Program-made: the position numbers and the translations under genes | Shown: positions 1 to 64,000 of the stretch, piece by piece | Position numbering within the stretch: the first letter of the stretch is position 1 | How the letters are laid out: each line of letters begins with the position of its first letter | Notes under the pieces: model-generated | What the model was told of the DNA's origin: nothing | Database searches by the model: none | The model's input: the letters and a program-made list of their open reading frames with translations, nothing else | Assembly: GCF_023051145.1 (NCBI RefSeq) | Contig: NZ_JALKFS010000005.1 | Location: 868,001-932,000, forward strand | Reading direction: 5' to 3' | DNA: 64,000 nt | Origin: Williamsia sp. DF01-3 | GTDB taxonomy: Bacteria > Actinomycetota > Actinomycetes > Mycobacteriales > Mycobacteriaceae

Positions 1-12
1 AACCTGTCGAAC

Positions 13-46
13 TAATCGGCGAAATAGCTATACATTTAGCTGATTA
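13..46. promoter_or_regulatory. Large imperfect dyad upstream of the mce operon (operator candidate)
   Basis: Two 12-base arms, AATCGGCGAAAT and ATTTAGCTGATT, match as an inverted repeat at 10 of 12 positions around an 8-base centre, and a flanking T/A pair extends it. It ends 57 bases before the first mce-operon start. A TACATT hexamer inside it could serve as a -10 element, so a bound protein would block transcription. The regulator is not identifiable from this window. Confidence 0.45.
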
Positions 47-102
47 AGTGAGTACGATCAGCGTGCCTGAGGTCGGGGATGACCAGCGGGAAGGAGTGCG
101 CC

Positions 103-978
103 ATGTCTACGACAGCCAAACCGGACGCCGCCACGGCTCCGACGGAGCGCGTGTCGGACGCCAGGAGGCGCGCGGAGGCGGCGCGTGCCGCGCTAGACCT
201 TGTAGAAGCGGAAGTGGCCGCGGCTGAAGCCGAAGCTACTGCGGCACAAGCGAGAACGCGGCTGTCCGAATTGCGGAATTCGTCCGCGCAGGGTGACGAA
301 AAGCAATCCGGCGCAACGGTTGTTGTCGATGAATCGGTCAAAGACAAGGCCGTCAAGCCAGATTCGGACACCGCCCCTTCGCCCCGGCAGATTGTTCACG
401 AGCCGGTTGACGTGTCTGATGGCGACCGCCCGCGACCGGGACGTCGCCCTGCGCGACTTCTCGCCGTCGGTGTGGGCAAGCTGCGGGCGTGGTGGCGGCC
501 GTGGGCGGTGAGTGTGATCGTCCTGATCGTCGCGGCCGCGGCACTGGCCGTGGTGAGTATCGAACAGCGGTCCGATCATCGCGGAACGATCGCCACACGA
601 GACCATGACCTCCAGATCGTCGACACCGCACGCGAAGGCGTGCGGGCCATGCTCAGTGTCGATCAGAATTCCGTTGACGCCGACGTCGAGAAGATCCTCG
701 ACGGCGCGACAGGTGAGTGGAAGGCCGACTTCAGCCAGCGTTCGGCCGCCTTCGCCACAGTGGTGCGCGACGCAAACGTCACCACCGTCGGAAAGATCGA
801 CAACGCGGGTATCGAGAAGCGCAACGCCGACGGGTCCTACTCGGTACTCGTTGCCGCGTCATCTCAGGTGACCAACGCTGCCGGCGCACAAGACGAGCCA
901 CGCAAATGGAGACTGAGAGTCACGGTCAAGCCCACAGCGCAAGGCGACAAGATCGCGAAGATGGAGTTCGTGCCATGA
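103..978 (+). CDS. Mce-associated membrane protein (Mam-like), first gene of the mce operon
   Basis: A 291-residue protein. The N-terminal ~75 residues are Ala/Glu/Arg-rich and look like a cytoplasmic coiled coil. A Pro/Arg-rich linker follows, then one membrane segment near residues 140-160, then an extracytoplasmic domain of the kind seen in Mce-associated proteins. The ATG at 103 is preceded by GGGAAGGAG at good spacing and is preferred over the GTG/ATG options near 79. Its stop overlaps the next start (ATGA), indicating coupling. Mam proteins are thought to stabilise or accompany the Mce lipid importer; a role for this one is inferred from family and operon. Confidence 0.75.
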   Translation: MSTTAKPDAATAPTERVSDARRRAEAARAALDLVEAEVAAAEAEATAAQARTRLSELRNSSAQGDEKQSGATVVVDESVKDKAVKPDSDTAPSPRQIVHEPVDVSDGDRPRPGRRPARLLAVGVGKLRAWWRPWAVSVIVLIVAAAALAVVSIEQRSDHRGTIATRDHDLQIVDTAREGVRAMLSVDQNSVDADVEKILDGATGEWKADFSQRSAAFATVVRDANVTTVGKIDNAGIEKRNADGSYSVLVAASSQVTNAAGAQDEPRKWRLRVTVKPTAQGDKIAKMEFVP

Positions 979-1850
979 CGGCGAGCCTGATCAAAGAGTC
1001 CGACGCAGACGCCGATCCGGCCGTCGACACCGCAGATGTGGCTCACACCCAGCCCATCGAGTCCGAGAACACCTCAGGGGTTCCTGCCGGCAGAAGGCGG
1101 CGAGCGGCGGCGCTGGGGGTCGACATCGTTGTACCCGTAGCGCTGATCGCAGCCGTCCTCCTCGGCACGAGGGGCCTCACGGCATCGGAAGGCGCGAGGA
1201 CGGCTGCGATCGCGGCCGCCGGCACGATCGCCGTGTTGTCCCTGCTCAATCTGGTCGGATGGCAGGCGTGGCAGGGGCACACCCTGGGCAACGAGGCACT
1301 CGGATTCGTCACACGCCGGGTGGGTCGCACCTCCTGGCGGACACCCGAACGCGTCACACCTCGAAAGATCGCCCGGACCGTTGTGCTTGTCCTCCTGTGC
1401 ATCTCGGTCATCGGACTCGCTGTGGGTGTGACCGCGCAAAGTGCTGGAGAAACGTCAGATGATCGTGCTGTCGCGCAGATGAGGAACACCGCCGCAGGTG
1501 AGGCCGGTACCATCGTCAAGAACCTGCTGACGTACAAATACGCCACGGTCGATGCCGAGATCGCCAGTGCGCAACAGCGATTGACCGGACAGTTTCTCGA
1601 CTACTACCGCACGTACACCGAGCAGGTGGTGATTCCGACAGCTCGCGAAAAGCAGGTGACGACGGTCGCCGAGGTCACCGGCACGGCAGTCACGGAGGCC
1701 ACTGCCGACGCGGCGTCGGTCCTGGTGTTCCTGAACCAGACGACGACGTCGACCGACGACCAGAATCCGGTCAGCACCGCCTCGACGGTTCTGGTACATC
1801 TCGTCCGATCCGAAGGCGTTCTCAAGGTCGACGAGTTGGTGCCCTCGTGA
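975..1850 (+). CDS. Mce-associated membrane protein, second copy
   Basis: A 291-residue protein. The N-terminal ~60 residues are polar and acidic. Two hydrophobic segments lie around residues 55-95 and a third around 135-160. The C-terminal domain (SAGETSDDRAVAQMRNTAAG onward) has the mixed alpha/beta, Thr/Val-rich character of Mam proteins. The ATG at 975 overlaps the upstream stop and is preferred over longer in-frame options that run back through the previous gene. It overlaps the YrbE start by four bases. The two mam genes lie before yrbE here, whereas mycobacterial mce operons usually carry them after mceF. Confidence 0.72.
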   Translation: MTASLIKESDADADPAVDTADVAHTQPIESENTSGVPAGRRRRAAALGVDIVVPVALIAAVLLGTRGLTASEGARTAAIAAAGTIAVLSLLNLVGWQAWQGHTLGNEALGFVTRRVGRTSWRTPERVTPRKIARTVVLVLLCISVIGLAVGVTAQSAGETSDDRAVAQMRNTAAGEAGTIVKNLLTYKYATVDAEIASAQQRLTGQFLDYYRTYTEQVVIPTAREKQVTTVAEVTGTAVTEATADAASVLVFLNQTTTSTDDQNPVSTASTVLVHLVRSEGVLKVDELVPS

Positions 1851-2638
1851 TGGCGGTCCCTCACACCTCTTCGGTGCCCAAGATGCTCGCCAAACCGCTC
1901 TCCGGCGTCGGTCAGTTCTTCGCGATGTGCGGATTGACGGCACGGGCATCGCTCCGCGGACCGATCCAGTGGCGCGAGTTCATCGACCAATCGTGGTTCG
2001 TGGTCTCGGTGTCGTTGCTCCCGACGCTCCTGGTGGCCATGCCGTTCACCGTGCTGGTGGTGTTCACGCTCAACCTGCTCCTGGTGGAGTTCGGCGCCGC
2101 CGATCTGTCGGGCGCCGGCGCGGCACTGGGTGCGGTGACACAGGTCGGCCCGTTGGTGACAGTGCTGATCGTCGCCGGTGCCGGTGCGACCGCGATGTGT
2201 GCGGACCTGGGCGCCAGAACAATTCGCGAAGAGATCGACGCGATGCAGGTGCTCGGGATCGATCCACTGCACCGACTGGTTGTTCCGCGGATCGCAGCGC
2301 TGACCGTGGTGGCGTTCCTGCTCAACGGCCTGGTGATCTTGATCGGTCTCGTCGGCGGCTACATGTTCTCGGTGTACGTCCAGAACGTGACGCCGGGTGC
2401 CTACGTGTCCGGTCTGACTCTGGTCACCCACTTGCCGGAGCTGGTGATCTCCTGCGTCAAAGCACTCAGTTTCGGACTGATCGCCGGTCTGGTCGCGTGC
2501 TATCGCGGTCTTGTCGTCTCCGGTGGGCCCAAAGCGGTGGGCAACGCCGTCAACGAAACAGTTGTCTACGCATTCATGGCACTGTTCGCCGTCAACGTCG
2601 TGATCACCGCCGTCGGAGTGAAAGCGACACTGGGATAA
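1847..2638 (+). CDS. yrbEA: MlaE/YrbE-family ABC permease, A subunit of the Mce system
   Basis: An integral membrane protein of 263 residues with five or six hydrophobic segments. It has the YrbE/MlaE signature in the central loop (residues ~120-145, ARTIREEIDAMQVLGIDPLH), which contacts the MceG/Mkl ATPase in this family. It pairs with the following YrbE to form the inner-membrane permease of an Mce lipid/sterol importer. Translation can begin at GTG 1847 or ATG 1850, both overlapping the previous stop. The ATPase itself is not in the window, as is usual because one Mkl serves several mce loci. Confidence 0.93.
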   Translation: MMAVPHTSSVPKMLAKPLSGVGQFFAMCGLTARASLRGPIQWREFIDQSWFVVSVSLLPTLLVAMPFTVLVVFTLNLLLVEFGAADLSGAGAALGAVTQVGPLVTVLIVAGAGATAMCADLGARTIREEIDAMQVLGIDPLHRLVVPRIAALTVVAFLLNGLVILIGLVGGYMFSVYVQNVTPGAYVSGLTLVTHLPELVISCVKALSFGLIAGLVACYRGLVVSGGPKAVGNAVNETVVYAFMALFAVNVVITAVGVKATLG

Positions 2639-2641
2639 GCA

Positions 2642-3514
2642 ATGGCGACTCAGGTCAATCAAGAGATGGCGGTCTTGCGGTCGCGCTTCCACCGCCCTCG
2701 GGCAAGTCTGATCAAGCGTCTTTCCCCGTTGCTGAAACTGGGTGATGCCGGCAACTTCTACCTCCAGGCTTTCCGTGCTGTTCCCAGGGCACTGGCCAGC
2801 TACCCCAAGGAGATGCTGCGACTGGTCGCTGAACTGGGAATGGGAGCCGGTGCGCTCGCAGTGATCGGCGGAACCGTGGTGATCGTCGGGTTCTTGACGC
2901 TGTCTGCCGGTGCGCTCCTGGCCGTTCAAGGGTTCAACTCACTGGGCGACATCGGCGTGGAGGCTTTGACGGGGTTCTTCTCGGCGTTCATCAATGTGCG
3001 GATCGCGGCTCCGGTCACCGCTGGAATCGGTTTGGCGGCAACGATCGGCGCCGGAACCACCGCGCAGCTCGGAGCGATGCGGATCAGCGAGGAAATCGAC
3101 GCGCTGGAAACCATGTCGGTCGATTCGGTTGCCTATCTCGTGGCCACCAGAATGATCGCCGGAACGTTTGTGGCGCTGCCTTTGTACGCGTTGGCGGTGA
3201 TCATGGCGTTCATCTCGTCTCGGGTGGCGACCACCCTGTTCTACGGTCAGAGCGCCGGTGTCTACGACCACTATTTCGCCACCTTCCTGCGTCCGATCGA
3301 CCTGGTCTGGTCCTTCCTCCAGGCCATCGTGATGGCCATCTCGGTCATGCTCATCCACACCTACTACGGCTACTCGGCCTCCGGTGGCCCGGCCGGGGTC
3401 GGCGAGGCCGTGGGACGTGCGGTCCGGTCGTCTCTGATCGCGGTGGTGATGGTGACATTGCTTGTGTCACTGGCGATCTACGGCACCGGCGGCAACTTCA
3501 ACCTGGCCGGGTGA
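2642..3514 (+). CDS. yrbEB: MlaE/YrbE-family ABC permease, B subunit of the Mce system
   Basis: A 290-residue YrbE paralogue. The N-terminal amphipathic region (~40 residues) is followed by hydrophobic segments. The EEIDALETMSVDSVAYLVATR motif region (~residues 145-165) is equivalent to the ATPase-coupling loop of the A subunit. It starts three bases after the yrbEA stop and ends one base before the mceA start, so the genes are one transcript. It is expected to form a heterodimeric permease with yrbEA. Confidence 0.93.
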   Translation: MATQVNQEMAVLRSRFHRPRASLIKRLSPLLKLGDAGNFYLQAFRAVPRALASYPKEMLRLVAELGMGAGALAVIGGTVVIVGFLTLSAGALLAVQGFNSLGDIGVEALTGFFSAFINVRIAAPVTAGIGLAATIGAGTTAQLGAMRISEEIDALETMSVDSVAYLVATRMIAGTFVALPLYALAVIMAFISSRVATTLFYGQSAGVYDHYFATFLRPIDLVWSFLQAIVMAISVMLIHTYYGYSASGGPAGVGEAVGRAVRSSLIAVVMVTLLVSLAIYGTGGNFNLAG

Positions 3515-3515
3515 G

Positions 3516-4703
3516 ATGATGACCGATCTACCGCTCTGGAGAAGACTCCTCGGAGCAGCGCTGATGCTGGTCGCGCTGGTCCTCGTGGTCACCTTGTGCC
3601 TGTTGTCGTTCACCGGTTCGTTCAAGAAGACGGTCGACATCGTGGTGACCTCGGAGCGCGCAGGCCTGATCCTCAATCCCGGTGCGAAGGTGAAGGTGGA
3701 CGGCGTCGAAGTGGGCCGGGTCAAGGAATTGCAGTCGGAGGGCGGCAAGGCGCGTCTGGTATTGGCGATCGAGGAGAACCGTGCGTCGGGCATCCCGGCG
3801 AACTCGGGTGCAAACATCGCGGCGACAACGGTTTTCGGATCGAAGTTCGTCGAGCTGACACCACCGGTCGATGCGCCGCGTGGACGGCTGAGGGGTGGCG
3901 AGGTGATTTCCGCGTCGAATGTCACGACCGAGGTCAACACGGTCTTCCAGAACATCGTCGACGTGACGAACGCGGTGGACGTCGACAAGTTGAAGAGCGC
4001 ACTCGGGGCACTGGCCGAGGGGCTTCGTGGACAGGGGGCCGAACTCGGCAACACCATCAACCAGTTCAACGAGATCCTGGTCAGATTCAACGCCGAGATG
4101 CCGACGTTCACCGACGATGTCCGCAGGAGTGCCCGGGTGGCCGAACTGTACGCCGATCTCGGTCCGCAACTGGTCACCTTGTTGGACACCGGCGCGACCA
4201 CGTCGAACACGATCGTGCGGCACGCAGCGGACCTCGATCGCCTGCTGATGTCGGCCATCGGCTTCGGGAATGAGGGCTCGGCGGTTCTGGGAGAGAACAA
4301 AGAGGATGCGATCACGTTGATACACAACCTGGTTCCCACGACAGCCCTGCTGGAGAAGTATCAGGCCGTGCTCGGGTGCTTGCCCCACGAATCAGTGGTC
4401 GACCTGGCGCGCGTGGATCGGATGGGTGCGGGCAACACCGGCTATTCGCTTGATCTCGATGTCTCGCTCAATTTGGGCGACGACGCCTACAAGTACCCGG
4501 AGAACCTCCCGAAGGTCGCCGCCAAGGGTGGTCCGAACGGCGAGCCCGGCTGTTATCCGACCATCACCGAGAAGAACTTCCCGGCACCGTATCTGGTGAT
4601 GAACACCGGTGCCATCCTGACCGGTACCGGAACGTACACACCCCGGATCGGCAACCCGATATTCGCGGACTACCTGTTCGGCAACGTCGGGGGTGGCCGA
4701 TGA
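3516..4703 (+). CDS. mceA: Mce-family substrate-binding protein, position A
   Basis: A 395-residue protein. An N-terminal membrane anchor (~residues 10-30) is followed by an MCE (MlaD-like) domain from ~38 to 115, with the GAKVKVDGVEVGRVKEL core motif. A long helical region follows, then a C-terminal tail containing Cys residues. ATGs at 3516 and 3519 are both possible; 3516 follows the yrbEB stop directly. In Mce systems six such subunits A-F assemble into a hexameric ring and needle that carries lipid through the periplasm. The substrate of this particular locus (sterol, fatty acid or other) cannot be read from the sequence. Confidence 0.9.
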   Translation: MMTDLPLWRRLLGAALMLVALVLVVTLCLLSFTGSFKKTVDIVVTSERAGLILNPGAKVKVDGVEVGRVKELQSEGGKARLVLAIEENRASGIPANSGANIAATTVFGSKFVELTPPVDAPRGRLRGGEVISASNVTTEVNTVFQNIVDVTNAVDVDKLKSALGALAEGLRGQGAELGNTINQFNEILVRFNAEMPTFTDDVRRSARVAELYADLGPQLVTLLDTGATTSNTIVRHAADLDRLLMSAIGFGNEGSAVLGENKEDAITLIHNLVPTTALLEKYQAVLGCLPHESVVDLARVDRMGAGNTGYSLDLDVSLNLGDDAYKYPENLPKVAAKGGPNGEPGCYPTITEKNFPAPYLVMNTGAILTGTGTYTPRIGNPIFADYLFGNVGGGR

Positions 4704-5713
4704 GATCGGCGGCGATCAAATTGGGTCTGTTCATGGCGGTGACCGTGTTGATTCTCGCGCTGCTGGTTGTGGTGTTCGGAGAGGTGAGGTTCCGGTCCAA
4801 CGACGGATACAAGGCGGTGTTCACCGACTCGTCCGGACTCAAGACCGGCGATTTTGTCCGCATCGCCGGCGTCGAGGTCGGCAAGGTCGAATCGGTCGAG
4901 GTGTACAACAACACGTTGTCGCGAGTGACCTTCGACGTCGACGCGGCCAACCCCCTGACCACGCAGACCAGAGCACAGGTCCGGTACGCGAACCTCATCG
5001 GCGACCGGTATCTGGAACTCGCCGATCCTGGTGACGGAGGCGGCCGCCTGAACACCGGCGGGACGATCCCCGTCGAACGGACCAGCCCGGCCCTCGATCT
5101 CGACGCTCTACTCGGCGGATTCCAGCCGTTGTTCAAAACGCTCGATCCCGACACCGTGAACTCGATCAGCGAACAGATCGTGCACCTGGTGCAGGGCGAA
5201 GGTGGCAACATCGATCAGATACTGTCCCAGACAGCAGATTTCACCGACGCGATCGCCGATCGTGACGCTCTCATCGGGGCGGTGGTCACCAATGTCAACA
5301 CGGTTCTGAAGTCCTTCGACAACAACCGGCAGTCACTGTCGAACGGCTTGGACCAATTGCAGCGGCTGGTCAGCGGTCTGGCCGGCGATGCCGAACCCCT
5401 CGCGCAGGCGGTCGCGAACATCAGCGATGCCTCCGGGGCGGTTGCCGCGCTCATGCAGCAGGTGCGTCCGGACATCCGCGAGGATCTCAACCAGATCAGC
5501 CGGGTGAGCAGCCTGATCAACGACGACCGGGAATATCTCGACGGCCTGCTGACCCGCCTGCCGGCCGACTATCGTCAGCTCTCACGCCTGGGGCTGTACG
5601 GCGACTTCTTCGGCTTCTACCTCTGCGACGTCACCCTCAAGGTCAATGGTCCCGACGGTGAACCGGTGTATCTCGAGCTGGCCAAACAAGGAACCGGGAG
5701 GTGCACGCCCTGA
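4700..5713 (+). CDS. mceB: Mce-family protein, position B
   Basis: A 337-residue protein with an N-terminal transmembrane helix (~8-28) and an MCE domain (~35-110, with GDFVRIAGVEVGKVESVEVY). A helical Mce4_CUP1-type region occupies most of the rest and the C-terminus is Cys-containing. It overlaps mceA and mceC by a few bases, consistent with stoichiometric production of a hetero-hexamer. The assignment to position B rests on operon order. Confidence 0.9.
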   Translation: MRSAAIKLGLFMAVTVLILALLVVVFGEVRFRSNDGYKAVFTDSSGLKTGDFVRIAGVEVGKVESVEVYNNTLSRVTFDVDAANPLTTQTRAQVRYANLIGDRYLELADPGDGGGRLNTGGTIPVERTSPALDLDALLGGFQPLFKTLDPDTVNSISEQIVHLVQGEGGNIDQILSQTADFTDAIADRDALIGAVVTNVNTVLKSFDNNRQSLSNGLDQLQRLVSGLAGDAEPLAQAVANISDASGAVAALMQQVRPDIREDLNQISRVSSLINDDREYLDGLLTRLPADYRQLSRLGLYGDFFGFYLCDVTLKVNGPDGEPVYLELAKQGTGRCTP

Positions 5714-6783
5714 TGATGGAGTTCCAGCAGGGAAACAGCGTGCGGGTCGGCCTCATCGGTTTGTCGCTGGTGGTGTTGGCGGTGTTGACCGGTATCCAAT
5801 TCGACCGGCTGCCAATGGTATCCGCCGAGCCCGTCTACAAGGCGTACTTTGCCGAGGCCGCCGGGCTCAAGTCCGGAGACGACGTGGTTGTTGCCGGTGT
5901 CCGGGTCGGTCAGGTCGATTCGATCAGCGTCACCGACAGCAACAAGGTGCTCGTCGAGTTCACCGCGGCCGGTGTCGAGGTCGGCGACGACTCCAGAGCT
6001 GCCATCAAGAACCGCACCGTTCTGGGCAGTCGACAGTTGCTGCTCGAACCCGCGGGTGACGATCGGCTGAAAAGCGATCAGACCATCGCTCTCGATCACA
6101 CGACGAGCCCGTACCTCCTCACCGAGAGCCTCGGGGAACTGACCACCACCATCAGCGGCATCAAAACCGACTCGGTCAATTCCGCCCTCGATGAACTGAG
6201 CACCACACTCACACAGACGGAGCCGAATCTCGGTGGGGCGCTGAGCGGTGTCGAGCGTCTCTCGACCACCATCAACAGCCGAGACGGACAACTGCGCGAG
6301 CTGTTCGACTCCGCGACGTCCCTGACCCAGATTCTCGATGAGCGCAGCGCACAGATCAACTCGATCATCTTGGACGGGAACACTCTCCTCAACAGTCTCG
6401 TCCAACGCCGTCGGGCGATCGACGATCTTCTCGTGAACATCGATGGTGTCACCCGCCAGTTGAGTGGATTCGTGGACGACAACACCGATCAGATCGGACC
6501 GGCACTCGACGAGCTCAATGCGGCGGTGGAATTGCTCAACAAACACCGCGACGACATCAACAACTCGATCAAGCCTCTGCAGCAATACGCCCAATCTCTC
6601 GGCGAATCGGTCGCCTCGGGGCCGTTTTTCAAGGCGTTTGTCACCAATCTGCTTCCAGGACAGTACTTGCAACCGTTCATCGACGCGGCGTACGGCGACT
6701 ACCGATCGGAGAATCCGATTCCGGGTCCACCGACCGTCAGGCAGGGTCAGAACACCGAACCACCACCCGGAGGGTCACCGTGA
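5713..6783 (+). CDS. mceC: Mce-family protein, position C
   Basis: A 356-residue protein with an N-terminal hydrophobic anchor (~10-30), an MCE domain (~35-115, GDDVVVAGVRVGQVDSISV), a long helical domain and a Pro-rich C-terminal tail (GPPTVRQGQNTEPPPGGSP). Such Pro/Gly tails are common at this position in mce operons. ATG 5713 overlaps the mceB stop; an ATG at 5716 is also possible. Part of the coupled mce transcript. Confidence 0.9.
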   Translation: MMEFQQGNSVRVGLIGLSLVVLAVLTGIQFDRLPMVSAEPVYKAYFAEAAGLKSGDDVVVAGVRVGQVDSISVTDSNKVLVEFTAAGVEVGDDSRAAIKNRTVLGSRQLLLEPAGDDRLKSDQTIALDHTTSPYLLTESLGELTTTISGIKTDSVNSALDELSTTLTQTEPNLGGALSGVERLSTTINSRDGQLRELFDSATSLTQILDERSAQINSIILDGNTLLNSLVQRRRAIDDLLVNIDGVTRQLSGFVDDNTDQIGPALDELNAAVELLNKHRDDINNSIKPLQQYAQSLGESVASGPFFKAFVTNLLPGQYLQPFIDAAYGDYRSENPIPGPPTVRQGQNTEPPPGGSP

Positions 6784-8027
6784 TCAGAGCGTTCACCACG
6801 GCGAATCACTCGGTGCGCACCGCCATTGCCGGTACCTCGCGTCGTACCTGGGTAGCACTCGGCGTGATCATTCTCGTACTGATCGGCGCGTATGCCGGTC
6901 ATGCTGTCTACAAACAGGTTGTCAACAACAAGGTCACCGCCTACTTCACCGAGACCAAGGGAATCTACGAGGGCGATTCCGTGCTTTTCCTCGGGGTGAA
7001 AGTGGGCGCGATCGACTCCATCACCCCGGAACCGTCCCGGGTAAAGGTCACATTCCACTACAACTCGGAATACAAGGTCCCCGCCGGCGCAAAAGTGGTC
7101 GTGTTGTCCCCATCGTTGGTGACGGCCAGGGCAATTCAGATGACCCCGGGATATTCTGGTGGACCAACGCTGCCTGACGGTGCCGTTGTGGGCCTCGACC
7201 GCACAGCGGTCCCCGTGGAATGGGATGACTTCCGCAAGCAGCTGGAGCGCTTAGGTTCTGCGTTGTCACCGACGCCGGACAACCCGAATGGATCTCTGGG
7301 CAGGTTCATCGAAGACGCGGGCGAGGCGCTCGACGGCAAGGGTGAACAGATCAACAACACGCTTACCAAGCTCTCCGACGCGGTGCAGACCTTCGCCGGT
7401 AGTCGCGACGACATTTTCACGATCATCAAGGGATTGGAGAAGTTCGTCACCGCGCTCGCCTCCAGCGAACACCAGATCGTTGCGTTCAACGGCCGTCTGG
7501 CCAGCATCACCTCGGCGCTGGACAACAGTCACCTCGAGGTCTCGAATGCGCTCGGATCGGTGGATCAGGCCGTTGGGAAATTGACGACTTTCCTTGCCGA
7601 CAACAAAGACCGTATCGGAACGTCGCTGCAGGACCTGAGCGGATTGTCGGAGACGCTCAAGCGCAGTCAGGGAGACATCGAAGCCCTGCTGCACACAGCG
7701 CCAACGGCTTTCGCCAATTTCGTCAACATCTATCAGCCCGCGCAGGGCGTGTTCACCGGCGCGCTGGCCTTCACCAACTTCCAGAATCCCATCCAGTTCA
7801 TCTGCGGTGCCATCCAATCGGCAAGCCGGATGAACGCCCAAGACGCAGCTCGCCTATGTGTGGAGAAGCTCGGTCCGCTGCTCAGCATGGTGGCGATCAA
7901 TTATCCGCCTGTCGGTGTCAACCCGATCGTCGGCGTTCAGACCAGGCCTGGTGAAGTGGACTACAGCGAAGAATGGCTGCGCCGGCTCACCACGTCCGAC
8001 AAGACCCCGACGGGAGGGGGCAGCTGA
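6780..8027 (+). CDS. mceD: Mce-family protein, position D
   Basis: A 415-residue protein starting with GTG at 6780, overlapping the mceC stop. A transmembrane anchor (~22-45) is followed by an MCE domain (~50-135, EGDSVLFLGVKVGAIDSITP), a long helical stretch, and a C-terminal region with two Cys residues that could form an extracytoplasmic disulfide. It overlaps mceE by one base. Confidence 0.9.
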   Translation: MIRAFTTANHSVRTAIAGTSRRTWVALGVIILVLIGAYAGHAVYKQVVNNKVTAYFTETKGIYEGDSVLFLGVKVGAIDSITPEPSRVKVTFHYNSEYKVPAGAKVVVLSPSLVTARAIQMTPGYSGGPTLPDGAVVGLDRTAVPVEWDDFRKQLERLGSALSPTPDNPNGSLGRFIEDAGEALDGKGEQINNTLTKLSDAVQTFAGSRDDIFTIIKGLEKFVTALASSEHQIVAFNGRLASITSALDNSHLEVSNALGSVDQAVGKLTTFLADNKDRIGTSLQDLSGLSETLKRSQGDIEALLHTAPTAFANFVNIYQPAQGVFTGALAFTNFQNPIQFICGAIQSASRMNAQDAARLCVEKLGPLLSMVAINYPPVGVNPIVGVQTRPGEVDYSEEWLRRLTTSDKTPTGGGS

Positions 8028-9166
8028 TGAGGCGGCGTACTCCTCGATCGACTCGCGCACTGTGGTCCGTTGTCCTCTCCGGATTGCTGGCAGTACTCGC
8101 CGGCTGCTCGAGTTGGGAAGGTCCGAACAGTTTGCCATTGCCCGGTGCGGAAGGCCATGGCGACAATTCCTATACGGTGCAGATCGAATTACCCAATGTC
8201 CTCGGTATTCAACAGAACTCGCGCATCTTGTTGAATGACGTGAACGTAGGGTCGATCACAGACGTCACGGTGACCGATTGGCACGCCATCGTCACGGCGA
8301 CGATCAAGGCGGGCACGGTGATTCCGGGCAATACCATCGCAAAGGTCGGCCAGACGAGCCTGCTCGGTACCCTGCACGTCGAGTTCGATCTCCCGGACGG
8401 TGAAGAGCCCGAGGGGTCGCTGGCACCAGGGACCCGGATCCCACTCGATCGGGCCGGTGCCTACCCCTCCACCGAGGAGACACTGGCAGCGGTGTCGGTT
8501 GTGCTCAACGGGGGCGGTCTGTCCGAACTGGCCGAGGTGCAGCAGGAGATCGCCCTGGCGCTGCGGAGCAGCGAACCGAACAATCGAGAGATGATCGAGA
8601 ACCTGGCCCGGTTCACCACATCGATTGCCGGGCAGACCGATTCGATCGTCGAGGCAATTGATGGCGTCAACCGACTGGCCGGACAGCTGGCGGCCGACAA
8701 GCCCGTGCTCGACCGTGCGCTACGCGACATTCCCGCTGCGATCGACGTGGTGGGGCAACGTCAGCAGCAGGTGGTCGACGCCATCAACGCCGTGGGCGGT
8801 CTCGCGGACAACACCAATCAGATCGTCAGCCGCGCGGGTGACGATCTCGATGCGAACCTCGAGAGTCTTGCGCCGGCACTTCGAGCTCTGGCCAACAGCG
8901 GACGCGATCTGACCCGTTCCCTGGGATTGCTCGCCACGTATCCATGGCCGGAGACCGGTGTCCAGAAGTTCATCCGGGGCGATTACGCCAACCTGTCGGC
9001 GGTCATCGACCTGACCCTCGGGCGCCTCGACTCATCGTTCCTCACGGGCACACCCTACGAGGGGTCGTGGGCAGCGCTGGAGATCGCAATGGGACGCAAG
9101 ACCGGCATCATGCCGCGGCCGGGCGACACCAATCCGCTGGCGATTCCGACTTCCGGGGGGCGTTGA
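8027..9166 (+). CDS. mceE: Mce-family lipoprotein, position E (LprN-like)
   Basis: A 379-residue protein with a lipoprotein signal: basic start, hydrophobic segment, then LAGC with the lipidated Cys at residue 27. The MCE domain follows (~45-125, RILLNDVNVGSITDVTVTD), then the helical Mce domain. In characterised mce operons the fifth mce gene encodes the lipoprotein subunit, and this one fits. The ATG at 8027 overlaps the mceD stop. Confidence 0.92.
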   Translation: MRRRTPRSTRALWSVVLSGLLAVLAGCSSWEGPNSLPLPGAEGHGDNSYTVQIELPNVLGIQQNSRILLNDVNVGSITDVTVTDWHAIVTATIKAGTVIPGNTIAKVGQTSLLGTLHVEFDLPDGEEPEGSLAPGTRIPLDRAGAYPSTEETLAAVSVVLNGGGLSELAEVQQEIALALRSSEPNNREMIENLARFTTSIAGQTDSIVEAIDGVNRLAGQLAADKPVLDRALRDIPAAIDVVGQRQQQVVDAINAVGGLADNTNQIVSRAGDDLDANLESLAPALRALANSGRDLTRSLGLLATYPWPETGVQKFIRGDYANLSAVIDLTLGRLDSSFLTGTPYEGSWAALEIAMGRKTGIMPRPGDTNPLAIPTSGGR

Positions 9167-10563
9167 TGGTATTGACAAGATTCGTCCGGTTCCAGCTGGT
9201 GGTCTTCACCGCGATCACAGTTGTTGCCCTGGTGGTGATGGCCACCATCTACATGCAGGCGCCGGCTGCGGTCGGTCTGGGCAAACAGACGCTGTACGTG
9301 CAGCTTCCGGAGACCGGCGGCATATACGGAACAGCCAATGTGACGTATCGGGGTGTGACGGTGGGCAAGGTGCAAGACGTCACGCTGCGGCCCGACGGGG
9401 TGCTGGTCAAGGCGCAGATCAACAGTGGCGAGCACATACCTGCCGACCTGACGGCGGAGGTTCACAGCCAGTCCGCGATCGGGGAGCAGTACATCGACCT
9501 CGTGCCACGAAGGGCGGGCGTGCCGTTCCTCTCGGACGGATACACCATCCCGGTCGATCAGGTGACCGTTCCGCAACAGATCGGCCCGATGATCGACCAG
9601 GTCGACACCGCGCTGGACACTCTGGAGCCGGGCGCGGTCACCAAGTTGATCGACGAATCACATCTCGCCCTGAACGGCACCGGGCCCGCGCTGGCCCAAT
9701 TGCTGACCGGCAGTTCGGAGTTGGTCACCGATGCGCGCGGGAACCTCGACACCATGTCGCGGCTGGTGGCCAATGCGCAACCACTTCTGCGATCTCAGAT
9801 CGATTCCGAGGAGGCGATCGCGGCGTGGGTGACCACCGCCGCCGACATCACCTCCCAAACGGCGCAGCGAGACGCCGAGTTCGAGCGGATCCTCGCCAAC
9901 GGTCCGCGTGCCGCGGACGAAGCGAATGCCCTCTTTCAGAAGGTACGCCCGACGTTGCCGATCTTGCTGGCGAACATGGTGTCGCTAAGCCAGGTTGCGG
10001 TGACCTACAACGCGTCCCTCGAACAGTTGCTGGTGCTGCTGCCCCAGGGTGTCTCGGGAGAGCAGGCGATCACGGTGACCAACAACCACACCACCGGTCG
10101 GGGCACCTTCGCCTTCAACCTCAACCTGAACCTGCCCGAACCCTGCACGGTGGGATTCCTGCCTGCCGGAGAACGCCGGGATGGAACCGCCGTCGACGCG
10201 CCCCAACGCACCGATGCGCCGCTGTATTGTGCGATTCCGCAGGATGATCCGAATGCGGTCCGCGGTGCCAGGAATCTGCCCTGCATGGACAAACCCGGTA
10301 AACGCGCCCCGACGGTCGAGATCTGCAAGAGCGATCAGGAGTACGTCCCGCAGGGTGAGGGTTCGTGGATCGGTCCGCCGAGGCCCGTCAACTTCACCGA
10401 GGACGACGGCACGCCGGCCGTCGGTGTGCTCGACAGTGGGCAGTCAACCTACAATCCGCGGTCCGGCGAATACGTGGGGCCTGATGGGAAAACCTATGTG
10501 GTCGAGGGGAACTCGACCGCACAGCAGCGTCAGCTCGACACGCTCCTGTTGCCGGTCGGTTAG
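9166..10563 (+). CDS. mceF: Mce-family protein, position F
   Basis: A 465-residue protein with an N-terminal anchor (~8-30) and an MCE domain (~38-115, NVTYRGVTVGKVQDVTLRP). The helical region is followed by a long C-terminal tail (from ~residue 310) with several Cys and a Pro/Gly/Tyr-rich end, as expected for MceF. ATG 9166 overlaps the mceE stop. It is the last gene before the hairpin at 10631-10669, so no mam genes follow mceF here. Confidence 0.9.
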   Translation: MVLTRFVRFQLVVFTAITVVALVVMATIYMQAPAAVGLGKQTLYVQLPETGGIYGTANVTYRGVTVGKVQDVTLRPDGVLVKAQINSGEHIPADLTAEVHSQSAIGEQYIDLVPRRAGVPFLSDGYTIPVDQVTVPQQIGPMIDQVDTALDTLEPGAVTKLIDESHLALNGTGPALAQLLTGSSELVTDARGNLDTMSRLVANAQPLLRSQIDSEEAIAAWVTTAADITSQTAQRDAEFERILANGPRAADEANALFQKVRPTLPILLANMVSLSQVAVTYNASLEQLLVLLPQGVSGEQAITVTNNHTTGRGTFAFNLNLNLPEPCTVGFLPAGERRDGTAVDAPQRTDAPLYCAIPQDDPNAVRGARNLPCMDKPGKRAPTVEICKSDQEYVPQGEGSWIGPPRPVNFTEDDGTPAVGVLDSGQSTYNPRSGEYVGPDGKTYVVEGNSTAQQRQLDTLLLPVG

Positions 10564-10630
10564 GGGCGGCGCCCCACCCGGTAGTGCCGCGCCGGAGGCG
10601 ACGGCAGACAACCGGGCTCGAGACAACAAG

Positions 10631-10669
10631 AAACGAGACGCTCCGCGGCGTGCGCGGAGCGTCTCGTTT
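10631..10669. terminator. Strong bidirectional hairpin between mceF and the aldehyde dehydrogenase gene
   Basis: A perfect 17-bp inverted repeat, AAACGAGACGCTCCGCG paired with CGCGGAGCGTCTCGTTT, encloses a five-base loop. It sits between two converging genes, and its A/T-rich outer arms give a short U-tract on either strand, so it can end both transcripts. Confidence 0.85.
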
Positions 10670-10687
10670 GTGATCAGACGCCGGTGG

Positions 10688-12169
10688 TCACCGGAAGCCG
10701 ACCGACTTCGTCTGAAGGTACTGTTCGAATCCTTCGATGCCGCCCTGTCGCCCGTAACCGCTTTGCTTGTAACCGCCGAACGGAGCGTCGGGGCCGTAGA
10801 ACATCGCACCGTTGACATTGAGTGAGCCGGTCCGGATTCCCCGCGTCACCTTGTCGAGACGCTCGGGCGAGGTGCCGAACAGGTAGCCGGACAATCCGTA
10901 TGCGCTGTCGTTGGCAATGCGGATCGCGTCGTCGTCATCATCGAAACCGATGACTGCCAGAACCGGTCCGAAGATTTCTTCCTGGGCGATGGCCATCGAG
11001 TTGTCCACATCGGCGAAGACCGTGGGTTGGACGAAGTATCCGCGTTCGAGTTCCGGTGGTCGTTGTCCGCCGACAGTCACCCGGGCACCTTCCTGCTTGC
11101 CCTTCTCGATGTAACCGAGGACGCGCTCGTGCTGTTTCTTGTTCGCCTGCGGGCCCGAGAAGGTTCCCGGATTGGTCGGATCGCCATAGGCGATGGAGCC
11201 GAAGACCGCGGTGGCCAGCTCAACTGCCTCGTCATAACGGTTGCGCGGCACCAGCAAGCGACTCGGCAGTGCACAACCCTGACCGGCATGCATGGCGGCC
11301 ACCATCGACATCTGCACCGCAGGTTCGAAATCGGCGTCGTCCAGGACGACGATGGCCGACTTGCCGCCGAGTTCGAGGAACGTCCGCTTGAGAGTCGGAG
11401 CGCCCAGTTCTGCGACCAGCCGGCCCACACCGGTGGAACCGGTGAACGACACCAGGTCGACTCGGGGATCGGTCAACAATTGCTGAGCCACCGAATTGTC
11501 CGACGTCGTCACCACGTTGAGCACGCCATCGGGGATGTCTGTCTTCTCGGCGACCAGTCGCCCGATTCGTGTTGCACTCCAGGGGGTGTCGGGGGCGGGC
11601 TTGAGCACAACGGTATTGCCGGTCGCCAGGGCCGGGGCGATCTTGTTCGCGGCCACCTCGAACGGGAAATTCCACGGCGTGATGGCGGCCACCACGCCGA
11701 CGGCCTCTTTGTGAACGCGACGATTGTTGGTGCCGCCGAACAGTTCGGTGACCGGAAGATCTCTCTCCCAGGGGAATTCGCTGATCAGCTGTGCCGGGTG
11801 AGCAAACGCGTCAGCGAGCGGCCACTCGAGCTGAGCGAGATAGGTGACCGAGACCGGCGTTCCGGCCTCGGCGACGAGTTCTGCTCGCAGCTGCTCCTTC
11901 TCCTCATTCAGCGCGGTGTGGAGCTGTTCGAGGCAATGCTGCCGGAAGCTGTGGTTCGTGGACCAGTCGGTGGTGTCGAACGCCGTTCGCGCTGCGGCGA
12001 TCGCTCGGTCCATGTCGGCAGCAGATGCGTCGGCAGTGGTTCCGATGACCTCTTCCGTGGCGGGGTTGATGTTGTCGTACCGGGCGCCCGAAGCCGCCTC
12101 CGACAGTGAGCCGTTGATCAGCATCCGTGGTTCGCCGTGTTCGACGCCCGCAGTGGTGGAACTTGTCAT
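10688..12169 (-). CDS. Aldehyde dehydrogenase (NAD(P)+-dependent ALDH superfamily)
   Basis: A 493-residue enzyme oxidising an aldehyde to the acid. The family catalytic residues are visible: Asn167 in TPWNFPF, Glu266 in LELGGKS, and Cys299 in GQGCA. The GSTGVGR NAD-binding turn lies near 244-250. The ATG at 12169 is preceded by AAGGAGAG at about 9 bases. It is last in the minus-strand operon P450 - ferredoxin - dehydrogenase - ALDH, which suggests it takes an alcohol/aldehyde product of P450 hydroxylation onward to an acid. The substrate is not known. Confidence 0.9.
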   Translation of the reverse strand: MTSSTTAGVEHGEPRMLINGSLSEAASGARYDNINPATEEVIGTTADASAADMDRAIAAARTAFDTTDWSTNHSFRQHCLEQLHTALNEEKEQLRAELVAEAGTPVSVTYLAQLEWPLADAFAHPAQLISEFPWERDLPVTELFGGTNNRRVHKEAVGVVAAITPWNFPFEVAANKIAPALATGNTVVLKPAPDTPWSATRIGRLVAEKTDIPDGVLNVVTTSDNSVAQQLLTDPRVDLVSFTGSTGVGRLVAELGAPTLKRTFLELGGKSAIVVLDDADFEPAVQMSMVAAMHAGQGCALPSRLLVPRNRYDEAVELATAVFGSIAYGDPTNPGTFSGPQANKKQHERVLGYIEKGKQEGARVTVGGQRPPELERGYFVQPTVFADVDNSMAIAQEEIFGPVLAVIGFDDDDDAIRIANDSAYGLSGYLFGTSPERLDKVTRGIRTGSLNVNGAMFYGPDAPFGGYKQSGYGRQGGIEGFEQYLQTKSVGFR

Positions 12170-12197
12170 GGCCGTGCACTCTCCTTGGTGATGCTCA

Positions 12198-13052
12198 TCA
12201 GTTGTCCTTCGAGAAAACCTTGTCCGCGAGGTGATCGGGCGACTCTGCGATCAGATCGAGTGGCCCGGAGGCGAGAACGGACCAGAGGAGTCCAAGGTCC
12301 GCCTTGCGTTCGGCCGCGGCAGTTGTGCACGCGGCGATGTCCTTGCGCAGGAACGGCGATGCAACCGACTCGAAGGTATCGAGACCACCGACCTGCCGTA
12401 CACGCGAGGATGCGCTGCTTCCGCCACTGCAGACGGCCAATGCGTCCAGGAGAGCTCTGGGCTCGACACCGAGTTGTACACCCAATGATGTTGCAGCAGC
12501 AACGAGTTGTGAGTTCGCGGCGAACAGCACGTTGTTGATGAGCTTGATGTCGAGAGCAGTTCCCAGGGCGCCGGTCGCGATGATCGGATTGGCATATGCG
12601 CTGAGCACTGCCGAAGCCCGGTCGACTGCCGCTGAGGGTCCGCCGATGAGAACGGTGAGCGTGCCCGAGGCGATCTCGTCCGCGGTGCCACTGACGGGGG
12701 CGTCCAGGATGATCGGCGCCGCCGGATCGGCACCGAGTTCTTGAAGGGTTGCGACCGTGCCCGTCGTGTGCGACACGAAGATCGCACCTTGCCGAGCATT
12801 CGCGATGAAACCCTCTTCCCCAGAACCCAATTCTCGGAGCTGGGCATCGGAGAACAGGCACGAGATCAGCACGTCGCTTCGGCGGGCGAGGTCGGCAACC
12901 GACTTCGCGAGTTCGGCTCCCTGGGCGAGGAGCTGGTGCCTGACCTCGTCGCGACGCGCGAAGACGAGGACCCGGTGGCCTGCGCCGAGTAGGCGGGTCA
13001 CCATCGGGCCGCCCAGTTGGCCGGCCCCGATGAAACCGATGGTGTCTGTCAT
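12198..13052 (-). CDS. NAD(P)-dependent beta-hydroxyacid dehydrogenase (3-hydroxyisobutyrate dehydrogenase family)
   Basis: A 284-residue enzyme with an N-terminal Rossmann fold (TIGFIGAGQLGGPMVTRLL, GxGxxG at ~8-13). The middle helix carries the substrate-site motif as DAPVSGTADEI (~117-127), and the catalytic Lys region DIKLINNVLFAANSQLV lies at ~165-180. The ATG at 13052 is chosen because AAAGGA lies just upstream; longer forms would run into the ferredoxin gene. It sits 28 bases before the ALDH gene, so the two may act in sequence. Confidence 0.85.
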   Translation of the reverse strand: MTDTIGFIGAGQLGGPMVTRLLGAGHRVLVFARRDEVRHQLLAQGAELAKSVADLARRSDVLISCLFSDAQLRELGSGEEGFIANARQGAIFVSHTTGTVATLQELGADPAAPIILDAPVSGTADEIASGTLTVLIGGPSAAVDRASAVLSAYANPIIATGALGTALDIKLINNVLFAANSQLVAAATSLGVQLGVEPRALLDALAVCSGGSSASSRVRQVGGLDTFESVASPFLRKDIAACTTAAAERKADLGLLWSVLASGPLDLIAESPDHLADKVFSKDN

Positions 13053-13086
13053 GGTGTCCTTTCGAACGAGCAGCCGCCAGGGCGGC

Positions 13087-13284
13087 CTAGTCGGTGACCG
13101 CCAGTGCACGTTCGGGACAGGCGTTGGCGCCGGCAATAGCGCTCTGTCGCGCTTCAGCGCCGTCCACGTGGTCGGGGGGCGGAAGACAGTAACCGTCGTC
13201 ATCGAGATCGTAGATCTCAGGGGCTGTTGCGCTGCACAGTGCGTGACCGACGCACCGTGCCTGATCGAGTTTGATGCTCGTCAC
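13087..13284 (-). CDS. [3Fe-4S] ferredoxin, probable P450 redox partner
   Basis: A 65-residue ferredoxin. The ligand pattern is Cys11-x2-His14-x2-Cys17 ... Cys56-Pro57, the actinobacterial P450-associated form in which His replaces one Cys and a 3Fe-4S cluster is expected. It starts with GTG at 13284, 34 bases after the P450 gene, so the pair is co-transcribed. No ferredoxin reductase gene lies nearby; one encoded elsewhere must supply electrons. Confidence 0.92.
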   Translation of the reverse strand: MTSIKLDQARCVGHALCSATAPEIYDLDDDGYCLPPPDHVDGAEARQSAIAGANACPERALAVTD

Positions 13285-13317
13285 CGGTAGTTTTCCGTCC
13301 TGTTGTGCGAAGCGTGT

Positions 13318-14544
13318 CTACTGTGGGGCCGTCGCCGCCCGGCGAGCACCAGGCGTGAAGCGGATGGGAAGATGCCGTACCGCGTGTACTTCACCGGCGT
13401 CCTCGAACAGTTCTGCCTCGCCGTCCAGTTCGAAATCGGGCAGGCGCTCCAGAATCTCGGAAATCATCTCCTGAAACATCATTCTGGCCAGGTGAGATCC
13501 GAGGCATCGATGTTGTCCGACACCAAAGGCCAGGTGTCGCTTGTTGTCTCGCCAGAAGTCGATGGTCTCAGGGCTTTCGAAGACGTCTGGGTCGTGATTG
13601 GCTGCAGCCCACATCAGGATGGCCCGGTCACCTGCCTGTAGGTTCTGGCCGTGGAAGTCCGTATCGCGGGAGACGGTGCGAGCCAGGCCCAATGTGGGAC
13701 TCGAGTGCCGTAGAAATTCTTCGGTGGCGGGCTTGAGCATGTCCGGTTCGTCGATGAGTGTCTGGCGGAGTTCGGGTTGTTCGATCATCCGCAGCAGGGC
13801 ATTGCCGGTCAGTCCGCTCGTGGTGTCCATGCCGCCGAGCATCATCAAGAACGTGTACATCGTGATCTGGATGTCGTCGAGCGGTACCCCGTCGACCTGA
13901 CCGGACAAGATGCGGCCGAACAGGTCGTCGCCGAGCGCTCCCTCGCGCCGTTCCTGCATGTGTTTGCCGATCTCACCGAACAGTTCCATACCCGCCGCCG
14001 CGGCGGTGTCTTCGTCTTGGGTGCGGTCGTGCACAACCGTGTGCACCCACTTGACCCATTCGAGATATCGCGTCTCGTCGAAGCCGAGGACGTGCAACAT
14101 CGTCTTGGCTGGCAGTGGCGTTGTCAGTTCGGCGACGATGTCACAGTGGCCCCGCTCGATGAATTCGTCCACCATGTCTTGGGCCATCTGGCGGACTTGG
14201 GGCCGAAGCTCCTCGGCAACCTGCGGTGAGAACTGCTTGAGTGTGATTGCCCTGAGTTGTTTGGTGAGCGGCGGATCGGATTCGATCGGCAAGATCGGGT
14301 ACGGCATGCCGCTGGCGGGGACCCCGACGGACGGATAGCTGTTGAAGAGGTCGTCATCTCGTGCGGCGTCGAAGACGGAGTCGTAGTCCAGAAATGCCCA
14401 GAAGCCACCGTATTGGTCCGAACGCGCCATCGGACAGGCGGCGCGCAACTCTTTGAAGATTGCATACGGGTCCGCGCGGAACTCCGGCGAATGATGGTCC
14501 AGGGTAGCGCCGGTGAACGGGCAGGCGGATTGTTCGATCGTCAT
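13318..14544 (-). CDS. Cytochrome P450 monooxygenase
   Basis: A 408-residue soluble bacterial P450. The I-helix oxygen-activation motif GGMDTTS is at ~237-243, the K-helix ExxR at Glu276-Arg279, and the heme loop FGVGQHRCLGSH carries Cys347 as thiolate ligand. ATG 14544 is chosen because AAAGG lies six bases upstream; an ATG at 14550 adds two residues. It is first in the operon with the ferredoxin and two dehydrogenases and divergent from a TetR gene. Together the set looks like a hydroxylation-to-acid oxidation pathway for a hydrophobic compound; the CYP family and substrate are not assigned. Confidence 0.93.
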   Translation of the reverse strand: MTIEQSACPFTGATLDHHSPEFRADPYAIFKELRAACPMARSDQYGGFWAFLDYDSVFDAARDDDLFNSYPSVGVPASGMPYPILPIESDPPLTKQLRAITLKQFSPQVAEELRPQVRQMAQDMVDEFIERGHCDIVAELTTPLPAKTMLHVLGFDETRYLEWVKWVHTVVHDRTQDEDTAAAAGMELFGEIGKHMQERREGALGDDLFGRILSGQVDGVPLDDIQITMYTFLMMLGGMDTTSGLTGNALLRMIEQPELRQTLIDEPDMLKPATEEFLRHSSPTLGLARTVSRDTDFHGQNLQAGDRAILMWAAANHDPDVFESPETIDFWRDNKRHLAFGVGQHRCLGSHLARMMFQEMISEILERLPDFELDGEAELFEDAGEVHAVRHLPIRFTPGARRAATAPQ

Positions 14545-14720
14545 TGGCATCCTTTGCTCGGTTGGCGGCTCCCGCAGATCGCAAGCGACGGGACCGCGAG
14601 AGCGGGCGGCGGCGATCGGGAACCACATTCAGGGCTGAACTACAATTCTGCAAAGATGTAGTATGTACAACAGACTAGATCACATCGTTGGACACGTCAA
14701 CGGGTCAAAGGTGCAAACAT

Positions 14721-15368
14721 ATGACTGATTCGATCGCCGACGGCGTGTCGTCAAGAGCGCCCGCATGGGGTGCGGATACGCCGGCAGGGGAGGCCGAGGC
14801 ACGAGAACGACTGCTGGACGCGGCGGAGGCATGTTACGCCGCGCGCGGACCCCGCCGTACGTCGATGAGCAACATCGCAAGCATGGCAGGCGTGCACCGC
14901 ACCACCGTTTACACCTACTTCCCGAACAAGGATGCGATGTTGGCGGCATGCTTTGTGCGGGCCACCGCCGGTGTGCTGAAGGCGGCCGACCCCGAGTTCG
15001 ACTCGGAAGGGCCATTTCTCGAGAAGCTCGTGCGGGCGTGGATTGCGGGGATGAACGCGGCTCGCTCGTCATCGATTATTCGGCTCCTCGTCGATGATGA
15101 AGAAGTTGCTGGGACCTACCGAGCGGCTGAAGCATCTGAATTGTGGCGAGAAGCGGTGACATCCCAGCTCGAGGGACGAATGGTCGAGGCAATGCGCGCG
15201 GGCGAAGTCCGCGATGATCTTCCGGTCGAAACGTTGGCCCGCTGGGTGATCCGTTGTGTGTTCAGCTTCATCGCCGAGCCAGGTCACATCGATGACGGCG
15301 GTGACGAAGGATTGATGCGCGCCTTTGTGATTCCGTCTCTGGAACCACGACGCCCGCCGGGGAGATGA
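14721..15368 (+). CDS. TetR-family transcriptional regulator, divergent from the P450 operon
   Basis: A 215-residue regulator. The HTH occupies ~35-75 (TSMSNIASMAGVHRTTVYTYFPNKDAML), followed by a helical ligand domain. ATG 14721 has AAAGG about 10 bases upstream. The 176-base divergent gap to the P450 gene is A/T-rich (for example around 14645-14675) and is the likely shared control region. By position it probably represses the P450 operon and senses a substrate or CoA ester. Confidence 0.88.
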   Translation: MTDSIADGVSSRAPAWGADTPAGEAEARERLLDAAEACYAARGPRRTSMSNIASMAGVHRTTVYTYFPNKDAMLAACFVRATAGVLKAADPEFDSEGPFLEKLVRAWIAGMNAARSSSIIRLLVDDEEVAGTYRAAEASELWREAVTSQLEGRMVEAMRAGEVRDDLPVETLARWVIRCVFSFIAEPGHIDDGGDEGLMRAFVIPSLEPRRPPGR

Positions 15369-15386
15369 CGCCCGACGGGAATGGCC

Positions 15387-15575
15387 CCGCCGCCTTGCCA
15401 ATATCAGATCTGGTACAGCACAGCGGATTTGATTTGAGGTCGATGATTTGTTCTTCGGTGAGGCCGAGATCGGTCAGGACGGTGTCGGTGTGTTCGCGGT
15501 GGGTGGGGGCGCGGTGTACTCGCAGGGGTGTTTTGTTGAATTGGACTGGGCTGGCGGCGAGGCGAATCGTTGTAG
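15387..15575 (-). pseudogene. Remnant: C-terminus of a CaiB/BaiF CoA-transferase
   Basis: On the minus strand about 50 codons read as the typical CaiB/BaiF C-terminal tail: SPVQFNKTPLRVHRAP, EHTDTVLTDLGL, EEQIIDLKSN. Upstream sequence (15580-15790) falls into other frames, and no N-terminal CoA-transferase motif is present. It is a decayed fragment, unrelated in strand context to the TetR gene. Confidence 0.6.
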
Positions 15576-16339
15576 TCGGTGCCGGTGCTACGGGTGTGGC
15601 TGCGGCGATGGCCAGACCGCCGTAGGAGCCGCCGAACGCGGCCGCTGCACGGGGAGATAGTCGCCGTTGCCAGCTGCGTAGGCTTCTGCGATCCCGCCGC
15701 GGAGATCTTCGCGGGGTGAGCACTCCAGTTTGAGTTGCGATCTCGCGGTGGTGGCGAAATCCGACGAGGAACAGCTGATCACGCCGACGAGATACCTTTC
15801 GTCAGCTCAATGCTCTGGCCTTGATGGGTCAATGTCACTGAGGAACCGGGGACGCGTTCACTGGAAACTCTCGACTACAAAGCCGGTCGGAGCAACCGAA
15901 ATCGAGTCGACGTGACGCTCGGAGCCACTGCCTAGACCGGCGGACGCCATCCGTAGGGCAGTTGGGCACCCGCCATGAGGAAAGTATGGTGGGGGGCTTC
16001 TTGGAAGGGCGGTCCGAGGGGGCTGGAAGGCTGGGTGTAGACCGGTTCGACCTTCGCAACTGGCTCCCATGGAGTTACTTACAAACGAAAGCGTAAAGTC
16101 ATCGTGCGGAGCTGACGCCAAATAGTAGATATACGTCAGTCCGGTCGGGGGATAGGTGCCCGTGCTACTAGGCTGTGGCAGTGCTTTCAGTCATTCGGTT
16201 GGGCTAACTGGGTGGGGTCAACTATCTGGGCAGGAATGCGAGGCGTCAGGCGCCGAAACTGAAGCTGCGATCAGGTGATGTGGAGAGGCCGGCACGTCAC
16301 TCGCATCGCGAAGTTGTGAAAGATCCCACAATCACCGTA
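15576..16339. other. Gene-poor stretch containing repeat copy A and decayed sequence
   Basis: Apart from repeat copy A, this stretch holds only short open frames without recognisable domains. A minus-strand segment around 15590-15780 looks like decayed coding sequence, with protein-like composition in more than one frame, but I cannot name it. The sequence from 16105 to 16339 shows no gene. Confidence 0.4.
15882..16104 (+). repeat. Diverged direct repeat, copy A (~223 bp)
   Basis: Shares an extended match, roughly two-thirds identity by eye, with 25349-25573 in the same orientation. The best block begins GCCGGTCGGAGCAA and runs through GAGTCGACGTGAC and GCGCCATCC/GACGCCATCC. The last shared block is GCGTAAAGTCATCG versus GCGGAAGGTCATCG. 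No convincing protein is encoded. It lies ~300 bases before the AveC-like gene. Confidence 0.7.
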
Positions 16340-16365
16340 GATGTAATGAGTTTAACATTTACATC
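16340..16365. promoter_or_regulatory. Inverted repeat GATGTAA-N12-TTACATC upstream of the AveC-like gene
   Basis: Perfect 7-base arms separated by 12 bases in an A/T-rich island of otherwise GC-rich DNA, 35 bases before the chosen start at 16401. The size and spacing suit a TetR- or GntR-type dimer. The cognate regulator is unknown. Confidence 0.45.
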
Positions 16366-16400
16366 ATTTTTCCGACCTATGTTTGTGGGGAGCGGCGTTG

Positions 16401-17192
16401 TTGAGTGAAAGCACCGATCGTCTAGCGGGAGGGCCTCTTCCGCCATCGAACGCCCCGTGGCTGGTGGAGATCGGCGGGTGGATCGCGTTTGTCGGCGTGG
16501 CGGGCTTGTTGCTCTACCGCTGGCGAAAGAACGGTCAACCTGACCTCGCGGCTCTGCTCTTCATCGGCTGCTTCACCATGTGGTGGCAGGAGTTCTACGC
16601 CGACTGGGGCGCCTACCTGTATTACAACCCTGATCTGGCCCAATTGCCTTGGGGCGCGTCACCATACACGACGCCGAACAAGCCGGTCTATGTCCTGGCA
16701 GGTTACGGCTGGTTCTATGCAGGCGGGTTCGCGGCGGTACTCACGCTGTTCCGCTGGTTCCGACGCAGCTACTCGTCCGTGAACTACGTTCTTGCCCTTG
16801 TGATCACGGTGTTCATACCGTTCATGCTGTGGAACTTTGTCACCGCTGACGGCGTGTCTTACGTGACGAACTGGTTTCAGTATCTGGAATCGATCGGACC
16901 GACTATCCACACCGACAAGGGTGGCCTGCAACTCATCTATCAGGGTATTTCGCTGTCGCTGTTCGCCGTTGCTGTTGTCGTCAGCCTCGATCGTCGAGAC
17001 GCAGACGGGCGCCCCTGGTTCGAAAGGGTACTGGGTGTTCGGCCGGTGATCACCGGATGGAAACAGCGCGCTCACCAGATTGTCGCGTGGATCATCGGGA
17101 TGAACATTCTTTACGGGGTGTTCCTGACGCTGCCTCTGGTGATCGCCCGAATCTTGTTCTTCCCCGACAACCCATGGGTACCCAACCCATAG
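16401..17192 (+). CDS. AveC-like (spirocyclase AveC family) polytopic membrane protein
   Basis: A protein of about 263 residues with seven or so hydrophobic segments and aromatic-rich motifs (WWQEFYADWGAYLYYNPDL, GWFYAGGFAAV, NWFQYLESIGP). The pattern matches proteins annotated as the spirocyclase AveC family, named after Streptomyces AveC, which acts in avermectin spiroketal formation. No polyketide genes are near, so that reaction should not be assumed. Starts are all TTG: 16383, 16398 or 16401. GGGGAG at 16387-16392 favours 16398 or 16401. It appears monocistronic behind the dyad at 16340-16365. Confidence 0.65.
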   Translation: MSESTDRLAGGPLPPSNAPWLVEIGGWIAFVGVAGLLLYRWRKNGQPDLAALLFIGCFTMWWQEFYADWGAYLYYNPDLAQLPWGASPYTTPNKPVYVLAGYGWFYAGGFAAVLTLFRWFRRSYSSVNYVLALVITVFIPFMLWNFVTADGVSYVTNWFQYLESIGPTIHTDKGGLQLIYQGISLSLFAVAVVVSLDRRDADGRPWFERVLGVRPVITGWKQRAHQIVAWIIGMNILYGVFLTLPLVIARILFFPDNPWVPNP

Positions 17193-17418
17193 TGATGACG
17201 AGTTGTCGTGAGGTGGACCGATCAGCACGATGTGCCCAGATCACACGTGAATCCGGATGGCCCGGCAACCTGGTTACGAAACCGAGCTCGCAAGAAGGGT
17301 CACCGCGCTGATTGCCCGCGGAGAGGCGGTGGCGACACCAGGGCACTCGAGTTGCGCGCTCCCCTGTGTCCGAGGGAGTCAGGTGCCAACAAGTCCCGTG
17401 ATGATCCGAAACCCAAGA

Positions 17419-17458
17419 GTGGCCATGTGCATCCGCGGTTGCGGATGCACATGGCCAC
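17419..17458. terminator. Perfect 18-bp hairpin between converging genes
   Basis: GTGGCCATGTGCATCCGC pairs perfectly with its reverse complement across a GGTT loop. It lies between the AveC-like gene and the converging binding-protein gene, 24 bases past the stop of the latter, so it is a probable shared terminator. No T-tract follows, as is common in actinobacteria. The rest of 17193-17482 shows no gene. Confidence 0.8.
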
Positions 17459-17482
17459 GGTGCCGACTCGTCGTGCTCGCGG

Positions 17483-18742
17483 CTAACTGCCCGGCATCTT
17501 GTAGAGCGCTGGATCAGCCGCGATCTTCTGATAGTCGGACAGGTTCCCGTCCTTGTCCGCAGTGGCGAGGATGCCGTCAGCGCTGCAGATGTTCGGAGCA
17601 AACGCGATCGGCTTGCTGTTGCACTGGAACAATATCCCTCCGCTGTTCGGGTATTCGGTCGGAGGCGCGGTTTTCAACGCTGCCAGCACGCCCGCAGGGG
17701 ACGTATCGGTGATGTTCGCTGCATTGAGAGCGTTGACGGTGCCGAGCGCAGGAGCGTAACCGGCCGATGTCATCGACGAAATATCGGCACCATCACCGTA
17801 TTTGGCGATGATCGCCGAGAACAGTTTGCCGTCTGGCGTTGTCGTGTCCAGATCAGCCGAGACCGCAACCTTCAGCCCCTCGTAACCACCTGGGATCGAG
17901 GCGGCGTTACCCGCAGCGATGCACCGCTCGATAATGGACATCTTCGCGTCAGGATCAACAGTCTTGACCGCCTTGATCGCACTCGTGCAGAAGTCGGCCG
18001 ACCCGTTGATGTGGTACAGTCCGGGATTGTCGTTGGCAGCACTGGTGATCTGTGGGGTCATGTCGGCAACACCGGGCGCGATTGAAGTCGTGGTGACGCT
18101 CAATCCTGCGTTCTTGAACAGTGTCTCACCGATCTTGGCGGCGCCTTCCGCGGCTGGCACCGCAATGACAATCTGGTCAACACTCTTGATACCTTCGTCG
18201 GCAGCCCAGCCCGCCGGACCACCGAAGTAGGACAGCCCGTTGAACATCGAGAAGATCCCGGGCGTCGTCAGCCCGGCCTGGGTCGACTGAGTATGATTGA
18301 TCATGGGGATTCCGGCCGGGGCCAGGACTGAAATCACTTGGTCGGCCTGACCATTGGATCCGCCCAGTACCGCTGAGACCTTCGCCGCAACCATTTGGCT
18401 CGCACAGTCGGTGGCACCGGTTGGTACACCGAGCGATTCACAGACCTTCAATGTGATCGGGTGCCCACCCAGTCCGCCGAGGTATTCGTTCGCATAATTG
18501 ATAGCTGCGATCGCGCCCTTGGTCTCATCGACCGAGTTGATGGTCTGTCCGGCGCCCTCCCCGATGAACCCGAAGGTGACGGGGGTACCGGTGGCCTTGT
18601 TGGGAGCCCCCAGAGCCGACTCGTCTGCGGTTGCTTCAGCAGAACCGCCGTCGTCGGAGGAACTGCACGCAGCAAGACCGACAACGAGAACCCCGGCACA
18701 GAGCGCGGACGCGATACGCGTTCGACGTCGTTGACTTTTCAT
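17483..18742 (-). CDS. Orphan branched-chain amino acid-type ABC substrate-binding lipoprotein
   Basis: A 419-residue Peripla_BP_6/LivJ-type protein. The signal peptide has a basic start and a lipobox GLAAC (Cys26). It begins the mature domain with TFGFIGEGAGQT and contains the two-lobe type I fold motifs, such as VSAVLGGSNGQADQVISVLAPAGIPMINHTQS. ATG 18742 is preceded by AAGGAGAAGT. No permease or ATPase genes lie nearby. Such orphan binding proteins in Mycobacteriales may serve distant transporters or act as sensors. The ligand is unknown. Confidence 0.85.
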   Translation of the reverse strand: MKSQRRRTRIASALCAGVLVVGLAACSSSDDGGSAEATADESALGAPNKATGTPVTFGFIGEGAGQTINSVDETKGAIAAINYANEYLGGLGGHPITLKVCESLGVPTGATDCASQMVAAKVSAVLGGSNGQADQVISVLAPAGIPMINHTQSTQAGLTTPGIFSMFNGLSYFGGPAGWAADEGIKSVDQIVIAVPAAEGAAKIGETLFKNAGLSVTTTSIAPGVADMTPQITSAANDNPGLYHINGSADFCTSAIKAVKTVDPDAKMSIIERCIAAGNAASIPGGYEGLKVAVSADLDTTTPDGKLFSAIIAKYGDGADISSMTSAGYAPALGTVNALNAANITDTSPAGVLAALKTAPPTEYPNSGGILFQCNSKPIAFAPNICSADGILATADKDGNLSDYQKIAADPALYKMPGS

Positions 18743-19387
18743 ACTTCTCCTTGTGTTGGACCCGACGATCGGGGATTGTGACAAGCGTTCGAGAGCTGGC
18801 CCGAACGGAGTCTTGTTGTGGGCAGAGGGATATGGGGTCATCACCGACTCACTGATGACTCCGTCTCGGGGATGATCCTGTCCTGGGTGGAGGTTGAGTC
18901 AAGCCGAGAATAGGTCAACACCCAAAGATCGTGCGGCGTTTTGAAAAAGTACAAAACACCGTTTCATTAGACGGATTGAGCTGGCCCTCGAAGGAGGGCG
19001 GATCACGTCACTCGTCGTGGCTCTGAGGCCGTCGTATCGATGCCGGTCTTTGGTGGCGCAAGCGGTCCACGGTCTATTGGCGCACTTGCGGAACCGAAAG
19101 CCACCGACTCCCGCAAGACCATCGAATCACCGAGACATGTTACAGCGCAGTGCAATCAGGCCACCAGGTAGAAGGTCTGAGGACTCGCACAAGGAGCCCG
19201 GTTGCCGCCTTCGTTGGCGCCGCGGCGGGCCCGATAGGAACCCGCCAGTGGGCAGTTCGACCAAAGTCGTTGGCGGTCAACGAAGTTGTCTCGAACTCTA
19301 ATCGAGCCAGCACCGGCAAGGTGGGCCCCTTTACAGCCCGTTGGTTGGTCAATACCCAGGATTGGGTCTGCGCTATGAGCCCAACGA
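18743..19387. other. 645-base intergenic region upstream of the binding-protein gene
   Basis: No convincing gene. It must contain the promoter of the minus-strand binding-protein gene. An A/T-rich dyad GTTTTG-N8-CAAAAC lies at 18938-18957, and a short hairpin GCCCTC/GAGGGC lies near 18983-18999. The remainder is ordinary GC-rich sequence with only short uninformative frames. Confidence 0.4.
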
Positions 19388-20743
19388 TCAGTGGTGTGTG
19401 AAAGGCTGGGGTTTGTGATGGGTGACCATCGCTGAACCGGCGGGGCCGAGCAGCATTTGAGCCCGCTGACAATGGCGGTTGAACAGATGCAGCAATTCCT
19501 TGTCGTGTGCTCCGTCATTCTTCAGGACAAACTCCTCGAGGGCGGCATCGCCCGCTTGCGGTGACGCCGGTCGTGAACCGAGCAGCTGCTCGAGATCATC
19601 GAGGTTCGCCTGATCCAGGATGGGGCCGATCTCGTTGACCCGCTGCAGGTGGCGGGCGAGCCGAAAGGCGAGGCGTGCTTCGTATTTGCTCTGCTCATCG
19701 CCTGCGGGAAAGTGGCGTAGTGATGCCACCAGATGTGCGTATGCTTCACGTGCAGGCGACTGCCCGTTCGTAGGAGTGGCAAGTGCTTCCAGACTGATTT
19801 CCCAGGCATCGGCGAAGGCCTCGACCATCATGACGTTTGTCTCGGCGCACCACTGCAGGTTTGTCATGTACGCCGACCCCAGGGGTGGCTCCGCCAATGC
19901 CTTGTGGAAGGCTAACTGGTTGGTGAGGCTGAATGCCATGTTGTAGTACTCGATCGCATCCAGATCTACCGGCTGGCCACCTTGCTCTTCGTACCGCCGG
20001 TAGAGCTCATCGAACTTCCCGTAATTCATCACGGTGTCGCGAGCCCGCCACGCAGCGAGGTCCATCATCGGGTCGCCGACGTGACCCAGCTCGACGTCGA
20101 TGATTGCGTTGATCTTGCCGTCGCTGTGCATGAACTGCCCGGAATCCCAGACGACCGCAGTCTCGCGACCCTTGCTGTCCAGAGGATTGCGATCGAACCA
20201 CGCAAGCCCCCACTCCATGAGTGGATCGGGTCGCACCTTCGATGCTCGGTACGAGTCGCCGAACGCCTTGATTCCTGGCCTGCTGGAATCAGAGGGATTG
20301 CCCGCGCGAGTGATACCGACATCGGAGAACCTGTCGACGTCGAGAGCATGGATTCTAGCCAGGATCCCCACGTACTCCTCGACCACCGCACGGCGCTCGG
20401 CGTCGGTCGATCTGGCGAAGTCGGCCTCTCCTGTGACTCGATCCATCGCGTAGAACTTGGGTTCCGAAGACCACCCGTACACCTTGGGTACCGGGATGTC
20501 CGCGTCCTGCAGTACGGACTGAAACTTCATCTCGTGCTCGAGAGGAAAGGCAGAAGCACTGTCGACACGCTCTCCACGAATACACAGTTCGAGCACTGTT
20601 CCATCGCGCTCCACATCGGCAAACCACACTGGCCGCCACCGCGCCTGACGACTGAGGAATGTGACCTCACCGAGAGTCTCGGTGAGCCACTTCTCGACGT
20701 CGTCGTCGGTGGGAACGGTCTCGTTGTGGCCAGTGGTTTGCAT
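19388..20743 (-). CDS. Aminoglycoside phosphotransferase-fold (APH/ACAD10-like) protein
   Basis: A 451-residue kinase-fold protein. The Mg-binding motif after the catalytic loop is intact (IIDVELGHVGDPMMDLAAWR, ~residues 215-235). The catalytic loop, normally HGDxxxxN, reads VWDSGQFM: the Asp remains, but the usual His-Gly and Asn are absent. An extra ~200 helical C-terminal residues follow the kinase domain. Members beside fatty-acid or steroid genes are thought to phosphorylate hydroxylated lipids or CoA intermediates rather than antibiotics. It is divergent from a TetR gene across a 28-bp palindrome. Confidence 0.75.
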   Translation of the reverse strand: MQTTGHNETVPTDDDVEKWLTETLGEVTFLSRQARWRPVWFADVERDGTVLELCIRGERVDSASAFPLEHEMKFQSVLQDADIPVPKVYGWSSEPKFYAMDRVTGEADFARSTDAERRAVVEEYVGILARIHALDVDRFSDVGITRAGNPSDSSRPGIKAFGDSYRASKVRPDPLMEWGLAWFDRNPLDSKGRETAVVWDSGQFMHSDGKINAIIDVELGHVGDPMMDLAAWRARDTVMNYGKFDELYRRYEEQGGQPVDLDAIEYYNMAFSLTNQLAFHKALAEPPLGSAYMTNLQWCAETNVMMVEAFADAWEISLEALATPTNGQSPAREAYAHLVASLRHFPAGDEQSKYEARLAFRLARHLQRVNEIGPILDQANLDDLEQLLGSRPASPQAGDAALEEFVLKNDGAHDKELLHLFNRHCQRAQMLLGPAGSAMVTHHKPQPFTHH

Positions 20744-20833
20744 TCGCGCGGAACCTCTTTCATCACAGTTGTCAGGTCGATCTCGTGCCGCGGCCGTCTC
20801 TACGGGTTGGCGAATGGTCCGTGGAGCTCACGT

Positions 20834-20861
20834 ATCCGACACTCTACATAAGGTGTCGGAT
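20834..20861. promoter_or_regulatory. Palindromic operator ATCCGACAC-N10-GTGTCGGAT between the phosphotransferase and TetR genes
   Basis: Perfect 9-base arms with a 10-base A/T-rich centre (TCTACATAAG), between the divergent phosphotransferase (start 20743) and TetR gene (start 20895). Length and position are typical for a TetR autoregulatory operator that also controls the divergent gene. Confidence 0.75.
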
Positions 20862-20894
20862 GCAGGATAGGTGTTTTCGTGACAAACTCGGTAG

Positions 20895-21581
20895 GTGCCC
20901 GCCGACAGTGCTCCTCGACGATGGCGTGGATCGCCGCCGACAGATGCGCACGAGGCCCGAAGCCAGATCCTCGATGCCGTCGAGCGTTGTGTCCGCCGAT
21001 TCGGGACGGCAAAGACCACCGTGCAGGATGTTGCGCGCGAGGCCGGCGTGCATCGGTCCACGGTGTACGAATACTTTCCGGGTCGCGACCCGCTGTTTGT
21101 CGCCGCATTCGCGCGCGAGAGTGCGGCGATATACGGCAAAGTCTCCCACCATCTGCGGCGCCGCCCGATGATTCCGGGCCTCATCGATGCGATCGCCGAA
21201 GGACTGGAGTTGGTGGAGGCGTCCGAGTTCGCGTCGTTGCTGCTCGGACGCGACGGAGTTGGCCCCACCGTGAGCGCGGCGGCCGCGTCGGAGGCCTGGG
21301 ATCGTGCGATCCAGGCCGGACTGACCGGCCCTGTCACAGCTGCGGTCGACGGAGGTGAGGTGCGTTCGGATGTTCCGGTGGACGAAATCATCCGCTGGAT
21401 CGTGCGAGTGGCCTTGTCGGTCACCTCCGAACCGCCGGCGGACCTGAGGCTGACTCTGCACAGATTTTTGGCGCCATCACTCGTGCCGCCGGCTCTGCGC
21501 GCAGGCGAGCAGGACAGCGGGACAGGACAATCGACAGAGGCAGGACCCAACGCCCATTCACGTGATGCCGCCGGCGAATAG
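20895..21581 (+). CDS. TetR-family transcriptional regulator, divergent from the phosphotransferase gene
   Basis: A 228-residue regulator. The HTH lies at ~35-75 (TTVQDVAREAGVHRSTVYEYFPGRDPLF), followed by a helical effector domain and a polar tail. It starts with GTG at 20895, 33 bases after the palindrome at 20834-20861, with only a weak ribosome site. It resembles the other TetR at 14721 in its helix 3-4 sequence and in overall plan, so the two may sense related ligands. Confidence 0.85.
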   Translation: MPADSAPRRWRGSPPTDAHEARSQILDAVERCVRRFGTAKTTVQDVAREAGVHRSTVYEYFPGRDPLFVAAFARESAAIYGKVSHHLRRRPMIPGLIDAIAEGLELVEASEFASLLLGRDGVGPTVSAAAASEAWDRAIQAGLTGPVTAAVDGGEVRSDVPVDEIIRWIVRVALSVTSEPPADLRLTLHRFLAPSLVPPALRAGEQDSGTGQSTEAGPNAHSRDAAGE

Positions 21582-21974
21582 TGTGTCGCGAAGGTGTCTC
21601 CGTCGGGCGAATGGGCTCGCATGGACCGGACGCGCCGACAGTCTCGGAAGTGCTGTCAGGCTAGACGTGCGCTTCAATGACGACGGTGACGATGTTGAGG
21701 TTGCGGTCATCGGTATCAAGGCACCCCGCGCAGAAGCGGCAGGCGTGGTCGGGCAGTGTCTCGGGGAGTCCTGAGGAATCTCGAGGGCTGATGGCACCTG
21801 AGCCTGGTCGGGAGAACAAGCCGATAGGATCGATCCACTACGCAGCCGTGGTCGTCCTGTGGCCAGTCCGTCACTGCTTCACCTCGTGGTCGCTTCCGCG
21901 CGTCGAGCGATCGAAACGGTGGTGCCTAGGTATATGAGAGTGGTCGATTACCTGGACACGCCTAAGGTTTCGGT

Positions 21975-22425
21975 ACCCGTCGACCCACTACCTGGTGTGG
22001 TGGTCGGTGTCTGTCGAGAGCCGGTTGCGGCGGCGGTGTGTGATGACGTCTTGCGTGCCGGGGTCGGTCGCGCGGGCACGCTTGGCGGTGTGGTTGCCGA
22101 ATCGTAGGCGTATTCGACGTTGCGGGTCGGTCCGGAGTTTGCGGAGTGGCTTGCTGGGCAGGGTCCGCGTGAGGTCCATCGCCAGGAGGATTCGGTGTTG
22201 TTGGACCGGGACGGCGCGTCGCTGTCGGTCACTGGGTCAGTGCCCATCCCGACACCGTCTTCGGCTTGCTCGAGCTGAGTTTAGGATTGATCCCCGGGTC
22301 CGGCGGAACCGTGAGCGTTCCGGGCCGAACCGGCTGGTGGCGCAACGCTTTTGGTGTTCAGTGGTCAGCGGAGCGACGCCGAAACCCGCGCTTGATTGGG
22401 GTTTGATCGACGACATCGCCGCTTG
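21975..22425 (+). pseudogene. Decayed, internally deleted copy of the enoyl-CoA hydratase at 25940
   Basis: In the plus strand this reads as pieces of the 25940-26905 protein. PLPGVVVGVCR is followed directly by PVAAAVCDDVLRAG, with about 50 codons lost. Next comes VVAES and an in-frame TAG, then EFAEWLAGQGPRE. A second deletion of about 100 codons leads to AHPDTVFGLLELSLGLIPG and a final WGLIDDIA. Two deletions and a stop make it non-functional. Confidence 0.85.
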
Positions 22426-22439
22426 AGCAGGGGTTCTAT

Positions 22440-22920
22440 GGTCAGCCGTTTGAGTAGATCACGCCGCCGATCACGGTGGCGGAGACCAGTTTGCGGTGAG
22501 TTCATCGAGGACGACGTTGGGGCTCGCGCCCAGCAGGGTCAGGTCGGCGCGAGCGCCGGCTGTCAGTGTCCGGAACCGGGTGGGGGCGTGGGGTTCGCCG
22601 AGGAACAAGTCGAGCGCTGCGCGGGCCGAGACCCGTTCGGACGGCGAGAGTTCGGTGCTTGATCGTGAGATCCGGTCGCCGGCCGCGCGCATACATTCCC
22701 AGGGGTCGAGGTCGCCGAATAGCGCATCGGTGCCTCCGGCGACTGCGACACCGGCTCGCTGCAGACTGGCGAGCCGCCACAATCGCGGAAGCTCGATCGC
22801 CGGGATGTCCTCGAGGTCAACCCCTAACCGGATCGTTCAGCGCACCACCCAACCGTCTCGAAGGGCTGCAACACCTAAGCCCTATCCGTCAAGAGTAACT
22901 ACACCGGGCACGGCGGTCGG
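22440..22920 (-). pseudogene. Decayed C-terminal copy of the amidohydrolase at 26932
   Basis: The minus strand of 22471-22782 matches the amidohydrolase C-terminus: WRLASLQRAGVAVAGGTDAL, FGDLDPWECMRAAGDRI, LSPSERVSARAALDLFLGEP, LTAGARADLTLLGASPN. Homology fades out towards ~22920 in broken frames, and the N-terminal two thirds, including the metal-binding HxH, is missing. It keeps the convergent arrangement with the hydratase remnant seen in the intact pair. Confidence 0.85.
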
Positions 22921-22922
22921 GA

Positions 22923-23444
22923 TCAATCATCACACTTCGCTGGTCGATGAAAAGTGATCAACTGTGCGACCGCGGCGGAGAGGCCGAGACCTGCTGCTAG
23001 CCCGGCCTGTTGGCTCGCAGTGAATTTGCTGTCGAGTCCGAAGGCGCGGTCAAGGCTGAAGCGCCCCGGTCCGATCGCGGCGAGTGTTATCGCCGCCACC
23101 GACAGGTTGGCGACGTACTCCCACCCTTCGGAGGTGATGAAGAAACCGTTGGGGAGGTGGACCGAGCGGGCGGCAACCGTCATTGTCCCGACGACGGCGG
23201 CGCAGGCCAGGGGAGTCCCGGCCCCAGCGACTATTGCGATTCCTGAGCCGACCTCAACGACTGCGGAGGCCTGAGCCTGCAGTTTGGGTTGCTTGAAGCC
23301 GATGGTTCCAAACCAACGTGCGGTGCCGTCGATGCTGCGCCCGTGTTTGACACCGTGAGCGATCATCGTGCCGCCGATCGCTGCGCGCAGCAGCAACTGA
23401 ATTGCAGTGTGATCGGATGTCGGCTTCCTGAACGCGAGTGTCAT
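22923..23444 (-). CDS. DoxX-family membrane protein
   Basis: A 173-residue protein with four hydrophobic segments and the DoxX features: LLLRAAIGGTMIAHGVKHG at the first helix and WFGTIGFKQPKLQA before the second. ATG 23444 is preceded by AAAGG. Family members are inner-membrane proteins of uncertain, redox-linked function. It is the only intact gene in this decayed zone, and the decayed amidohydrolase copy ends at its stop codon. Confidence 0.85.
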   Translation of the reverse strand: MTLAFRKPTSDHTAIQLLLRAAIGGTMIAHGVKHGRSIDGTARWFGTIGFKQPKLQAQASAVVEVGSGIAIVAGAGTPLACAAVVGTMTVAARSVHLPNGFFITSEGWEYVANLSVAAITLAAIGPGRFSLDRAFGLDSKFTASQQAGLAAGLGLSAAVAQLITFHRPAKCDD

Positions 23445-23471
23445 GTGAAAACCTTTCGCAAATTGTGTTGC

Positions 23472-24262
23472 TCACAACATATCCGTTTCGATAGATCTCA
23501 ACACGTTTGGCCGAGAGTCACGAACCGCGGTACGACTGAGCACCTCAATTCCGAGAAGTAGTACCGCCACGTGAGCGCGAGCGTCGCGCAGGATATCCGG
23601 GGAGTACGCCTCCGCCTCGACGCTCCATGGTCCGGAGTGGACCGACGTGAGCGCCAGTCCGACCTCGGGGCGTTGTCCGAACAGACCCAGGATGCGCGGT
23701 CGACGTATTGCTCGGTCGGGCAAGCCGAAGCCCGCGGTCAGATCGGTGAGGGCGCTGACGAAACGCAGCCGAGCCACGCGAGCGCTCCGTTCCACGGTGT
23801 ATGTCGATAGTGTCTCGGGGTCCACGAGACGTTGTCCAGCAATGGTTCTGACAGCACCCGCGCATCACGAAGGGTGATGCTGAGTCCTTGCGCGGTGACC
23901 GGGTTGCTCCATCCAGCGGCATCGCCGATCACGGCTCCTCCGGGCACGACTGGTGTGTCGGTCCACGCATCGTTCATCGGAAAGGTCGCGCAGGGCCCGA
24001 TCGGCGTAGACTCGGCCAATTCATCGTGATCGGGGAAGATCGAGGTCCGGTAGGACTCGAGGAACTCTGAGATCGTCGACGGACCCTCCAGCGGTTCCGG
24101 ATAGTCCACACTTTGTCCAACGTACAGACGCACGTTGTTCTCGGCGCGGGGAATCACGATGAACTGGGTGTTGTCGGCGACAAGCGATACTGCGCCAAAG
24201 CCGCCGAGCGAACGGCAGGCGGATGCCCGAATCGGGTTGGGGTATGCCAGTGATCGGAACAC
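23472..24262 (-). pseudogene. Broken FAD-dependent monooxygenase (C-terminal half, frameshifted)
   Basis: About 145 codons on the minus strand read as the second half of a p-hydroxybenzoate-hydroxylase-fold oxidoreductase, with the conserved flavin-binding segment GGAVIGDAAGWSNPVTAQG. At ~23822 the frame shifts, and the continuation (DPETLSTYTVERSARVARL, then GFGLPDRAIRRPRILGLF) is in another frame ending near 23472. No N-terminal GxGxxG is found upstream. Confidence 0.75.
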
Positions 24263-24422
24263 CGGAGAAGTTGGCGGCGACGTTCGCGTCTGAGGCCGAC
24301 CGAGGGGGCGAGCTTGCGATCGTACGATTCCACGACCGCGCCGACCCGGACACGATCGACAGGTTCGGCCACGATGTCATCTCCGCTCTGTACGCCGGAT
24401 GGCTGTCTGTTCCGCCTCTGCT

Positions 24423-24975
24423 TCAGAGTTGCTCGTCCGGAGTCAGATCGTTCAGTACAGAATCGAGCCGCGCTCGAGCCCCTGGCGCGACGCCGTCGCC
24501 GGCCACGATATGCACAGCCTCTGCTTCGATGCCGGTAGAGGTCACTTCTGCCAATTCGCCCGGGTCGAGGTCCGATCCGGCGATGCTTGCGGATTGCCGG
24601 TCGCCGCAGCGCCGGCCGACGACTCGAGAGCCCGGGAGTTCGTGCCGAGACCGGTGGCCAGACGGCCCGGACACGACACCGACGCGCCCACACGGGGGAG
24701 GGGGAAGGGGGCACCGCGCGCAGTTCGACATTGAGGGTTTCGGTCAGTCCCACCGCCGCGGGCATCGTCGCGTTGTAGGGCGTGATGGTCGGCAACGGCA
24801 TCAAGCCGCCGGCGGACGCCGCGTTGAGGATGTGACCCGAGCCCTGTTCGATGAGCAGCGGCGCAATGCCGTCACCCGATGGACGACGCCCATCAGCTCG
24901 AACTATCGAACGGGTCGACTGCCTGTTTGTCGTCCGACGCACAAGCAGGCCGCATGACATCGAGTTCAGATTCAC
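24423..24975 (-). pseudogene. Broken short-chain dehydrogenase/reductase, 5'-truncated and frameshifted
   Basis: The minus strand contains APLLIEQGSGHILNAASAGG, a shared SDR beta-5 region, and TPYNATMPAAVGLTETLNVE, where the catalytic YxxxK Lys reads Met. The rest of the C-terminal segment (DLDPGELAEVTSTGIEAEAV, HIVAGDGVAPGARARLD) is in a different frame. The Rossmann glycine motif is missing. The stretch 24263-24422 between this and the monooxygenase remnant has no recognisable gene. Confidence 0.72.
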
Positions 24976-25939
24976 CCGGGACTGAATCCGTTACAGTTCG
25001 AGACCACCCTCGACCAACTACCGTGGCGCGCGCCCACTCCCAGTTGCTTTGTCAACGAAGCCCAATCCGGAAACAATTCACGGAACCTCCCGCTTCCGGT
25101 GCCACGCGATCGTTCCTTGACACCGGAGTTTGGGAAGGTCAAGAGCCCCCAAATGGCTTTCACCAATGCCGGATCAAGTCTGATCCGACAGCGTTGAAAA
25201 CTCTCGACGACCGGTGGCGGCGCCCCGTGCTGCCGGGCAGACGCAGCGCGTCAACTACGATACCGGGGCATATCTGGCGGAGTATGGGAATTGCCAATAC
25301 TCGTCCAGGTATCCACCATATCCCCGGTATAGGGGCTGGCCGTTCGGAGCCGGTCGGAGCAATCAAAACCGAGTCGACGTGACACACGTACCCACTTGTC
25401 AGTCCGGCGAGCGCCATCCATGGGGCATATGGGCATCCGTCATGGGGCAAATGTGGGGCGAAAATCTTGGATGTGGTGGTCTGAGGGGTCTGAACGGCCG
25501 GTTGTCGACCGGTCTGACCTGGGCAACCGGCTTCACCTGGTGTTACTTCCATCTGAAGAGCGGAAGGTCATCGCGAACCGAGCCGATAATCGGTAACTAC
25601 GTCGGCTCGAGTGCATCGCGAGACACCCGATTTGAGGGAGCAGTTGTTGCTTAAACCAGTTAGCGGGGGACGAAGAATAATCACCGAGATCGGTGGTTAC
25701 GAAGCAACGTAGCTCACCCATGTGAAGAGATCTGAGCCGCCTCTTCATCTCGGGTGAACAATCCCGTGCGACTTGTTTCTAATTGGCAGTACGCCGCAGT
25801 CTGAAGATTGGGTGGCACAGGTTTGGCGCGCTGGGCTGCCAGTCGCGGCGACAACCCGTCGGCCGCGCGGATGACACTAGTGTGCGGTGTAGAAATGTTT
25901 TGGTTACCAGCGCGCCATGGTCATCGAAGGGATCAGCGA
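24976..25939. other. Gene-poor stretch with repeat copy B, upstream of the enoyl-CoA hydratase gene
   Basis: Only short frames without recognisable domains. Repeat copy B occupies 25349-25573. The final ~350 bases must hold the promoter of the gene at 25940; I see no clear operator there. Confidence 0.4.
25349..25573 (+). repeat. Diverged direct repeat, copy B (~225 bp)
   Basis: The partner of 15882-16104, in the same orientation, 9.5 kb away. Shared blocks run from GCCGGTCGGAGCAA to GTCATCG with small indels. Both copies lie ~300-370 bases before a plus-strand gene. Minus-strand frames read alike in both copies (CPTDGVRR / CPMDGARR, then SRRLDFGCSDRL / SRRLGFDCSDRL). That could mean ancient coding ancestry or simply shared DNA descent. 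Confidence 0.7.
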
Positions 25940-26905
25940 GTGACTTTCTTGACTATTGTCGATCTCGCCGATCGGGCTGGCCCCACGGTGGTCGAGTGGT
26001 CGCTGCCTGGTGTGGTGGTGGGTGTGTGCCGGGGTGGCGTCCCGCGCTGCGACAGCGCGGACCGGTGGCTCGATCTGAGTACGTTCACTGTGACCGACAC
26101 TGCGTCTGATGATCGACGGGTGGTGCAGGTCTCGGACATCGACGAGACCATCGCGTTGTTGTCCGACAGGGTTGCGGCGCGGCCGGTCGCGGCGGCCATC
26201 TGCGATGACGTTTTGCGGGCGGGGTCGGCCGCCGGTAGCACCGCCGGTGGTTTGATCACCGAGTCGCTGGCCTACTCGACCTTGCAGGCCGGGGCCGAGT
26301 TCGGTGGGTGGCTCGCGGCCCAGGGTCCGCGGCGTCGTCACGAGCAGGGTGATGCGGTGGTGTTGTCTCGCAATGGTTCAGGCATGGACATCACCTTCAA
26401 TCGCCCGGATCGTCATAACGCGTTCAGCAATGCGCTGCGCGCTGGGTTGATCGATGGTTTGACGGTGGCGCTGGCGGACCCTTCGGTCGAGTCGGTGAGG
26501 TTGAGTGGCCGGGGCCGCTCTTTTTGCAGCGGTGGTGACCTCTCGGAGTTCGGAATGTTCTCCGATCCGGCCGACGCGCACCTCGCTCGTACGCGGCACA
26601 GCCCGGCATTGCTCTTGGATGCTCTGACTCGTCGATTGGGAGCGGGTTGCCGGGCTGATGTTCATGGCGCTGTTCTGGGGAGTGGGATGGAGATGGCGGC
26701 CTACTGCGGTGTTGTTGCCGCGCATCCGGATACGGTGTTCGGCCTACCGGAGTTGGACCTCGGTTTGGTTCCGGGTGCCGGTGGCACGGTGAGCATTCCT
26801 CGGCGGATCGGGCGTTGGCGTACCGCATATTTGGTCCTGACCGGGCGCCGGATCGACGCGGCCACCGCGCGGCGATGGGGCTTGGTCGATGAGGTGAGGG
26901 AGTGA
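25940..26905 (+). CDS. Enoyl-CoA hydratase/isomerase family protein with an N-terminal extension
   Basis: A 321-residue protein. The crotonase core spans ~137-321: ITFNRPDRHNAFS, the first oxyanion segment FCSGGDLSEFG (~195-205), the second GAVLGSGMEMAA (~243-254), and ELDLGLVPGAGG with a candidate acid at Glu271. A ~135-residue N-terminal region precedes it that is not part of a standard hydratase. GTG 25940 is chosen for GAAGGGA eight bases upstream. It converges on the amidohydrolase with a 26-base gap; a decayed copy of the same pair lies at 21975-22920. It should act on an acyl-CoA; which one is unknown. Confidence 0.8.
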   Translation: MTFLTIVDLADRAGPTVVEWSLPGVVVGVCRGGVPRCDSADRWLDLSTFTVTDTASDDRRVVQVSDIDETIALLSDRVAARPVAAAICDDVLRAGSAAGSTAGGLITESLAYSTLQAGAEFGGWLAAQGPRRRHEQGDAVVLSRNGSGMDITFNRPDRHNAFSNALRAGLIDGLTVALADPSVESVRLSGRGRSFCSGGDLSEFGMFSDPADAHLARTRHSPALLLDALTRRLGAGCRADVHGAVLGSGMEMAAYCGVVAAHPDTVFGLPELDLGLVPGAGGTVSIPRRIGRWRTAYLVLTGRRIDAATARRWGLVDEVRE

Positions 26906-26931
26906 GGGAGAGTTCTCGGCCGGTACCTCTG

Positions 26932-28281
26932 TCATAGGTCGATGCTGTGACGGATGTGTCCGTCGATGACCGTGGCCGCGACCAGTTCGGCGGAGAGTTC
27001 GGCCAGTACGGCGTCGGGTCCGGCGGACATGAGGCATAGATCGGCGCGTTCTCCCGCGACCAGGTCGCGTGGTCGTGCCGGCGTGTGTGGATCGCCGAGG
27101 AACATCGCCAGTGCTGTTGCCGCGGAGACACGTTCGTCGGGGGAGAGGAGAGTTCCTGATGTGGTGAGACGGTCTCTGGCTGCGCGCATGGCCGCCCACG
27201 GATCGAGCTCGCCGAAGGGCGCATCGGTACTTCCCGCGATCGGCACACCCGCTCGATACAGGCTTGCGACCCTCCACAACTCGTGCTGCTCGGCGGCGGG
27301 TACGTCGAGGACGTATTCTTCGCCCCGTTCGGCGACGAAATTGGGTTGTGTGACCACGGTGATTCCGAGACCGGCCAGATCGTCGAGCATGTCGCCTGGC
27401 ACCATCGCCGCGTGCTCGATCCGATCGCCCGTACGTACACCTGCAGTTCGTAGGGCGGTGAGTGCGACGACGAGTTGCACGACTGTCACGCAGTGCAGAG
27501 CCACCGCGTGAGCGCTTGAGTGTTGGCGGGCCACCCACAGCGTCAGTTCGTCGAGGTCGAGCGAGCTGTCGTCGAGGATCCGTTTGATCGGCCCGAACTC
27601 GAGCCGCGAAAAGCGCTGTCCCTCAGCGCGTGAGAGCACCATCACTCGCTGTGGGAGTTGCCCCGTGTGCACGGCGGCGTCGAGGGCCTCGAGATCGGCG
27701 GCACCGAGATTCGGTGTGGCCTCGGTGATCCCTGTGACGCCGAACGCTGCCAGCGCAGAGCCGAGGGGGCTAAAATCCATCGATTCGCCGACTGTGGTCG
27801 CCGCGAACTCGGAGTCCTGTCGAAAGAACCGGCCGGTGGGGTGATCCGGCCGACCGAGAGCGATCAGGCCAGGTGTGTTCACGATCCACAGGGCGCCGCT
27901 GCGGTGTTGGATTCTCACCGGTGCACCGACGAACAACTCGTCGAGGCGGTGGCGGTCCAGCTCGCCGGCGACGCTGTCGTGATATCCGACCGCACGTATC
28001 CAGCCGTCGGTGCGAGGTGCACATCGCTGGAGTGTCTCGGCCAGCTGCCGAGGCGTCGTCACATGTGGCGGGCCGACTTTCACCGACTGCATCGCAGCCA
28101 CCGCGGCCCTGGCGTGCACATGATGATCGTGTAGTCCGGGCAGCAGCGTGCCACCTCCGGCATCGAGCACCGGTTCGTCACCGGTCGCCGACAACTCGAA
28201 GGCCACGTCTGCCAATCGGCCGCCGGCGATACGAACCGCAATGGGTTCACCGGTGATGCGGCGTGCGCCGGTGATCAGCAT
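26932..28281 (-). CDS. Metal-dependent amidohydrolase (amidohydrolase_3-like)
   Basis: A 449-residue protein. An N-terminal beta-sandwich strand (MLITGARRITGEPIAVRIAG) leads to the first metal motif LPGLHDHHVHA (~47-57). Later metal ligands fall in VALHCVTV (~256-263) and RIEHAAMV, with the catalytic Asp in AGSTDAPFGELD (~353-364). The C-terminal strand VAGERADLCLM closes the sandwich. It overlaps the CoA-transferase gene by seven bases and is last in the acyl-CoA operon, suggesting it hydrolyses a cyclic or amide-bearing intermediate, or an unrelated amide. Substrate unknown. Confidence 0.85.
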   Translation of the reverse strand: MLITGARRITGEPIAVRIAGGRLADVAFELSATGDEPVLDAGGGTLLPGLHDHHVHARAAVAAMQSVKVGPPHVTTPRQLAETLQRCAPRTDGWIRAVGYHDSVAGELDRHRLDELFVGAPVRIQHRSGALWIVNTPGLIALGRPDHPTGRFFRQDSEFAATTVGESMDFSPLGSALAAFGVTGITEATPNLGAADLEALDAAVHTGQLPQRVMVLSRAEGQRFSRLEFGPIKRILDDSSLDLDELTLWVARQHSSAHAVALHCVTVVQLVVALTALRTAGVRTGDRIEHAAMVPGDMLDDLAGLGITVVTQPNFVAERGEEYVLDVPAAEQHELWRVASLYRAGVPIAGSTDAPFGELDPWAAMRAARDRLTTSGTLLSPDERVSAATALAMFLGDPHTPARPRDLVAGERADLCLMSAGPDAVLAELSAELVAATVIDGHIRHSIDL

Positions 28282-29519
28282 GCCCGGCCCCGACGCTCGG
28301 CGACGATGTCGAGAACCGTTGTTTCGTCGATCCTTTCAAAGACAGGATCGGAGAACTGCGGGAGAGCCGGCGGCGAGATATCGATACCGGCGGGCTTGGT
28401 CCCCTCGACTGTCGGGAGGGCCGCGTACTCGGCAGCCACTGCGGCCATCGCCACATCGATGATCTCACCGCCACCGCGAGCCAGAGATGAAAGTACCGCC
28501 CCCGCAGCCTCCAGGCCCGTGAGCGGGTCGGCGATCGCGTCGCCGCAGAACACCGGGCCACGCCTACCGCGTCCGACGAGACCACCGGCGACAGCGGCGT
28601 CATCGCCGAAGGCGACGCGGTTGGTCATCCCGGCAGCCCGGCCGTAGCCGGTGATCCGCACCCACACACGCCCGTCCCGGGGCGATCTCGTCGGCGCATC
28701 GAGACCGGCCTGTTCGAGCGCGCGAGGGCGGGAGGCCTCGATGACCACGTCCGCGACGTCGAGCAAGCCGGTGAGTCCGACAGCGTGGTGACTCAGTTCT
28801 GATGTGTACAAGAGTTTGTGGCCGTTCATCCACGCGAAGAAGTCGCGGTTGCCGGCTCTGGCCCCGTCCGGCCGGTGCGGGCTCTCCACCTTGATCACGG
28901 TGGCGCCGAGCTTCTGCAGGAGATGGCCACACAGCGGTCCGGCCCACATGGCAGACAGGTCCACCACCAACAGATCCGAGAAATCGGGGGCCGGACGTGC
29001 CGGCCACGCCCTGGTGATCTCGACTGGGTCGGTGGTCACCGACCCCAGCACGGCGGCCGGGATCTCGAGCATCTGGGCACGATCAACGATCTGATCGGCA
29101 GACAGGTCAGGAAGCGTCTCGTTCAGCACATCCCACGGGTCCTCGATCGGATCGGCTGATTCGAGCAGCGCGGGGAGTGAGTCGATGTCGCCCGCGCGCG
29201 ACAGAGTGATCGCCACCCATGTGTCGCGGCACCGAATCAGGCGCGTGCCGCCACCTGCAGCCTGGTGGCCAGCGCGGGATGTGCCCATGAGTGCCGCCCG
29301 GCCCGTCAACAGCTCGCCGGCATCCGCGCCGAACATCGCGGCGACGGTATCGGCCCGCTCCAGGATCTGCGCTCGGGAGTAGTCAGGGGTTTCAGGATCG
29401 CCGGTCAGGTAGGCCATGCCGCTCTGCGCCCATCGCCGCACAAACGTCTGCACGTCGCTTCCCGACCGGACTTCTCGCGCCATGACATCAAATGTGTCAG
29501 GTGCCGGCGACGGGCGCAC
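28275..29519 (-). CDS. CaiB/BaiF-family CoA-transferase with unusual domain order
   Basis: A 414-residue protein. The canonical CaiB N-terminal motif (LLVVDLSAMWAGPLCGHLL, then KLGATVIKVESP) appears only at ~186-215. The catalytic-Asp region ADPLTGLEAAGAVLSSLARG lies at ~337-357. The first ~180 residues resemble the small-domain/C-terminal part of a CaiB protein (CRDTWVAITLSRAGDIDSL, DQIVDRAQMLEIPAAVLG), as if circularly permuted. GTG 29519 and ATG 29483 are both possible; neither has a strong ribosome site. It sits 122 bases after the FadE genes and probably moves CoA onto the operon's acid substrate. Confidence 0.75.
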   Translation of the reverse strand: MRPSPAPDTFDVMAREVRSGSDVQTFVRRWAQSGMAYLTGDPETPDYSRAQILERADTVAAMFGADAGELLTGRAALMGTSRAGHQAAGGGTRLIRCRDTWVAITLSRAGDIDSLPALLESADPIEDPWDVLNETLPDLSADQIVDRAQMLEIPAAVLGSVTTDPVEITRAWPARPAPDFSDLLVVDLSAMWAGPLCGHLLQKLGATVIKVESPHRPDGARAGNRDFFAWMNGHKLLYTSELSHHAVGLTGLLDVADVVIEASRPRALEQAGLDAPTRSPRDGRVWVRITGYGRAAGMTNRVAFGDDAAVAGGLVGRGRRGPVFCGDAIADPLTGLEAAGAVLSSLARGGGEIIDVAMAAVAAEYAALPTVEGTKPAGIDISPPALPQFSDPVFERIDETTVLDIVAERRGRAC

Positions 29520-29641
29520 GAACCGGTGCTCGATGTCGTGCGCTCACGCCGCTGACCGGCCGCGATCACGCGCACGTTTCGGTAACCGACGAGGCGGCAC
29601 CGAGAGCCGTCGGCGACACCGATCGGGTCTGGTGGAAGCCC

Positions 29642-30739
29642 CTAGAGGCCGGCCGCTTGTGCCAGTCGTCCCAGCGAATGGTGCGGCTGACCGATCAGCT
29701 GAGCGGTCCCATGTGCGCGCTTGAAGTACAGATGCGCGTCGTGCTCCCACGTGATGCCGATTCCGCCATGGAGCTGAATGGTCTCGGCGGCAATGTGGTT
29801 GAACGCGTCCGAGCAGTACACCCGGGCAGCGTCGGCGAGCGCGAGCGCTTCGTCGGTTCCGTTGACGAGTGCGTCGACGGCTGCGTAGGAGATGGAATGC
29901 GCGGTCTCGGTGAGTGCGTACATGTCGGCCATCCGGTGCTTGAGTGCCTGGAATGAGCCGATGACCCGCCCGAACTGTTTGCGCGACTTGGTGTATTCGA
30001 CGGTCAGGTCGAGCGCTGCGCGAGCTGCGCCCACCTGTTCGGCGCTGATCGCGACGAATGCGGTCGCTCGGAGGTTGTCCACCAGATTCTCGGCCGTGGG
30101 GATGGCGATGGCATCGACATCCTCGAAGGTGACGGTTGTCAGCGGCCGCGTGGGGTCCATGGTGGGACGGGCTACTCGAGTGATGCCGTCGGCGTTCGCA
30201 TCCACCTGATGCAGCGTGACGTGCTCACCCGAGCGGGCCAGGACCAGCAACACGTCGGCATACTCGCCGTCGAGTACGTAGTGGCTGGTACCGGAGAGAA
30301 TCCCGCTGCTCGCCTCCACTCCGGGTTCGTTCCAGCCCGATTCGCCTGCCCAGCACAGTGCGGCCACCTTCTCGCCCGATGCCAGGTCAGGAAGGGTACG
30401 CGCGCAGGCCTCGTCGTCTCTGCTGAGGAGCAGGGCCTGCGTGGCGAGAACCGCGGAACCGAGCATCGGAACCGGGGAGAGGTGTTTGCCCAGTTCTTCG
30501 AGGACCACATGGGTTTCGGTGAGCGTGGCGCCGACACCGTCGAACTGCTCCGGGATCGCCAGTGCGGCGACGCCGATCTGTTCGCACAGGGTGGACCACA
30601 GAGCCTGGTCGTGCCTGTTCTCCGACGACATCGCCGCTCGCACGCTTGCGGAGTCGCCACTGCGGCGTAGCAGCGCAGCAACCGAATCACGAAGCGCGGA
30701 CTGCTCTTCGGTGTCGATTCCGGGGGAGTAGATGCTCAT
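29642..30739 (-). CDS. Acyl-CoA dehydrogenase (FadE), partner of the adjacent short FadE
   Basis: A 365-residue FAD-dependent dehydrogenase introducing an alpha-beta double bond in an acyl-CoA. Visible motifs are the FAD-binding VEYTKSRKQFGRVIGSFQALKH (~235-256) and the C-terminal LHGGIGITWEHDAHLYFKRA (~322-341), whose WEHD Glu is the candidate base in steroid-type FadEs. ATG 30739 overlaps the upstream FadE stop. Adjacent FadE genes of this size form alpha2beta2 heterotetramers in steroid side-chain and ring degradation, so a complex with 30736-31710 is likely. Confidence 0.88.
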   Translation of the reverse strand: MSIYSPGIDTEEQSALRDSVAALLRRSGDSASVRAAMSSENRHDQALWSTLCEQIGVAALAIPEQFDGVGATLTETHVVLEELGKHLSPVPMLGSAVLATQALLLSRDDEACARTLPDLASGEKVAALCWAGESGWNEPGVEASSGILSGTSHYVLDGEYADVLLVLARSGEHVTLHQVDANADGITRVARPTMDPTRPLTTVTFEDVDAIAIPTAENLVDNLRATAFVAISAEQVGAARAALDLTVEYTKSRKQFGRVIGSFQALKHRMADMYALTETAHSISYAAVDALVNGTDEALALADAARVYCSDAFNHIAAETIQLHGGIGITWEHDAHLYFKRAHGTAQLIGQPHHSLGRLAQAAGL

Positions 30740-31710
30740 GCGCTGATCGACTCCAGGACGCGGGACCGGTGGACGGCCGGCGTACCCCATGCCGACAGCA
30801 GGGCTCGTGTCTTCGTCAGGAACAGCGACAGATCGTGCTCCTGGGTGTACCCGATGGCGCCGAGCACCTGAAGGCCGACCCGGGAGGCGAGGTAGGCGGC
30901 CTCTCCCGCGGCAACTTTCGCCGCTGACACATCGCGCGAGGCGAATTGTGGTTCGGGTACTTGTCCTTCCAGGGTGAGTGCTGCTCCGTGCACGAGTGGC
31001 CGTGCCATCTCGACGGCGATGGCCACATCGGCGAGATGGTGTTTGACAGCCTGGAATGAACCGATTTCCCTGCCGAACTGCTTCCGCGTTTTCGCGTACT
31101 CGCTGGTGAGGGTGAGCATGGTCTGCGCGAGGCCGATGAGCTGCGCCGCCGTCGCCAGGGCACCGAAGTCGAATGCGCGGGAGGCATCTACATTGGCCAG
31201 CCGTTCGCCGGCCTGCACTACCGAGAGCGTGCGGGCCAGATCCACCGACGGGCGCGGGCCCGTACCCACCCCGGTGCTCAATGTCGAGCCGTCGACGAGA
31301 TAGGTCTGTTCGGCGACTTCCACATCGACTGCGAAAGGAACCTCGGGAGGCAAAGCCAGCGTGGCCAGTGCACCTTCTGCCAATGCGGCCAACGGTTCGG
31401 TCACTGCGGCGTCGGCAAGCAGAACCGGTACTGCAGCAACAGTTTCGGCAACGGGCCCGGGCACTCCGTAACGGCCGAGTGTCTCGACCGCGACGACCAT
31501 CTCGACGGCGCCGGCGCCCATGCCGCCGTTGTCGTCGGAGATCAGCAGTGCGTTGACGCCGGTCTCGGCCAGCCTCGACCACACCTTGCGCCCTGGTTCG
31601 AGGTCCCCGGTGTTCCACGCGCGAATCACCGCGGGCACATCACTCTTGGCGAGCATGGCGTCGATCGACGACGCGAGATCGCGATGCTCGTCTTCCAGCA
31701 GAAATCTCAT
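30736..31710 (-). CDS. Short acyl-CoA dehydrogenase-like protein (FadE), middle of three
   Basis: A 324-residue ACAD, shorter than the usual ~380, missing much of the middle beta-domain. The FAD/interface motif SEYAKTRKQFGREIGSFQAVKH is at ~196-217, and GYTQEHDLSLFLTK at ~297-310 is equivalent to the catalytic region. It starts one base after the upstream FadE stop and overlaps the next FadE, the tight arrangement typical of ChsE-type heteromeric dehydrogenases acting on bulky acyl-CoAs. Confidence 0.87.
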   Translation of the reverse strand: MRFLLEDEHRDLASSIDAMLAKSDVPAVIRAWNTGDLEPGRKVWSRLAETGVNALLISDDNGGMGAGAVEMVVAVETLGRYGVPGPVAETVAAVPVLLADAAVTEPLAALAEGALATLALPPEVPFAVDVEVAEQTYLVDGSTLSTGVGTGPRPSVDLARTLSVVQAGERLANVDASRAFDFGALATAAQLIGLAQTMLTLTSEYAKTRKQFGREIGSFQAVKHHLADVAIAVEMARPLVHGAALTLEGQVPEPQFASRDVSAAKVAAGEAAYLASRVGLQVLGAIGYTQEHDLSLFLTKTRALLSAWGTPAVHRSRVLESISA

Positions 31711-32886
31711 CTAGCGGTCCCCTCGCGGAAGTCCGAGCAGTCGTTCGGCAATCACGTTTCGCTGGATCTCGTTGGTACCGGCATAAATCGGCCCCGACAG
31801 TGAGAACAGGTACCCATCGGTCCAGTCGCCGGACGGGTGCCGAAGCGCAACTTCGGATTCCGGGCCCAACAGATCCAACGCTGTCTCGTGGGTTGCGATG
31901 TCCCACTGTGACCAGAACACCTTGTTGATCGAGGACTCCATGCCCAGCTGTCCGCCCTCTGCCAGTCTGCTGACGGTGGCAAACGTGGACAGCTCATACG
32001 CGCGGGCACCGATCCACGCATCGGCCACGCGGTCGCCGAGCCCGGCGCGCAGCTCGGGTGCGGTGTCACGCCACAGGTTCAGCAGCCGATCGGTGGTGGC
32101 AAGGAAACGGCCGGGGGAGCGGAGGGAGAGTCCACGTTCGTTGGCCGCGGTGCTCATGGCCACCTTCCAGCCGTTGTTCACCTCGCCGATCACTCCGGAC
32201 TCGCCGGGCTGATCGGGATCGTCGGGAACAAAGACGTTCTCCAGGAACAGCTCTGCGAATCCTGGCTCGCCGTCGAGCTGATTGATGGGCCGGACGGTGA
32301 CACCCTCTGCGCGCAGATCGAACATGAAGTAGGTGATCCCGCGGTGCCGAACCGAGTCGGGGTCGGAACGGAACAGGCCGAAACCCCAGTCCGCGAAGCT
32401 CGATCGTGAGCTCCAGGTCTTCTGACCGTTGAGCAGCCAGCCGCCTTCGGTACGAGTTGCGGTGGATCGCAGCGACGCGAGGTCGCTGCCGGCCTCGGGT
32501 TCGCTCCACGCCTGACCCCAGATGTCGTCGGCCCGTGCCATCCGCGGCATGATCCGTGTCAGCTGATCAGGGTGAGCATGTTCGAAAAGCGTTGGTGCCA
32601 AAAGAAAGATGCCGTTCTGGCTGACCCGGCCCGGAGCCCCGCTGCGGTAATACTCTTCTTCGAAGATCAGCCAGTGCAGCAGCGGTGCGTCGCGACCACC
32701 GAACTCTTCGGGCCAGCTGACCACCGACATGCGGGCATCGGCCATGGTGGCCTCCCACTGTCGGTGCTGTTCGAAGCCTTCGGCGCTGTCCATGGACCGC
32801 AGCGGCTTTTCCGGAACGTTCTCGGACAGCCAGCCCCGGACCTCGTCGCGAAAGGTGTTCGCCGCGTCGTCGAAGAGCAGATCCAT
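31711..32886 (-). CDS. Acyl-CoA dehydrogenase (FadE), FadE17-like by gene order
   Basis: A 391-residue full-length ACAD. The N-terminal helical domain leads to the substrate/FAD segment IWGQAWSEPEAGSDLASLRS (~122-141), the middle domain GGWLLNGQKTWSSRSSFADW (~148-167), and the C-terminal signature YAGTNEIQRNVIAERLLGLP (~367-386). Its ATG overlaps the stop of the (frameshift-corrected) enoyl-CoA hydratase. The order hydratase - fadE - fadE recalls M. tuberculosis echA13-fadE17-fadE18. Confidence 0.9.
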   Translation of the reverse strand: MDLLFDDAANTFRDEVRGWLSENVPEKPLRSMDSAEGFEQHRQWEATMADARMSVVSWPEEFGGRDAPLLHWLIFEEEYYRSGAPGRVSQNGIFLLAPTLFEHAHPDQLTRIMPRMARADDIWGQAWSEPEAGSDLASLRSTATRTEGGWLLNGQKTWSSRSSFADWGFGLFRSDPDSVRHRGITYFMFDLRAEGVTVRPINQLDGEPGFAELFLENVFVPDDPDQPGESGVIGEVNNGWKVAMSTAANERGLSLRSPGRFLATTDRLLNLWRDTAPELRAGLGDRVADAWIGARAYELSTFATVSRLAEGGQLGMESSINKVFWSQWDIATHETALDLLGPESEVALRHPSGDWTDGYLFSLSGPIYAGTNEIQRNVIAERLLGLPRGDR

Positions 32887-33835
32887 CAGGACTCCTGCTT
32901 GGTAGCGCTGGACTTCATCGACTTGGCGTCCATGCCGCCCAAGGGGTCACCCTCGGGTGCTTCGGCATTGGCGCTGTGTGCGAAGTGGTGCCAGCCGAAG
33001 ACCGAGTCCATCGCGTTTCGCATGCCCATCTGGTCTTCACAGATGTTGACGGCCTTTTGCACAACGCGAGTCCCAGCTGCGGCATCTCGGCGATGTTCCC
33101 GGCGATCTCGTCGACCTTCGCGGCCAGTTCGTCGCGGGGGACAACGTGGTTGACCATGCCCCAGTCGAGAGCTTCCTTGGCTCCGAACCGCTGGCCGGTG
33201 AAGAGGATCTCCTTGGCACGGCGTGGGCCGAGCACAAATGCGTGGGCGAAGTACTCGACCCCGGGGATGCCCATCCGAGCGACCGGGTCGGAGAAGAACG
33301 CGTCGTCCGAGGCGACGATGAAGTCGCAGATCCAGGCCAGCATCATGCCGCCGGCGATGCAGGCACCGTGCACCTGTGCGATCACGGGTTTGGGGATCTC
33401 CCGCCAGCGGCGGCACATCCCCATGTACACCTCGACTTCGCGGGCCAGGCGCTGGTCACCGCCGGTGCGGTCGGTGTGGTCCCAGTACAAGGTGGCGGTG
33501 TTCGGGTACTCGACGTGGAAGTCGCGTTCCGGCGTGCCGATGTCGTGACCGGCGGAGAAGTGTTTGCCCGCTGCACGCAGGACGATGACCTTGACGTCGG
33601 CATCGTTGACGGCGCGCACGAACGCCGCGTCGAGGGAGTACGTCATGACCGAGTTCTGCGCGTTGCGATAGTCGGGACGGTTCAACGTCACGTACGCGAC
33701 GGCGCCCACGGTCTCGTACGCCACCGGGGTGGTGTCGACGCCAAGCTCGGAAGCGGTGAGAGGGCTCGGGATAGTCACCTCGACACCATACCTAGCAAGT
33801 GCTTGGTTGGTAAATGGCGTTGGCGAGTCGGTCAT
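32886..33835 (-). pseudogene. Enoyl-CoA hydratase (EchA13-like), interrupted by a single-base frameshift
   Basis: A crotonase-fold gene of ~315 codons. In the main frame the family motifs are intact: AYVTLNRPDYRNAQNS, GKHFSAGHDIGTPE (first oxyanion), VHGACIAGGMMLAWICDFIV (second). At the run of four T at 33055-33058 the frame breaks. One extra base would give CKKAVNICEDQMGMRNAMDS and continue to a stop at 32886 that overlaps the next fadE start (ATGA), as elsewhere in the operon. Either a homopolymer sequencing error or a real recent mutation. ATG 33835 is the longest start, but a KstR2-like operator lies inside it; GTG 33778 downstream of the operator may be the true start. Confidence 0.8.
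33794..33807. promoter_or_regulatory. KstR2-type operator match AGCAAGTGCTTGGT
   Basis: Matches the published KstR2 consensus AnCAAGnnCTTGnT at every fixed position. It sits within a longer near-palindrome from CCATACC to GGTAAATGG (33786-33817). It is just upstream of GTG 33778 of the enoyl-CoA hydratase gene, where a promoter of the minus-strand acyl-CoA operon is expected. KstR2 is a TetR regulator that responds to a CoA ester of the steroid C/D-ring remnant; its gene is not in the window. Confidence 0.6.
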
Positions 33836-33923
33836 GCGGTGGCCGGCGTGGTCACTCTGCGAGGGCGATTCGGTCAGGAACTTCCACCACGAGTGCCGGG
33901 CTGGGCTGCTCACGGGATGGAGG

Positions 33924-34187
33924 TCACTCGGACAGTCGCCGGGGAAGCAACCAGTGGGCCACATTGCGGCGCGTGGCCATCAGCGATCTCAACGGGCCGC
34001 CAGTGGCCGGGTTGCCGTGGCTGTACATCTCTGGATCTCCGGTCTGCGACCGGGCCGGCGGCGGTGGCGGGGTGTTCACCGAGGCGGGTTCAATAGCGGA
34101 AGACATTGCCTGCCCTCGTAGTTCTGACGGCGGCCGCACCGCAGGTCGCCGTATATCTGTGGCGGCCTGCGATACGGGCATGCTCAT
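33924..34187 (-). CDS. Hypothetical 87-residue protein, translationally coupled to a 29-codon gene
   Basis: Polar N-terminus, a Pro-rich stretch (VNTPPPPPARSQ), then a basic end (SLMATRRNVAHWLLPRRLSE). No known domain. Its ATG at 34187 overlaps the stop of the small gene at 34184-34273 (ATGA), which is the main evidence that it is translated. It could equally start at the internal ATG 34106. It lies downstream of tatA in the same direction. Function unknown. Confidence 0.4.
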   Translation of the reverse strand: MSMPVSQAATDIRRPAVRPPSELRGQAMSSAIEPASVNTPPPPPARSQTGDPEMYSHGNPATGGPLRSLMATRRNVAHWLLPRRLSE

Positions 34188-34273
34188 CCGGCGCTTCCGG
34201 TTGCTACAGCCTGCGCGATAACGCCGAAAGTGTTTCCGATGACTTCGATGAGGTAAAAGAATGTTGACAGCAT
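34184..34273 (-). CDS. 29-residue hydrophobic micropeptide downstream of tatA
   Basis: A 30-codon frame starting at ATG 34273, preceded by a near-perfect ribosome site AAAGGAGAAAC. The peptide is almost entirely hydrophobic with one acidic residue (begins MLSTFFYLIEVIGNTFG, ends VATGSAG) and would span or lie in a membrane. The stop overlaps the next start (ATGA). The gap to the tatA stop is only 47 bases. I do not recognise the peptide. Confidence 0.5.
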   Translation of the reverse strand: MLSTFFYLIEVIGNTFGVIAQAVATGSAG

Positions 34274-34320
34274 GTTTCTCCTTTCGTATTTGATACGGTT
34301 CTGGGCCGGGAACTCATGGC

Positions 34321-34587
34321 CTATGCGGGCCGTTGTATTCGGCTGGTGTGTTCCGGATCGGTACCTGCCCTCACGGCGTCGCCGCTGTCGAGAGCGGGAT
34401 GCGAATCAGGTTGTGATGCAGTGTCTCCGGCCTTTTTGTCGTCGTTGTTCATCTCGCTGATCTCGCTCTTGAAAATGCGCATCGAGCGACCGAGTCCGCG
34501 TGCGGCGTCGGGTAGTTTTCGCGATCCGAAGAGAATCAGGAAAACAACAACGACGAGAACGATATGCCACGGTTGAAGAGCGTTCAT
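34321..34587 (-). CDS. tatA: TatA-family twin-arginine translocase subunit (second, unlinked copy)
   Basis: An 88-residue protein with the TatA layout. One N-terminal transmembrane helix (residues ~6-20, HIVLVVVVFLILFGSRKLPD, with the FG hinge) is followed by the amphipathic helix AARGLGRSMRIFKSEISEM and a polar, disordered tail. ATG 34587 follows GGGGGAT. No tatB or tatC is present, so this is likely an extra TatA with a special role or stress-specific expression. Two small genes follow it in the same direction. Confidence 0.88.
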   Translation of the reverse strand: MNALQPWHIVLVVVVFLILFGSRKLPDAARGLGRSMRIFKSEISEMNNDDKKAGDTASQPDSHPALDSGDAVRAGTDPEHTSRIQRPA

Positions 34588-34715
34588 TGATCCCCCTGTG
34601 TACTGACTATTTCTCGCGCCAGTGCGTAATTCTGTTAGTTGTGGACATGTTCTAATGCCACCCCGGCAGTCTCAGTGATACGCGAACTGTTTCTATGTAA
34701 CATGAGTAGCACGTT

Positions 34716-34844
34716 GTGGCGGCAGTCACAAGAAATATTGAGAATCCTTTTAGCGGATTGCGACGAGTTGTCGCAGGCGGACTTGTCCTCGCCGCGGTCG
34801 GGTGGCTCGTCGTAAATCGGCGGCGGCGGGGAACGCGGCCGTAG
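34716..34844 (+). CDS. Possible 42-residue single-pass membrane protein
   Basis: A GTG-initiated 42-codon frame with a basic N-terminus (TRNIENPFSGLRR), one hydrophobic helix (VVAGGLVLAAVGWLVVN) and an Arg-rich C-terminus (RRRRGTRP), a well-formed membrane topology. No strong ribosome site is visible and a 37-codon overlapping frame (ATG 34702) competes, so the call is tentative. It sits between the divergent tatA and the converging SnoaL gene. Confidence 0.3.
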   Translation: MAAVTRNIENPFSGLRRVVAGGLVLAAVGWLVVNRRRRGTRP

Positions 34845-34856
34845 TCTTCGGCAGGG

Positions 34857-35210
34857 CTAGCCTTTTGTCGCCGGCTCGATCGTCAAGGAACTGATCTGTT
34901 TTGCTTTGTCCACCGTGAATCGGTTCGCCAGGTCGATTCGGCCGCCTGGGAAGTTTCCTTCGATGCGGTTGATCACAACGAATGCGTCGGCACGCTCTTC
35001 GGTTCGCAACTGCGTTGTGGTGTACCTGAACGACTGCGCGACTTCTGTACGCCAGGAGGCGATCTCGTTGCGTCCCCGGTAGGTCTTCCCGTCGTCGACC
35101 ACGATGGCGTCCTCGGCGAACAGGTTCGCGAGGGCCGCGGGATCGGCGTCCGGGGCGGCATGGAGGTACTCGGTTACGGCGGTCGGCAGGTCAGTGGTCT
35201 CGGATGTCAT
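34857..35210 (-). CDS. SnoaL/NTF2-like nuclear transport factor 2 fold protein
   Basis: A 117-residue alpha+beta-barrel protein: YLHAAPDADPAALANLFAED (helical start), VVDDGKTYRGRNEIASW, and a C-terminal strand RFTVDKAKQISSLTIEP, typical of SnoaL-like polyketide-cyclase/isomerase-fold proteins. ATG 35210 follows GAAAGGA at about 9 bases. It is divergent from a MerR gene, and its own promoter contains a MerR-like dyad, so it is a probable target of that regulator. Confidence 0.85.
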   Translation of the reverse strand: MTSETTDLPTAVTEYLHAAPDADPAALANLFAEDAIVVDDGKTYRGRNEIASWRTEVAQSFRYTTTQLRTEERADAFVVINRIEGNFPGGRIDLANRFTVDKAKQISSLTIEPATKG

Positions 35211-35261
35211 CTCGATGGTTCCTTTCGCGCGTGATGTTGGTTGCGGACCCCACCCTGACCG

Positions 35262-35276
35262 TTCCCCCCAGGGGAA
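35262..35276. promoter_or_regulatory. MerR-type dyad TTCCCCCCAGGGGAA in the SnoaL promoter
   Basis: On the minus strand TTGACC (35283-35278) is followed by this dyad and then a CAGGGT hexamer with a spacer of about 19 bases, longer than the 17 of normal promoters. Dyad plus long spacer is the classic MerR-activated layout. It is nearly identical to the dyad at 35313-35327. Confidence 0.6.
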
Positions 35277-35312
35277 GGTCAACACCCGGCGACGTCACCG
35301 CGAAGGTTGAGG

Positions 35313-35327
35313 TTCCCCTCAGGGGAA
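35313..35327. promoter_or_regulatory. MerR-type dyad TTCCCCTCAGGGGAA upstream of the MerR gene
   Basis: A perfect 7-base-arm palindrome around a central C. It is preceded on the plus strand by TTGAGG and followed by a GAGACT hexamer with a long spacer, just 14 bases before the MerR start at 35341. It suggests autoregulation by the same protein that controls the divergent SnoaL gene. Confidence 0.6.
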
Positions 35328-35340
35328 GGGGGAGACTGAA

Positions 35341-36162
35341 ATGGTGCCCAGTTTGATGACCATCGGTGACTTCAGCCGCGCGACGCGCCTCAGTGCCAAG
35401 GCGCTCAGGTTCTACCACCGTGTGGGCCTGCTCGAACCCGCCGCCGTGGACCCGAACAACCAGTACCGCTACTACGGTCGGGGACAGATCGAGGATGCAC
35501 GGGTCATTCACCATCTCCGCTCGCTCGACATGCCTGTCGAAGAAATCCACCGAGCGCTGCAGGCATCCGGCGAAGAAGCAAAGAACGCCATCATCGCCGA
35601 CCATCTGCAGCGCATGGAAGAACGGCTGGCGCACACGCAGTCCGCGGTGGAGTCGCTTCGTCGATTGTTGACGGACCCAACACAGCGGGTGCAGATCGAA
35701 CGACGGAACATCGCGAGCATGTCTGCGTTGGTCATCCGCGGCAGCATCGATCTGGCGGATCTGGGTGCTTGGTTCACAAATGCCAACGCGGGCCTCGATG
35801 ACGCTGTCACGCGGTCGAGAATCACCACCGATGGGCCGCGCGGTGGACTGTGGTCGACCGAGTTGTTCCTGGACGAACACGGCGAATGCGCTCTCTTTCA
35901 ACCGGTTGCGCCCTCGAGTGCACCGCCCGAAGGCGGCCGCGCCGTACTGGAATCACTGCCGGCCGCGACGCTGGCGGTGGCGACGCACCGGGGCAGCGAT
36001 GCGACCATCGGCGAGGTGTACGCAGACCTCGGCGCTTACGTCAACGAACACGGTATCGGCGCACCCGGTCCGGTGCGAGAAACCTACCTCGAAGGCACTC
36101 CCGGACGAGACGGGACAACCGAGATCGGTTGGCCCATCACTGCTTCGAGCACAAGGAACTGA
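35341..36162 (+). CDS. MerR-family regulator with GyrI-like effector-binding domain
   Basis: A 273-residue regulator. The N-terminal winged HTH (MTIGDFSRATRLSAKALRFY, then HRVGLLEP, residues ~6-35) is followed by the wing NQYRYYGRGQIEDARVI, a dimerisation coiled coil (~75-112), and a C-terminal GyrI/BmrR-like small-molecule pocket (~125-270). BmrR-type MerR proteins sense hydrophobic or cationic compounds. Short dyads in both the divergent SnoaL promoter and its own promoter fit its control. Confidence 0.9.
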   Translation: MVPSLMTIGDFSRATRLSAKALRFYHRVGLLEPAAVDPNNQYRYYGRGQIEDARVIHHLRSLDMPVEEIHRALQASGEEAKNAIIADHLQRMEERLAHTQSAVESLRRLLTDPTQRVQIERRNIASMSALVIRGSIDLADLGAWFTNANAGLDDAVTRSRITTDGPRGGLWSTELFLDEHGECALFQPVAPSSAPPEGGRAVLESLPAATLAVATHRGSDATIGEVYADLGAYVNEHGIGAPGPVRETYLEGTPGRDGTTEIGWPITASSTRN

Positions 36163-36166
36163 CCAC

Positions 36167-36382
36167 TCACACCGCGGCGACGGTGCCGCAGATGCCACAT
36201 TGCTCGAACTGGCGCCGTTTCCAGCGCGCGATCGGGATGAAGAACAACGTGAATTGTTGGTACTGCCTGATCCGTGCCCACTGCGTGGTGTTGTTGCAGT
36301 GCGGGCATGTGCGGGTTTGCCCCGGGCCGAGGTGTTTCTGCTTCGTGCCGAAACCAAAGATGAAGAACACGAAGCCCAGCAT
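36167..36382 (-). CDS. Small zinc-ribbon protein with a hydrophobic N-terminus
   Basis: A 71-residue protein: a hydrophobic N-terminal segment (MLGFVFFIFGFGTK), then two Cys pairs, CPHC (~26-29) and CGIC (~62-65), making a zinc ribbon, with the hydrophobic stretch FTLFFIPIA between. Similar small zinc-ribbon membrane proteins occur singly in actinobacteria without assigned function. It converges on the MerR gene, with stops only a few bases apart. Confidence 0.75.
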   Translation of the reverse strand: MLGFVFFIFGFGTKQKHLGPGQTRTCPHCNNTTQWARIRQYQQFTLFFIPIARWKRRQFEQCGICGTVAAV

Positions 36383-36527
36383 ATAGCTTCCTTCGAAGCC
36401 GGCCGGTTGTCTGCAGTGGTTGCAGGTCGATCGGGGTGCTGCTGATCAGATGGCGGCGTGGCGCGGCCGATGACTTCTGTGCTGCCCCACGGTCTACCCC
36501 TCTGGGTATCGACAGGCAGGAATGCAT

Positions 36528-36800
36528 ATGACAGGTGCAACGCGCTCGGGCATGACTTCCGTGCAGGCCAACGGTGTACAACTCGGCATCGAGAGATTCG
36601 GCCGCGAGGCAGACCCGCTGATCCTCCTGGTCGGCGGCACCACGATGTTGTCGTGGCCGGACGCACTGTGTGAACGCCTCGCAACAGGTGGTCGGCACGT
36701 GGTGTGCTACGACCTGCGTGACTCAGGGACGTCGACCACCCTCGACCCGAACAACCCTGCCTACGACCTCCGGTCAGTTCGTCGTCAACCCGGCCAAGGC
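36528..36800 (+). pseudogene. Truncated alpha/beta hydrolase (N-terminal ~85 codons only)
   Basis: The frame from ATG 36528 encodes the start of an alpha/beta-hydrolase: VQANGVQLGIERFGREADPL, LILLVGGTTMLSWPDALCERL (oxyanion region), and HVVCYDLRDSGTSTT. After AYDLRS at ~36775 the similarity to a hydrolase stops; the nucleophile elbow and remaining domain are absent. The broken end abuts the 3' end of the allophanate hydrolase gene (36806), consistent with a deletion that joined the two. Confidence 0.65.
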
Positions 36801-36805
36801 CTTCC

Positions 36806-38530
36806 TCAGGGATGTCGCGCACTGGCGATTGCCGGTTTCGCTGCCCGGTACGACAACCATCCACCGAACCGGGTGATGTCCGTAGCGTCGGACAACGCCG
36901 CACGCTCACAACTGAATCCGATCATCGACCGTCCGCCTGCGAGCTGCACCGATCCCAGCATCATCGGCGCGGGCAACGTGGCGAGAAACGACGACAGTTC
37001 GGCCGGGGCCATCCGCCAGACGCCTCCGGTGATCGAACTGCCGCCGTCGATCGTGCGCACCAGTCCCGGTTTGGGTGGCGTGGTCGGCAGGGCATAGAGG
37101 CCGTAGTTGGGGGCGGTGTGATCGGCACCCACGAATCGCGCTCCGCGGCTTGTCATCTCGTGCTCGAGTGGTTGACCTGGTAGGTGTGCGCCGACGACGA
37201 ACACGTCCGACCACGATGCGCCGATGGATTCGATCCACGGCGCCCCTTGTGACAACGGCGGTGTTGCACCCGCAGCTGCCACCGACTCTGGCGTCTCGAC
37301 AACTCGGCGGGCCACATCGAGGGCGACAGCATCGTGGAAGGCGCCCGCCAGCACAGTGACCCCGAACTGGGCGGTCCCGGCGGTTCCCGCGGGAACGGCG
37401 ACACCGCACATGTCGAACAGGTTCGCGAAGTTGGTGTAGGTGCCGAGCCACGAGTTCACGCCGATCGGGTCGTCCTCGACCGCTGCGATCGATGGATGTC
37501 CAGGGACGGTCGGAACCAGCAGCGCGTCGAAATCCGACAGCAACGCAACGCTTTCGGCGCGCAGACGCTCGAGCCGCTCCAGGTCGCGCGCCATCTGAGA
37601 CGCCGTCACTGTTCCCGCAGCCGAGATCACGCGACCGACGGTGGGGTCCACTGCGTGCCGATGCGTGTCGACGAAGGCTCCGACAGCCGCGTGGCGTTCG
37701 GCGACAAGTCCACCCTCGTAGAGCAGGCGTGCTGCCTCGAGAAATGGTTCGAATGGAATTGCTTGTACAACAACACCGTCCGCGCGCAGTCGGTCCACGA
37801 CTCGGTCAAAGGCTTCACTCCAGCCCGGGGACATCGCCGGCAACTCGCGCGGTATCGCAATGCGCGGAACGGGAGGCGCGGCCAGCGGTACGTCGTGGGG
37901 GAGAGCGCGTGTGCCCTCGCCTCCGGCCATGAAACCCATGGCCGTGTTGGCAGTCTCGATGTCTCGGGCCATGATGGTCACCGCATCCCACGATCGGCAT
38001 GCGGGCACCAGCCCTCGCGTGGACACCAGACCCAGGGTGGGCTTGATCCCGACTACGCCTCCGAACGCTGCCGGCACCCGGCCCGAACCGGCCGTGTCGG
38101 TACCGATCGCGATGTCGGCGAGTCCGAGTGCGACGGCCACCGCCGATCCTGAACTCGAACCACCCGCGATGTGGTCTGGTCGTCGCGCGTCCCGGACACC
38201 TCCGTACGGGCTTCTCTGCCCGACCAATCCGGTGGCGAACTGGTCCATGTTCGTCGACCCCACGACGGTCGCCCCCGCGGCCCGTAGGCGTGCGACCGCG
38301 TCGGCGTCAACGCTCGCCGGCGCATCGGCGTATGAGGGGCATCCGGCGGTGGTCGGCAGTCCGGCGACATCGACGTTGTTCTTGACTGCCAACAGCATTC
38401 CGGCGAGCGGGCCCGTCGCTGCCGCGGCGGCCATGCGCACGTCCTCTCGGGCGAGAAGGTCGATCCAGATCTCGGACCGATCGAGTGTGTCCACTGCATC
38501 GAAGAACGCGTCAACTCGTTCGGTCATCAT
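36806..38530 (-). CDS. atzF: Allophanate hydrolase (AtzF-type, amidase signature plus C-terminal domain)
   Basis: A 574-residue enzyme splitting allophanate to ammonia and CO2. The amidase-signature triad is visible: Lys50 in AVKNN, Ser125 in AGGSSSGS, and nucleophile Ser149 in TDTAGSGR, with spacing close to that of AtzF. After the amidase domain (~1-430) comes the allophanate-hydrolase C-terminal domain (VFVVGAHLPGQPLEHEMTSR, LYALPTTPPKPGLVR, DITRFGGWLSY). It is last in a coupled operon with a cysteine hydrolase and a cyanuric-acid-hydrolase-family enzyme, fitting the end of an s-triazine/biuret route. Its ATG overlaps the upstream stop. Confidence 0.9.
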   Translation of the reverse strand: MMTERVDAFFDAVDTLDRSEIWIDLLAREDVRMAAAAATGPLAGMLLAVKNNVDVAGLPTTAGCPSYADAPASVDADAVARLRAAGATVVGSTNMDQFATGLVGQRSPYGGVRDARRPDHIAGGSSSGSAVAVALGLADIAIGTDTAGSGRVPAAFGGVVGIKPTLGLVSTRGLVPACRSWDAVTIMARDIETANTAMGFMAGGEGTRALPHDVPLAAPPVPRIAIPRELPAMSPGWSEAFDRVVDRLRADGVVVQAIPFEPFLEAARLLYEGGLVAERHAAVGAFVDTHRHAVDPTVGRVISAAGTVTASQMARDLERLERLRAESVALLSDFDALLVPTVPGHPSIAAVEDDPIGVNSWLGTYTNFANLFDMCGVAVPAGTAGTAQFGVTVLAGAFHDAVALDVARRVVETPESVAAAGATPPLSQGAPWIESIGASWSDVFVVGAHLPGQPLEHEMTSRGARFVGADHTAPNYGLYALPTTPPKPGLVRTIDGGSSITGGVWRMAPAELSSFLATLPAPMMLGSVQLAGGRSMIGFSCERAALSDATDITRFGGWLSYRAAKPAIASARHP

Positions 38531-39186
38531 CGACTCCCAGCACTGTGCACATGAACCATGGGCTGTAACCCCTCGATCAGGGGAGAAAAGGCGTTGTCCA
38601 GGTGTGCGGCGTGAGAAGTGTCGGGCAGAACCCTTACTTCCAGGTCGAGGGCGACCGCCAGTGCATGGACGGACTCATGGCGCGCACGCGGTGAGTTGGC
38701 TCCGACGGTGAGGGTGACCGAAGACGAACTGTTGGTGAAGGGGCGAGGTTCGAATCGGCGGAACATGGCGAGTTCTCGGGCAACCGTCTCCCCGCTCGAT
38801 GTGGTCATCGAAGGATCCCACCCGGGACCGTAGAGCTCGTGGCCGAAACCCGGCACCCCGTCTTCGTCGAACGCGGCGACGACGGGGTCCAGCAATCCCG
38901 GCATCAGAGACCCGGCCGCCGGTTCGTGCAGGACCGCCGCGGTCATCGTGACACCGCGGGCAGCCAACTCCAAGCCCAACGTCGCCCCGCCGCTGACGCC
39001 GAAGACAACCGCGCCGTCACACAACGGCGCCAGGAAATCGACCTCGGTCGCCAGGTTGCCGGAACGGGGCCGCTGCGGGATCACGACGTGAAAGCCTCTC
39101 TCGGACAACAACGTGGACGTCTGCTCCCATACAGGCGGGTCCACGGCCACGCCACACAGCAAGACGGCTCTCAACTGCATGGTCAT
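38527..39186 (-). CDS. Alpha/beta-hydrolase fold protein
   Basis: A 219-residue hydrolase with a nucleophile elbow GVSGGATLG (~residues 63-71) and a late His in SHAAHLDN (~195-202). The acid is probably an Asp in between. It overlaps both neighbours by four bases, so it belongs to the nitrogen-heterocycle operon. It might handle a carboxy- or ureido-intermediate, or an ester form of the substrate; nothing in the sequence shows which. Confidence 0.75.
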
Positions 39187-39890
39187 GAGGCGACAAGCGG
39201 TACACTCGAGCCCAGCGCCGACAACAACTGGTCCGAAGTGGCAGTCGCGCCGAACACCCCACCCTGCATCGCGATCATGCTCAGCGCCGCCACATGGTGG
39301 CCGTGGTCGGTGGCGCCGGTGCAATCCGACAGCACCAGGCACTCGAAGCCACGATCATTGGCCTCCCGCATGGTGGTGTGGACGCAGACATCAGTGGTGA
39401 TCCCGGTGAGGATGAGGTTCGTGATACCCGCACTGCGCAAGATCAGGTCCAGGTCGGTGGCGTAGAAGGCTCCCTTACCGGGTTTGTCGATGATCGGTTC
39501 ACCGGGCAGCGGCGCGACCTCCGGGACGATCTCCCACCCGGGTTCGCCGCGCACAAGGATGCGTCCGCACGGTCCAACCGAACCGATCTCCGCGCCCGCG
39601 CGCTCCGAACGCCACCGCTTGTTCTGCGGAAGGTCGATCAAGTCGGGGCGGTGCCCTTCGCGGGTGTGGATCACCAGCATTCCTGCGTCGCGACACGCAG
39701 CGAGTACTCGGGCGGTCGGCGCGAGGCCCGCACGGGTCAGCGAGAGGTCGTAACCCATCGAATCGACGTATCCGCCGGGTCCGCAGAAGTCGACCTGCCA
39801 GTCGATGAGTAACAGCGCGGTGCGTCCGACATCGAGAACACCGTCGTAGGGCCAGGCGTAGGGATGAGCGTCAACGGCGTGGGTGGTCAT
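39183..39890 (-). CDS. biuH: Isochorismatase-like cysteine hydrolase, probable biuret amidohydrolase
   Basis: A 235-residue cysteine hydrolase with the family triad visible: Asp in [11 protein letters not shown] (~30), Lys in [12 protein letters not shown] (~138), and Cys in [20 protein letters not shown] (~168). Adjacent to allophanate hydrolase and a cyanuric-acid-hydrolase-family enzyme, the best assignment is biuret hydrolase (biuret to allophanate and ammonia). The sequence family also contains ureidoacrylate and triuret hydrolases, so the substrate is inferred from context. It overlaps its neighbours by four bases on both sides. Confidence 0.72.
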
Positions 39891-40969
39891 CGAGCAATGC
39901 CTTCCGAAGTGGTGTTGTAAGGGGTGAATCGGGGTGGGTCGACTTCGTAGACGATGGTCACGCTGCCGCCCCCGGGTCGTCCCTGATGTTCGGCGCCTCC
40001 GGAGACATACACCGCCCCGTCGCCTTTGATGGCCGCAACAAGGGCGCCGACAGCAGCCCGTGCGTGGCGCGTCGCGTTGATGTCAGAGTCGGTGAGCATC
40101 GTGTGCCGCAGGTTGCGGATGGTTCCGGAGGGATCGGCTTCGGCCTTGACGAACAGCTGCCGGATTCGGCCGCCACGCTCGGACACCAGAGCGGCAGCGG
40201 AGAGAAGCGAATCGAGGTCGTAGGCGTCCTTCATCTCGGTGTGCAAGGCGCGCAACGAGTTCGCGGCTTTGTCGCTCTCGCCGACCACCAGCACGTGGCA
40301 CGATTTCAGTTCGGCTCCGGCGCTTGCTGACGCCCGGTTCGACCAGGCGTGGCGCCGTCCCTCGAGTGCAGCCAGTGCGGTGTCGGTGTCGATCTCGTCG
40401 AGCGCCAGGGCGATTCCCAGCGAACTCGCTGCGCGTGAACGCGCCATCGACTCATAGGTGTCGTCGCTGACCGGCTCGACGCCCATGACACGCAGTCCGG
40501 CGATGTCGGTGGAGGTGAGCAGCGGACATTTGACGAGGACAAGGTGCACATCGTCGTCTGCGATGCCGAGTTCGGCGACCAGCTTGGCCACTGTGTCGCG
40601 GACCGACTCCATGTGCGCGACGCGCCCCAGCTCGGCCGGGGGGATCGCCGGGGTGGTTCCTGCGGCGGCGACCAGACCACGCTGATGACGGGGATCGACC
40701 CGATCGTCGGCCACCAGTAGGTTCACATGCGGTGCGATGACACCTTCGGTGCCTCCCGAGAACACGGTCACCGCAGCTTCTTTGAGGTGGGGTTCCCATA
40801 CCGCAGAGGCAAGCGTGCGGCTGAAGTCGTTGACGCAACCGTTGCCCTCGGTCTTTCCGACCACGGCGAGCACATCATCGGTGCCGAATCCGTTGTCGGC
40901 CAACAGCTCGAGGGCGCTGATGTCGTCGGGCCCCGTGGTGGGCGCGGTGAGCAGGCGGACTCCGGTCAT
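39887..40969 (-). CDS. Ring-opening amidohydrolase: cyanuric acid hydrolase/barbiturase family (AtzD/TrzD/Bar)
   Basis: A 360-residue protein of the rare three-repeat toblerone fold. Family-defining motifs are present: [16 protein letters not shown] (~36-51), [13 protein letters not shown] (~70-82), GESDKAANS with the second-repeat Ser, and [15 protein letters not shown] (~319-333). The family opens cyanuric acid (giving carboxybiuret then biuret) or barbituric acid (giving ureidomalonate). The downstream biuret-type and allophanate hydrolases favour cyanuric acid; the NCS2 pyrimidine-type permease leaves barbiturate open. Confidence 0.88.
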
Positions 40970-42318
40970 GCCACGACCTCCTTGTTCGTCGTCGGTTCAG
41001 CGGTCGGGGTGTCGTCGCCACGTCGTCGTGGCGGTAGGTGATGGAAGACGATGTTGAGGACAAATGCGGTGATCACAGCGCTGCTGATGGCGTTGCCGAA
41101 GATGATCTGCACCTCGGCGGGGAAGTCGGTGTAGATGTCCTTGGAGACCACCGGGATCATCCCTGCGCCCAACGCCAGCGAGACGATCATCAGGTTGTCG
41201 TTGTTGCTGTAGTCCACCTTCGACAGGGTGCTGATGCCGGTGCCCGCGACGAGTGCGAACATCACCAGACTGACCGATCCGATGACTGCCCCCGGCAGGC
41301 TCGCGATCGTCTCGCCGAGCTTGGGGATCAGCGCGAAGATGATCAGGAGCGCACCGGCGAACACCACGACCGCACGGCTCGCGATCTTGGTGATCCGGAC
41401 GAGACTGACGTTCTGCGCAAAGATGGTGTCGGGGAACGAGGTCCATAGTCCCGCGAGTACTGCGGACGCACCGTCGGCGGCCAGACCGCGGGCAATACGC
41501 GGAGGGTCCGCGTCGATGCCGGTGGTCTCGGAGATCGCCATCATGTAGGCGGTCGACTCGATGAAGATCACGATCATCACGATGCTCATGGAGATGATCC
41601 CGGCAATGGGGAATGTCGGTGCGCCGAAGAAGAAGGGTTGCGGGATCCCGAACCACGCTGCGTCGCCCACACCGGAGAAGTCCGTCATCGACATCGCCGC
41701 AGCCGCGATGGTTCCGAGGATCAGAGCGGTGAGAACGGCTGCCTGCCTGATGAATCCACGTCCGTAGCGCATCAGGGCGACCACGACGATGATGATGCCC
41801 AAAGCCAACGGCAATCGTTCGCCGTCGGCCGGGCCGTCGTCGAAGATCATCGACACTGCTTTGCCGATGAGCGACAACCCGATCATCGTCACCGCTGCAC
41901 CGCGCACGACCGGAGGAAAGAACCGCAACAGCTTGGAGAACGGCACCGCCATGAGGAGAGCGAAGATCCCGGCACCGATCATCGACCCGTACACCGCATT
42001 CAGGCCGTACTCCTGCCCGATGAGAATCATCGGGGTGACGGCTGTGAACGAGGCGCCTGCCACGACCGGCATCCGCGCACCCAGGATGTTGCCGATGCCG
42101 GCGGCTTGGATGATGGTGACGATGCCGGCGATCAGCAGGTCGGCGTTGACCAACAGTCCGATGGTGCGTTGGTCCAGCCCAAGGGCCGCACCGAAGACGA
42201 GGGGAACGGTGACGCACCCCGTGTACATGACGATCACATGCTGAGCGCCAAAGGCTCCCGTGCGCCATAGGCCGGACATGCTCGGCGTTCGCGTCGGGGT
42301 AGGAAGGAAGTTTCGCAT
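40966..42318 (-). CDS. NCS2-family nucleobase permease (uracil/xanthine type)
   Basis: A 450-residue membrane protein with about 12-14 hydrophobic segments. It carries NCS2 motifs such as QHVIVMYTGCVTVPLVFGAA near the N-terminus and GDAAWFGIPQPFFFG. The cation/substrate segment VIFIESTAYMMAISETTGID (~235-254) has the conserved Glu, and GLWTSFPDTIFAQN follows. ATG 42318 is chosen because an operator-like palindrome ends just upstream. As first gene of the nitrogen-heterocycle operon it probably imports the ring substrate. It overlaps the next gene by four bases. Confidence 0.9.
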   Translation of the reverse strand: MRNFLPTPTRTPSMSGLWRTGAFGAQHVIVMYTGCVTVPLVFGAALGLDQRTIGLLVNADLLIAGIVTIIQAAGIGNILGARMPVVAGASFTAVTPMILIGQEYGLNAVYGSMIGAGIFALLMAVPFSKLLRFFPPVVRGAAVTMIGLSLIGKAVSMIFDDGPADGERLPLALGIIIVVVALMRYGRGFIRQAAVLTALILGTIAAAAMSMTDFSGVGDAAWFGIPQPFFFGAPTFPIAGIISMSIVMIVIFIESTAYMMAISETTGIDADPPRIARGLAADGASAVLAGLWTSFPDTIFAQNVSLVRITKIASRAVVVFAGALLIIFALIPKLGETIASLPGAVIGSVSLVMFALVAGTGISTLSKVDYSNNDNLMIVSLALGAGMIPVVSKDIYTDFPAEVQIIFGNAISSAVITAFVLNIVFHHLPPRRRGDDTPTAEPTTNKEVVA

Positions 42319-42324
42319 GGACAA

Positions 42325-42336
42325 TTCGTATACGTT
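42325..42336. promoter_or_regulatory. GntR-type half-site/operator TTCGTATACGTT at the permease start
   Basis: Shares TTCGTATACG with the perfect palindrome at 42388-42399. It lies 7 bases upstream of the permease ATG (minus strand), overlapping the expected leader or ribosome-binding region. A second dimer site would allow cooperative repression by the neighbouring GntR protein. Confidence 0.55.
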
Positions 42337-42387
42337 CCGTGTGTCACAACCGTTATCAACCATTACGTTCGAGTTAACGGCCAAAGG

Positions 42388-42399
42388 TTCGTATACGAA
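42388..42399. promoter_or_regulatory. GntR/FadR-type palindrome TTCGTATACGAA upstream of the permease operon
   Basis: A perfect 12-base palindrome that fits the FadR-subfamily pattern TnGTnnnACnA closely. It lies between the GntR gene stop (42403) and the permease start, in the promoter region of the nitrogen operon, 63 bases from a second near-identical site. Confidence 0.65.
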
Positions 42400-42402
42400 G
42401 TT

Positions 42403-43068
42403 CTACCTGATCAATTGTCGGACCAGATCTTCGTCCTTCTTCACGTGCTCATCCATCAAGTAACCCGCCTGAAAGGAGGAGCCGTCGAGAACGGCACCGG
42501 CAATCGCCGTGTGGTCACGCCAGCATCCGTCGGCCCTGCTCTCCACGTCGCGGTCGAAGACCCACGCGATGCGCCGCAGCGTGTGTTCGAGAGTGCGGGC
42601 CAGTTCTCGGTTCCCGGAAGCCTCGGCGATCAGCGTGTGGAAACGAAGCACCAGAGGAGGGACCTGGTCGTGGTGCTTCAACCGCTCGGCCTGTGTTCCC
42701 GACTCGGTGACGAGGCGCAGTTCGGAAGCGAACTCACCACCGATGCGCTCGGCAGCCAGTCGGGCACCGAACACCTCCAGACCTCGGCGGACCTGCATCA
42801 ACTCGATCGCGTCGGCCCGGGACGCGCCTGACACAGTTGCGCCCTTATAGCGCTCGAGGTTGACAAATCCCTCGCTCTGCAACTGCGACAGCGCCTCTCG
42901 GACCGGTACCCGCGACACCCCGAATCGTTCGGCGAGCATGGGTTCCGGGAGACGGTCGCCCGGTTGCAGCTTTCCGTCGAGGACGTCGTTGCGGATCGCT
43001 GCAGCGATCGCTTCCCGGGTCGCCGGCCCTCTTGTCATCGCAGCGGCGACATCCGAGTCGGGGTGCAT
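42403..43068 (-). CDS. GntR-family (FadR subfamily) regulator of the nitrogen-heterocycle operon
   Basis: A ~221-residue regulator with an N-terminal winged HTH (~12-75: AIAAAIRNDVLDGKLQPGDR, ERFGVSRVPVREALSQLQSE) and a C-terminal FCD helical domain (RFHTLIAEASGNRELARTLE, His residues for a metal or ligand site). Starts at ATG 43068 or 43038; neither has a clear ribosome site. It is upstream and co-directional with the permease operon, with two matching palindromes between, so it very likely controls that operon. Confidence 0.88.
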   Translation of the reverse strand: MHPDSDVAAAMTRGPATREAIAAAIRNDVLDGKLQPGDRLPEPMLAERFGVSRVPVREALSQLQSEGFVNLERYKGATVSGASRADAIELMQVRRGLEVFGARLAAERIGGEFASELRLVTESGTQAERLKHHDQVPPLVLRFHTLIAEASGNRELARTLEHTLRRIAWVFDRDVESRADGCWRDHTAIAGAVLDGSSFQAGYLMDEHVKKDEDLVRQLIR

Positions 43069-43115
43069 CCGGTCAGGATAGTTGCAGCCGGGGGTTCGTG
43101 ACCTGCTCGGTGAGG

Positions 43116-43580
43116 TCAGGAAGCAGTCGCTGCGGCCAGTCGCGCGAGGGTGTCGGCCAACTGGTCCTCGGTGACGAGCGGGAACTTCACCTGCTCGAGG
43201 AGCTTCTTGTCGGTGACCTTGGACCAGTCGTACGTGTGCCGGACCAGCGTCTCGTTGGGGCCCTGAGACTCCAACTCCCACAACCACTCCCAGCCGGGAG
43301 GTTCCGTACCGGCGGGCGCGGTCTTCCATGCCAGCAACTTGTCTTTCGCGTAACCGGAGACGTGGTTGTCGGTCTTGTACTCGCCGCCCATGTGATCGCC
43401 CTGCATGTTCATGGTGAACACCTCGCCGACCTGCTGGATCCGATCGGCGTGGTCCACGCCGCGGATGAACCCCGAACCATCGAGCTCCTGGTGCCGCTCA
43501 GGGTTGGAGAGAACGTCGAAAACTGCGTCGACGGGCGCATCGATGGTGCGTTCGACTGTGACCTTCGTGTTTTCGCTCAT
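43116..43580 (-). CDS. SRPBCC (START/Bet v1-like) family protein
   Basis: A 154-residue protein. The N-terminal strand and helix KVTVERTIDAPVDAVFDVLS is the hallmark of polyketide-cyclase/SRPBCC proteins. Later strands include VFTMNMQGDHMGGEYKTDNH and a C-terminal long helix (DQLADTLARLAAATAS). ATG 43580 is chosen at the start of the conserved domain; longer in-frame starts would extend through the divergent promoter region. It binds a hydrophobic small molecule by fold; no substrate can be assigned. Confidence 0.85.
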   Translation of the reverse strand: MSENTKVTVERTIDAPVDAVFDVLSNPERHQELDGSGFIRGVDHADRIQQVGEVFTMNMQGDHMGGEYKTDNHVSGYAKDKLLAWKTAPAGTEPPGWEWLWELESQGPNETLVRHTYDWSKVTDKKLLEQVKFPLVTEDQLADTLARLAAATAS

Positions 43581-43692
43581 GCCCCAACACTGCCTAAGAA
43601 TCGGTGACACGGCAAGGCCGCCCGCGTAGACCCACCCTGTCTGCCCACTCGAACCGATATGCATTTCGAGTGAACACGTGCACACTGAACGT

Positions 43693-44046
43693 ATGACCCA
43701 ACATCGTGCGCTCACAGTGGCGGACAACCCGTTGGCGCTGATCATGCTGGCTGAACTACCCGAAGAAATGTCAGCGGCCGCGTTCGGCGATCAGACGGGC
43801 AGCGTGACGCCGGAGATGCTCACCGAGTACATGGCCCTCATCGACCGGCACTGTCCGGCCTCGGCGACGGTGAGTTCGGCGACGTTGCATGCCGCAGTGA
43901 ACGCACAGCTGGCTGCGTACGCACCGACGATGCCCGAGCTCTGCGCCAGTTACCTCAACAGCCACGGCGGGTTCGGGGCCAACATCTGGGTCAAAGCGGC
44001 GGTCCTGCAGCTTCGTGACGCGCTGGTGGACGGACGCACGAGCTAG
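43693..44046 (+). CDS. Hypothetical protein, 117 residues
   Basis: A small helical protein beginning MTQHRALTVADNPLALIMLA. It carries two Cys (in RHCPASATVSSATLH and PELCASYLNSHGG) and a conserved-looking C-terminus (FGANIWVKAAVLQLRDALVD). ATG 43693 is chosen; a GTG at 43678 is possible. The gene converges on the intradiol dioxygenase with a four-base overlap. No domain recognised. Confidence 0.6.
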   Translation: MTQHRALTVADNPLALIMLAELPEEMSAAAFGDQTGSVTPEMLTEYMALIDRHCPASATVSSATLHAAVNAQLAAYAPTMPELCASYLNSHGGFGANIWVKAAVLQLRDALVDGRTS

Positions 44047-45014
44047 CCCGTCGGGCCACCGTTCGGCATTCCGCCGGGTGGGACACCGCCCCCGGACATC
44101 TGGCCACCCGCGGGTTCGGTGGTGGCGTCGACCCCCACGGCCAGGGCAACTGTGTACCCGCCGGTGACGTCGCCGGTCACCGACGCCAGCTGTGCGGCCC
44201 CGGAATCGTCACCGAAGACGTTGTCACTGTCGAGGCCGACCCGGGCGAGGTTGGCCACGGAATCCTCGTACCCCGCGGTCGCGTAGACGGCGTCGCACGC
44301 ATCCTGTGGAAGCGCGACCTGCGAGGTGGAGATGGCATTGGTGGAATCGGTGATGCTGTTCTGGTCGGGGTAGACCTCGAAATGGATGTGAGGCCAGCGT
44401 CCGCTGTAACAAGCGGGAAAGATGCTGGTGTACTCGACCTTTCCGTCGGCATCGGCAATCTGGACGCCGCGCAGGAAGTTCTGGTCGGTGACCCCGTCCG
44501 AGTACAGCGAATATCCACCGTCGCGCGTGCAGTGCCACACGTACACAGCCGCGCCCTCCAGTGGAACACCTCCGTTGGCGAGGTCGGAGACCGTCAGTTG
44601 CAAGGTCATCGGTACGCCGTCAGCGGTACCGCTGAACTCTCCGAAACTGGACCGGATGTCGGTGCGGACGATGCCGCTCTGTTCGAGGACGTCGGGTCCG
44701 TTGGACCCGTCCCCGGGATATGGGCCTGCGGTCTCGTCAGGAATTTCGGTCAGCGCCGTCGATGATGCAGTGCTTGTTGTGGACGATGCAGGCGTCGTCG
44801 CAGAGCTGGTGGCCGAGTTCGAGTTGCTCGACCCTCCGCACGCCGCCAATCCGACGGTGGCTGCACCCAATCCGAATGCTGCGAGCATCCTGCGTCGACT
44901 GAACAACGTATCCACGTCGAAAGCCAACCCCTGGTCGACCACCTCGTCGGCGGGCCGGGGCAGTCGGCGACCCTCGTAGGTCGGTGTCGAATCACGTTGC
45001 CTGCGCCGTGTCAT
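44043..45014 (-). CDS. Secreted intradiol ring-cleavage dioxygenase-like lipoprotein
   Basis: A 323-residue protein. The N-terminal ~37 residues are cytoplasmic-looking, then a twin-arginine signal (SRRRMLAAFGLG, ~39-50) runs into a lipobox GLAAC (Cys59) and a Ser/Thr-rich linker. The protocatechuate/catechol-dioxygenase fold follows: ETAGPYPGDGSNG, AAVYVWHCTRDGGYSLYS with the first Tyr ligand, and CYSGRWPHIHFEVYPD carrying Tyr and the two His iron ligands. All four non-heme iron ligands appear present. The C-terminus is Gly/Pro/Met-rich. Exported members are of unknown substrate, probably aromatic compounds at the cell surface. Confidence 0.85.
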   Translation of the reverse strand: MTRRRQRDSTPTYEGRRLPRPADEVVDQGLAFDVDTLFSRRRMLAAFGLGAATVGLAACGGSSNSNSATSSATTPASSTTSTASSTALTEIPDETAGPYPGDGSNGPDVLEQSGIVRTDIRSSFGEFSGTADGVPMTLQLTVSDLANGGVPLEGAAVYVWHCTRDGGYSLYSDGVTDQNFLRGVQIADADGKVEYTSIFPACYSGRWPHIHFEVYPDQNSITDSTNAISTSQVALPQDACDAVYATAGYEDSVANLARVGLDSDNVFGDDSGAAQLASVTGDVTGGYTVALAVGVDATTEPAGGQMSGGGVPPGGMPNGGPTG

Positions 45015-45190
45015 GTTGCCTCCTCTGCTGATCCGGTTCGATCGTCAACCGGGTGACATCAGTCTTGATCGACAACCTGGCAATCAGCTGGACGGCCGCT
45101 GCGAAGAGCCCACCCACGGTGAGCGGCAGCCGCTGCGGGGTTGAGTGGGTACCGAGGAACGTGCGGCCACAACGGTTTCGAGTGGGCTGC

Positions 45191-45622
45191 TCAGCCGGCG
45201 GGCGGTGGCCCGAAGGTTCGTGGCGGTGTGCCGGGAACCAGTGAGAGATGAGTGTGTATCGCCTGCCACGGTTGGTCGACGTCTGATCGGGTCAGCAAGA
45301 CCGTCGAGCGGCCCGGCCGTTCGAACGGCGTCCCGTTCTCGGCGTAGCCGGTAGAGGTCCACAGGCACAGCCCCCAGCCGGTGAGCTTGTCATCAGACGT
45401 CCCGGTCACCATCGAATCCAGGTCGAAATGGAACTCGGTGATACGGCCCCATATCGAACGCCATTGTTCGTTCTCCAACTCGTCGATGCCGCGGACCAGT
45501 CGCATGTAGGTCCCGAAGCCGACGACGTCGGGAGCGAACATCGTGCGGGCCTTGTCGTAGTCGACGTCGACGATCAGCTGACGCCAGCCCTCGAACCAAT
45601 CCCGGATCGTGATGTCCTGCAA
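45191..45622 (-). CDS. SnoaL-like domain protein
   Basis: A 143-residue NTF2-fold protein: TIRDWFEGWRQLIVDVDYDK (helix), APDVVGFGTYMRLVRGIDEL, WRSIWGRITEFHFDLDSMVT, and HTHLSLVPGTPPRTFG at the end. A TTG at 45622 with GGAAGAGG upstream is the best start; no ATG occurs early in this frame. It is divergent from the ATP-grasp gene. Ligand unknown. Confidence 0.75.
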   Translation of the reverse strand: MQDITIRDWFEGWRQLIVDVDYDKARTMFAPDVVGFGTYMRLVRGIDELENEQWRSIWGRITEFHFDLDSMVTGTSDDKLTGWGLCLWTSTGYAENGTPFERPGRSTVLLTRSDVDQPWQAIHTHLSLVPGTPPRTFGPPPAG

Positions 45623-45655
45623 AGTAATCCTCTTCCGCCATGGGGGGCTAGTCTG

Positions 45656-46531
45656 ATGCCGATGTCTGACACCACCGTAGCGCGGGTCGCGCTCGCCGCG
45701 ATCATGCGAATTCCGCTGACACCGAGACGAATTCTGTTCTATGGTGCCCTTCACCGACGCCTGCCGCGTCTGCGGAATCCACAACGTTTCACCGACAAGG
45801 TCAACTGGCGAGTGCGCCACGACCGCCGCGAGTTGCTGGCCCCGACGTGCGACAAGTTGGCCATGAAAGAACTGGCGTCTGCCACCGCCGGAGATTCTGT
45901 GAGGGTTCCGCAGACCCTCTGGGCAGGAACCGATCTGCGGGACCTGGGCTCGGTCGATCTGCCCGATCGATGGATCCTGAAGCCGGCGCACCGGTTCGGC
46001 AAGATCATCGTGGGCCATGGGCAACCCGACATCGACGACCTGCTCGACCGGACCGACGGATGGCTCGACAACGAGAACTGGCAGCTCATGGGCGAGTGGG
46101 GTTACAGCCGGGCCACACCGCGGATCCTGGTCGAAGAGCGGATCGGTACATCCGATGCCCTACCCTCGGACTACAAGTTCTTCGTCTTCGCCGGCGTCGC
46201 CCGCTATGTGCTGGTGGTCTCCGATCGAGTTGCCGATCCGCGGGCTTCGTACTACGACACCTCGTGGAATCGGGTTGCGACACATCCCGGGGCAGAGGAC
46301 CTCCCACTGGTGCCTGCGCCGCCCCACCTCTCGGAGATGATCGCGATCGCCGAACGCATCGCGCACGGATTCGACTTCCTCCGCGTCGATCTGTACGACG
46401 TCGACGGACACGTGTGGTTCGGCGAAACCACCGCCTATCCGATGAGTGGGCTCGGCAGGTACTCGCCGGATTCCTTTGATGAAGAACTCGGCAGCTGGTG
46501 GACGTTGCCCGACCTCAGAGCCGACCCTTGA
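45656..46531 (+). CDS. TupA-like ATP-grasp protein
   Basis: A 291-residue protein of the ATPgrasp_TupA type. Motifs include NPQRFTDKVNWRVRHDRREL, TCDKLAMKELASA, the nucleotide Lys in DRWILKPAHRFGKIIV, and the late metal-binding segment DFLRVDLYDVDGHVWFGETT. Relatives act in teichuronopeptide-like or cell-surface polymer synthesis, joining an acid to an amine with ATP. No surface-polymer genes are nearby, so the role is open. ATG 45656 or 45662. It overlaps the converging next gene by 17 bases. Confidence 0.8.
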   Translation: MPMSDTTVARVALAAIMRIPLTPRRILFYGALHRRLPRLRNPQRFTDKVNWRVRHDRRELLAPTCDKLAMKELASATAGDSVRVPQTLWAGTDLRDLGSVDLPDRWILKPAHRFGKIIVGHGQPDIDDLLDRTDGWLDNENWQLMGEWGYSRATPRILVEERIGTSDALPSDYKFFVFAGVARYVLVVSDRVADPRASYYDTSWNRVATHPGAEDLPLVPAPPHLSEMIAIAERIAHGFDFLRVDLYDVDGHVWFGETTAYPMSGLGRYSPDSFDEELGSWWTLPDLRADP

Positions 46532-47726
46532 GAATCAGGTTCCAGTACATCTGCGGCAGTCCGTAGCGGTCGAAGGCCCATGCCGATCGTCGTGGTTTGA
46601 GCGGGTCGACAAACGACGGTAACGATGACTGGACGGTGCCTGCCCGGTCGAACTCACCGGCGATCAGCCTGTGCCCGTCGATGGCGACGGGCGCGACCGT
46701 GTATCCGTCGTACTCCGCCAACGCTTTTCCCTCGCGGGCAGCGATCAGGTTGTCGACGAGGATTGCGATCTGCCGGCGCAGCGCACCGCCGGACGGGTCA
46801 GTGGCCACCGCGGCCCCGTCTCCTGCAGCCCAGATGTCGGGGTACGTGTGATGGCGGAACGTGTGGGGGTCGATGTCGACAAGACCGCGGGGATCGGAGC
46901 CGGAAAGTCCCGACAACTCGACCCACAGGGGCCCACGGAACGGCGGGACCAGGTGAAGCATGTCGTAGGGCAGTCGTTCGACCGACCCGGTGCCCTCCGT
47001 CACCGCTATCTGCCGACCCTCGGGATCGAGCTCGGTGACCGCTGTATTGCGCAACACCCTCACGTCGAGGTCGGCTAGCAGGCTGTACAGCCGGCCGTCG
47101 AGGTCGGGCACACCCAGCAACTCGGGACGGTCGACCACCAGGGTGATGTCGACCCCGGGCAGTCGGCCGGTCTTCTGCCAGTGGGCTGCAGCCAGGAAGA
47201 GTGGTTTGAGCGTGGTGCCGGTACAGCTCACCGGCGCGCGAGGCACGGTGAACAAGGCCCGTCCCCGCGCGGGCATGGTCTTGACCAACTCCCATGTCTC
47301 CTCGGCCCGGTCCACGTAATTGCTGGCAACAGCCGAGGATTCGAGGGCCGCGTCGACACCGGGTAGTGCGTCAGCATCCGGGACGAGGCCGGGCCCGAGA
47401 ACCAGGTCTCGGTATCGGAAGGTACGGCCGGACGCGCACAACACCGACTGCGACGGCGCATCAACCGAGATCGCGGTGTCCTGAACCCATGTGCACTTCT
47501 CGGGGGTCACCGATCGCTGGGTTCGTTCGGCGTCGTTCAACGTCGCCTGCCCGCCGCCCACGTACGACAGCAGTGGCCGATAGGTGTGGACCCTCTGCGG
47601 CTCGATGACGGCGACGTCGGTGATGCCCTTCTTGATTAGCCGGGCCGCGGCACTGATCCCGGCGTTACCGCCGCCGATGACCAGGACGTCGAAGTACTGG
47701 TCCGCTGTGCTCGCTGCTGGGGTCAT
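46515..47726 (-). CDS. sqr: Sulfide:quinone oxidoreductase-like FAD protein (type II)
   Basis: A 403-residue FAD disulfide-oxidoreductase-fold protein: VLVIGGGNAGISAAARLIKK (FAD, ~14-33), PQRVHTYRPLLSYVGGGQA, and APVSCTGTTLKPLFLAA with the redox Cys typical of SQR. TYPDIWAAGDGAAVATD is the second FAD motif, and the C-terminal FDRYGLPQMYWNLILKGRL is the short membrane-binding end seen in SQOR-type enzymes. It would oxidise sulfide at the membrane and pass electrons to menaquinone. A second redox Cys is not obvious by eye, so the substrate is not certain. ATG 47726 is chosen. Confidence 0.82.
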   Translation of the reverse strand: MTPAASTADQYFDVLVIGGGNAGISAAARLIKKGITDVAVIEPQRVHTYRPLLSYVGGGQATLNDAERTQRSVTPEKCTWVQDTAISVDAPSQSVLCASGRTFRYRDLVLGPGLVPDADALPGVDAALESSAVASNYVDRAEETWELVKTMPARGRALFTVPRAPVSCTGTTLKPLFLAAAHWQKTGRLPGVDITLVVDRPELLGVPDLDGRLYSLLADLDVRVLRNTAVTELDPEGRQIAVTEGTGSVERLPYDMLHLVPPFRGPLWVELSGLSGSDPRGLVDIDPHTFRHHTYPDIWAAGDGAAVATDPSGGALRRQIAILVDNLIAAREGKALAEYDGYTVAPVAIDGHRLIAGEFDRAGTVQSSLPSFVDPLKPRRSAWAFDRYGLPQMYWNLILKGRL

Positions 47727-47770
47727 ATCGGCCCTGTACCCAGAACCTTCGGTGACCACCCGTCGGCGAA

Positions 47771-48058
47771 TCACGCACCGGTGTCGACCGCATCGCGTTG
47801 AACGAAGATGACCATCGGGTCGTCGGGCGCGATCATGATGCACGCATCGTCGGTCAGCGTGAGCATCACGGCGCGGGTGGTGTCGATGGACGCGTCGAGT
47901 TGGTCGAAGATCTCTGTGGCCAACTGACTCGGGATCTCGAAGCGGTGGTCGTCGAGGTGGACTGCAGTGACGGCCTCCGCGACTGCTTCGCCTGCGGACT
48001 CGTCGGCGTCCGACAGAGGGATGTCGGATGCAGTCGACTCCCGGCCCTTGTCGACCAT
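47771..48058 (-). CDS. Hypothetical 95-residue acidic protein
   Basis: An acidic N-terminal third (SDIPLSDADESAGEAVAEAV) is followed by a compact domain (FEIPSQLATEIFDQLDASID, AVMLTLTDDACIMIAPDDPM). ATG 48058 is chosen because GAGGAG lies seven bases upstream; ATG 48064 is too close. It lies 45 bases upstream of, and co-directional with, the SQR-like gene, so the two are probably co-transcribed. Not recognised. Confidence 0.6.
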   Translation of the reverse strand: MVDKGRESTASDIPLSDADESAGEAVAEAVTAVHLDDHRFEIPSQLATEIFDQLDASIDTTRAVMLTLTDDACIMIAPDDPMVIFVQRDAVDTGA

Positions 48059-48313
48059 CGGCATTCTCCTCAACGTGTGGTGATGAGTCAGCCTAAGAGA
48101 TATTCGATGATCTGGCACCTGCGCCTGGGTGTTCAGTCGATTTCGGCCATGCGTCACCGTCTCCGGTCCCAGGTGATGCTGCGGGAACGGAGTTCGAGGA
48201 TGACATCGGACCACCTCGTCGTGGTCCATGCCATGCTGCGAGGGTCAGCGGCGCAATGAACGGCGATCAGGCAACACATTCCTCACCGAGGCGATCGCAC
48301 GGCCGGCTGCGGG

Positions 48314-48607
48314 TCAACTCATCACCAGGGCCTCCTGCACTGCGGCGTAGAACGCCTTACCCGGGTCGCCGAACACTTCGGTCTCCGGAAAGTACATGGC
48401 GGCCATGCCGCTGAGGAGTGACCCGCACGCGCCCGGACGGACCGCGACGGCAAACCACATGCCGATGGAGACACCTTGGATGGTGCGGGTCCAGTCGGCG
48501 CGCTCCTCGATGGCATTGGCGACACTCAGCATCAGCTTCGGATCCTTCATGCTCCGAACCCCCGTGCTGCGATACCGCTCTGCGTTTGGGTGGTGATCGG
48601 CGGACAT
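48314..48607 (-). CDS. Hypothetical protein, ~97 residues
   Basis: The conserved-looking part begins MKDPKLMLSVANAIEERADW and continues IQGVSIGMWFAVAVRPGACG to YFPETEVFGDPGKAFYAAVQ. Either ATG 48607 (97 residues) or ATG 48550 (78 residues) could start it; neither ribosome site is decisive. No known domain. The upstream ~280 bases to the glutamate decarboxylase gene contain no gene. Confidence 0.5.
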   Translation of the reverse strand: MSADHHPNAERYRSTGVRSMKDPKLMLSVANAIEERADWTRTIQGVSIGMWFAVAVRPGACGSLLSGMAAMYFPETEVFGDPGKAFYAAVQEALVMS

Positions 48608-48892
48608 GTCGACAAATGCATTTTGTTCTCCCTGGATGGGTTGGACAGCTGGCCACTTGGCCAACTGCCCTGACCGTCGCACGAGAGACGCCTACTTGTC
48701 GCAGGTCAATGAGTAATTGCTGGTGAGTTAATAAAACAACATGCGAAATTAACGACCGAAGGTCGCAAAGAACTCGGGCCAATCACCGGGAGGGGATGGT
48801 GTCGGTCCCCGTCGACAATGACTCGATCGTCGCGAGAGGTGAAATCCCCCGAAGAAACTGTGACTCAGGACACAGCTATTTGCGCCCAAAAA

Positions 48893-50251
48893 TCAGTGGG
48901 CGAAATGCTGGCTCTCCAAATGGCCGCCGGCCTGTATCTTGCGTAGTCCGTCCATCACCTCGACGAGGTGCTGGTGCAGGACGCGAGCCATGTCGCGCGA
49001 GAACCCCTCCCGCACCACGACTCGGAGAACGGCGACGTCCGTGGCGTCGTCGGGCATCGTGTAGGCGGGTACCTGCCAGCCGTACACCCGCAGGCCATGG
49101 GAGATGTCGAACACCGTGAACGGGCAAGGGTCGTTCAGCTTGAACGTCACGACCGGTATCGCCGAACCGTCTGTCAGGACGTCGATCTCTTCTTCCTCGG
49201 CGATCTGCCCGGCAAACCATTGGGCTGTGCTCGACAGCGCCTTCATGATGTCGGTGTAGCCGGCGCGCCCGAGTCGCAGGAAGTTGTAGTACTGGCCGAT
49301 GACCTGATTGCCGGGACGCGAGAAGTTGAGAGTGAAGGTGGGCATGTCGCCGCCGAGGTAATTGACGCGGAACACCAAGTCCTCGGCGAGGTGCTCCTTG
49401 CCGCGCCAGACCACGAAACCGACTCCGGGATAGGTGAGTCCGTACTTGTGTCCGCTGACGTTGATCGAAACCACCCGCGGCACCCGGAAATCCCACTCGA
49501 CATCGGGGTGCAGGAACGGAAGCACAAAACCGCCACTGGCCGCGTCGACGTGGATCGGGATGTCCGGGCCGCCATCGGCCGCGAGCTTGTCCAGAGCGGT
49601 GGCGACCTCTTTGACAGGTTCGAGTTCGCCTGTGTACGTGGTCCCGGCGATCACCACGACGCCGATCGTGTTCTCGTCCACCGCCTCGGTCACCTGCTCG
49701 GGGGTGATGACGTAGCGACCCGCCTCCATCGGCAGATAGCGCGGTTCGACCTCGAAATAGCGGCAGAACTTCTCCCAGACCACTTGAACGTTGCTGCCGA
49801 GGACGAGGTTCGGTGTGCCGCCCGTCTTCTTCTCGCGCCAGCGCCATTTGAGGGCGAGTCCGCCGAGCATCACGGCCTCCGATGAGCCGATGGTGGATGC
49901 GCCAGTAGCTGTCGATGCGTCCTCGGGGTCGAGTCCGGGAGCGTGGAACAGATCGGCGACCATGCTCACGCACCGGGATTCGATGGCGGCAGTCAACGGA
50001 TATTCGTCTTTGTCGATCATGTTCTTGTCGAAGGTCTCGGCCATCAATCGCTCGGCCTGCGGATCCATCCAAGTGGTCACAAATGTAGCCAGATTGAGGC
50101 GCGAATTGCCGTCGAGCATCAATTCATCGTGGATGAAGCGGTACGCGATTTCCGGTTCCATCGAATCGTCCGGAATTCTCAGGGCCGGGACACCCTCGAC
50201 AGCGAGCCGGCCGGTATATGCGGGAGCGATCAATCCACGTTCGTTCGACAT
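48893..50251 (-). CDS. gadB: Glutamate decarboxylase (PLP-dependent)
   Basis: A 452-residue group II PLP decarboxylase converting glutamate to GABA with proton consumption. Visible are TATGASTIGSSEAVMLGGLA (cofactor phosphate region), IPIHVDAASGGFVLPF (Asp contacting PLP nitrogen) and the Schiff-base Lys in VSINVSGHKYGLTYPG. Length and sequence match bacterial GadA/B closely. ATG 50251. No GABA antiporter lies nearby. Confidence 0.95.
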   Translation of the reverse strand: MSNERGLIAPAYTGRLAVEGVPALRIPDDSMEPEIAYRFIHDELMLDGNSRLNLATFVTTWMDPQAERLMAETFDKNMIDKDEYPLTAAIESRCVSMVADLFHAPGLDPEDASTATGASTIGSSEAVMLGGLALKWRWREKKTGGTPNLVLGSNVQVVWEKFCRYFEVEPRYLPMEAGRYVITPEQVTEAVDENTIGVVVIAGTTYTGELEPVKEVATALDKLAADGGPDIPIHVDAASGGFVLPFLHPDVEWDFRVPRVVSINVSGHKYGLTYPGVGFVVWRGKEHLAEDLVFRVNYLGGDMPTFTLNFSRPGNQVIGQYYNFLRLGRAGYTDIMKALSSTAQWFAGQIAEEEEIDVLTDGSAIPVVTFKLNDPCPFTVFDISHGLRVYGWQVPAYTMPDDATDVAVLRVVVREGFSRDMARVLHQHLVEVMDGLRKIQAGGHLESQHFAH

Positions 50252-50414
50252 TTGAACTCCATCGCGTTGGATGAGACGCGGTGCTTTTCGACGCCCGCGA
50301 AGCGTTTTGATCGTACCGTTTGCCGTGCCCGCGTACGGAGAAACTGTTTCTAGGCCTGCGTACGCCGCGCCGGTAGTGTTTGACTCCTGACGGCCGAGCT
50401 GAGGAGCAAAACGT

Positions 50415-51272
50415 ATGGGGCCTGGATACGGGAACGATCCCAACAAGCCGGATGAACCGTACTGGGGCGGCCAGGATCCTCGGCAACCGCAACAGCCGTA
50501 CTGGGGTCAGCCTTCGGACCAGCAGGGCCAGGGCCCCAGCGGCACCAGTCAGATGCCGGCGTACGGATCGGGCTCGACGCCCCAATACGGCGGTCCCCAG
50601 TACGGCGACCCCCAATACGGCGGTAACCAATACGGCGAACCGGCGTATGGCCCGCCCGCCTATGGGCCGCAAGGTCAGCCTGCTTATGGGGAGCCGTTCG
50701 ACCCGAACAATCCGTACGGCAACAACCCTTACGGTGGCGGACCTCCATACGGAGAGCCTCCGTACGGAGGCGGCTACGGCGGTCCCCCGAACGGACCCGA
50801 CGATGGGGGCAGCAAGAAAACCCTGCTGATTATCCTGGGCGCGGTGGTCGCACTGATCGTGGTCGCCGGCGGAGCATTTGCGGCCCTCGCCCTGATGGGA
50901 GGCTCCGACGACGACTCCCCGTCGGCGACGTCCACCTCGGCAACGTCGACCACCGACACGACAACCACCCGGGAAACCGACGACACCACCACCACCACGG
51001 AAACCACCACGACGGGTTCGACCGCGGGAACGGTCGAGTACGAGGTGACCGGCTCGGCGATGCTGATCCTGTACAGCGATCGTGACGGCGAGAAGACCGA
51101 ATCCGATCCCCGCACGCCGTGGACCAAAACCATCGACCGCGCGCCGGACACGTTGCAGCTCAGTGCTTTCTCGATCGATGGCAATGACGTGACGTGCTCT
51201 ATCAAGGTCGACGGGAAGGTCGTCGCCGACGAGAAGGGTGTGTTGGCGGTCTGCGTCCATCTCGGCTCATGA
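50415..51272 (+). CDS. MmpS-like membrane protein with Pro/Tyr/Gly-rich N-terminal repeats
   Basis: A 285-residue protein in three parts. Residues 1-130 are a low-complexity domain of PQYG/PAYG/PPYG-type repeats. One membrane helix follows (~135-160: LLIILGAVVALIVVAGGAFA), then a Thr/Ser-rich linker. The extracytoplasmic beta-domain (VEYEVTGSAMLILYSDRDGE, DVTCSIKVDGKVVADEKG, Cys pair) resembles MmpS proteins. MmpS partners MmpL lipid transporters, but no mmpL is nearby. GAGGAG precedes ATG 50415 by eight bases. Its stop overlaps the methyltransferase start. Confidence 0.75.
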   Translation: MGPGYGNDPNKPDEPYWGGQDPRQPQQPYWGQPSDQQGQGPSGTSQMPAYGSGSTPQYGGPQYGDPQYGGNQYGEPAYGPPAYGPQGQPAYGEPFDPNNPYGNNPYGGGPPYGEPPYGGGYGGPPNGPDDGGSKKTLLIILGAVVALIVVAGGAFAALALMGGSDDDSPSATSTSATSTTDTTTTRETDDTTTTTETTTTGSTAGTVEYEVTGSAMLILYSDRDGEKTESDPRTPWTKTIDRAPDTLQLSAFSIDGNDVTCSIKVDGKVVADEKGVLAVCVHLGS

Positions 51273-52054
51273 GCACGCCATGGGCTCGGGGTCGGTACCG
51301 AACGGTGGCGGATCACCTCGTCCCTCTCGCCGAAGATCTGGTGGCCGTGGCCGGCCGTCGGACTCCGCTGTCCGGTGCGGTCGTCTACGACCTCGCCTGT
51401 GGAACCGGCAGCGCGGCACTGCTCTGCGCCCGTGAAGGGGCTCAGGTCACCGGGGTGGACCTGACCACCGAGCTGCTCGAAGAAGCGGAGATGGAGGCGG
51501 CGCGTTCCGGCCTCGACATCCGCTGGGTGTGTGCGGACGCGAGCGCGACCGGACTGCCACCGGCCGACGTGGTGCTCTCCAGCGTGGGCATCATCTTCGT
51601 GCAGCCCGAACCTCAGATCACCGAGGTCCGCAGACTGTTGGAGCCCGGCGGGACATTCGCGTACACCGCGTGGGCGTCGGGGTCCGAGCAACCGCTGTTC
51701 GCTCCGATCGCCGACGTACTCGGCCCGTCGCCGGCGCCTCAGTTCGGTGACGTGTCGCCCGAATCGTGGGCCGACCCGGCCGTCATCGAGCAGAGGCTCG
51801 CCGATGGCTTCATCGATGTTGTGGTGGACGAGCGCGACCATCTGTGGCAGTTCGGTTCCGTGGACGAGGCGATGCATCTGGTGACCAGTGAGTCCCCGGT
51901 GCACGTCAACCTGTTGTCCATGATCGACGACGAACGAGGTCAGCGGGTTGTCAACGGTTTTCGGGATGTGTTCGGTGAACTGGCGCACGCCGACGGGTCG
52001 GTGACGTTCGCGGCCCCGTACGTGGTGGTGAGCGCAACCAGGGACAGGACGTAG
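51269..52054 (+). CDS. SAM-dependent methyltransferase (class I), UbiE-like
   Basis: A 261-residue protein with motif I VVYDLACGTGSAALLCAREG (~39-58), an acidic SAM ligand in VTGVDLTTELLEEAE, motif II DVVLSSVGIIFVQP and motif III LLEPGGTFAYTAW. ATG 51269 overlaps the preceding stop and the gene overlaps the next methyltransferase by one base, so three genes form a coupled unit. Substrate unknown. Confidence 0.85.
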   Translation: MSTPWARGRYRTVADHLVPLAEDLVAVAGRRTPLSGAVVYDLACGTGSAALLCAREGAQVTGVDLTTELLEEAEMEAARSGLDIRWVCADASATGLPPADVVLSSVGIIFVQPEPQITEVRRLLEPGGTFAYTAWASGSEQPLFAPIADVLGPSPAPQFGDVSPESWADPAVIEQRLADGFIDVVVDERDHLWQFGSVDEAMHLVTSESPVHVNLLSMIDDERGQRVVNGFRDVFGELAHADGSVTFAAPYVVVSATRDRT

Positions 52055-52800
52055 TGGCAATGACCGACCCTCACAGGCAAGCGCGGATGGCAACGTCGTT
52101 CGGTCGCGAAGCAGCGTCGTACAGCAAGGGCCGGCCGGACTATCCGGAAGCTGCAATCGCCCATCTCGTTCCGTCCGAAGCCCGAGTGGTCGTCGACATC
52201 GGTGCCGGCACAGGCAAACTCACCGCGTCGCTCCTCTCGCCGGGACGGACGGTGATCGCGGTGGAGCCCGATCGGGTGATGCTCGACGCATTGTCCTCGG
52301 CCTTGCCGACGGTGCACTCGGTATCGGGCACTGCCGAGCAGACGACCCTCGACGACTCGGTGGCCGATGTCCTGACTTACGGGCAGGCCTGGCACTGGGT
52401 GCAGCCCGAGCCGGCGACCGCCGAAGCCGCCCGGGTACTGCAGCCCGGTGGACGGATCGGCCTGGTGTGGAACATCCGGGACGAGTCGGTTCCGTGGGTG
52501 GCCGCGCTCACCGGCATCATGTCCGCCAGCGCTGCCGAATTGTTCGTGGCCAGGGGCGGGCCCCGGTTACGAACGCACTTCGGTCCTTTGGAACACAAGG
52601 CCTTCGACTGGGAGCGTCGGTTGACATCGGAACAGCTCGTTGCGATGGCAGCGTCGCGCAGTCACGTCATCACCGCAGCCGATGCCGAACGCACCCGGAT
52701 CCTGGCGGGGGTGCAGGAGCTGGCGGATGATGTGGCCGACAGCGACGGTGTCATCGTGTTGCCCTACCGGACGCACGTGTACCGCGCCCACCGACTCTGA
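52054..52800 (+). CDS. SAM-dependent methyltransferase (class I)
   Basis: A 248-residue protein beginning with the pattern common in this family (RMATSFGREAASYSKGRPDY). Motif I is VVDIGAGTGKLTASLL (~47-62), the acidic ligand VIAVEPDRVMLDAL, then QAWHWVQPEPATAEAARVLQ and GGRIGLVWNIRDES. Starts at GTG 52054, overlapping the upstream stop, or ATG 52060. Likely co-transcribed with the MmpS-like gene; substrate unknown. Confidence 0.87.
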   Translation: MAMTDPHRQARMATSFGREAASYSKGRPDYPEAAIAHLVPSEARVVVDIGAGTGKLTASLLSPGRTVIAVEPDRVMLDALSSALPTVHSVSGTAEQTTLDDSVADVLTYGQAWHWVQPEPATAEAARVLQPGGRIGLVWNIRDESVPWVAALTGIMSASAAELFVARGGPRLRTHFGPLEHKAFDWERRLTSEQLVAMAASRSHVITAADAERTRILAGVQELADDVADSDGVIVLPYRTHVYRAHRL

Positions 52801-52878
52801 GCGGTCGGCGAGTCGAGTTCGGCTCACCATGAACAAAATCGCCCGGCCATGCTGACGCCATCGCTGCAGTGGTGTTCT

Positions 52879-53880
52879 ATGGAACAGATGCGAACGCTCC
52901 CTCGCCGGCGGACCTGGATCAGGGTCACCCTGGTGCCGTTGATCGTGATGCTGCTGGCGACCGTCGTCGCAGGATGCTTCGATCCGCTCAACCGTGCGGG
53001 ATCTCGTGATCCCGATCCCCGGCACATCGTCGTCGGATCAGGGGGCGTGCTGGAAAGCCAGATCATCGGTCAGATCTACATCGACGTTCTCGAGGCCAAC
53101 GGGTTCACGGCCGAGAACCAGCTCAATTCGGGTACCCGTGAGCGTTACCTTCCCGCCCTGCGTGCCGGCGACATCGACATCGCTCCCGACTACATCGGGA
53201 ACCTGCTCCAGTATCTGGCAGCGGCCGCTCCCGGCCTGTCTGAGGAAGAGGTGACGAAGTACTCGTCGCTGACGTCGTTGCCCGACATCGAGAATGCGTT
53301 GCCCGCAGTACTCGGTGACGATCTGCTGACTTACACACCGGCTCCCGGCTCCAACTCGGACTCGGTGACCGTCACCCGACAGAGCGCAGAGAAATGGAAC
53401 CTGGTGTCCATCGCAGACCTCGCGCGGGTGGCGCAGTCGGAGACCGTCAGCTTCATGGCCAACAGCGAGTTCGCCACCCGTGAGGTGGGGGTACCGGGCC
53501 TACGCCGAAACTATGGGCTGGACGTGGACTTCAAACCCAACAACGACAGCGGTGGCCAGGCCACCATCAACGAGCTGACCAGCGGACGGGTCACCGCCGC
53601 CGACATCTACACCACAACGCCCGCGATAGCCACGGAAAACCTTGTGGTGCTCGAAGATCCGAAACACAACTTCCCCGCCAACAACATCGTGCCGGTGCTG
53701 GCGAAGTCGAAGGACTCGCCGGAACTACGCAAGGTGCTTGACGCGGTGTCGGCACAACTGACCGTCGAGGAACTCCGAAGCCTGAACGAGATGGTCTCGG
53801 GCACACAGAAACTCGAAGTCGAAGATGCGGCAGAGCGCTGGGTGAAAGAGCACGGACTCAACAAGCAGCTGGGGTCATGA
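52879..53880 (+). CDS. Osmoprotectant (glycine betaine/choline-type) ABC substrate-binding lipoprotein
   Basis: A 333-residue lipoprotein with a basic N-terminus and lipobox VVAGC (Cys33). The mature domain is OpuAC/ProX-like: IVVGSGGVLESQIIGQIYID, NSGTRERYLPALRAGDIDIA, PDYIGNLLQYL, and the late segment VLEDPKHNFPANNIVPVLAK. It is first in a four-gene operon with one ATPase and two permeases, i.e. a full OpuC/OsmVWXY-type importer for betaine-like solutes. ATGs at 52879 and 52888 are possible. Confidence 0.9.
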   Translation: MEQMRTLPRRRTWIRVTLVPLIVMLLATVVAGCFDPLNRAGSRDPDPRHIVVGSGGVLESQIIGQIYIDVLEANGFTAENQLNSGTRERYLPALRAGDIDIAPDYIGNLLQYLAAAAPGLSEEEVTKYSSLTSLPDIENALPAVLGDDLLTYTPAPGSNSDSVTVTRQSAEKWNLVSIADLARVAQSETVSFMANSEFATREVGVPGLRRNYGLDVDFKPNNDSGGQATINELTSGRVTAADIYTTTPAIATENLVVLEDPKHNFPANNIVPVLAKSKDSPELRKVLDAVSAQLTVEELRSLNEMVSGTQKLEVEDAAERWVKEHGLNKQLGS

Positions 53881-53902
53881 GATGACCGATGGAAGGAAGC
53901 CG

Positions 53903-55003
53903 ATGATCACCTTCGATGCGGTGACCAAGACCTACCCTGACGGCACCACCGCGGTCGACAACCTGACCCTGGAGATCGAAGAAGGCAGTTTCACGGCCTT
54001 TGTCGGTCCGTCGGGATGTGGCAAGACCACCTCGATGCGCATGATCAACCGGATGATCGATCCGACGTCCGGCACCGTGAAGGTGGACGGACAAGACGTG
54101 AGTACCACCAACCCGGTGACGCTGCGACGCGGTATCGGTTACGTCATCCAGAGCGCCGGTCTGATGCCCCACCAGCGAGTGGTCGACAACGTGGCCACCG
54201 TCCCGGTGCTGGAGGGCGAGTCGCGCAAGGCGGCCAGGCGCGCGGCGCTCGAACTCCTCGAGCGGGTCGGTCTGGACTCGACCGTGGCCACCCGGTACCC
54301 GGGCCAGCTGTCGGGCGGACAGCAACAACGTGTCGGTGTGGCAAGGGCTTTGGCTGCAGATCCGGCCATCCTGCTGATGGACGAGCCGTTCAGTGCTGTC
54401 GATCCCGTTGTGCGCGAGGACCTGCAGAACGAGATGCTTCGACTGCAGGCCGAGCTGCGCAAGACCATCGTCTTCGTCACCCACGACATCGATGAGGCCG
54501 TCAAGCTCGCCGACCGGATCGCGATCTTCGGCAAGGGCGGTGTCCTACGCCAATTCGACACCCCGGCTCGACTGCTCGCCGCGCCCGCCGACGAGTTCGT
54601 GTCCTCGTTTGTCGGTCGCGACCGCGGTTACCGTCTGCTGCAGTTCAATTCGGGTCAGGACGTGAAGATCGAGCCGCTCGAACCGATCACCGAAGGGCAG
54701 ATCGACGGGCTGGTCCTCGGCGCCGACGAGTGGCGGCTGGTGACGGTGGACGGAACCCCGTTCGGTTGGGTCGACGCCGATGGGGTGCGGGCGCATTCCG
54801 GTGGTGCGTCGCTGTACGACAGTTGCTCAGCCGGTGGGTCGCTGTTCAGTGAGTCCGGGTCGCTGCGCCAGGCACTCGATGCCGCATTGTCATCGCCCTC
54901 GGGAATCGGTGTGGTGGTGGACGGCCAAGGGACCGTGAGCGGAGGGGTCCGCGCCGCCGACGTCCTCGCTGCTCTGGAGCAGCAGCGTAAGTCGGCGTCA
55001 TGA
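53903..55003 (+). CDS. Osmoprotectant ABC transporter ATP-binding protein
   Basis: A ~366-residue ATPase: Walker A GPSGCGKTTSMRMI (~33-46), signature LSGGQQQRVGVARAL (~136-150), Walker B ILLMDEPFSAVDP (~156-168) and switch His in FVTHDIDEAV. A C-terminal regulatory extension follows. ATG 53903 is preferred for the GGAAGG eight bases upstream; ATG 53882, directly after the upstream stop, adds seven residues. It overlaps the next permease gene by four bases. Confidence 0.92.
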   Translation: MITFDAVTKTYPDGTTAVDNLTLEIEEGSFTAFVGPSGCGKTTSMRMINRMIDPTSGTVKVDGQDVSTTNPVTLRRGIGYVIQSAGLMPHQRVVDNVATVPVLEGESRKAARRAALELLERVGLDSTVATRYPGQLSGGQQQRVGVARALAADPAILLMDEPFSAVDPVVREDLQNEMLRLQAELRKTIVFVTHDIDEAVKLADRIAIFGKGGVLRQFDTPARLLAAPADEFVSSFVGRDRGYRLLQFNSGQDVKIEPLEPITEGQIDGLVLGADEWRLVTVDGTPFGWVDADGVRAHSGGASLYDSCSAGGSLFSESGSLRQALDAALSSPSGIGVVVDGQGTVSGGVRAADVLAALEQQRKSAS

Positions 55004-55695
55004 ATTACCTGTTCGACCATTTCTCGAAGGTCTGGGAACTGACTCTCGAGCACATCAAACTATCGATGATTCCGCTGGCGGTGGCGCTGGTCATCGCTAT
55101 TCCGCTGGGCCTGCTGGTGTACCGTTCACGGCCGGCGCGGCGGGCGACCATCGTGGTCGGCTCGATCATCTTCACCATCCCGTCCATCGCTCTGTTCATC
55201 GTGCTGCCCTCGCTGATCAACACGCGCATCCTCTCCGACGTCAACGTGATGGTTGCGCTGGCCTTGTATTCGACTGCGCTGCTTGTGCGTTCGGTTCCCG
55301 AGGCGCTCGACGCCGTGCCCCCCGCTGCAGTCGACGCCGCCACGGCCATTGGATACAAGCCGTGGCAGCGCGTACTGAAGATCGAACTCCCGCTGTCGAT
55401 CCCGGTGCTCATCGCCACCATTCGCGTGGTGTCGGTGACCAACATCTCGATGGTGTCGGTAGGTGCGGTCATCGGTTTCGGCGGCCTGGGCCGGTTGTTC
55501 ACCGAAGGCTATAGCCGCAACTACACCGACGAGATCGTGGCCGGCATCATCGCCGTGGTGGTTCTCGCGCTGGTGATCGACCTGGTCCTCGTGGTGATCG
55601 GCCGGGTGCTGACCCCGTGGGCACGCGTCGGCCGGGCGCCGGGCAGGTTGGCACGTAGCCGGATGAACCTGGCCAAGGAGGCGGCACCGGCATGA
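55000..55695 (+). CDS. Osmoprotectant ABC transporter permease, first subunit
   Basis: A 231-residue permease with five or six hydrophobic segments and the EAA-loop sequence VPPAAVDAATAIGYKPWQRV plus LKIELPLSIPVLIAT. It overlaps both neighbours by four bases. It should pair with the following permease to form the channel of an OpuC-type betaine importer. Confidence 0.9.
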   Translation: MNYLFDHFSKVWELTLEHIKLSMIPLAVALVIAIPLGLLVYRSRPARRATIVVGSIIFTIPSIALFIVLPSLINTRILSDVNVMVALALYSTALLVRSVPEALDAVPPAAVDAATAIGYKPWQRVLKIELPLSIPVLIATIRVVSVTNISMVSVGAVIGFGGLGRLFTEGYSRNYTDEIVAGIIAVVVLALVIDLVLVVIGRVLTPWARVGRAPGRLARSRMNLAKEAAPA

Positions 55696-56393
55696 GCAAC
55701 ATCTTCAGCGACACCGTCAGCTACCTGACCACCGGAACGAACTGGACCGGTACCGAGGACTCCGAGGGATTGCTGGTCGAGATCGGCCAACACATCGGCT
55801 ACACCTTCTACGCGGTGGCGGTCGCGGCGTTGATCGCGGTCCCGATCGGTCTGCTCATCGGTCACACCGGCAAGGGCGAGGTGGCCGTGGTGGGACTGGT
55901 GAACGTCCTGAGGTCGTTGCCGACCCTGGGTCTGCTGCTGCTCTTCATCTTGTGGATGGGTCTCGGACTCACCCCCACGATCATCGCGCTGATCCTCCTC
56001 GCGATCCCGCCGCTGCTGGCCGGCACCTATGCGGGGGTCGCCAACGTCGACAAGGCAGTGGTCGACGCATCCCGGGCCATGGGCTTGAGCCATCTACAGG
56101 TGCTGCTCAGAGTGGAGTTACCAAACGCACTTCCACTCATCTTGGGTGGCCTACGTAACGCCACTCTGCAGGTGGTGGCAACCGCAGCCATTGCGGCCTA
56201 CGCCGGCTTGGGTGGCCTCGGACGCCCGATCTTCGACGGGCTCGCCACCTACGACTACCCGCCGATGATTGCAGGATCTTTGCTGGTCACGCTTCTGGCT
56301 CTGATTCTCGACGGGATCCTCGCGGGTCTGACCTGGGCGTCGGTACCCGGTACCGGGCGGTTGCGGCGCACTCCGGACCTGTCCACCGCCTGA
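55692..56393 (+). CDS. Osmoprotectant ABC transporter permease, second subunit
   Basis: A 233-residue permease. The N-terminal ~30 residues are polar, then about six hydrophobic segments, with the ATPase-coupling loop VVDASRAMGLSHLQVLLRVE and LPNALPLILGGLRNATLQVV. Last gene of the osmoprotectant operon; its start overlaps the first permease stop. Confidence 0.9.
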   Translation: MSNIFSDTVSYLTTGTNWTGTEDSEGLLVEIGQHIGYTFYAVAVAALIAVPIGLLIGHTGKGEVAVVGLVNVLRSLPTLGLLLLFILWMGLGLTPTIIALILLAIPPLLAGTYAGVANVDKAVVDASRAMGLSHLQVLLRVELPNALPLILGGLRNATLQVVATAAIAAYAGLGGLGRPIFDGLATYDYPPMIAGSLLVTLLALILDGILAGLTWASVPGTGRLRRTPDLSTA

Positions 56394-56464
56394 TCAAAGG
56401 GGTGGACCGGCCAATGTGTGCCATTGGTTCGGAAACATGGGGTCTGGTCGCCTACCTTGAAGGT

Positions 56465-57100
56465 GTGAATTCCCCAGACGTGTCCCAAGAGGCAACCGTG
56501 CTCCAGCCAGGGTCGGCCGGTGTCTCTGACAACAGCGACTTCAAGACAGTGATGACCTGGCGTGGGATAGGCGAGGATCGACTCGAGCAGGTGCGTGTCG
56601 CGGTCTCCGGGAATCGGGTGAAGGCGTATGGGCGGATCGTTGCCGCGGCAACCGCCGACCGAGAGGCCTTCAGCGCCTCGTACGACCTGGTCACCAACGA
56701 TGCCGGTGTCACCAAGCGGTTGTCGCTGCACCTCGTGCGCGCGGGTGGGGACGCCCAGATCTCGATCACCCGTGACAACGAAGACACGTGGCTCGTGCAG
56801 ACTGCCCGCGGCATGGAACGCAGCGACTTCGGCGGCGCACAAGACGTCGACCTGGCGCTGAGCCCCTTCTTCAACGCGCTGCCGATCCGCAGGCTGGGGC
56901 TGGGCAAACCCGCAGCCACGCCGGTCGCAGTCCCCGTTGCCTACCTCTACCTGCCCACGGGCGAGGTGAAGCCGGCGACGCTGCAGTACACACCCGGTGA
57001 CGGTGGCATCGGAGTGGTCTCACCGGTGGCCGACACCACCCTCACCGTCGACGACAACGGTTTTGTCATCAACTACCCGGGGTTGGCCGAACGGGTCTGA
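56465..57100 (+). CDS. Putative glycolipid-binding-domain protein
   Basis: A ~211-residue soluble protein. The core (~20-210) resembles the Glycolipid_bind family: MTWRGIGEDRLEQVRVAVSG, FSASYDLVTNDAGVTKRLSL, LSPFFNALPIRRLGL, AYLYLPTGEVKPATLQYTPG. GTG 56465 sits seven bases after a TACCTT hexamer, fitting a leaderless transcript. Starts at 56402 or 56414 would extend it through sequence lacking conserved features. It overlaps the converging prephenate dehydrogenase by 28 bases. Ligand unproven. Confidence 0.65.
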   Translation: MNSPDVSQEATVLQPGSAGVSDNSDFKTVMTWRGIGEDRLEQVRVAVSGNRVKAYGRIVAAATADREAFSASYDLVTNDAGVTKRLSLHLVRAGGDAQISITRDNEDTWLVQTARGMERSDFGGAQDVDLALSPFFNALPIRRLGLGKPAATPVAVPVAYLYLPTGEVKPATLQYTPGDGGIGVVSPVADTTLTVDDNGFVINYPGLAERV

Positions 57101-58059
57101 CCCGTCCACACCCCGCCGCGGCGGGCGGCGTCACGCAGGGCCGCCTCCCAGCCGTCGGAACCAATCACCACGTCGGTGACGGGCACGTCGGCGGAAGCGT
57201 TGATCTGCTCGTAGTGCTTGCGTGCGCGGTGACCGTCTTCGACGAGGATCTCCACCGAGCCCACGTCGCGCAGTTGGTCGCGGGCACGGGTGAGGCGGTC
57301 GATGGTCTCGCTGAGTGCATTGAGCAAGGCGATGTCGTTCGCCTCGAGCATGGCTCGCTGCGCAGAGGGTTTGGTGCCGGCCACGCGTGTCCCATCGCGG
57401 AACGAGCCCGCCGCGAGCCGCAAAGCGAGTTCACCTTCGCCGGCGCCCACCACAGCGGTCACGGCGGCCGTGAGGTGAGGTAGATGGGAAATGCCCGCGA
57501 CAGCGCGATCGTGTTCATCGGACGCGGCGGGGATCACGCGGGACCCGACATCGAGGGCGAGTTGCGCAACGGTCCGCCACACGTGGGGATCGGCGCCGTC
57601 GTCGGTGGCCACCACCCAGACCGCGCCATCGAAAAGAGTGGGGTCGGTGGCCGCCCAGCCCGAGTCGGCCGAACCCGCCATCGGGTGGCCGCCCACGAAG
57701 TTGCTACTGAGCCCTTGCGCGTGAACCGCGTCGGCGACCGGCTGCTTCACGCTCACCACATCGGTCAGCGGACACCGGGGGGCGTGCTCGGCGACGGCCC
57801 CGACGATCGTGGCAACTGTGGGGGCCGGCGTCGCGATCACGATCAACGCCGACTGCTCCGCTGCGTGGGCGAGGGTCGCGACGAGGTCGGTCGACACGTC
57901 GAACCCGCTCTCGGCGGCAGCGGCGACGGTGGCCTCGGAGCGGTTGTAACCGAACGCCGGTCGACCGGTGGCGGCCAGTGCCCGCAGCAACGAACCGCCG
58001 ATCAAACCCAGGCCCAGAACACAGACAGGGGGCCGGGGCTGTGGCGAGGTCGCGGTCAC
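57073..58059 (-). CDS. tyrA: Prephenate dehydrogenase (tyrosine biosynthesis)
   Basis: A ~328-residue enzyme oxidatively decarboxylating prephenate to 4-hydroxyphenylpyruvate. The N-terminal Rossmann fold VCVLGLGLIGGSLLRAL, DVVSVKQPVADAVHAQ, the catalytic-His region VGGHPMAGSADSGWAA and the C-terminal helical domain VAGISHLPHLTAAVTAVV are all visible. GTG 58059 and ATG 58077 are possible starts. A standalone gene, divergent from the deaminase-partner gene. Confidence 0.9.
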   Translation of the reverse strand: MTATSPQPRPPVCVLGLGLIGGSLLRALAATGRPAFGYNRSEATVAAAAESGFDVSTDLVATLAHAAEQSALIVIATPAPTVATIVGAVAEHAPRCPLTDVVSVKQPVADAVHAQGLSSNFVGGHPMAGSADSGWAATDPTLFDGAVWVVATDDGADPHVWRTVAQLALDVGSRVIPAASDEHDRAVAGISHLPHLTAAVTAVVGAGEGELALRLAAGSFRDGTRVAGTKPSAQRAMLEANDIALLNALSETIDRLTRARDQLRDVGSVEILVEDGHRARKHYEQINASADVPVTDVVIGSDGWEAALRDAARRGGVWTGQTRSANPG

Positions 58060-58150
58060 CCGATCAGATTGGCACATGCGGGCGGTGCGCAGGTCACGCG
58101 GCTGCTCGTAGAGAGTTGGGTTTACCCGCGCCGACCGCTACCGTGACCGC

Positions 58151-58660
58151 ATGGCAGCTGCAGGTGCGGATGATGTAGATGGTTTCGCCATTGCGGTCGT
58201 CCGGGAGGACGGCAAGTGGACCCTCACCGCAATGGATCGCAGTGCACTGGCCGAACTCGGTGAAGCCGAGAATCGGCTGCGGGGCCTGCGCAGCGCCGGA
58301 GCGGTGTTCGGACTGCTCGACGTGGACGACGAGTTCTTCATAGTCGTCCGGCCGTCGCCGTCGGGAACAAAACTCTTGATCTCGGACGCCACAGCGGCAA
58401 TCGACTACGACATCGCCGCCGATGTACTCGACGTGCTCAATGTCGAGATCCCCGACATCGATCCCGACGAAATCGATGATGTCGAACCGTGGGAAGAAGG
58501 CGATCTGGCCATTCTCGCCGACCTCGGTCTGCCGGATTCGGTGATGAGCATCATCGTCGGTGACACCGATTTGTATGCCGACGAACAGATCGGGATGATC
58601 GCCGCCCGACTCGGTTTCGCGGACGAGCTGTCGAAGACGCTCGAGAAGCTCGGTCACTGA
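58151..58660 (+). CDS. tRNA adenosine deaminase-associated protein
   Basis: A 169-residue acidic protein directly before tadA, recognised as the actinobacterial family named for that linkage. Features are FAIAVVREDGKWTLTAMDRS, a central acidic stretch (VEIPDIDPDEIDDVEPWEEG) and LGLPDSVMSIIVGDTDLYAD. ATG 58151. The 23-base gap to tadA and conserved pairing suggest a partner or regulatory role in tRNA editing, not shown biochemically as far as I know. Confidence 0.85.
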   Translation: MAAAGADDVDGFAIAVVREDGKWTLTAMDRSALAELGEAENRLRGLRSAGAVFGLLDVDDEFFIVVRPSPSGTKLLISDATAAIDYDIAADVLDVLNVEIPDIDPDEIDDVEPWEEGDLAILADLGLPDSVMSIIVGDTDLYADEQIGMIAARLGFADELSKTLEKLGH

Positions 58661-58683
58661 GCACTTTTCGTGAGTCGGGTGGC

Positions 58684-59142
58684 ATGGGTACCGATGAGCA
58701 GATGATCGAGGCGGCACTGGCGGCCGCCGCCGGAGCCGACCCCAGAGACGTGCCCGTGGGCGCGGTGGTCTTCGATTCCGGCGGCACTGCCATCGCGCAG
58801 GCCGCAAACGCACGCGAGGCGACCTCTGATCCCACCGCACACGCCGAGATCCTCGCCATTCGACAAGCGGTCGACGTGGTCGGCGACGGATGGCGGCTCA
58901 CGGGCTGCACCATCGCCGTGACCCTCGAGCCGTGCACCATGTGCGCGGGCGCCATCACCCTGGCCAGACTCGATCGGCTGGTGTTCGGTGCGTGGGAGCC
59001 GAAGACAGGGGCCGTGGGTTCGTTGTGGGACGTGGTGCGCGACCGACGCAATGTCCACCGTCCTCAGGTGCGCGGCGGCGTACTCGCCGACCAGTGCGCG
59101 GCGGTCCTGCGCGAGTTCTTCGCTGGTCAACGACCCTCCTGA
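58684..59142 (+). CDS. tadA: tRNA-specific adenosine deaminase
   Basis: A 152-residue zinc deaminase converting the wobble adenosine of tRNA-Arg(ACG) to inosine. The zinc site is clear: His53-Ala-Glu55 in PTAHAEILAIRQA and Cys84/Cys87 in LEPCTMCAGAI. The length is normal for TadA. ATG 58684, behind its associated-protein gene. Confidence 0.93.
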   Translation: MGTDEQMIEAALAAAAGADPRDVPVGAVVFDSGGTAIAQAANAREATSDPTAHAEILAIRQAVDVVGDGWRLTGCTIAVTLEPCTMCAGAITLARLDRLVFGAWEPKTGAVGSLWDVVRDRRNVHRPQVRGGVLADQCAAVLREFFAGQRPS

Positions 59143-59275
59143 GGACAGGTCCGACGCGGTGATCTCGGAACTCCTGGGTATCCGATTGAGATCGAGCAGC
59201 AGTGGGTACCCAGGCATCACGCGACAGTCGCGTGTGAAGCACCTTGGTCACAGATCGAGTCAACTAGGAGGATCC

Positions 59276-59485
59276 ATGGCTGTATCCGACGATGCCAAGA
59301 ACAAGGCCGAAGATCTCAAGGGCCGCGGGAAAGAAGCCGCAGGAAGCCTGACCAACGACCACGACCTCAAGAACGAAGGCAAGGGCGATCAAGCCAGTGC
59401 CGGCGCGAAGCAGAAGGTGTCTGACGCTGCCGACGCCGTCAAGGGTGGCGTTGACAACCTCAAAGACAAGCTGACCGGCCACTAA
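59276..59485 (+). CDS. CsbD-family general stress protein
   Basis: A 69-residue, highly charged Lys/Asp/Ala-rich protein (KNKAEDLKGRGKEAAGSLTN, DLKNEGKGDQASAGAKQKVS) of the CsbD type, small stress-induced proteins of unknown mechanism. ATG 59276 follows a strong AGGAGG. About 130 bases of leader separate it from tadA, so it likely has its own promoter. Confidence 0.88.
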   Translation: MAVSDDAKNKAEDLKGRGKEAAGSLTNDHDLKNEGKGDQASAGAKQKVSDAADAVKGGVDNLKDKLTGH

Positions 59486-59574
59486 GAGCCGCTCACACCG
59501 CCGAAGGCTGTCTGTACAGCCGGACTGACCAGCGGATTGTTGGCTCAGCCCGGCCCTGCGGTACAGTTTTCGGC

Positions 59575-59665
59575 GGTGGCGTGTCCGAGCGGCCGAAGGT
59601 GCAGCACTCGAAATGCTGTGTACGGTAACCCCGTACCGAGGGTTCAAATCCCTCCGCCACCGCCA
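59575..59665 (+). tRNA. tRNA-Ser (anticodon CGA)
   Basis: Acceptor stem GGTGGCG pairs with CGCCACC; a G discriminator and encoded CCA follow. The anticodon loop CTCGAAA carries CGA at 59609-59611, reading UCG. A long variable arm (TACGG/CCGTA) and the T-arm GAGGGTTCAAATCCCTC are present, as expected for a class II serine tRNA. Confidence 0.96.
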
Positions 59666-59668
59666 GCG

Positions 59669-59703
59669 AACAGCCCCTCACCTGATCCAGGTGAGGGGCT
59701 GTT
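59669..59703 (+). terminator. Terminator of tRNA-Ser
   Basis: A perfect 16-bp stem, AACAGCCCCTCACCTG with its complement, across a 3-base loop. It begins four bases after the CCA end and is followed by TCTGTGTT, making an intrinsic terminator. Confidence 0.88.
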
Positions 59704-59829
59704 TCTGTGTTGTATCGAGTCCGATGGTTCCGCATGAGGTCGCACCTGGACGGTGGGGTGTAATCGGTAACCGGGGTATTCGTCGCAGCGGTGGTGCGGC
59801 ATGACAGCGATTCTTGTGTGGGGGTGTTC

Positions 59830-60855
59830 ATGGGTCACGGCTGGATTCTCATCGAGTGCATGGGCAATGGAGAGCCCACTCTCGTGTTCGACAGGGTGAG
59901 GCCGCGGCGCTATTCGTCGATCCGCCGGCGCGACAATCTGCGGAGTCCCCAGGTGACCGCGGCACTGTTCACGATGGTCGGCGACGTGGCCGAGTCGCGG
60001 AGCACCGTTCGCCGAGTGCTCTCCGCCGACAAGAACGAATCGCTGATGATGGTCGCGCACCCCGTCGAAGGACCCGCAGACAGTGTGTACGGCGTCCAGG
60101 TGTGGGTGGGCCTCGAGCACGAGCTGCCGCCACCCCGTCGGCTGGTCGGAGCGTTCCTCTGGGATCCGGCAACACAGCTGACCCATCATGGGCCGACCAT
60201 CGAGACCGAGATCCTCGGGATCACCGATCCGCAGACGACGCGGGTGAGCCCCGAGGTGTTCAAGTACTTCGAGGCGTTCCCCCGGGAGGGCGAACTCGGC
60301 ACGTATGTGGCTGACATCATGTCGGGGAGCATCACGGACGGCGAAGCATTCGACAGCGACATCACCATCCGCCGGGACGATGGTGATCTGACCCAGGTGT
60401 ACATGACCATGCGTGCCGTCAAGAACCGCGACGACACCTGGGGGTTGCGGGGAATCGTCCACGACATCACCGACGTGCGCGAACCCAGCTCGGCCGCAGC
60501 CTACAACCGCCGGACGGCCCGGGTGGTCGCGCGGCTGGTGGAGGGGGAGTGGGGCATCGGGCACGTCGACTTCGCGACGGGCATCGTCACCGAGTGGCTG
60601 ACCGAGCCGCCTGCCCCGCTGGATCAATGGGCCACGCAGAACGCGGAGTTCCATCCCGACGACATGTCCACAGTGATGGACGCCCAGATCGCGGTGGCGA
60701 CCGAACGTGTACCCCGGGCCGAATACGTGGTCAGAGTGCGGTTTTCGGACGGGCCATGGCACGGCGCACGCATCACCCTCACTGCCGCGACCGCAGGGTC
60801 GAACGGGCACGGGCTCCTGCGGGTGGAGTCCGCGAGTCGAGAAGGGAAGGTGTGA
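59830..60855 (+). CDS. Rv3651-like PAS-domain protein
   Basis: A ~341-residue soluble protein resembling M. tuberculosis Rv3651, which contains three PAS-fold domains. Segments include the N-terminal GHGWILIECMGNGEPTLVFD, the middle LVGAFLWDPATQLTHHGPTI (GAF/PAS-like), the PAS core QVYMTMRAVKNRDDTWGLRG then IVHDITDVREP, and a degenerate C-terminal domain. ATG 59830 is chosen; GTGs upstream could lengthen it. No output domain, so a sensor or scaffold role is inferred. Confidence 0.75.
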   Translation: MGHGWILIECMGNGEPTLVFDRVRPRRYSSIRRRDNLRSPQVTAALFTMVGDVAESRSTVRRVLSADKNESLMMVAHPVEGPADSVYGVQVWVGLEHELPPPRRLVGAFLWDPATQLTHHGPTIETEILGITDPQTTRVSPEVFKYFEAFPREGELGTYVADIMSGSITDGEAFDSDITIRRDDGDLTQVYMTMRAVKNRDDTWGLRGIVHDITDVREPSSAAAYNRRTARVVARLVEGEWGIGHVDFATGIVTEWLTEPPAPLDQWATQNAEFHPDDMSTVMDAQIAVATERVPRAEYVVRVRFSDGPWHGARITLTAATAGSNGHGLLRVESASREGKV

Positions 60856-60868
60856 GTCGGCCGCGGGC

Positions 60869-62482
60869 TCAACTCAGAAAGACCGCTGCCTGATCCACGA
60901 GGTCGAGGAGCGGTTGAGGAACGATGCCGAGGGCGATGGTCGCGACAGCGCCGAGACCGATGACAAAGGTGGTCGCGCTGTTCGGCACGACGACGGTGGG
61001 GGCGTTGTCGGCAGGTGGTTCGGAGAAGAACATCAGCACGATAACCCGGACGTAGAACACCACGGCGATTGCGCTGCTCAGCACCCCGACGATCACCAGC
61101 GGAACGGCGCCGCCGGACGCAGCCGCCGAAAACACCGCGAACTTGCTCACGAAGCCACTCGTCAGTGGGATGCCGGCGAACGCGAGTAGGAACAACGCGA
61201 AAGTCCCGGCCACCAACGGCGATCGCCGTCCCAGACCCGCCCACCGCGACATCTCGCCGACCTCGCCTGCCCGGTCCCGCACCAGGGTCACCACGGCAAA
61301 AGCGCCGACGGTACTGAAGCCGTAGGCGACGAGGTAGAACATCGTGGACGACAGTCCTGCACGGTTGATGGCGACAACACCGGTCAGGATGAAACCGGCG
61401 TGCGCCACAGAGGAATACGCGAGCATGCGCTTCATGTCGGTCTGGGTGATCGCAACGACGGAGGCGACGACCATCGTCAGGATCGCAACCGCCCACAACA
61501 CCGGACGCCACTCGTCTTTCAAACCGGGCAAAGCCACGTAGAACAATCTCAACATCGCACCGAACGCGGCGATCTTGGTGGCTGCGGCCATGAAGGCGGT
61601 GATGGGCGTGGGCGCGCCCTGGTAGACGTCCGGGACCCAGTAGTGAAACGGCACCGCACCGATCTTGAACAGCAAGCCGATCGAGACCAGGCCCGCCCCG
61701 ATCAAAGCCAGCGTCTTGTCACCGGCCTCGGCGTCGATGGCTGCGGCGATCTCCGGGAAGTCGACCGACCCGGCGTAGCCGTAGAGGAACGCCGCCCCGA
61801 AGAGGAAGAACGCCGATGAAAAGGCGCCCAGCAGAAAGTACTTCAAGGCCGCTTCCTGCGAGAGCAGCCGGCGACGACGCGCAAGACCGCACATCAGATA
61901 CAACGGCAGCGACAGTACTTCGAGCGCCACGAACATTGTCAGCAGGTCGTCGGCCGCGGGGAACAACAGCATGCCGCCGACCGCGAACAGCATGAGGGGG
62001 AACACTTCCGTCTGCGCGAGTCCGGCAGTGGTCGCTCGTCGTTCCGGCTCGCTGCCCGGCACGGTGGACGCAGCAGATGTGAACGCGTCCAGCGACTTCA
62101 CCCGGCCACCGGCTGCCGCGCCCACCCCGGCGCCGACGGTCACGCCCGCCATGGTGCGCTGGGCGATGAGGGGGATGGACAACGCCGACACCACCAAGAT
62201 CGTGCCTTGCATGAACAGTGCCGGGCCGTCGACAGTCACGGCACCGACCGCCACCGATTCGCGGGTACCGGCCAGTGCGACAACAGCTGTGAATGCTGCC
62301 ACCAGGCCACCGACGCTCAGGATGAGTTGCAACGCGTACCGGAATCGATCGGGTGCAAACGCCTCGACCAGTACCGCGGCCACCGCAACCGCGAACACGA
62401 TCAACATCGGTGAGAGTTGTGCGTATTCGATCGACGGCGCAGGCAGCACGTCCTGGGCCGTATCCAGCGCCCAACCGTTCAT
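60869..62482 (-). CDS. nuoN: NADH-quinone oxidoreductase subunit N
   Basis: A 537-residue proton-pumping antiporter-like subunit of complex I with about 14 transmembrane segments. NuoN features include the conserved Lys/Glu in TM helices (EVLSLPLYLMCGLARRRR, KIGAVPFHYWVPDVYQGAPT) and QTDMKRMLAYSSVAHAGFIL. It overlaps nuoM by four bases and is the last gene of the nuo operon as seen here. Confidence 0.96.
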   Translation of the reverse strand: MNGWALDTAQDVLPAPSIEYAQLSPMLIVFAVAVAAVLVEAFAPDRFRYALQLILSVGGLVAAFTAVVALAGTRESVAVGAVTVDGPALFMQGTILVVSALSIPLIAQRTMAGVTVGAGVGAAAGGRVKSLDAFTSAASTVPGSEPERRATTAGLAQTEVFPLMLFAVGGMLLFPAADDLLTMFVALEVLSLPLYLMCGLARRRRLLSQEAALKYFLLGAFSSAFFLFGAAFLYGYAGSVDFPEIAAAIDAEAGDKTLALIGAGLVSIGLLFKIGAVPFHYWVPDVYQGAPTPITAFMAAATKIAAFGAMLRLFYVALPGLKDEWRPVLWAVAILTMVVASVVAITQTDMKRMLAYSSVAHAGFILTGVVAINRAGLSSTMFYLVAYGFSTVGAFAVVTLVRDRAGEVGEMSRWAGLGRRSPLVAGTFALFLLAFAGIPLTSGFVSKFAVFSAAASGGAVPLVIVGVLSSAIAVVFYVRVIVLMFFSEPPADNAPTVVVPNSATTFVIGLGAVATIALGIVPQPLLDLVDQAAVFLS

Positions 62483-64000
62483 CGGTCACCTCCATCGGGC
62501 TCGGCAACAGCCGGTGCGGGGTCACGCTCGTCGATGACGGTGAGGGTGTGGCCCACGGCTGGATCGATGACGTCGAGCACCGGTGCGGGATAGATGCCCA
62601 GCGCCAGCAGCAGCGCCAGAAGGGGTGCCACCACCAGCATTTCGCGGCCGTGCAGATCGGTGAGGCGCTCGGTGCTCTTGTTCACGGGACCGGTCATCAC
62701 CCGCTGGTACATCCACAGCACGTATATCGCGGCAAGCACCAGAGCCACCGAGGCGCAGACGGCCGCCACCGGGTAGCGGGTGAAAGTGCCGATCAGGACC
62801 AGGAACTCGCTGACAAACGGACCCAGCCCGGGAAGCGACAGAGTCGCCAGTCCCGCCACCAGGAAAGTGCCGGCCAGCAGTGGTGCAACTTTCTGAACCC
62901 CACCGAAGTCGGCGATGGCCCGTGATCCGCGCCGCGACACCAGGAACCCGGCAATCAACATCAGTGCCGCGGTGGCGATGCCGTGATTCACCATGTAGAG
63001 CGTGGAACCGGACTGTCCCTGACTGGTGAGTGCAAAGATACCCAGGATGATGAAGCCGAAGTGGGAGATCGACGTGTAGGCGATCAGACGCATCAGGTCG
63101 GTCTGGCCGATCGCGAGGATGGAGCCATAGATGATCCCGATGACCGCCAGTGTGACGACCAACGGGGTGAAATATCTTGTGGCATCGGGGAACAACTGCA
63201 CGCAGTACCGGAGCATCGCGAAGGTGCCCACCTTGTCCACCACGGCCATCATCAGCACGGCGCCGGCAGGGGTGGCCTGTACTGCCGCGTCCGGGAGCCA
63301 TGTGTGCAGCGGCCACAGCGGCGCCTTCACCGCAAAGGCGAACATGAAGCCCAGGAACAGGGCTTTGCCGACAGTAGGGTCGATGTCCAGCGAGCCGGAG
63401 GAGACGGCCGAGACGATCTCGCGGAAGTCGAACGTACCGCCGCCCTGGTCGGCGGTCACCACGTACAGGCCGATCACCGCGGCCAGCATGACAAGGCCCC
63501 CGGCGAGGTTGTACAGCAAGAACTTCACCGCCGCCCGCGACCGCTGGCCCGGGGCTTGTTCTGCCGCACCGAAACCCGCGATGAGGAAGTACATCGGGAT
63601 CAGCATGGCTTCGAAGAAGATGTAGAAGAGGAAGATGTCGAGCGCGGTGAACGACACCATCACCATGGCCTCGACCAGCAACATCAGTGCCATGTAGCGA
63701 TGGGTCGCACGCCGTCGGTCGGCGTCGGCGTCATTCCACCCGGCCAGGAGCAGAAGGGGGAGCAGCACGGCGGTCAACACCACGAGCGCCAGCGCGATGC
63801 CGTCGATACCGAGCTCGTAGCGGGTCCCGAAAGCGGGTATCCACGAGCGTGATTCCACGAACTGGTATTGGTCGCCACCGGGATCGAAGCGGACCGCCAA
63901 CACAAGCGCGAGGGCGAGCACCCCTACCGACGTTGCCAGCGCTACCCATTTGGCGACCACTCGTAGTCGAGGAGGCAGCATCAAGATGACAACCGCACCG
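62479..64000 (-). CDS. nuoM: NADH-quinone oxidoreductase subunit M (5' end beyond the window)
   Basis: At least 507 codons of the complex I antiporter-like subunit: VSFTALDIFLFYIFFEAMLI with the key Glu, FAVKAPLWPLHTWLPDAAVQ with the key Lys, and GQTDLMRLIAYTSISHFGFI. The frame stays open past the TTG at 63984 to the right edge (VVILMLPPRLRVVAKW reads on), so the true start lies outside the window. nuoM precedes nuoN as in standard nuo operons. Confidence 0.95.
   Translation of the reverse strand, partial: GAVVILMLPPRLRVVAKWVALATSVGVLALALVLAVRFDPGGDQYQFVESRSWIPAFGTRYELGIDGIALALVVLTAVLLPLLLLAGWNDADADRRRATHRYMALMLLVEAMVMVSFTALDIFLFYIFFEAMLIPMYFLIAGFGAAEQAPGQRSRAAVKFLLYNLAGGLVMLAAVIGLYVVTADQGGGTFDFREIVSAVSSGSLDIDPTVGKALFLGFMFAFAVKAPLWPLHTWLPDAAVQATPAGAVLMMAVVDKVGTFAMLRYCVQLFPDATRYFTPLVVTLAVIGIIYGSILAIGQTDLMRLIAYTSISHFGFIILGIFALTSQGQSGSTLYMVNHGIATAALMLIAGFLVSRRGSRAIADFGGVQKVAPLLAGTFLVAGLATLSLPGLGPFVSEFLVLIGTFTRYPVAAVCASVALVLAAIYVLWMYQRVMTGPVNKSTERLTDLHGREMLVVAPLLALLLALGIYPAPVLDVIDPAVGHTLTVIDERDPAPAVAEPDGGDR

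Follow-up and report, generated by a model that had tools for sequence, protein, structure and literature searches.

Within the window, a 64,000-nucleotide stretch of the genome of Williamsia sp. DF01-3, we find an operon that, leaving one step aside, very probably scavenges nitrogen from cyanuric acid through a predicted pathway to ammonia. In addition, we propose a role for the product of its alpha/beta hydrolase gene (ABH), which the first-pass annotation had left as a protein of unknown role: we lean towards ABH turning 1-carboxybiuret into biuret, a role that we infer from the mutual exclusivity, across genomes, of its gene with genes for AtzH-like proteins or a cupin. The cyanurate pathway and the ABH step taken together have, in our estimate, a probability of about 0.5. 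According to this proposal, a GntR-family protein would act on two palindromes upstream of the permease gene; the NCS2 permease would bring cyanurate into the cell; the AtzD-type ring hydrolase is predicted to open the cyanurate ring, giving 1-carboxybiuret; ABH would speed the loss of CO2 that converts carboxybiuret into biuret, a role that would be played elsewhere by AtzH-like proteins, TrtB or perhaps a cupin; BiuH is predicted to convert biuret into allophanate and ammonia; and AtzF would convert allophanate into ammonia and unstable dicarboxyammonia, the source of the third ammonia. The features of the operon are as follows.

36806–38530, minus strand: AtzF, allophanate hydrolase with Amidase and AH_C domains (TIGR02713, 610 bits against a cut-off of 511; PF21986, 149 bits)
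38527–39186, minus strand: ABH, alpha/beta hydrolase, proposed to decarboxylate carboxybiuret (weak PF12697 match; genomic exclusivity with AtzH-like/cupin genes)
39183–39890, minus strand: BiuH, isochorismatase-like biuret hydrolase (NF050097 above cut-off; active site kept)
39887–40969, minus strand: cyanuric acid hydrolase, AtzD/TrzD family (PF09663; NF052395 barely above cut-off)
40966–42318, minus strand: NCS2 permease, probable cyanurate importer (PF00860, Xan_ur_permease, 287 bits; superfamily model TIGR00801, 299.7 bits against 291.8)
42325–42336: putative operator site 2, an imperfect copy of site 1 (2 mismatches), near the permease ATG
42388–42399: putative operator site 1, perfect palindrome TTCGTATACGAA
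42403–43068, minus strand: GntR-family (FCD) regulator, first gene (PF00392 and PF07729)

As the first-pass annotation had described, the five genes from the permease to AtzF lie on one strand and are joined by four-base overlaps, all four of the ATGA type. The same four overlaps are present in L160 (another genome from this family, with 65% identity in ABH), and the overlaps between permease and ring hydrolase and between ring hydrolase and BiuH recur in L082 and L083. The overlaps suggest that the five genes are carried on one transcript. The gntR gene, whose start at 43068 was picked by a codon-usage gene caller, is situated 84 bp upstream of the permease and outside the segment delimited by the first-pass annotation; alternative starts of the permease are possible at 42279, 42363 or 42384. 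The analysis also revealed an empty site.

The ring hydrolase carries the Amido_AtzD_TrzD domain (E 2e-111), matches five distinct cyanuric acid hydrolase sequences at 212–244 bits and barbiturase 5hwe at 174.6 bits, and is identical to the Rhizobium johnstonii 3841 enzyme at 150 of 343 aligned residues. In the alignment all ten sites tested are kept, including the three Ser-Lys dyads (K39/S71, K147/S216 and K275/S323), R51/R179/R288 and E220, the catalytic roles of these sites being taken from excerpts of PMC4051656. In particular, Arg179 of the window enzyme occupies the Arg188 position, at which our own alignments place Asn in the barbiturase group, whereas the excerpted text of PMC4051656 gives Gln for barbiturase. 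The enzyme also shares the motifs KCPLL and YVSGGAEH with cyanuric acid hydrolases; in L131, a barbiturase-type row that matches the solved barbiturase 5hwe at E 1e-241, the corresponding residue and motifs are Asn, KTPLL and FVSVSAAH. Four rows (L087, L109, L110 and L111), mis-extracted in the ring-hydrolase alignment, were dropped before any counts were made.

These residues bear on whether the ring hydrolase is instead a barbiturase and the operon one for barbiturate or pyrimidine breakdown, an option that the first-pass annotation had entertained. Barbiturase and cyanuric acid hydrolase share one Pfam family, the window enzyme exceeds the cut-off of the NCBIfam AtzD model (NF052395) by just 1.4 bits (361.4 against 360), and the NCS2 and isochorismatase-like parts resemble the Rut system. 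However, the Arg at position 188 and both motifs match cyanuric acid hydrolases, BiuH and AtzF would be without a role if the operon served barbiturate, and among 301 genomes of the family an ABH match is present in 14 of 14 with this type of ring hydrolase but absent from all 19 with barbiturase-type enzymes. We therefore regard a barbiturate operon as highly improbable and have set it aside.

Consistent with a pathway through biuret, BiuH has an Isochorismatase domain, scores 420.6 against a cut-off of 370 with the equivalog model NF050097, and is identical to R. johnstonii 3841 BiuH at 150 of 227 aligned residues. Nine residues with roles in biuret contact or catalysis according to excerpts of PMC5806882 are kept (D30, F35, Y41, K136, K139, I164, T165, C169 and Q209, corresponding to D36, F41, Y47, K142, K145, I170, T171, C175 and Q215 of the Rhizobium enzyme), and only positions 28, 210 and 212 differ among the 19 compared. 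BiuH and AtzF are found above cut-off somewhere in each of 15 ABH genomes. The cyanurate/biuret assignment made in the first-pass annotation is thus borne out by the ring-hydrolase residues, the BiuH contact residues and the curated cut-offs, that for AtzD narrowly.

The permease, whose relatives are UraA and UapA, scores just under the cut-off of the pbuX model (413.7 against 414.15), and we consider it a probable cyanurate importer. In each of the 19 distinct permease loci examined, the gene for the NCS2 permease adjoins that for the ring hydrolase (L162 and L166 being omitted as duplicates of L002 and L003). The first-pass annotation had singled out this pairing as notable; it is recurrent but not unique, as on a Citrobacter plasmid a ring-opening amidohydrolase is likewise followed by an NCS2 symporter. 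The gntR gene adjoins the permease in 16 of the 19 loci, the exceptions being L043, L160 and L169, and the palindromes are present in L160 and L169 even though gntR is not beside the permease there. Two GTATAC-centred sites, 63 bp apart in the window, occur upstream of the first enzyme gene in 18 of the 19 loci, and 36 of the 70 occurrences of GTATAC in the 370,306 bases of these loci belong to paired sites. In the window alone, the four palindrome matches with at most 2 mismatches (1.76 expected) are unremarkable, since 13 of 100 shuffles reach four, and the case for operators therefore rests on conservation, from which we infer that GntR controls the operon at the two palindromes.

ABH matches a single Pfam family, Abhydrolase_6 (PF12697), and does so weakly (29.7 bits against a cut-off of 26.3); its AF2 model has a pLDDT of 94.8. 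Its coding score of 18.9 is the lowest among the six operon genes; that it is a gene-calling artefact is ruled out, since 14 further genomes of this GTDB family conserve it at 54–90% identity (three more genomes, matching only at E about 7e-4, were left out of the counts). No plasmid-borne ABH was matched in 72,556 plasmid records, and weaker ABH-like proteins occur in 10 of 396 genomes of the phylum, the fetched stretches containing no BiuH. We had considered ABH to be confined to ring-hydrolase loci; this was wrong, as it is also present in loci where a BMP-type transporter occurs without a ring hydrolase.

The significance of carboxybiuret lies in its being, in the excerpted text of PMC7948467, the product common to cyanurate and triuret breakdown. 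According to the same excerpts, it decays spontaneously with a half-life of ~20 min, and trtB, a gene for a decarboxylase, co-occurs with TrtA and AtzD. (The abstract of PMC12625717 writes atzH once, perhaps in error for atzF.) At least 572 relatives were matched, of which 80 were kept. We counted accessory genes in 92 BiuH loci, placing loci that lack BiuH, L169 and L170 among them, outside the 92; cyanuric acid hydrolase and triuret hydrolase (TrtA) were taken as carboxybiuret producers. Exactly one of AtzH-like, cupin and ABH is present in 49 of 50 BiuH loci with a producer, a count that ignores kinship and uses three accessory kinds chosen after viewing the same loci, the AtzH-like cluster having been picked second. 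No locus of the 92 has two kinds together. The 21 ring-hydrolase loci carry ABH (19), cupin (1) or AtzH-like (1), and the 29 TrtA loci carry AtzH-like (24), cupin (3), ABH (1) or none (1). Genome-wide, 11 of 15 ABH genomes have no AtzH-like match; the other four have matches of 157 bits (G630, strong), 28.4, 27.6 and 23.3 bits. The Rhizobium cupin by itself, present in only 4 loci, was discarded as the alternative to ABH. The accessory kinds change at least 17 times on a weakly supported BiuH tree, and independent-pair tests on that tree yield 2 to 4 supported pairs, too few for significance.

Seven plasmid stretches with a ring hydrolase served as an outside check: two Rhizobium clusters have a cupin, those of Agrobacterium and Acidithiobacillus have AtzE and hpxZ, and those of Skermanella, Citrobacter and Polaromonas annotate neither of these, nor a BiuH. 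These stretches are too few and mixed to count. A 437-aa gene between ring hydrolase and BiuH in Nocardia, initially taken for an amidase, encodes an NCS1/CodB-like permease.

Fourteen of the 34 ABH loci have no known carboxybiuret producer, 13 of them carrying IHL2, an isochorismatase paralogue, and one carrying neither. We rejected IHL2 as a triuret hydrolase, as the full triad occurs in no row but L069, which we class among the ring loci; in L011 the first gene, with E-K-C, encodes a different protein. These 14 loci would fit a cyanurate operon in which ABH works further down the pathway, its substrate being allophanate or the dicarboxyammonia or carbamate released by AtzF, in the manner of RutD, which probably clears a carbamate-type product. 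VIA-align places RutD (3v48) in the tied top group of structural matches to ABH (Z 18.8, rmsd 3.0, 212 aligned, rank 10), but with a Z no higher than that of many other hydrolases. We consider such a role unlikely: of the 21 BiuH loci without a recognised producer, in which BiuH would also yield allophanate, 18 have no accessory gene (2 have AtzH-like and 1 has ABH), and in L169 the only partners of ABH are permease and ring hydrolase, with BiuH and AtzF encoded elsewhere in that genome. RutD is absent from the best 50 Foldseek rows for ABH, which matches no NCBIfam model at E 0.001, the RutD model TIGR03611 included; among three other ABHs scanned, only that of L009 reaches this model, with 16.4 against a cut-off of 238.5. 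RutD orthology thus has no support from sequence.

Alternatively, ABH might hydrolyse a substituted upstream precursor, such as an N-acyl compound or an ester, to cyanurate or biuret, the exclusivity with AtzH-like genes then reflecting lineage sorting. By fold, ABH lies close to esterases, lactonases and other hydrolases, and the accessory kinds are clumped on the BiuH tree. Nevertheless, the repeated changes of kind have left no locus with two, and ABH accompanies an NCS2 importer here but elsewhere also adjoins a BMP-type ABC importer, so that we judge a precursor role improbable.

Returning to carboxybiuret decarboxylation by ABH, we tentatively suggest that ABH founds a decarboxylating family with the alpha/beta-hydrolase fold, which would add one more independent solution to those that AtzH-like proteins and perhaps the cupin provide for a slow spontaneous step. 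Arg169 and Trp123, which would mark this function, are invariant in all 34 ABHs of this setting, against 0 and 1, respectively, of 6 elsewhere. Ser165 occupies the position expected for the catalytic Asp, and the acid may have moved to Glu88, beyond the strand next after the nucleophile. ABH has no PF11533 (AtzH-like) homology, and the likeness that we propose to AtzH and TrtB is one of analogous function rather than membership. Carbamate decarboxylation by an alpha/beta hydrolase is mechanistically unproven, which counts against the ABH step. If ABH does perform it, unrelated folds would have been recruited repeatedly for one step, and R169/W123 would allow poorly annotated hydrolases beside BiuH to be named. 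The operon is a small, single-importer cassette that could serve the removal of cyanurate from water.

Among known systems, the cluster on pRL10 of R. johnstonii (leguminosarum) 3841, a biuret-dependent pathway according to excerpts of PMC5806882 and PMC6219798, likewise has AtzD beside BiuH and a GntR-type regulator gene nearby. It has, however, a BMP-type ABC importer, a formamidase, a second cysteine hydrolase and a cupin in place of NCS2 and ABH, and no atzF is annotated within the 15 kb seen, whereas the window operon has AtzF. The atzDGEHF operon of Pseudomonas sp. ADP, whose gene order is also seen in Agrobacterium leguminum plasmid p3, shares AtzD at the start of the pathway and AtzF at its end and, in the excerpted text of PMC6219798, includes a small accessory protein that deals with an unstable intermediate; there AtzEG deaminates carboxybiuret, AtzH follows and a LysR gene adjoins, whereas the window operon has BiuH and ABH without AtzE, G or H. 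The TrtA-BiuH-TrtB-AtzF triuret pathway (excerpts of PMC7948467) converges with that of the window on carboxybiuret, but TrtA replaces the ring hydrolase and the usual accessory is AtzH-like (24 of 29 TrtA loci, against one with ABH). A further counterpart, named in excerpts of PMC5806882, is the cyanuric acid hydrolase–BiuH pair of Gordonia sp. KTR9, described there as a similar, uncharacterised cluster and by these two enzymes only; because the Gordonia locus L002 has gntR, permease, ring hydrolase, BiuH and ABH, the KTR9 cluster is probably of the same operon type as the one in the window.

On the minus strand of the window, the genes run in the order gntR, NCS2 permease, ring hydrolase, biuH, abh and atzF, and, as the first-pass annotation had claimed, the five genes from the permease to atzF are coupled by four-base overlaps, each an ATGA. 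Two of the products are central here:

39887–40969, minus strand, ring hydrolase (AtzD/TrzD, PF09663)
38527–39186, minus strand, alpha/beta hydrolase (ABH)

NCBIfam models recognize BiuH (score 420.6, cut-off 370), AtzF (610, cut-off 511) and AtzD (361.4, cut-off 360). In our alignment the ring hydrolase has all ten of the dyad, Arg and Glu sites of cyanuric acid hydrolase described in the accessible part of PMC4051656, and it is identical to the R. johnstonii 3841 enzyme at 150 of 343 aligned residues; BiuH is identical to that of the same strain at 150 of 227, and the nine catalytic or contact residues compared are all the same. Among 87 aligned family rows (duplicates counted), the position of Arg188 holds Arg in 37 and Asn in 46, with 4 rows mis-extracted, and an Asn-type row matches the solved barbiturase 5hwe (E 1e-241). 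The same part of PMC4051656 gives Gln at this position in barbiturases, whereas we see Asn in barbiturase-type rows; loss of the Arg is common to both. With the cut-offs exceeded and these residues kept, the cyanuric acid to ammonia pathway proposed earlier, running from cyanurate through carboxybiuret, biuret and allophanate, is well supported. In L177 and L178, from two incomplete phylum genomes (74% and 81%), a ring hydrolase with His at the third Arg site adjoins an AtzF-cluster protein. A second allophanate hydrolase above the cut-off (601.9 bits) lies elsewhere in the window's genome (G000:C5:5171079–5172668).

The complete gene order is retained in two related genomes (loci L084 and L085), and all four overlaps are retained in L160, from another genome of the same family. 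In genome G004, both flanks are present at ~93–97% DNA identity to those of the window, and 73 bp (L203:4270–4344) replace ~6.7 kb of the window (36406–43112). Because of this empty site, and because 3 of the 9 genus genomes, counting that of the window, hold PF09663, the operon is gained or lost as a single block. At 36522–36773, its cut and the end of atzF lying 32 bp apart, is the remnant of a further alpha/beta hydrolase gene, macrolide-esterase-like by NCBIfam; the full version in L084 and L085 encodes 278 aa, and ~617 bp of it are absent from the window.

Upstream of the permease are two GTATAC-centred palindromes, one of them perfect (42388–42399), and GTATAC has no other occurrence in the 64-kb window. 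Paired sites are found at 18 of 19 distinct permease loci, the sole exception being L043, which has no GTATAC site. The spacing is 63 bp in 7 loci, 73 in 2 and 83–85 in 9, or approximately 6, 7 and 8 helical turns, and the palindrome letters vary by lineage (TTCGTATACGAA versus TTTGTATACAAA). gntR adjoins the permease in 16 of the 19; L160 and L169 retain the palindromes with gntR not beside the permease. The natural reading is that the two putative sites would be bound by a pair of GntR dimers. As for transport, our search of the accessible literature found no paper in which cyanuric acid and NCS2 appear together. It turned up one paper, on metformin, that covers cyanuric acid, a permease, an operon and biuret, one that names both biuret hydrolase and GntR, and one that names a carboxybiuret decarboxylase. 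At Nocardia and Mycobacterium loci, an NCS1/CodB-like permease (L003:8691–10004 and 23 other cluster members) adjoins BiuH and is a candidate biuret importer; L043 has permeases of both types. On a Citrobacter plasmid (L207:5001–7531), a ring-opening amidohydrolase is followed by an NCS2 symporter in an fdrA-type neighbourhood without BiuH, and other enterobacterial plasmids carry similar ring hydrolases among the matches listed.

Among 301 family genomes, the ABH search, which scored at most 10 candidates per genome, finds ABH in 15 at E < 1e-50, or in 18 if the limit is relaxed to E 0.001; 35 of the 301 hold PF09663. Short Arg-type PF09663 proteins occur in 14 of these 35, all 14 of which have ABH, versus 0 of 19 Asn-type genomes in the same search; ABH is likewise absent from the PF09663 genomes G657 (Arg type, but different) and G658 (a fragment). 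In L169, permease, ring hydrolase and ABH stand together, with BiuH and AtzF elsewhere in that genome. Given this layout and the split by type, ABH accompanies ring opening in the family. In the fifteenth ABH genome, G669, gntR and abh lie inside the same flanks as in L169 without permease or ring hydrolase, and look like a remnant. For this family distribution, Fisher p is 3.5e-23, from counts that ignore kinship. Across 396 phylum genomes, the ABH profile matched 13 genomes at E 1e-10; 3 of these matches are in BiuH loci, and the other 10 are weaker, their E values running from 1e-11 to 1e-20, and the fetched stretch contains no BiuH.

According to the available portion of PMC7948467, carboxybiuret, with a half-life near 20 min, is the product of both AtzD and the triuret hydrolase TrtA. 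We sorted 92 BiuH loci (80 kept from at least 572 relatives plus the window and genome stretches, minus two duplicates) by producer and by accessory gene, with AtzH-like denoting Pfam PF11533. Some of the loci run into a contig end; L034, for instance, spans 3.4 kb.

Accessory genes at the sorted BiuH loci
Ring hydrolase loci (n = 21): ABH 19, cupin 1, AtzH-like 1
TrtA loci (n = 29): AtzH-like 24, cupin 3, ABH 1, none 1
IHL2 loci (n = 21): ABH 13, AtzH-like 4, none 4
Loci without recognized producer (n = 21): none 18, AtzH-like 2, ABH 1

None of the 92 loci holds two accessory kinds. Naive Fisher tests gave p 8e-13 for producer against accessory and 3e-15 for exclusivity, both post hoc because the kinds were picked after viewing the same loci (the Rhizobium cupin alone first, at 4 loci, and then the AtzH-like cluster from the remainder). 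The BiuH tree has good support at 18 of 89 inner branches; it requires a minimum of 17 changes of accessory kind and 16 of producer kind. Pair tests of producer against accessory went the same way in 2.6 and the opposite way in 0.0 of 4 supported pairs on average (1.7 and 0.0 of 2 without IHL2), and ABH against the others gave 0.0 and 0.6 of 4; with 2 to 4 supported pairs, these tests are too small for significance. The R. johnstonii cupin, in an AtzD-BiuH cluster, matches its counterpart in L032 at 54%.

IHL2, an isochorismatase paralogue, adjoins BiuH in 21 of the 92 loci (L011:9373–9933, L013, L017, L028, L057, L071, L073 and L192 among them), mostly at 180–230 aa as called. Its Asp-Lys-Cys triad is not intact, single residues remaining in some rows, and it may be a partner without catalysis or have a new activity. 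These loci are the main puzzle, with ABH or AtzH-like genes present without a known producer.

The matches of ABH itself (AlphaFold2 model, pLDDT 94.8) are general alpha/beta hydrolases. Over 18 relatives, S65 (GxSGG), H87, E88, S165 and R169 are invariant and H192 is altered once. Since S165 occupies what we take to be the position where most such enzymes hold the catalytic Asp, E88 may act as the acid. The sorted BiuH loci together with L169/L170 supply 34 ABHs, all of which have R169 and W123; of 6 similar hydrolases elsewhere, R169 is in 0 and W123 in 1. An Arg and Trp fixed only in this setting would fit binding of a small carboxylate.

The carboxybiuret step is our best account of the placement of abh, with a downstream carbamate role and an unrelated hydrolase role as less likely alternatives. 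Cyanuric acid hydrolase adjoining BiuH is already on record, Gordonia KTR9 among the cases (PMC5806882, in part); a carboxybiuret decarboxylase gene, trtB, is described beside TrtA and AtzD in the portion of PMC7948467 available; and AtzH of Pseudomonas ADP is held, in the portion of PMC6219798 available, to strip CO2 from 1,3-dicarboxyurea.
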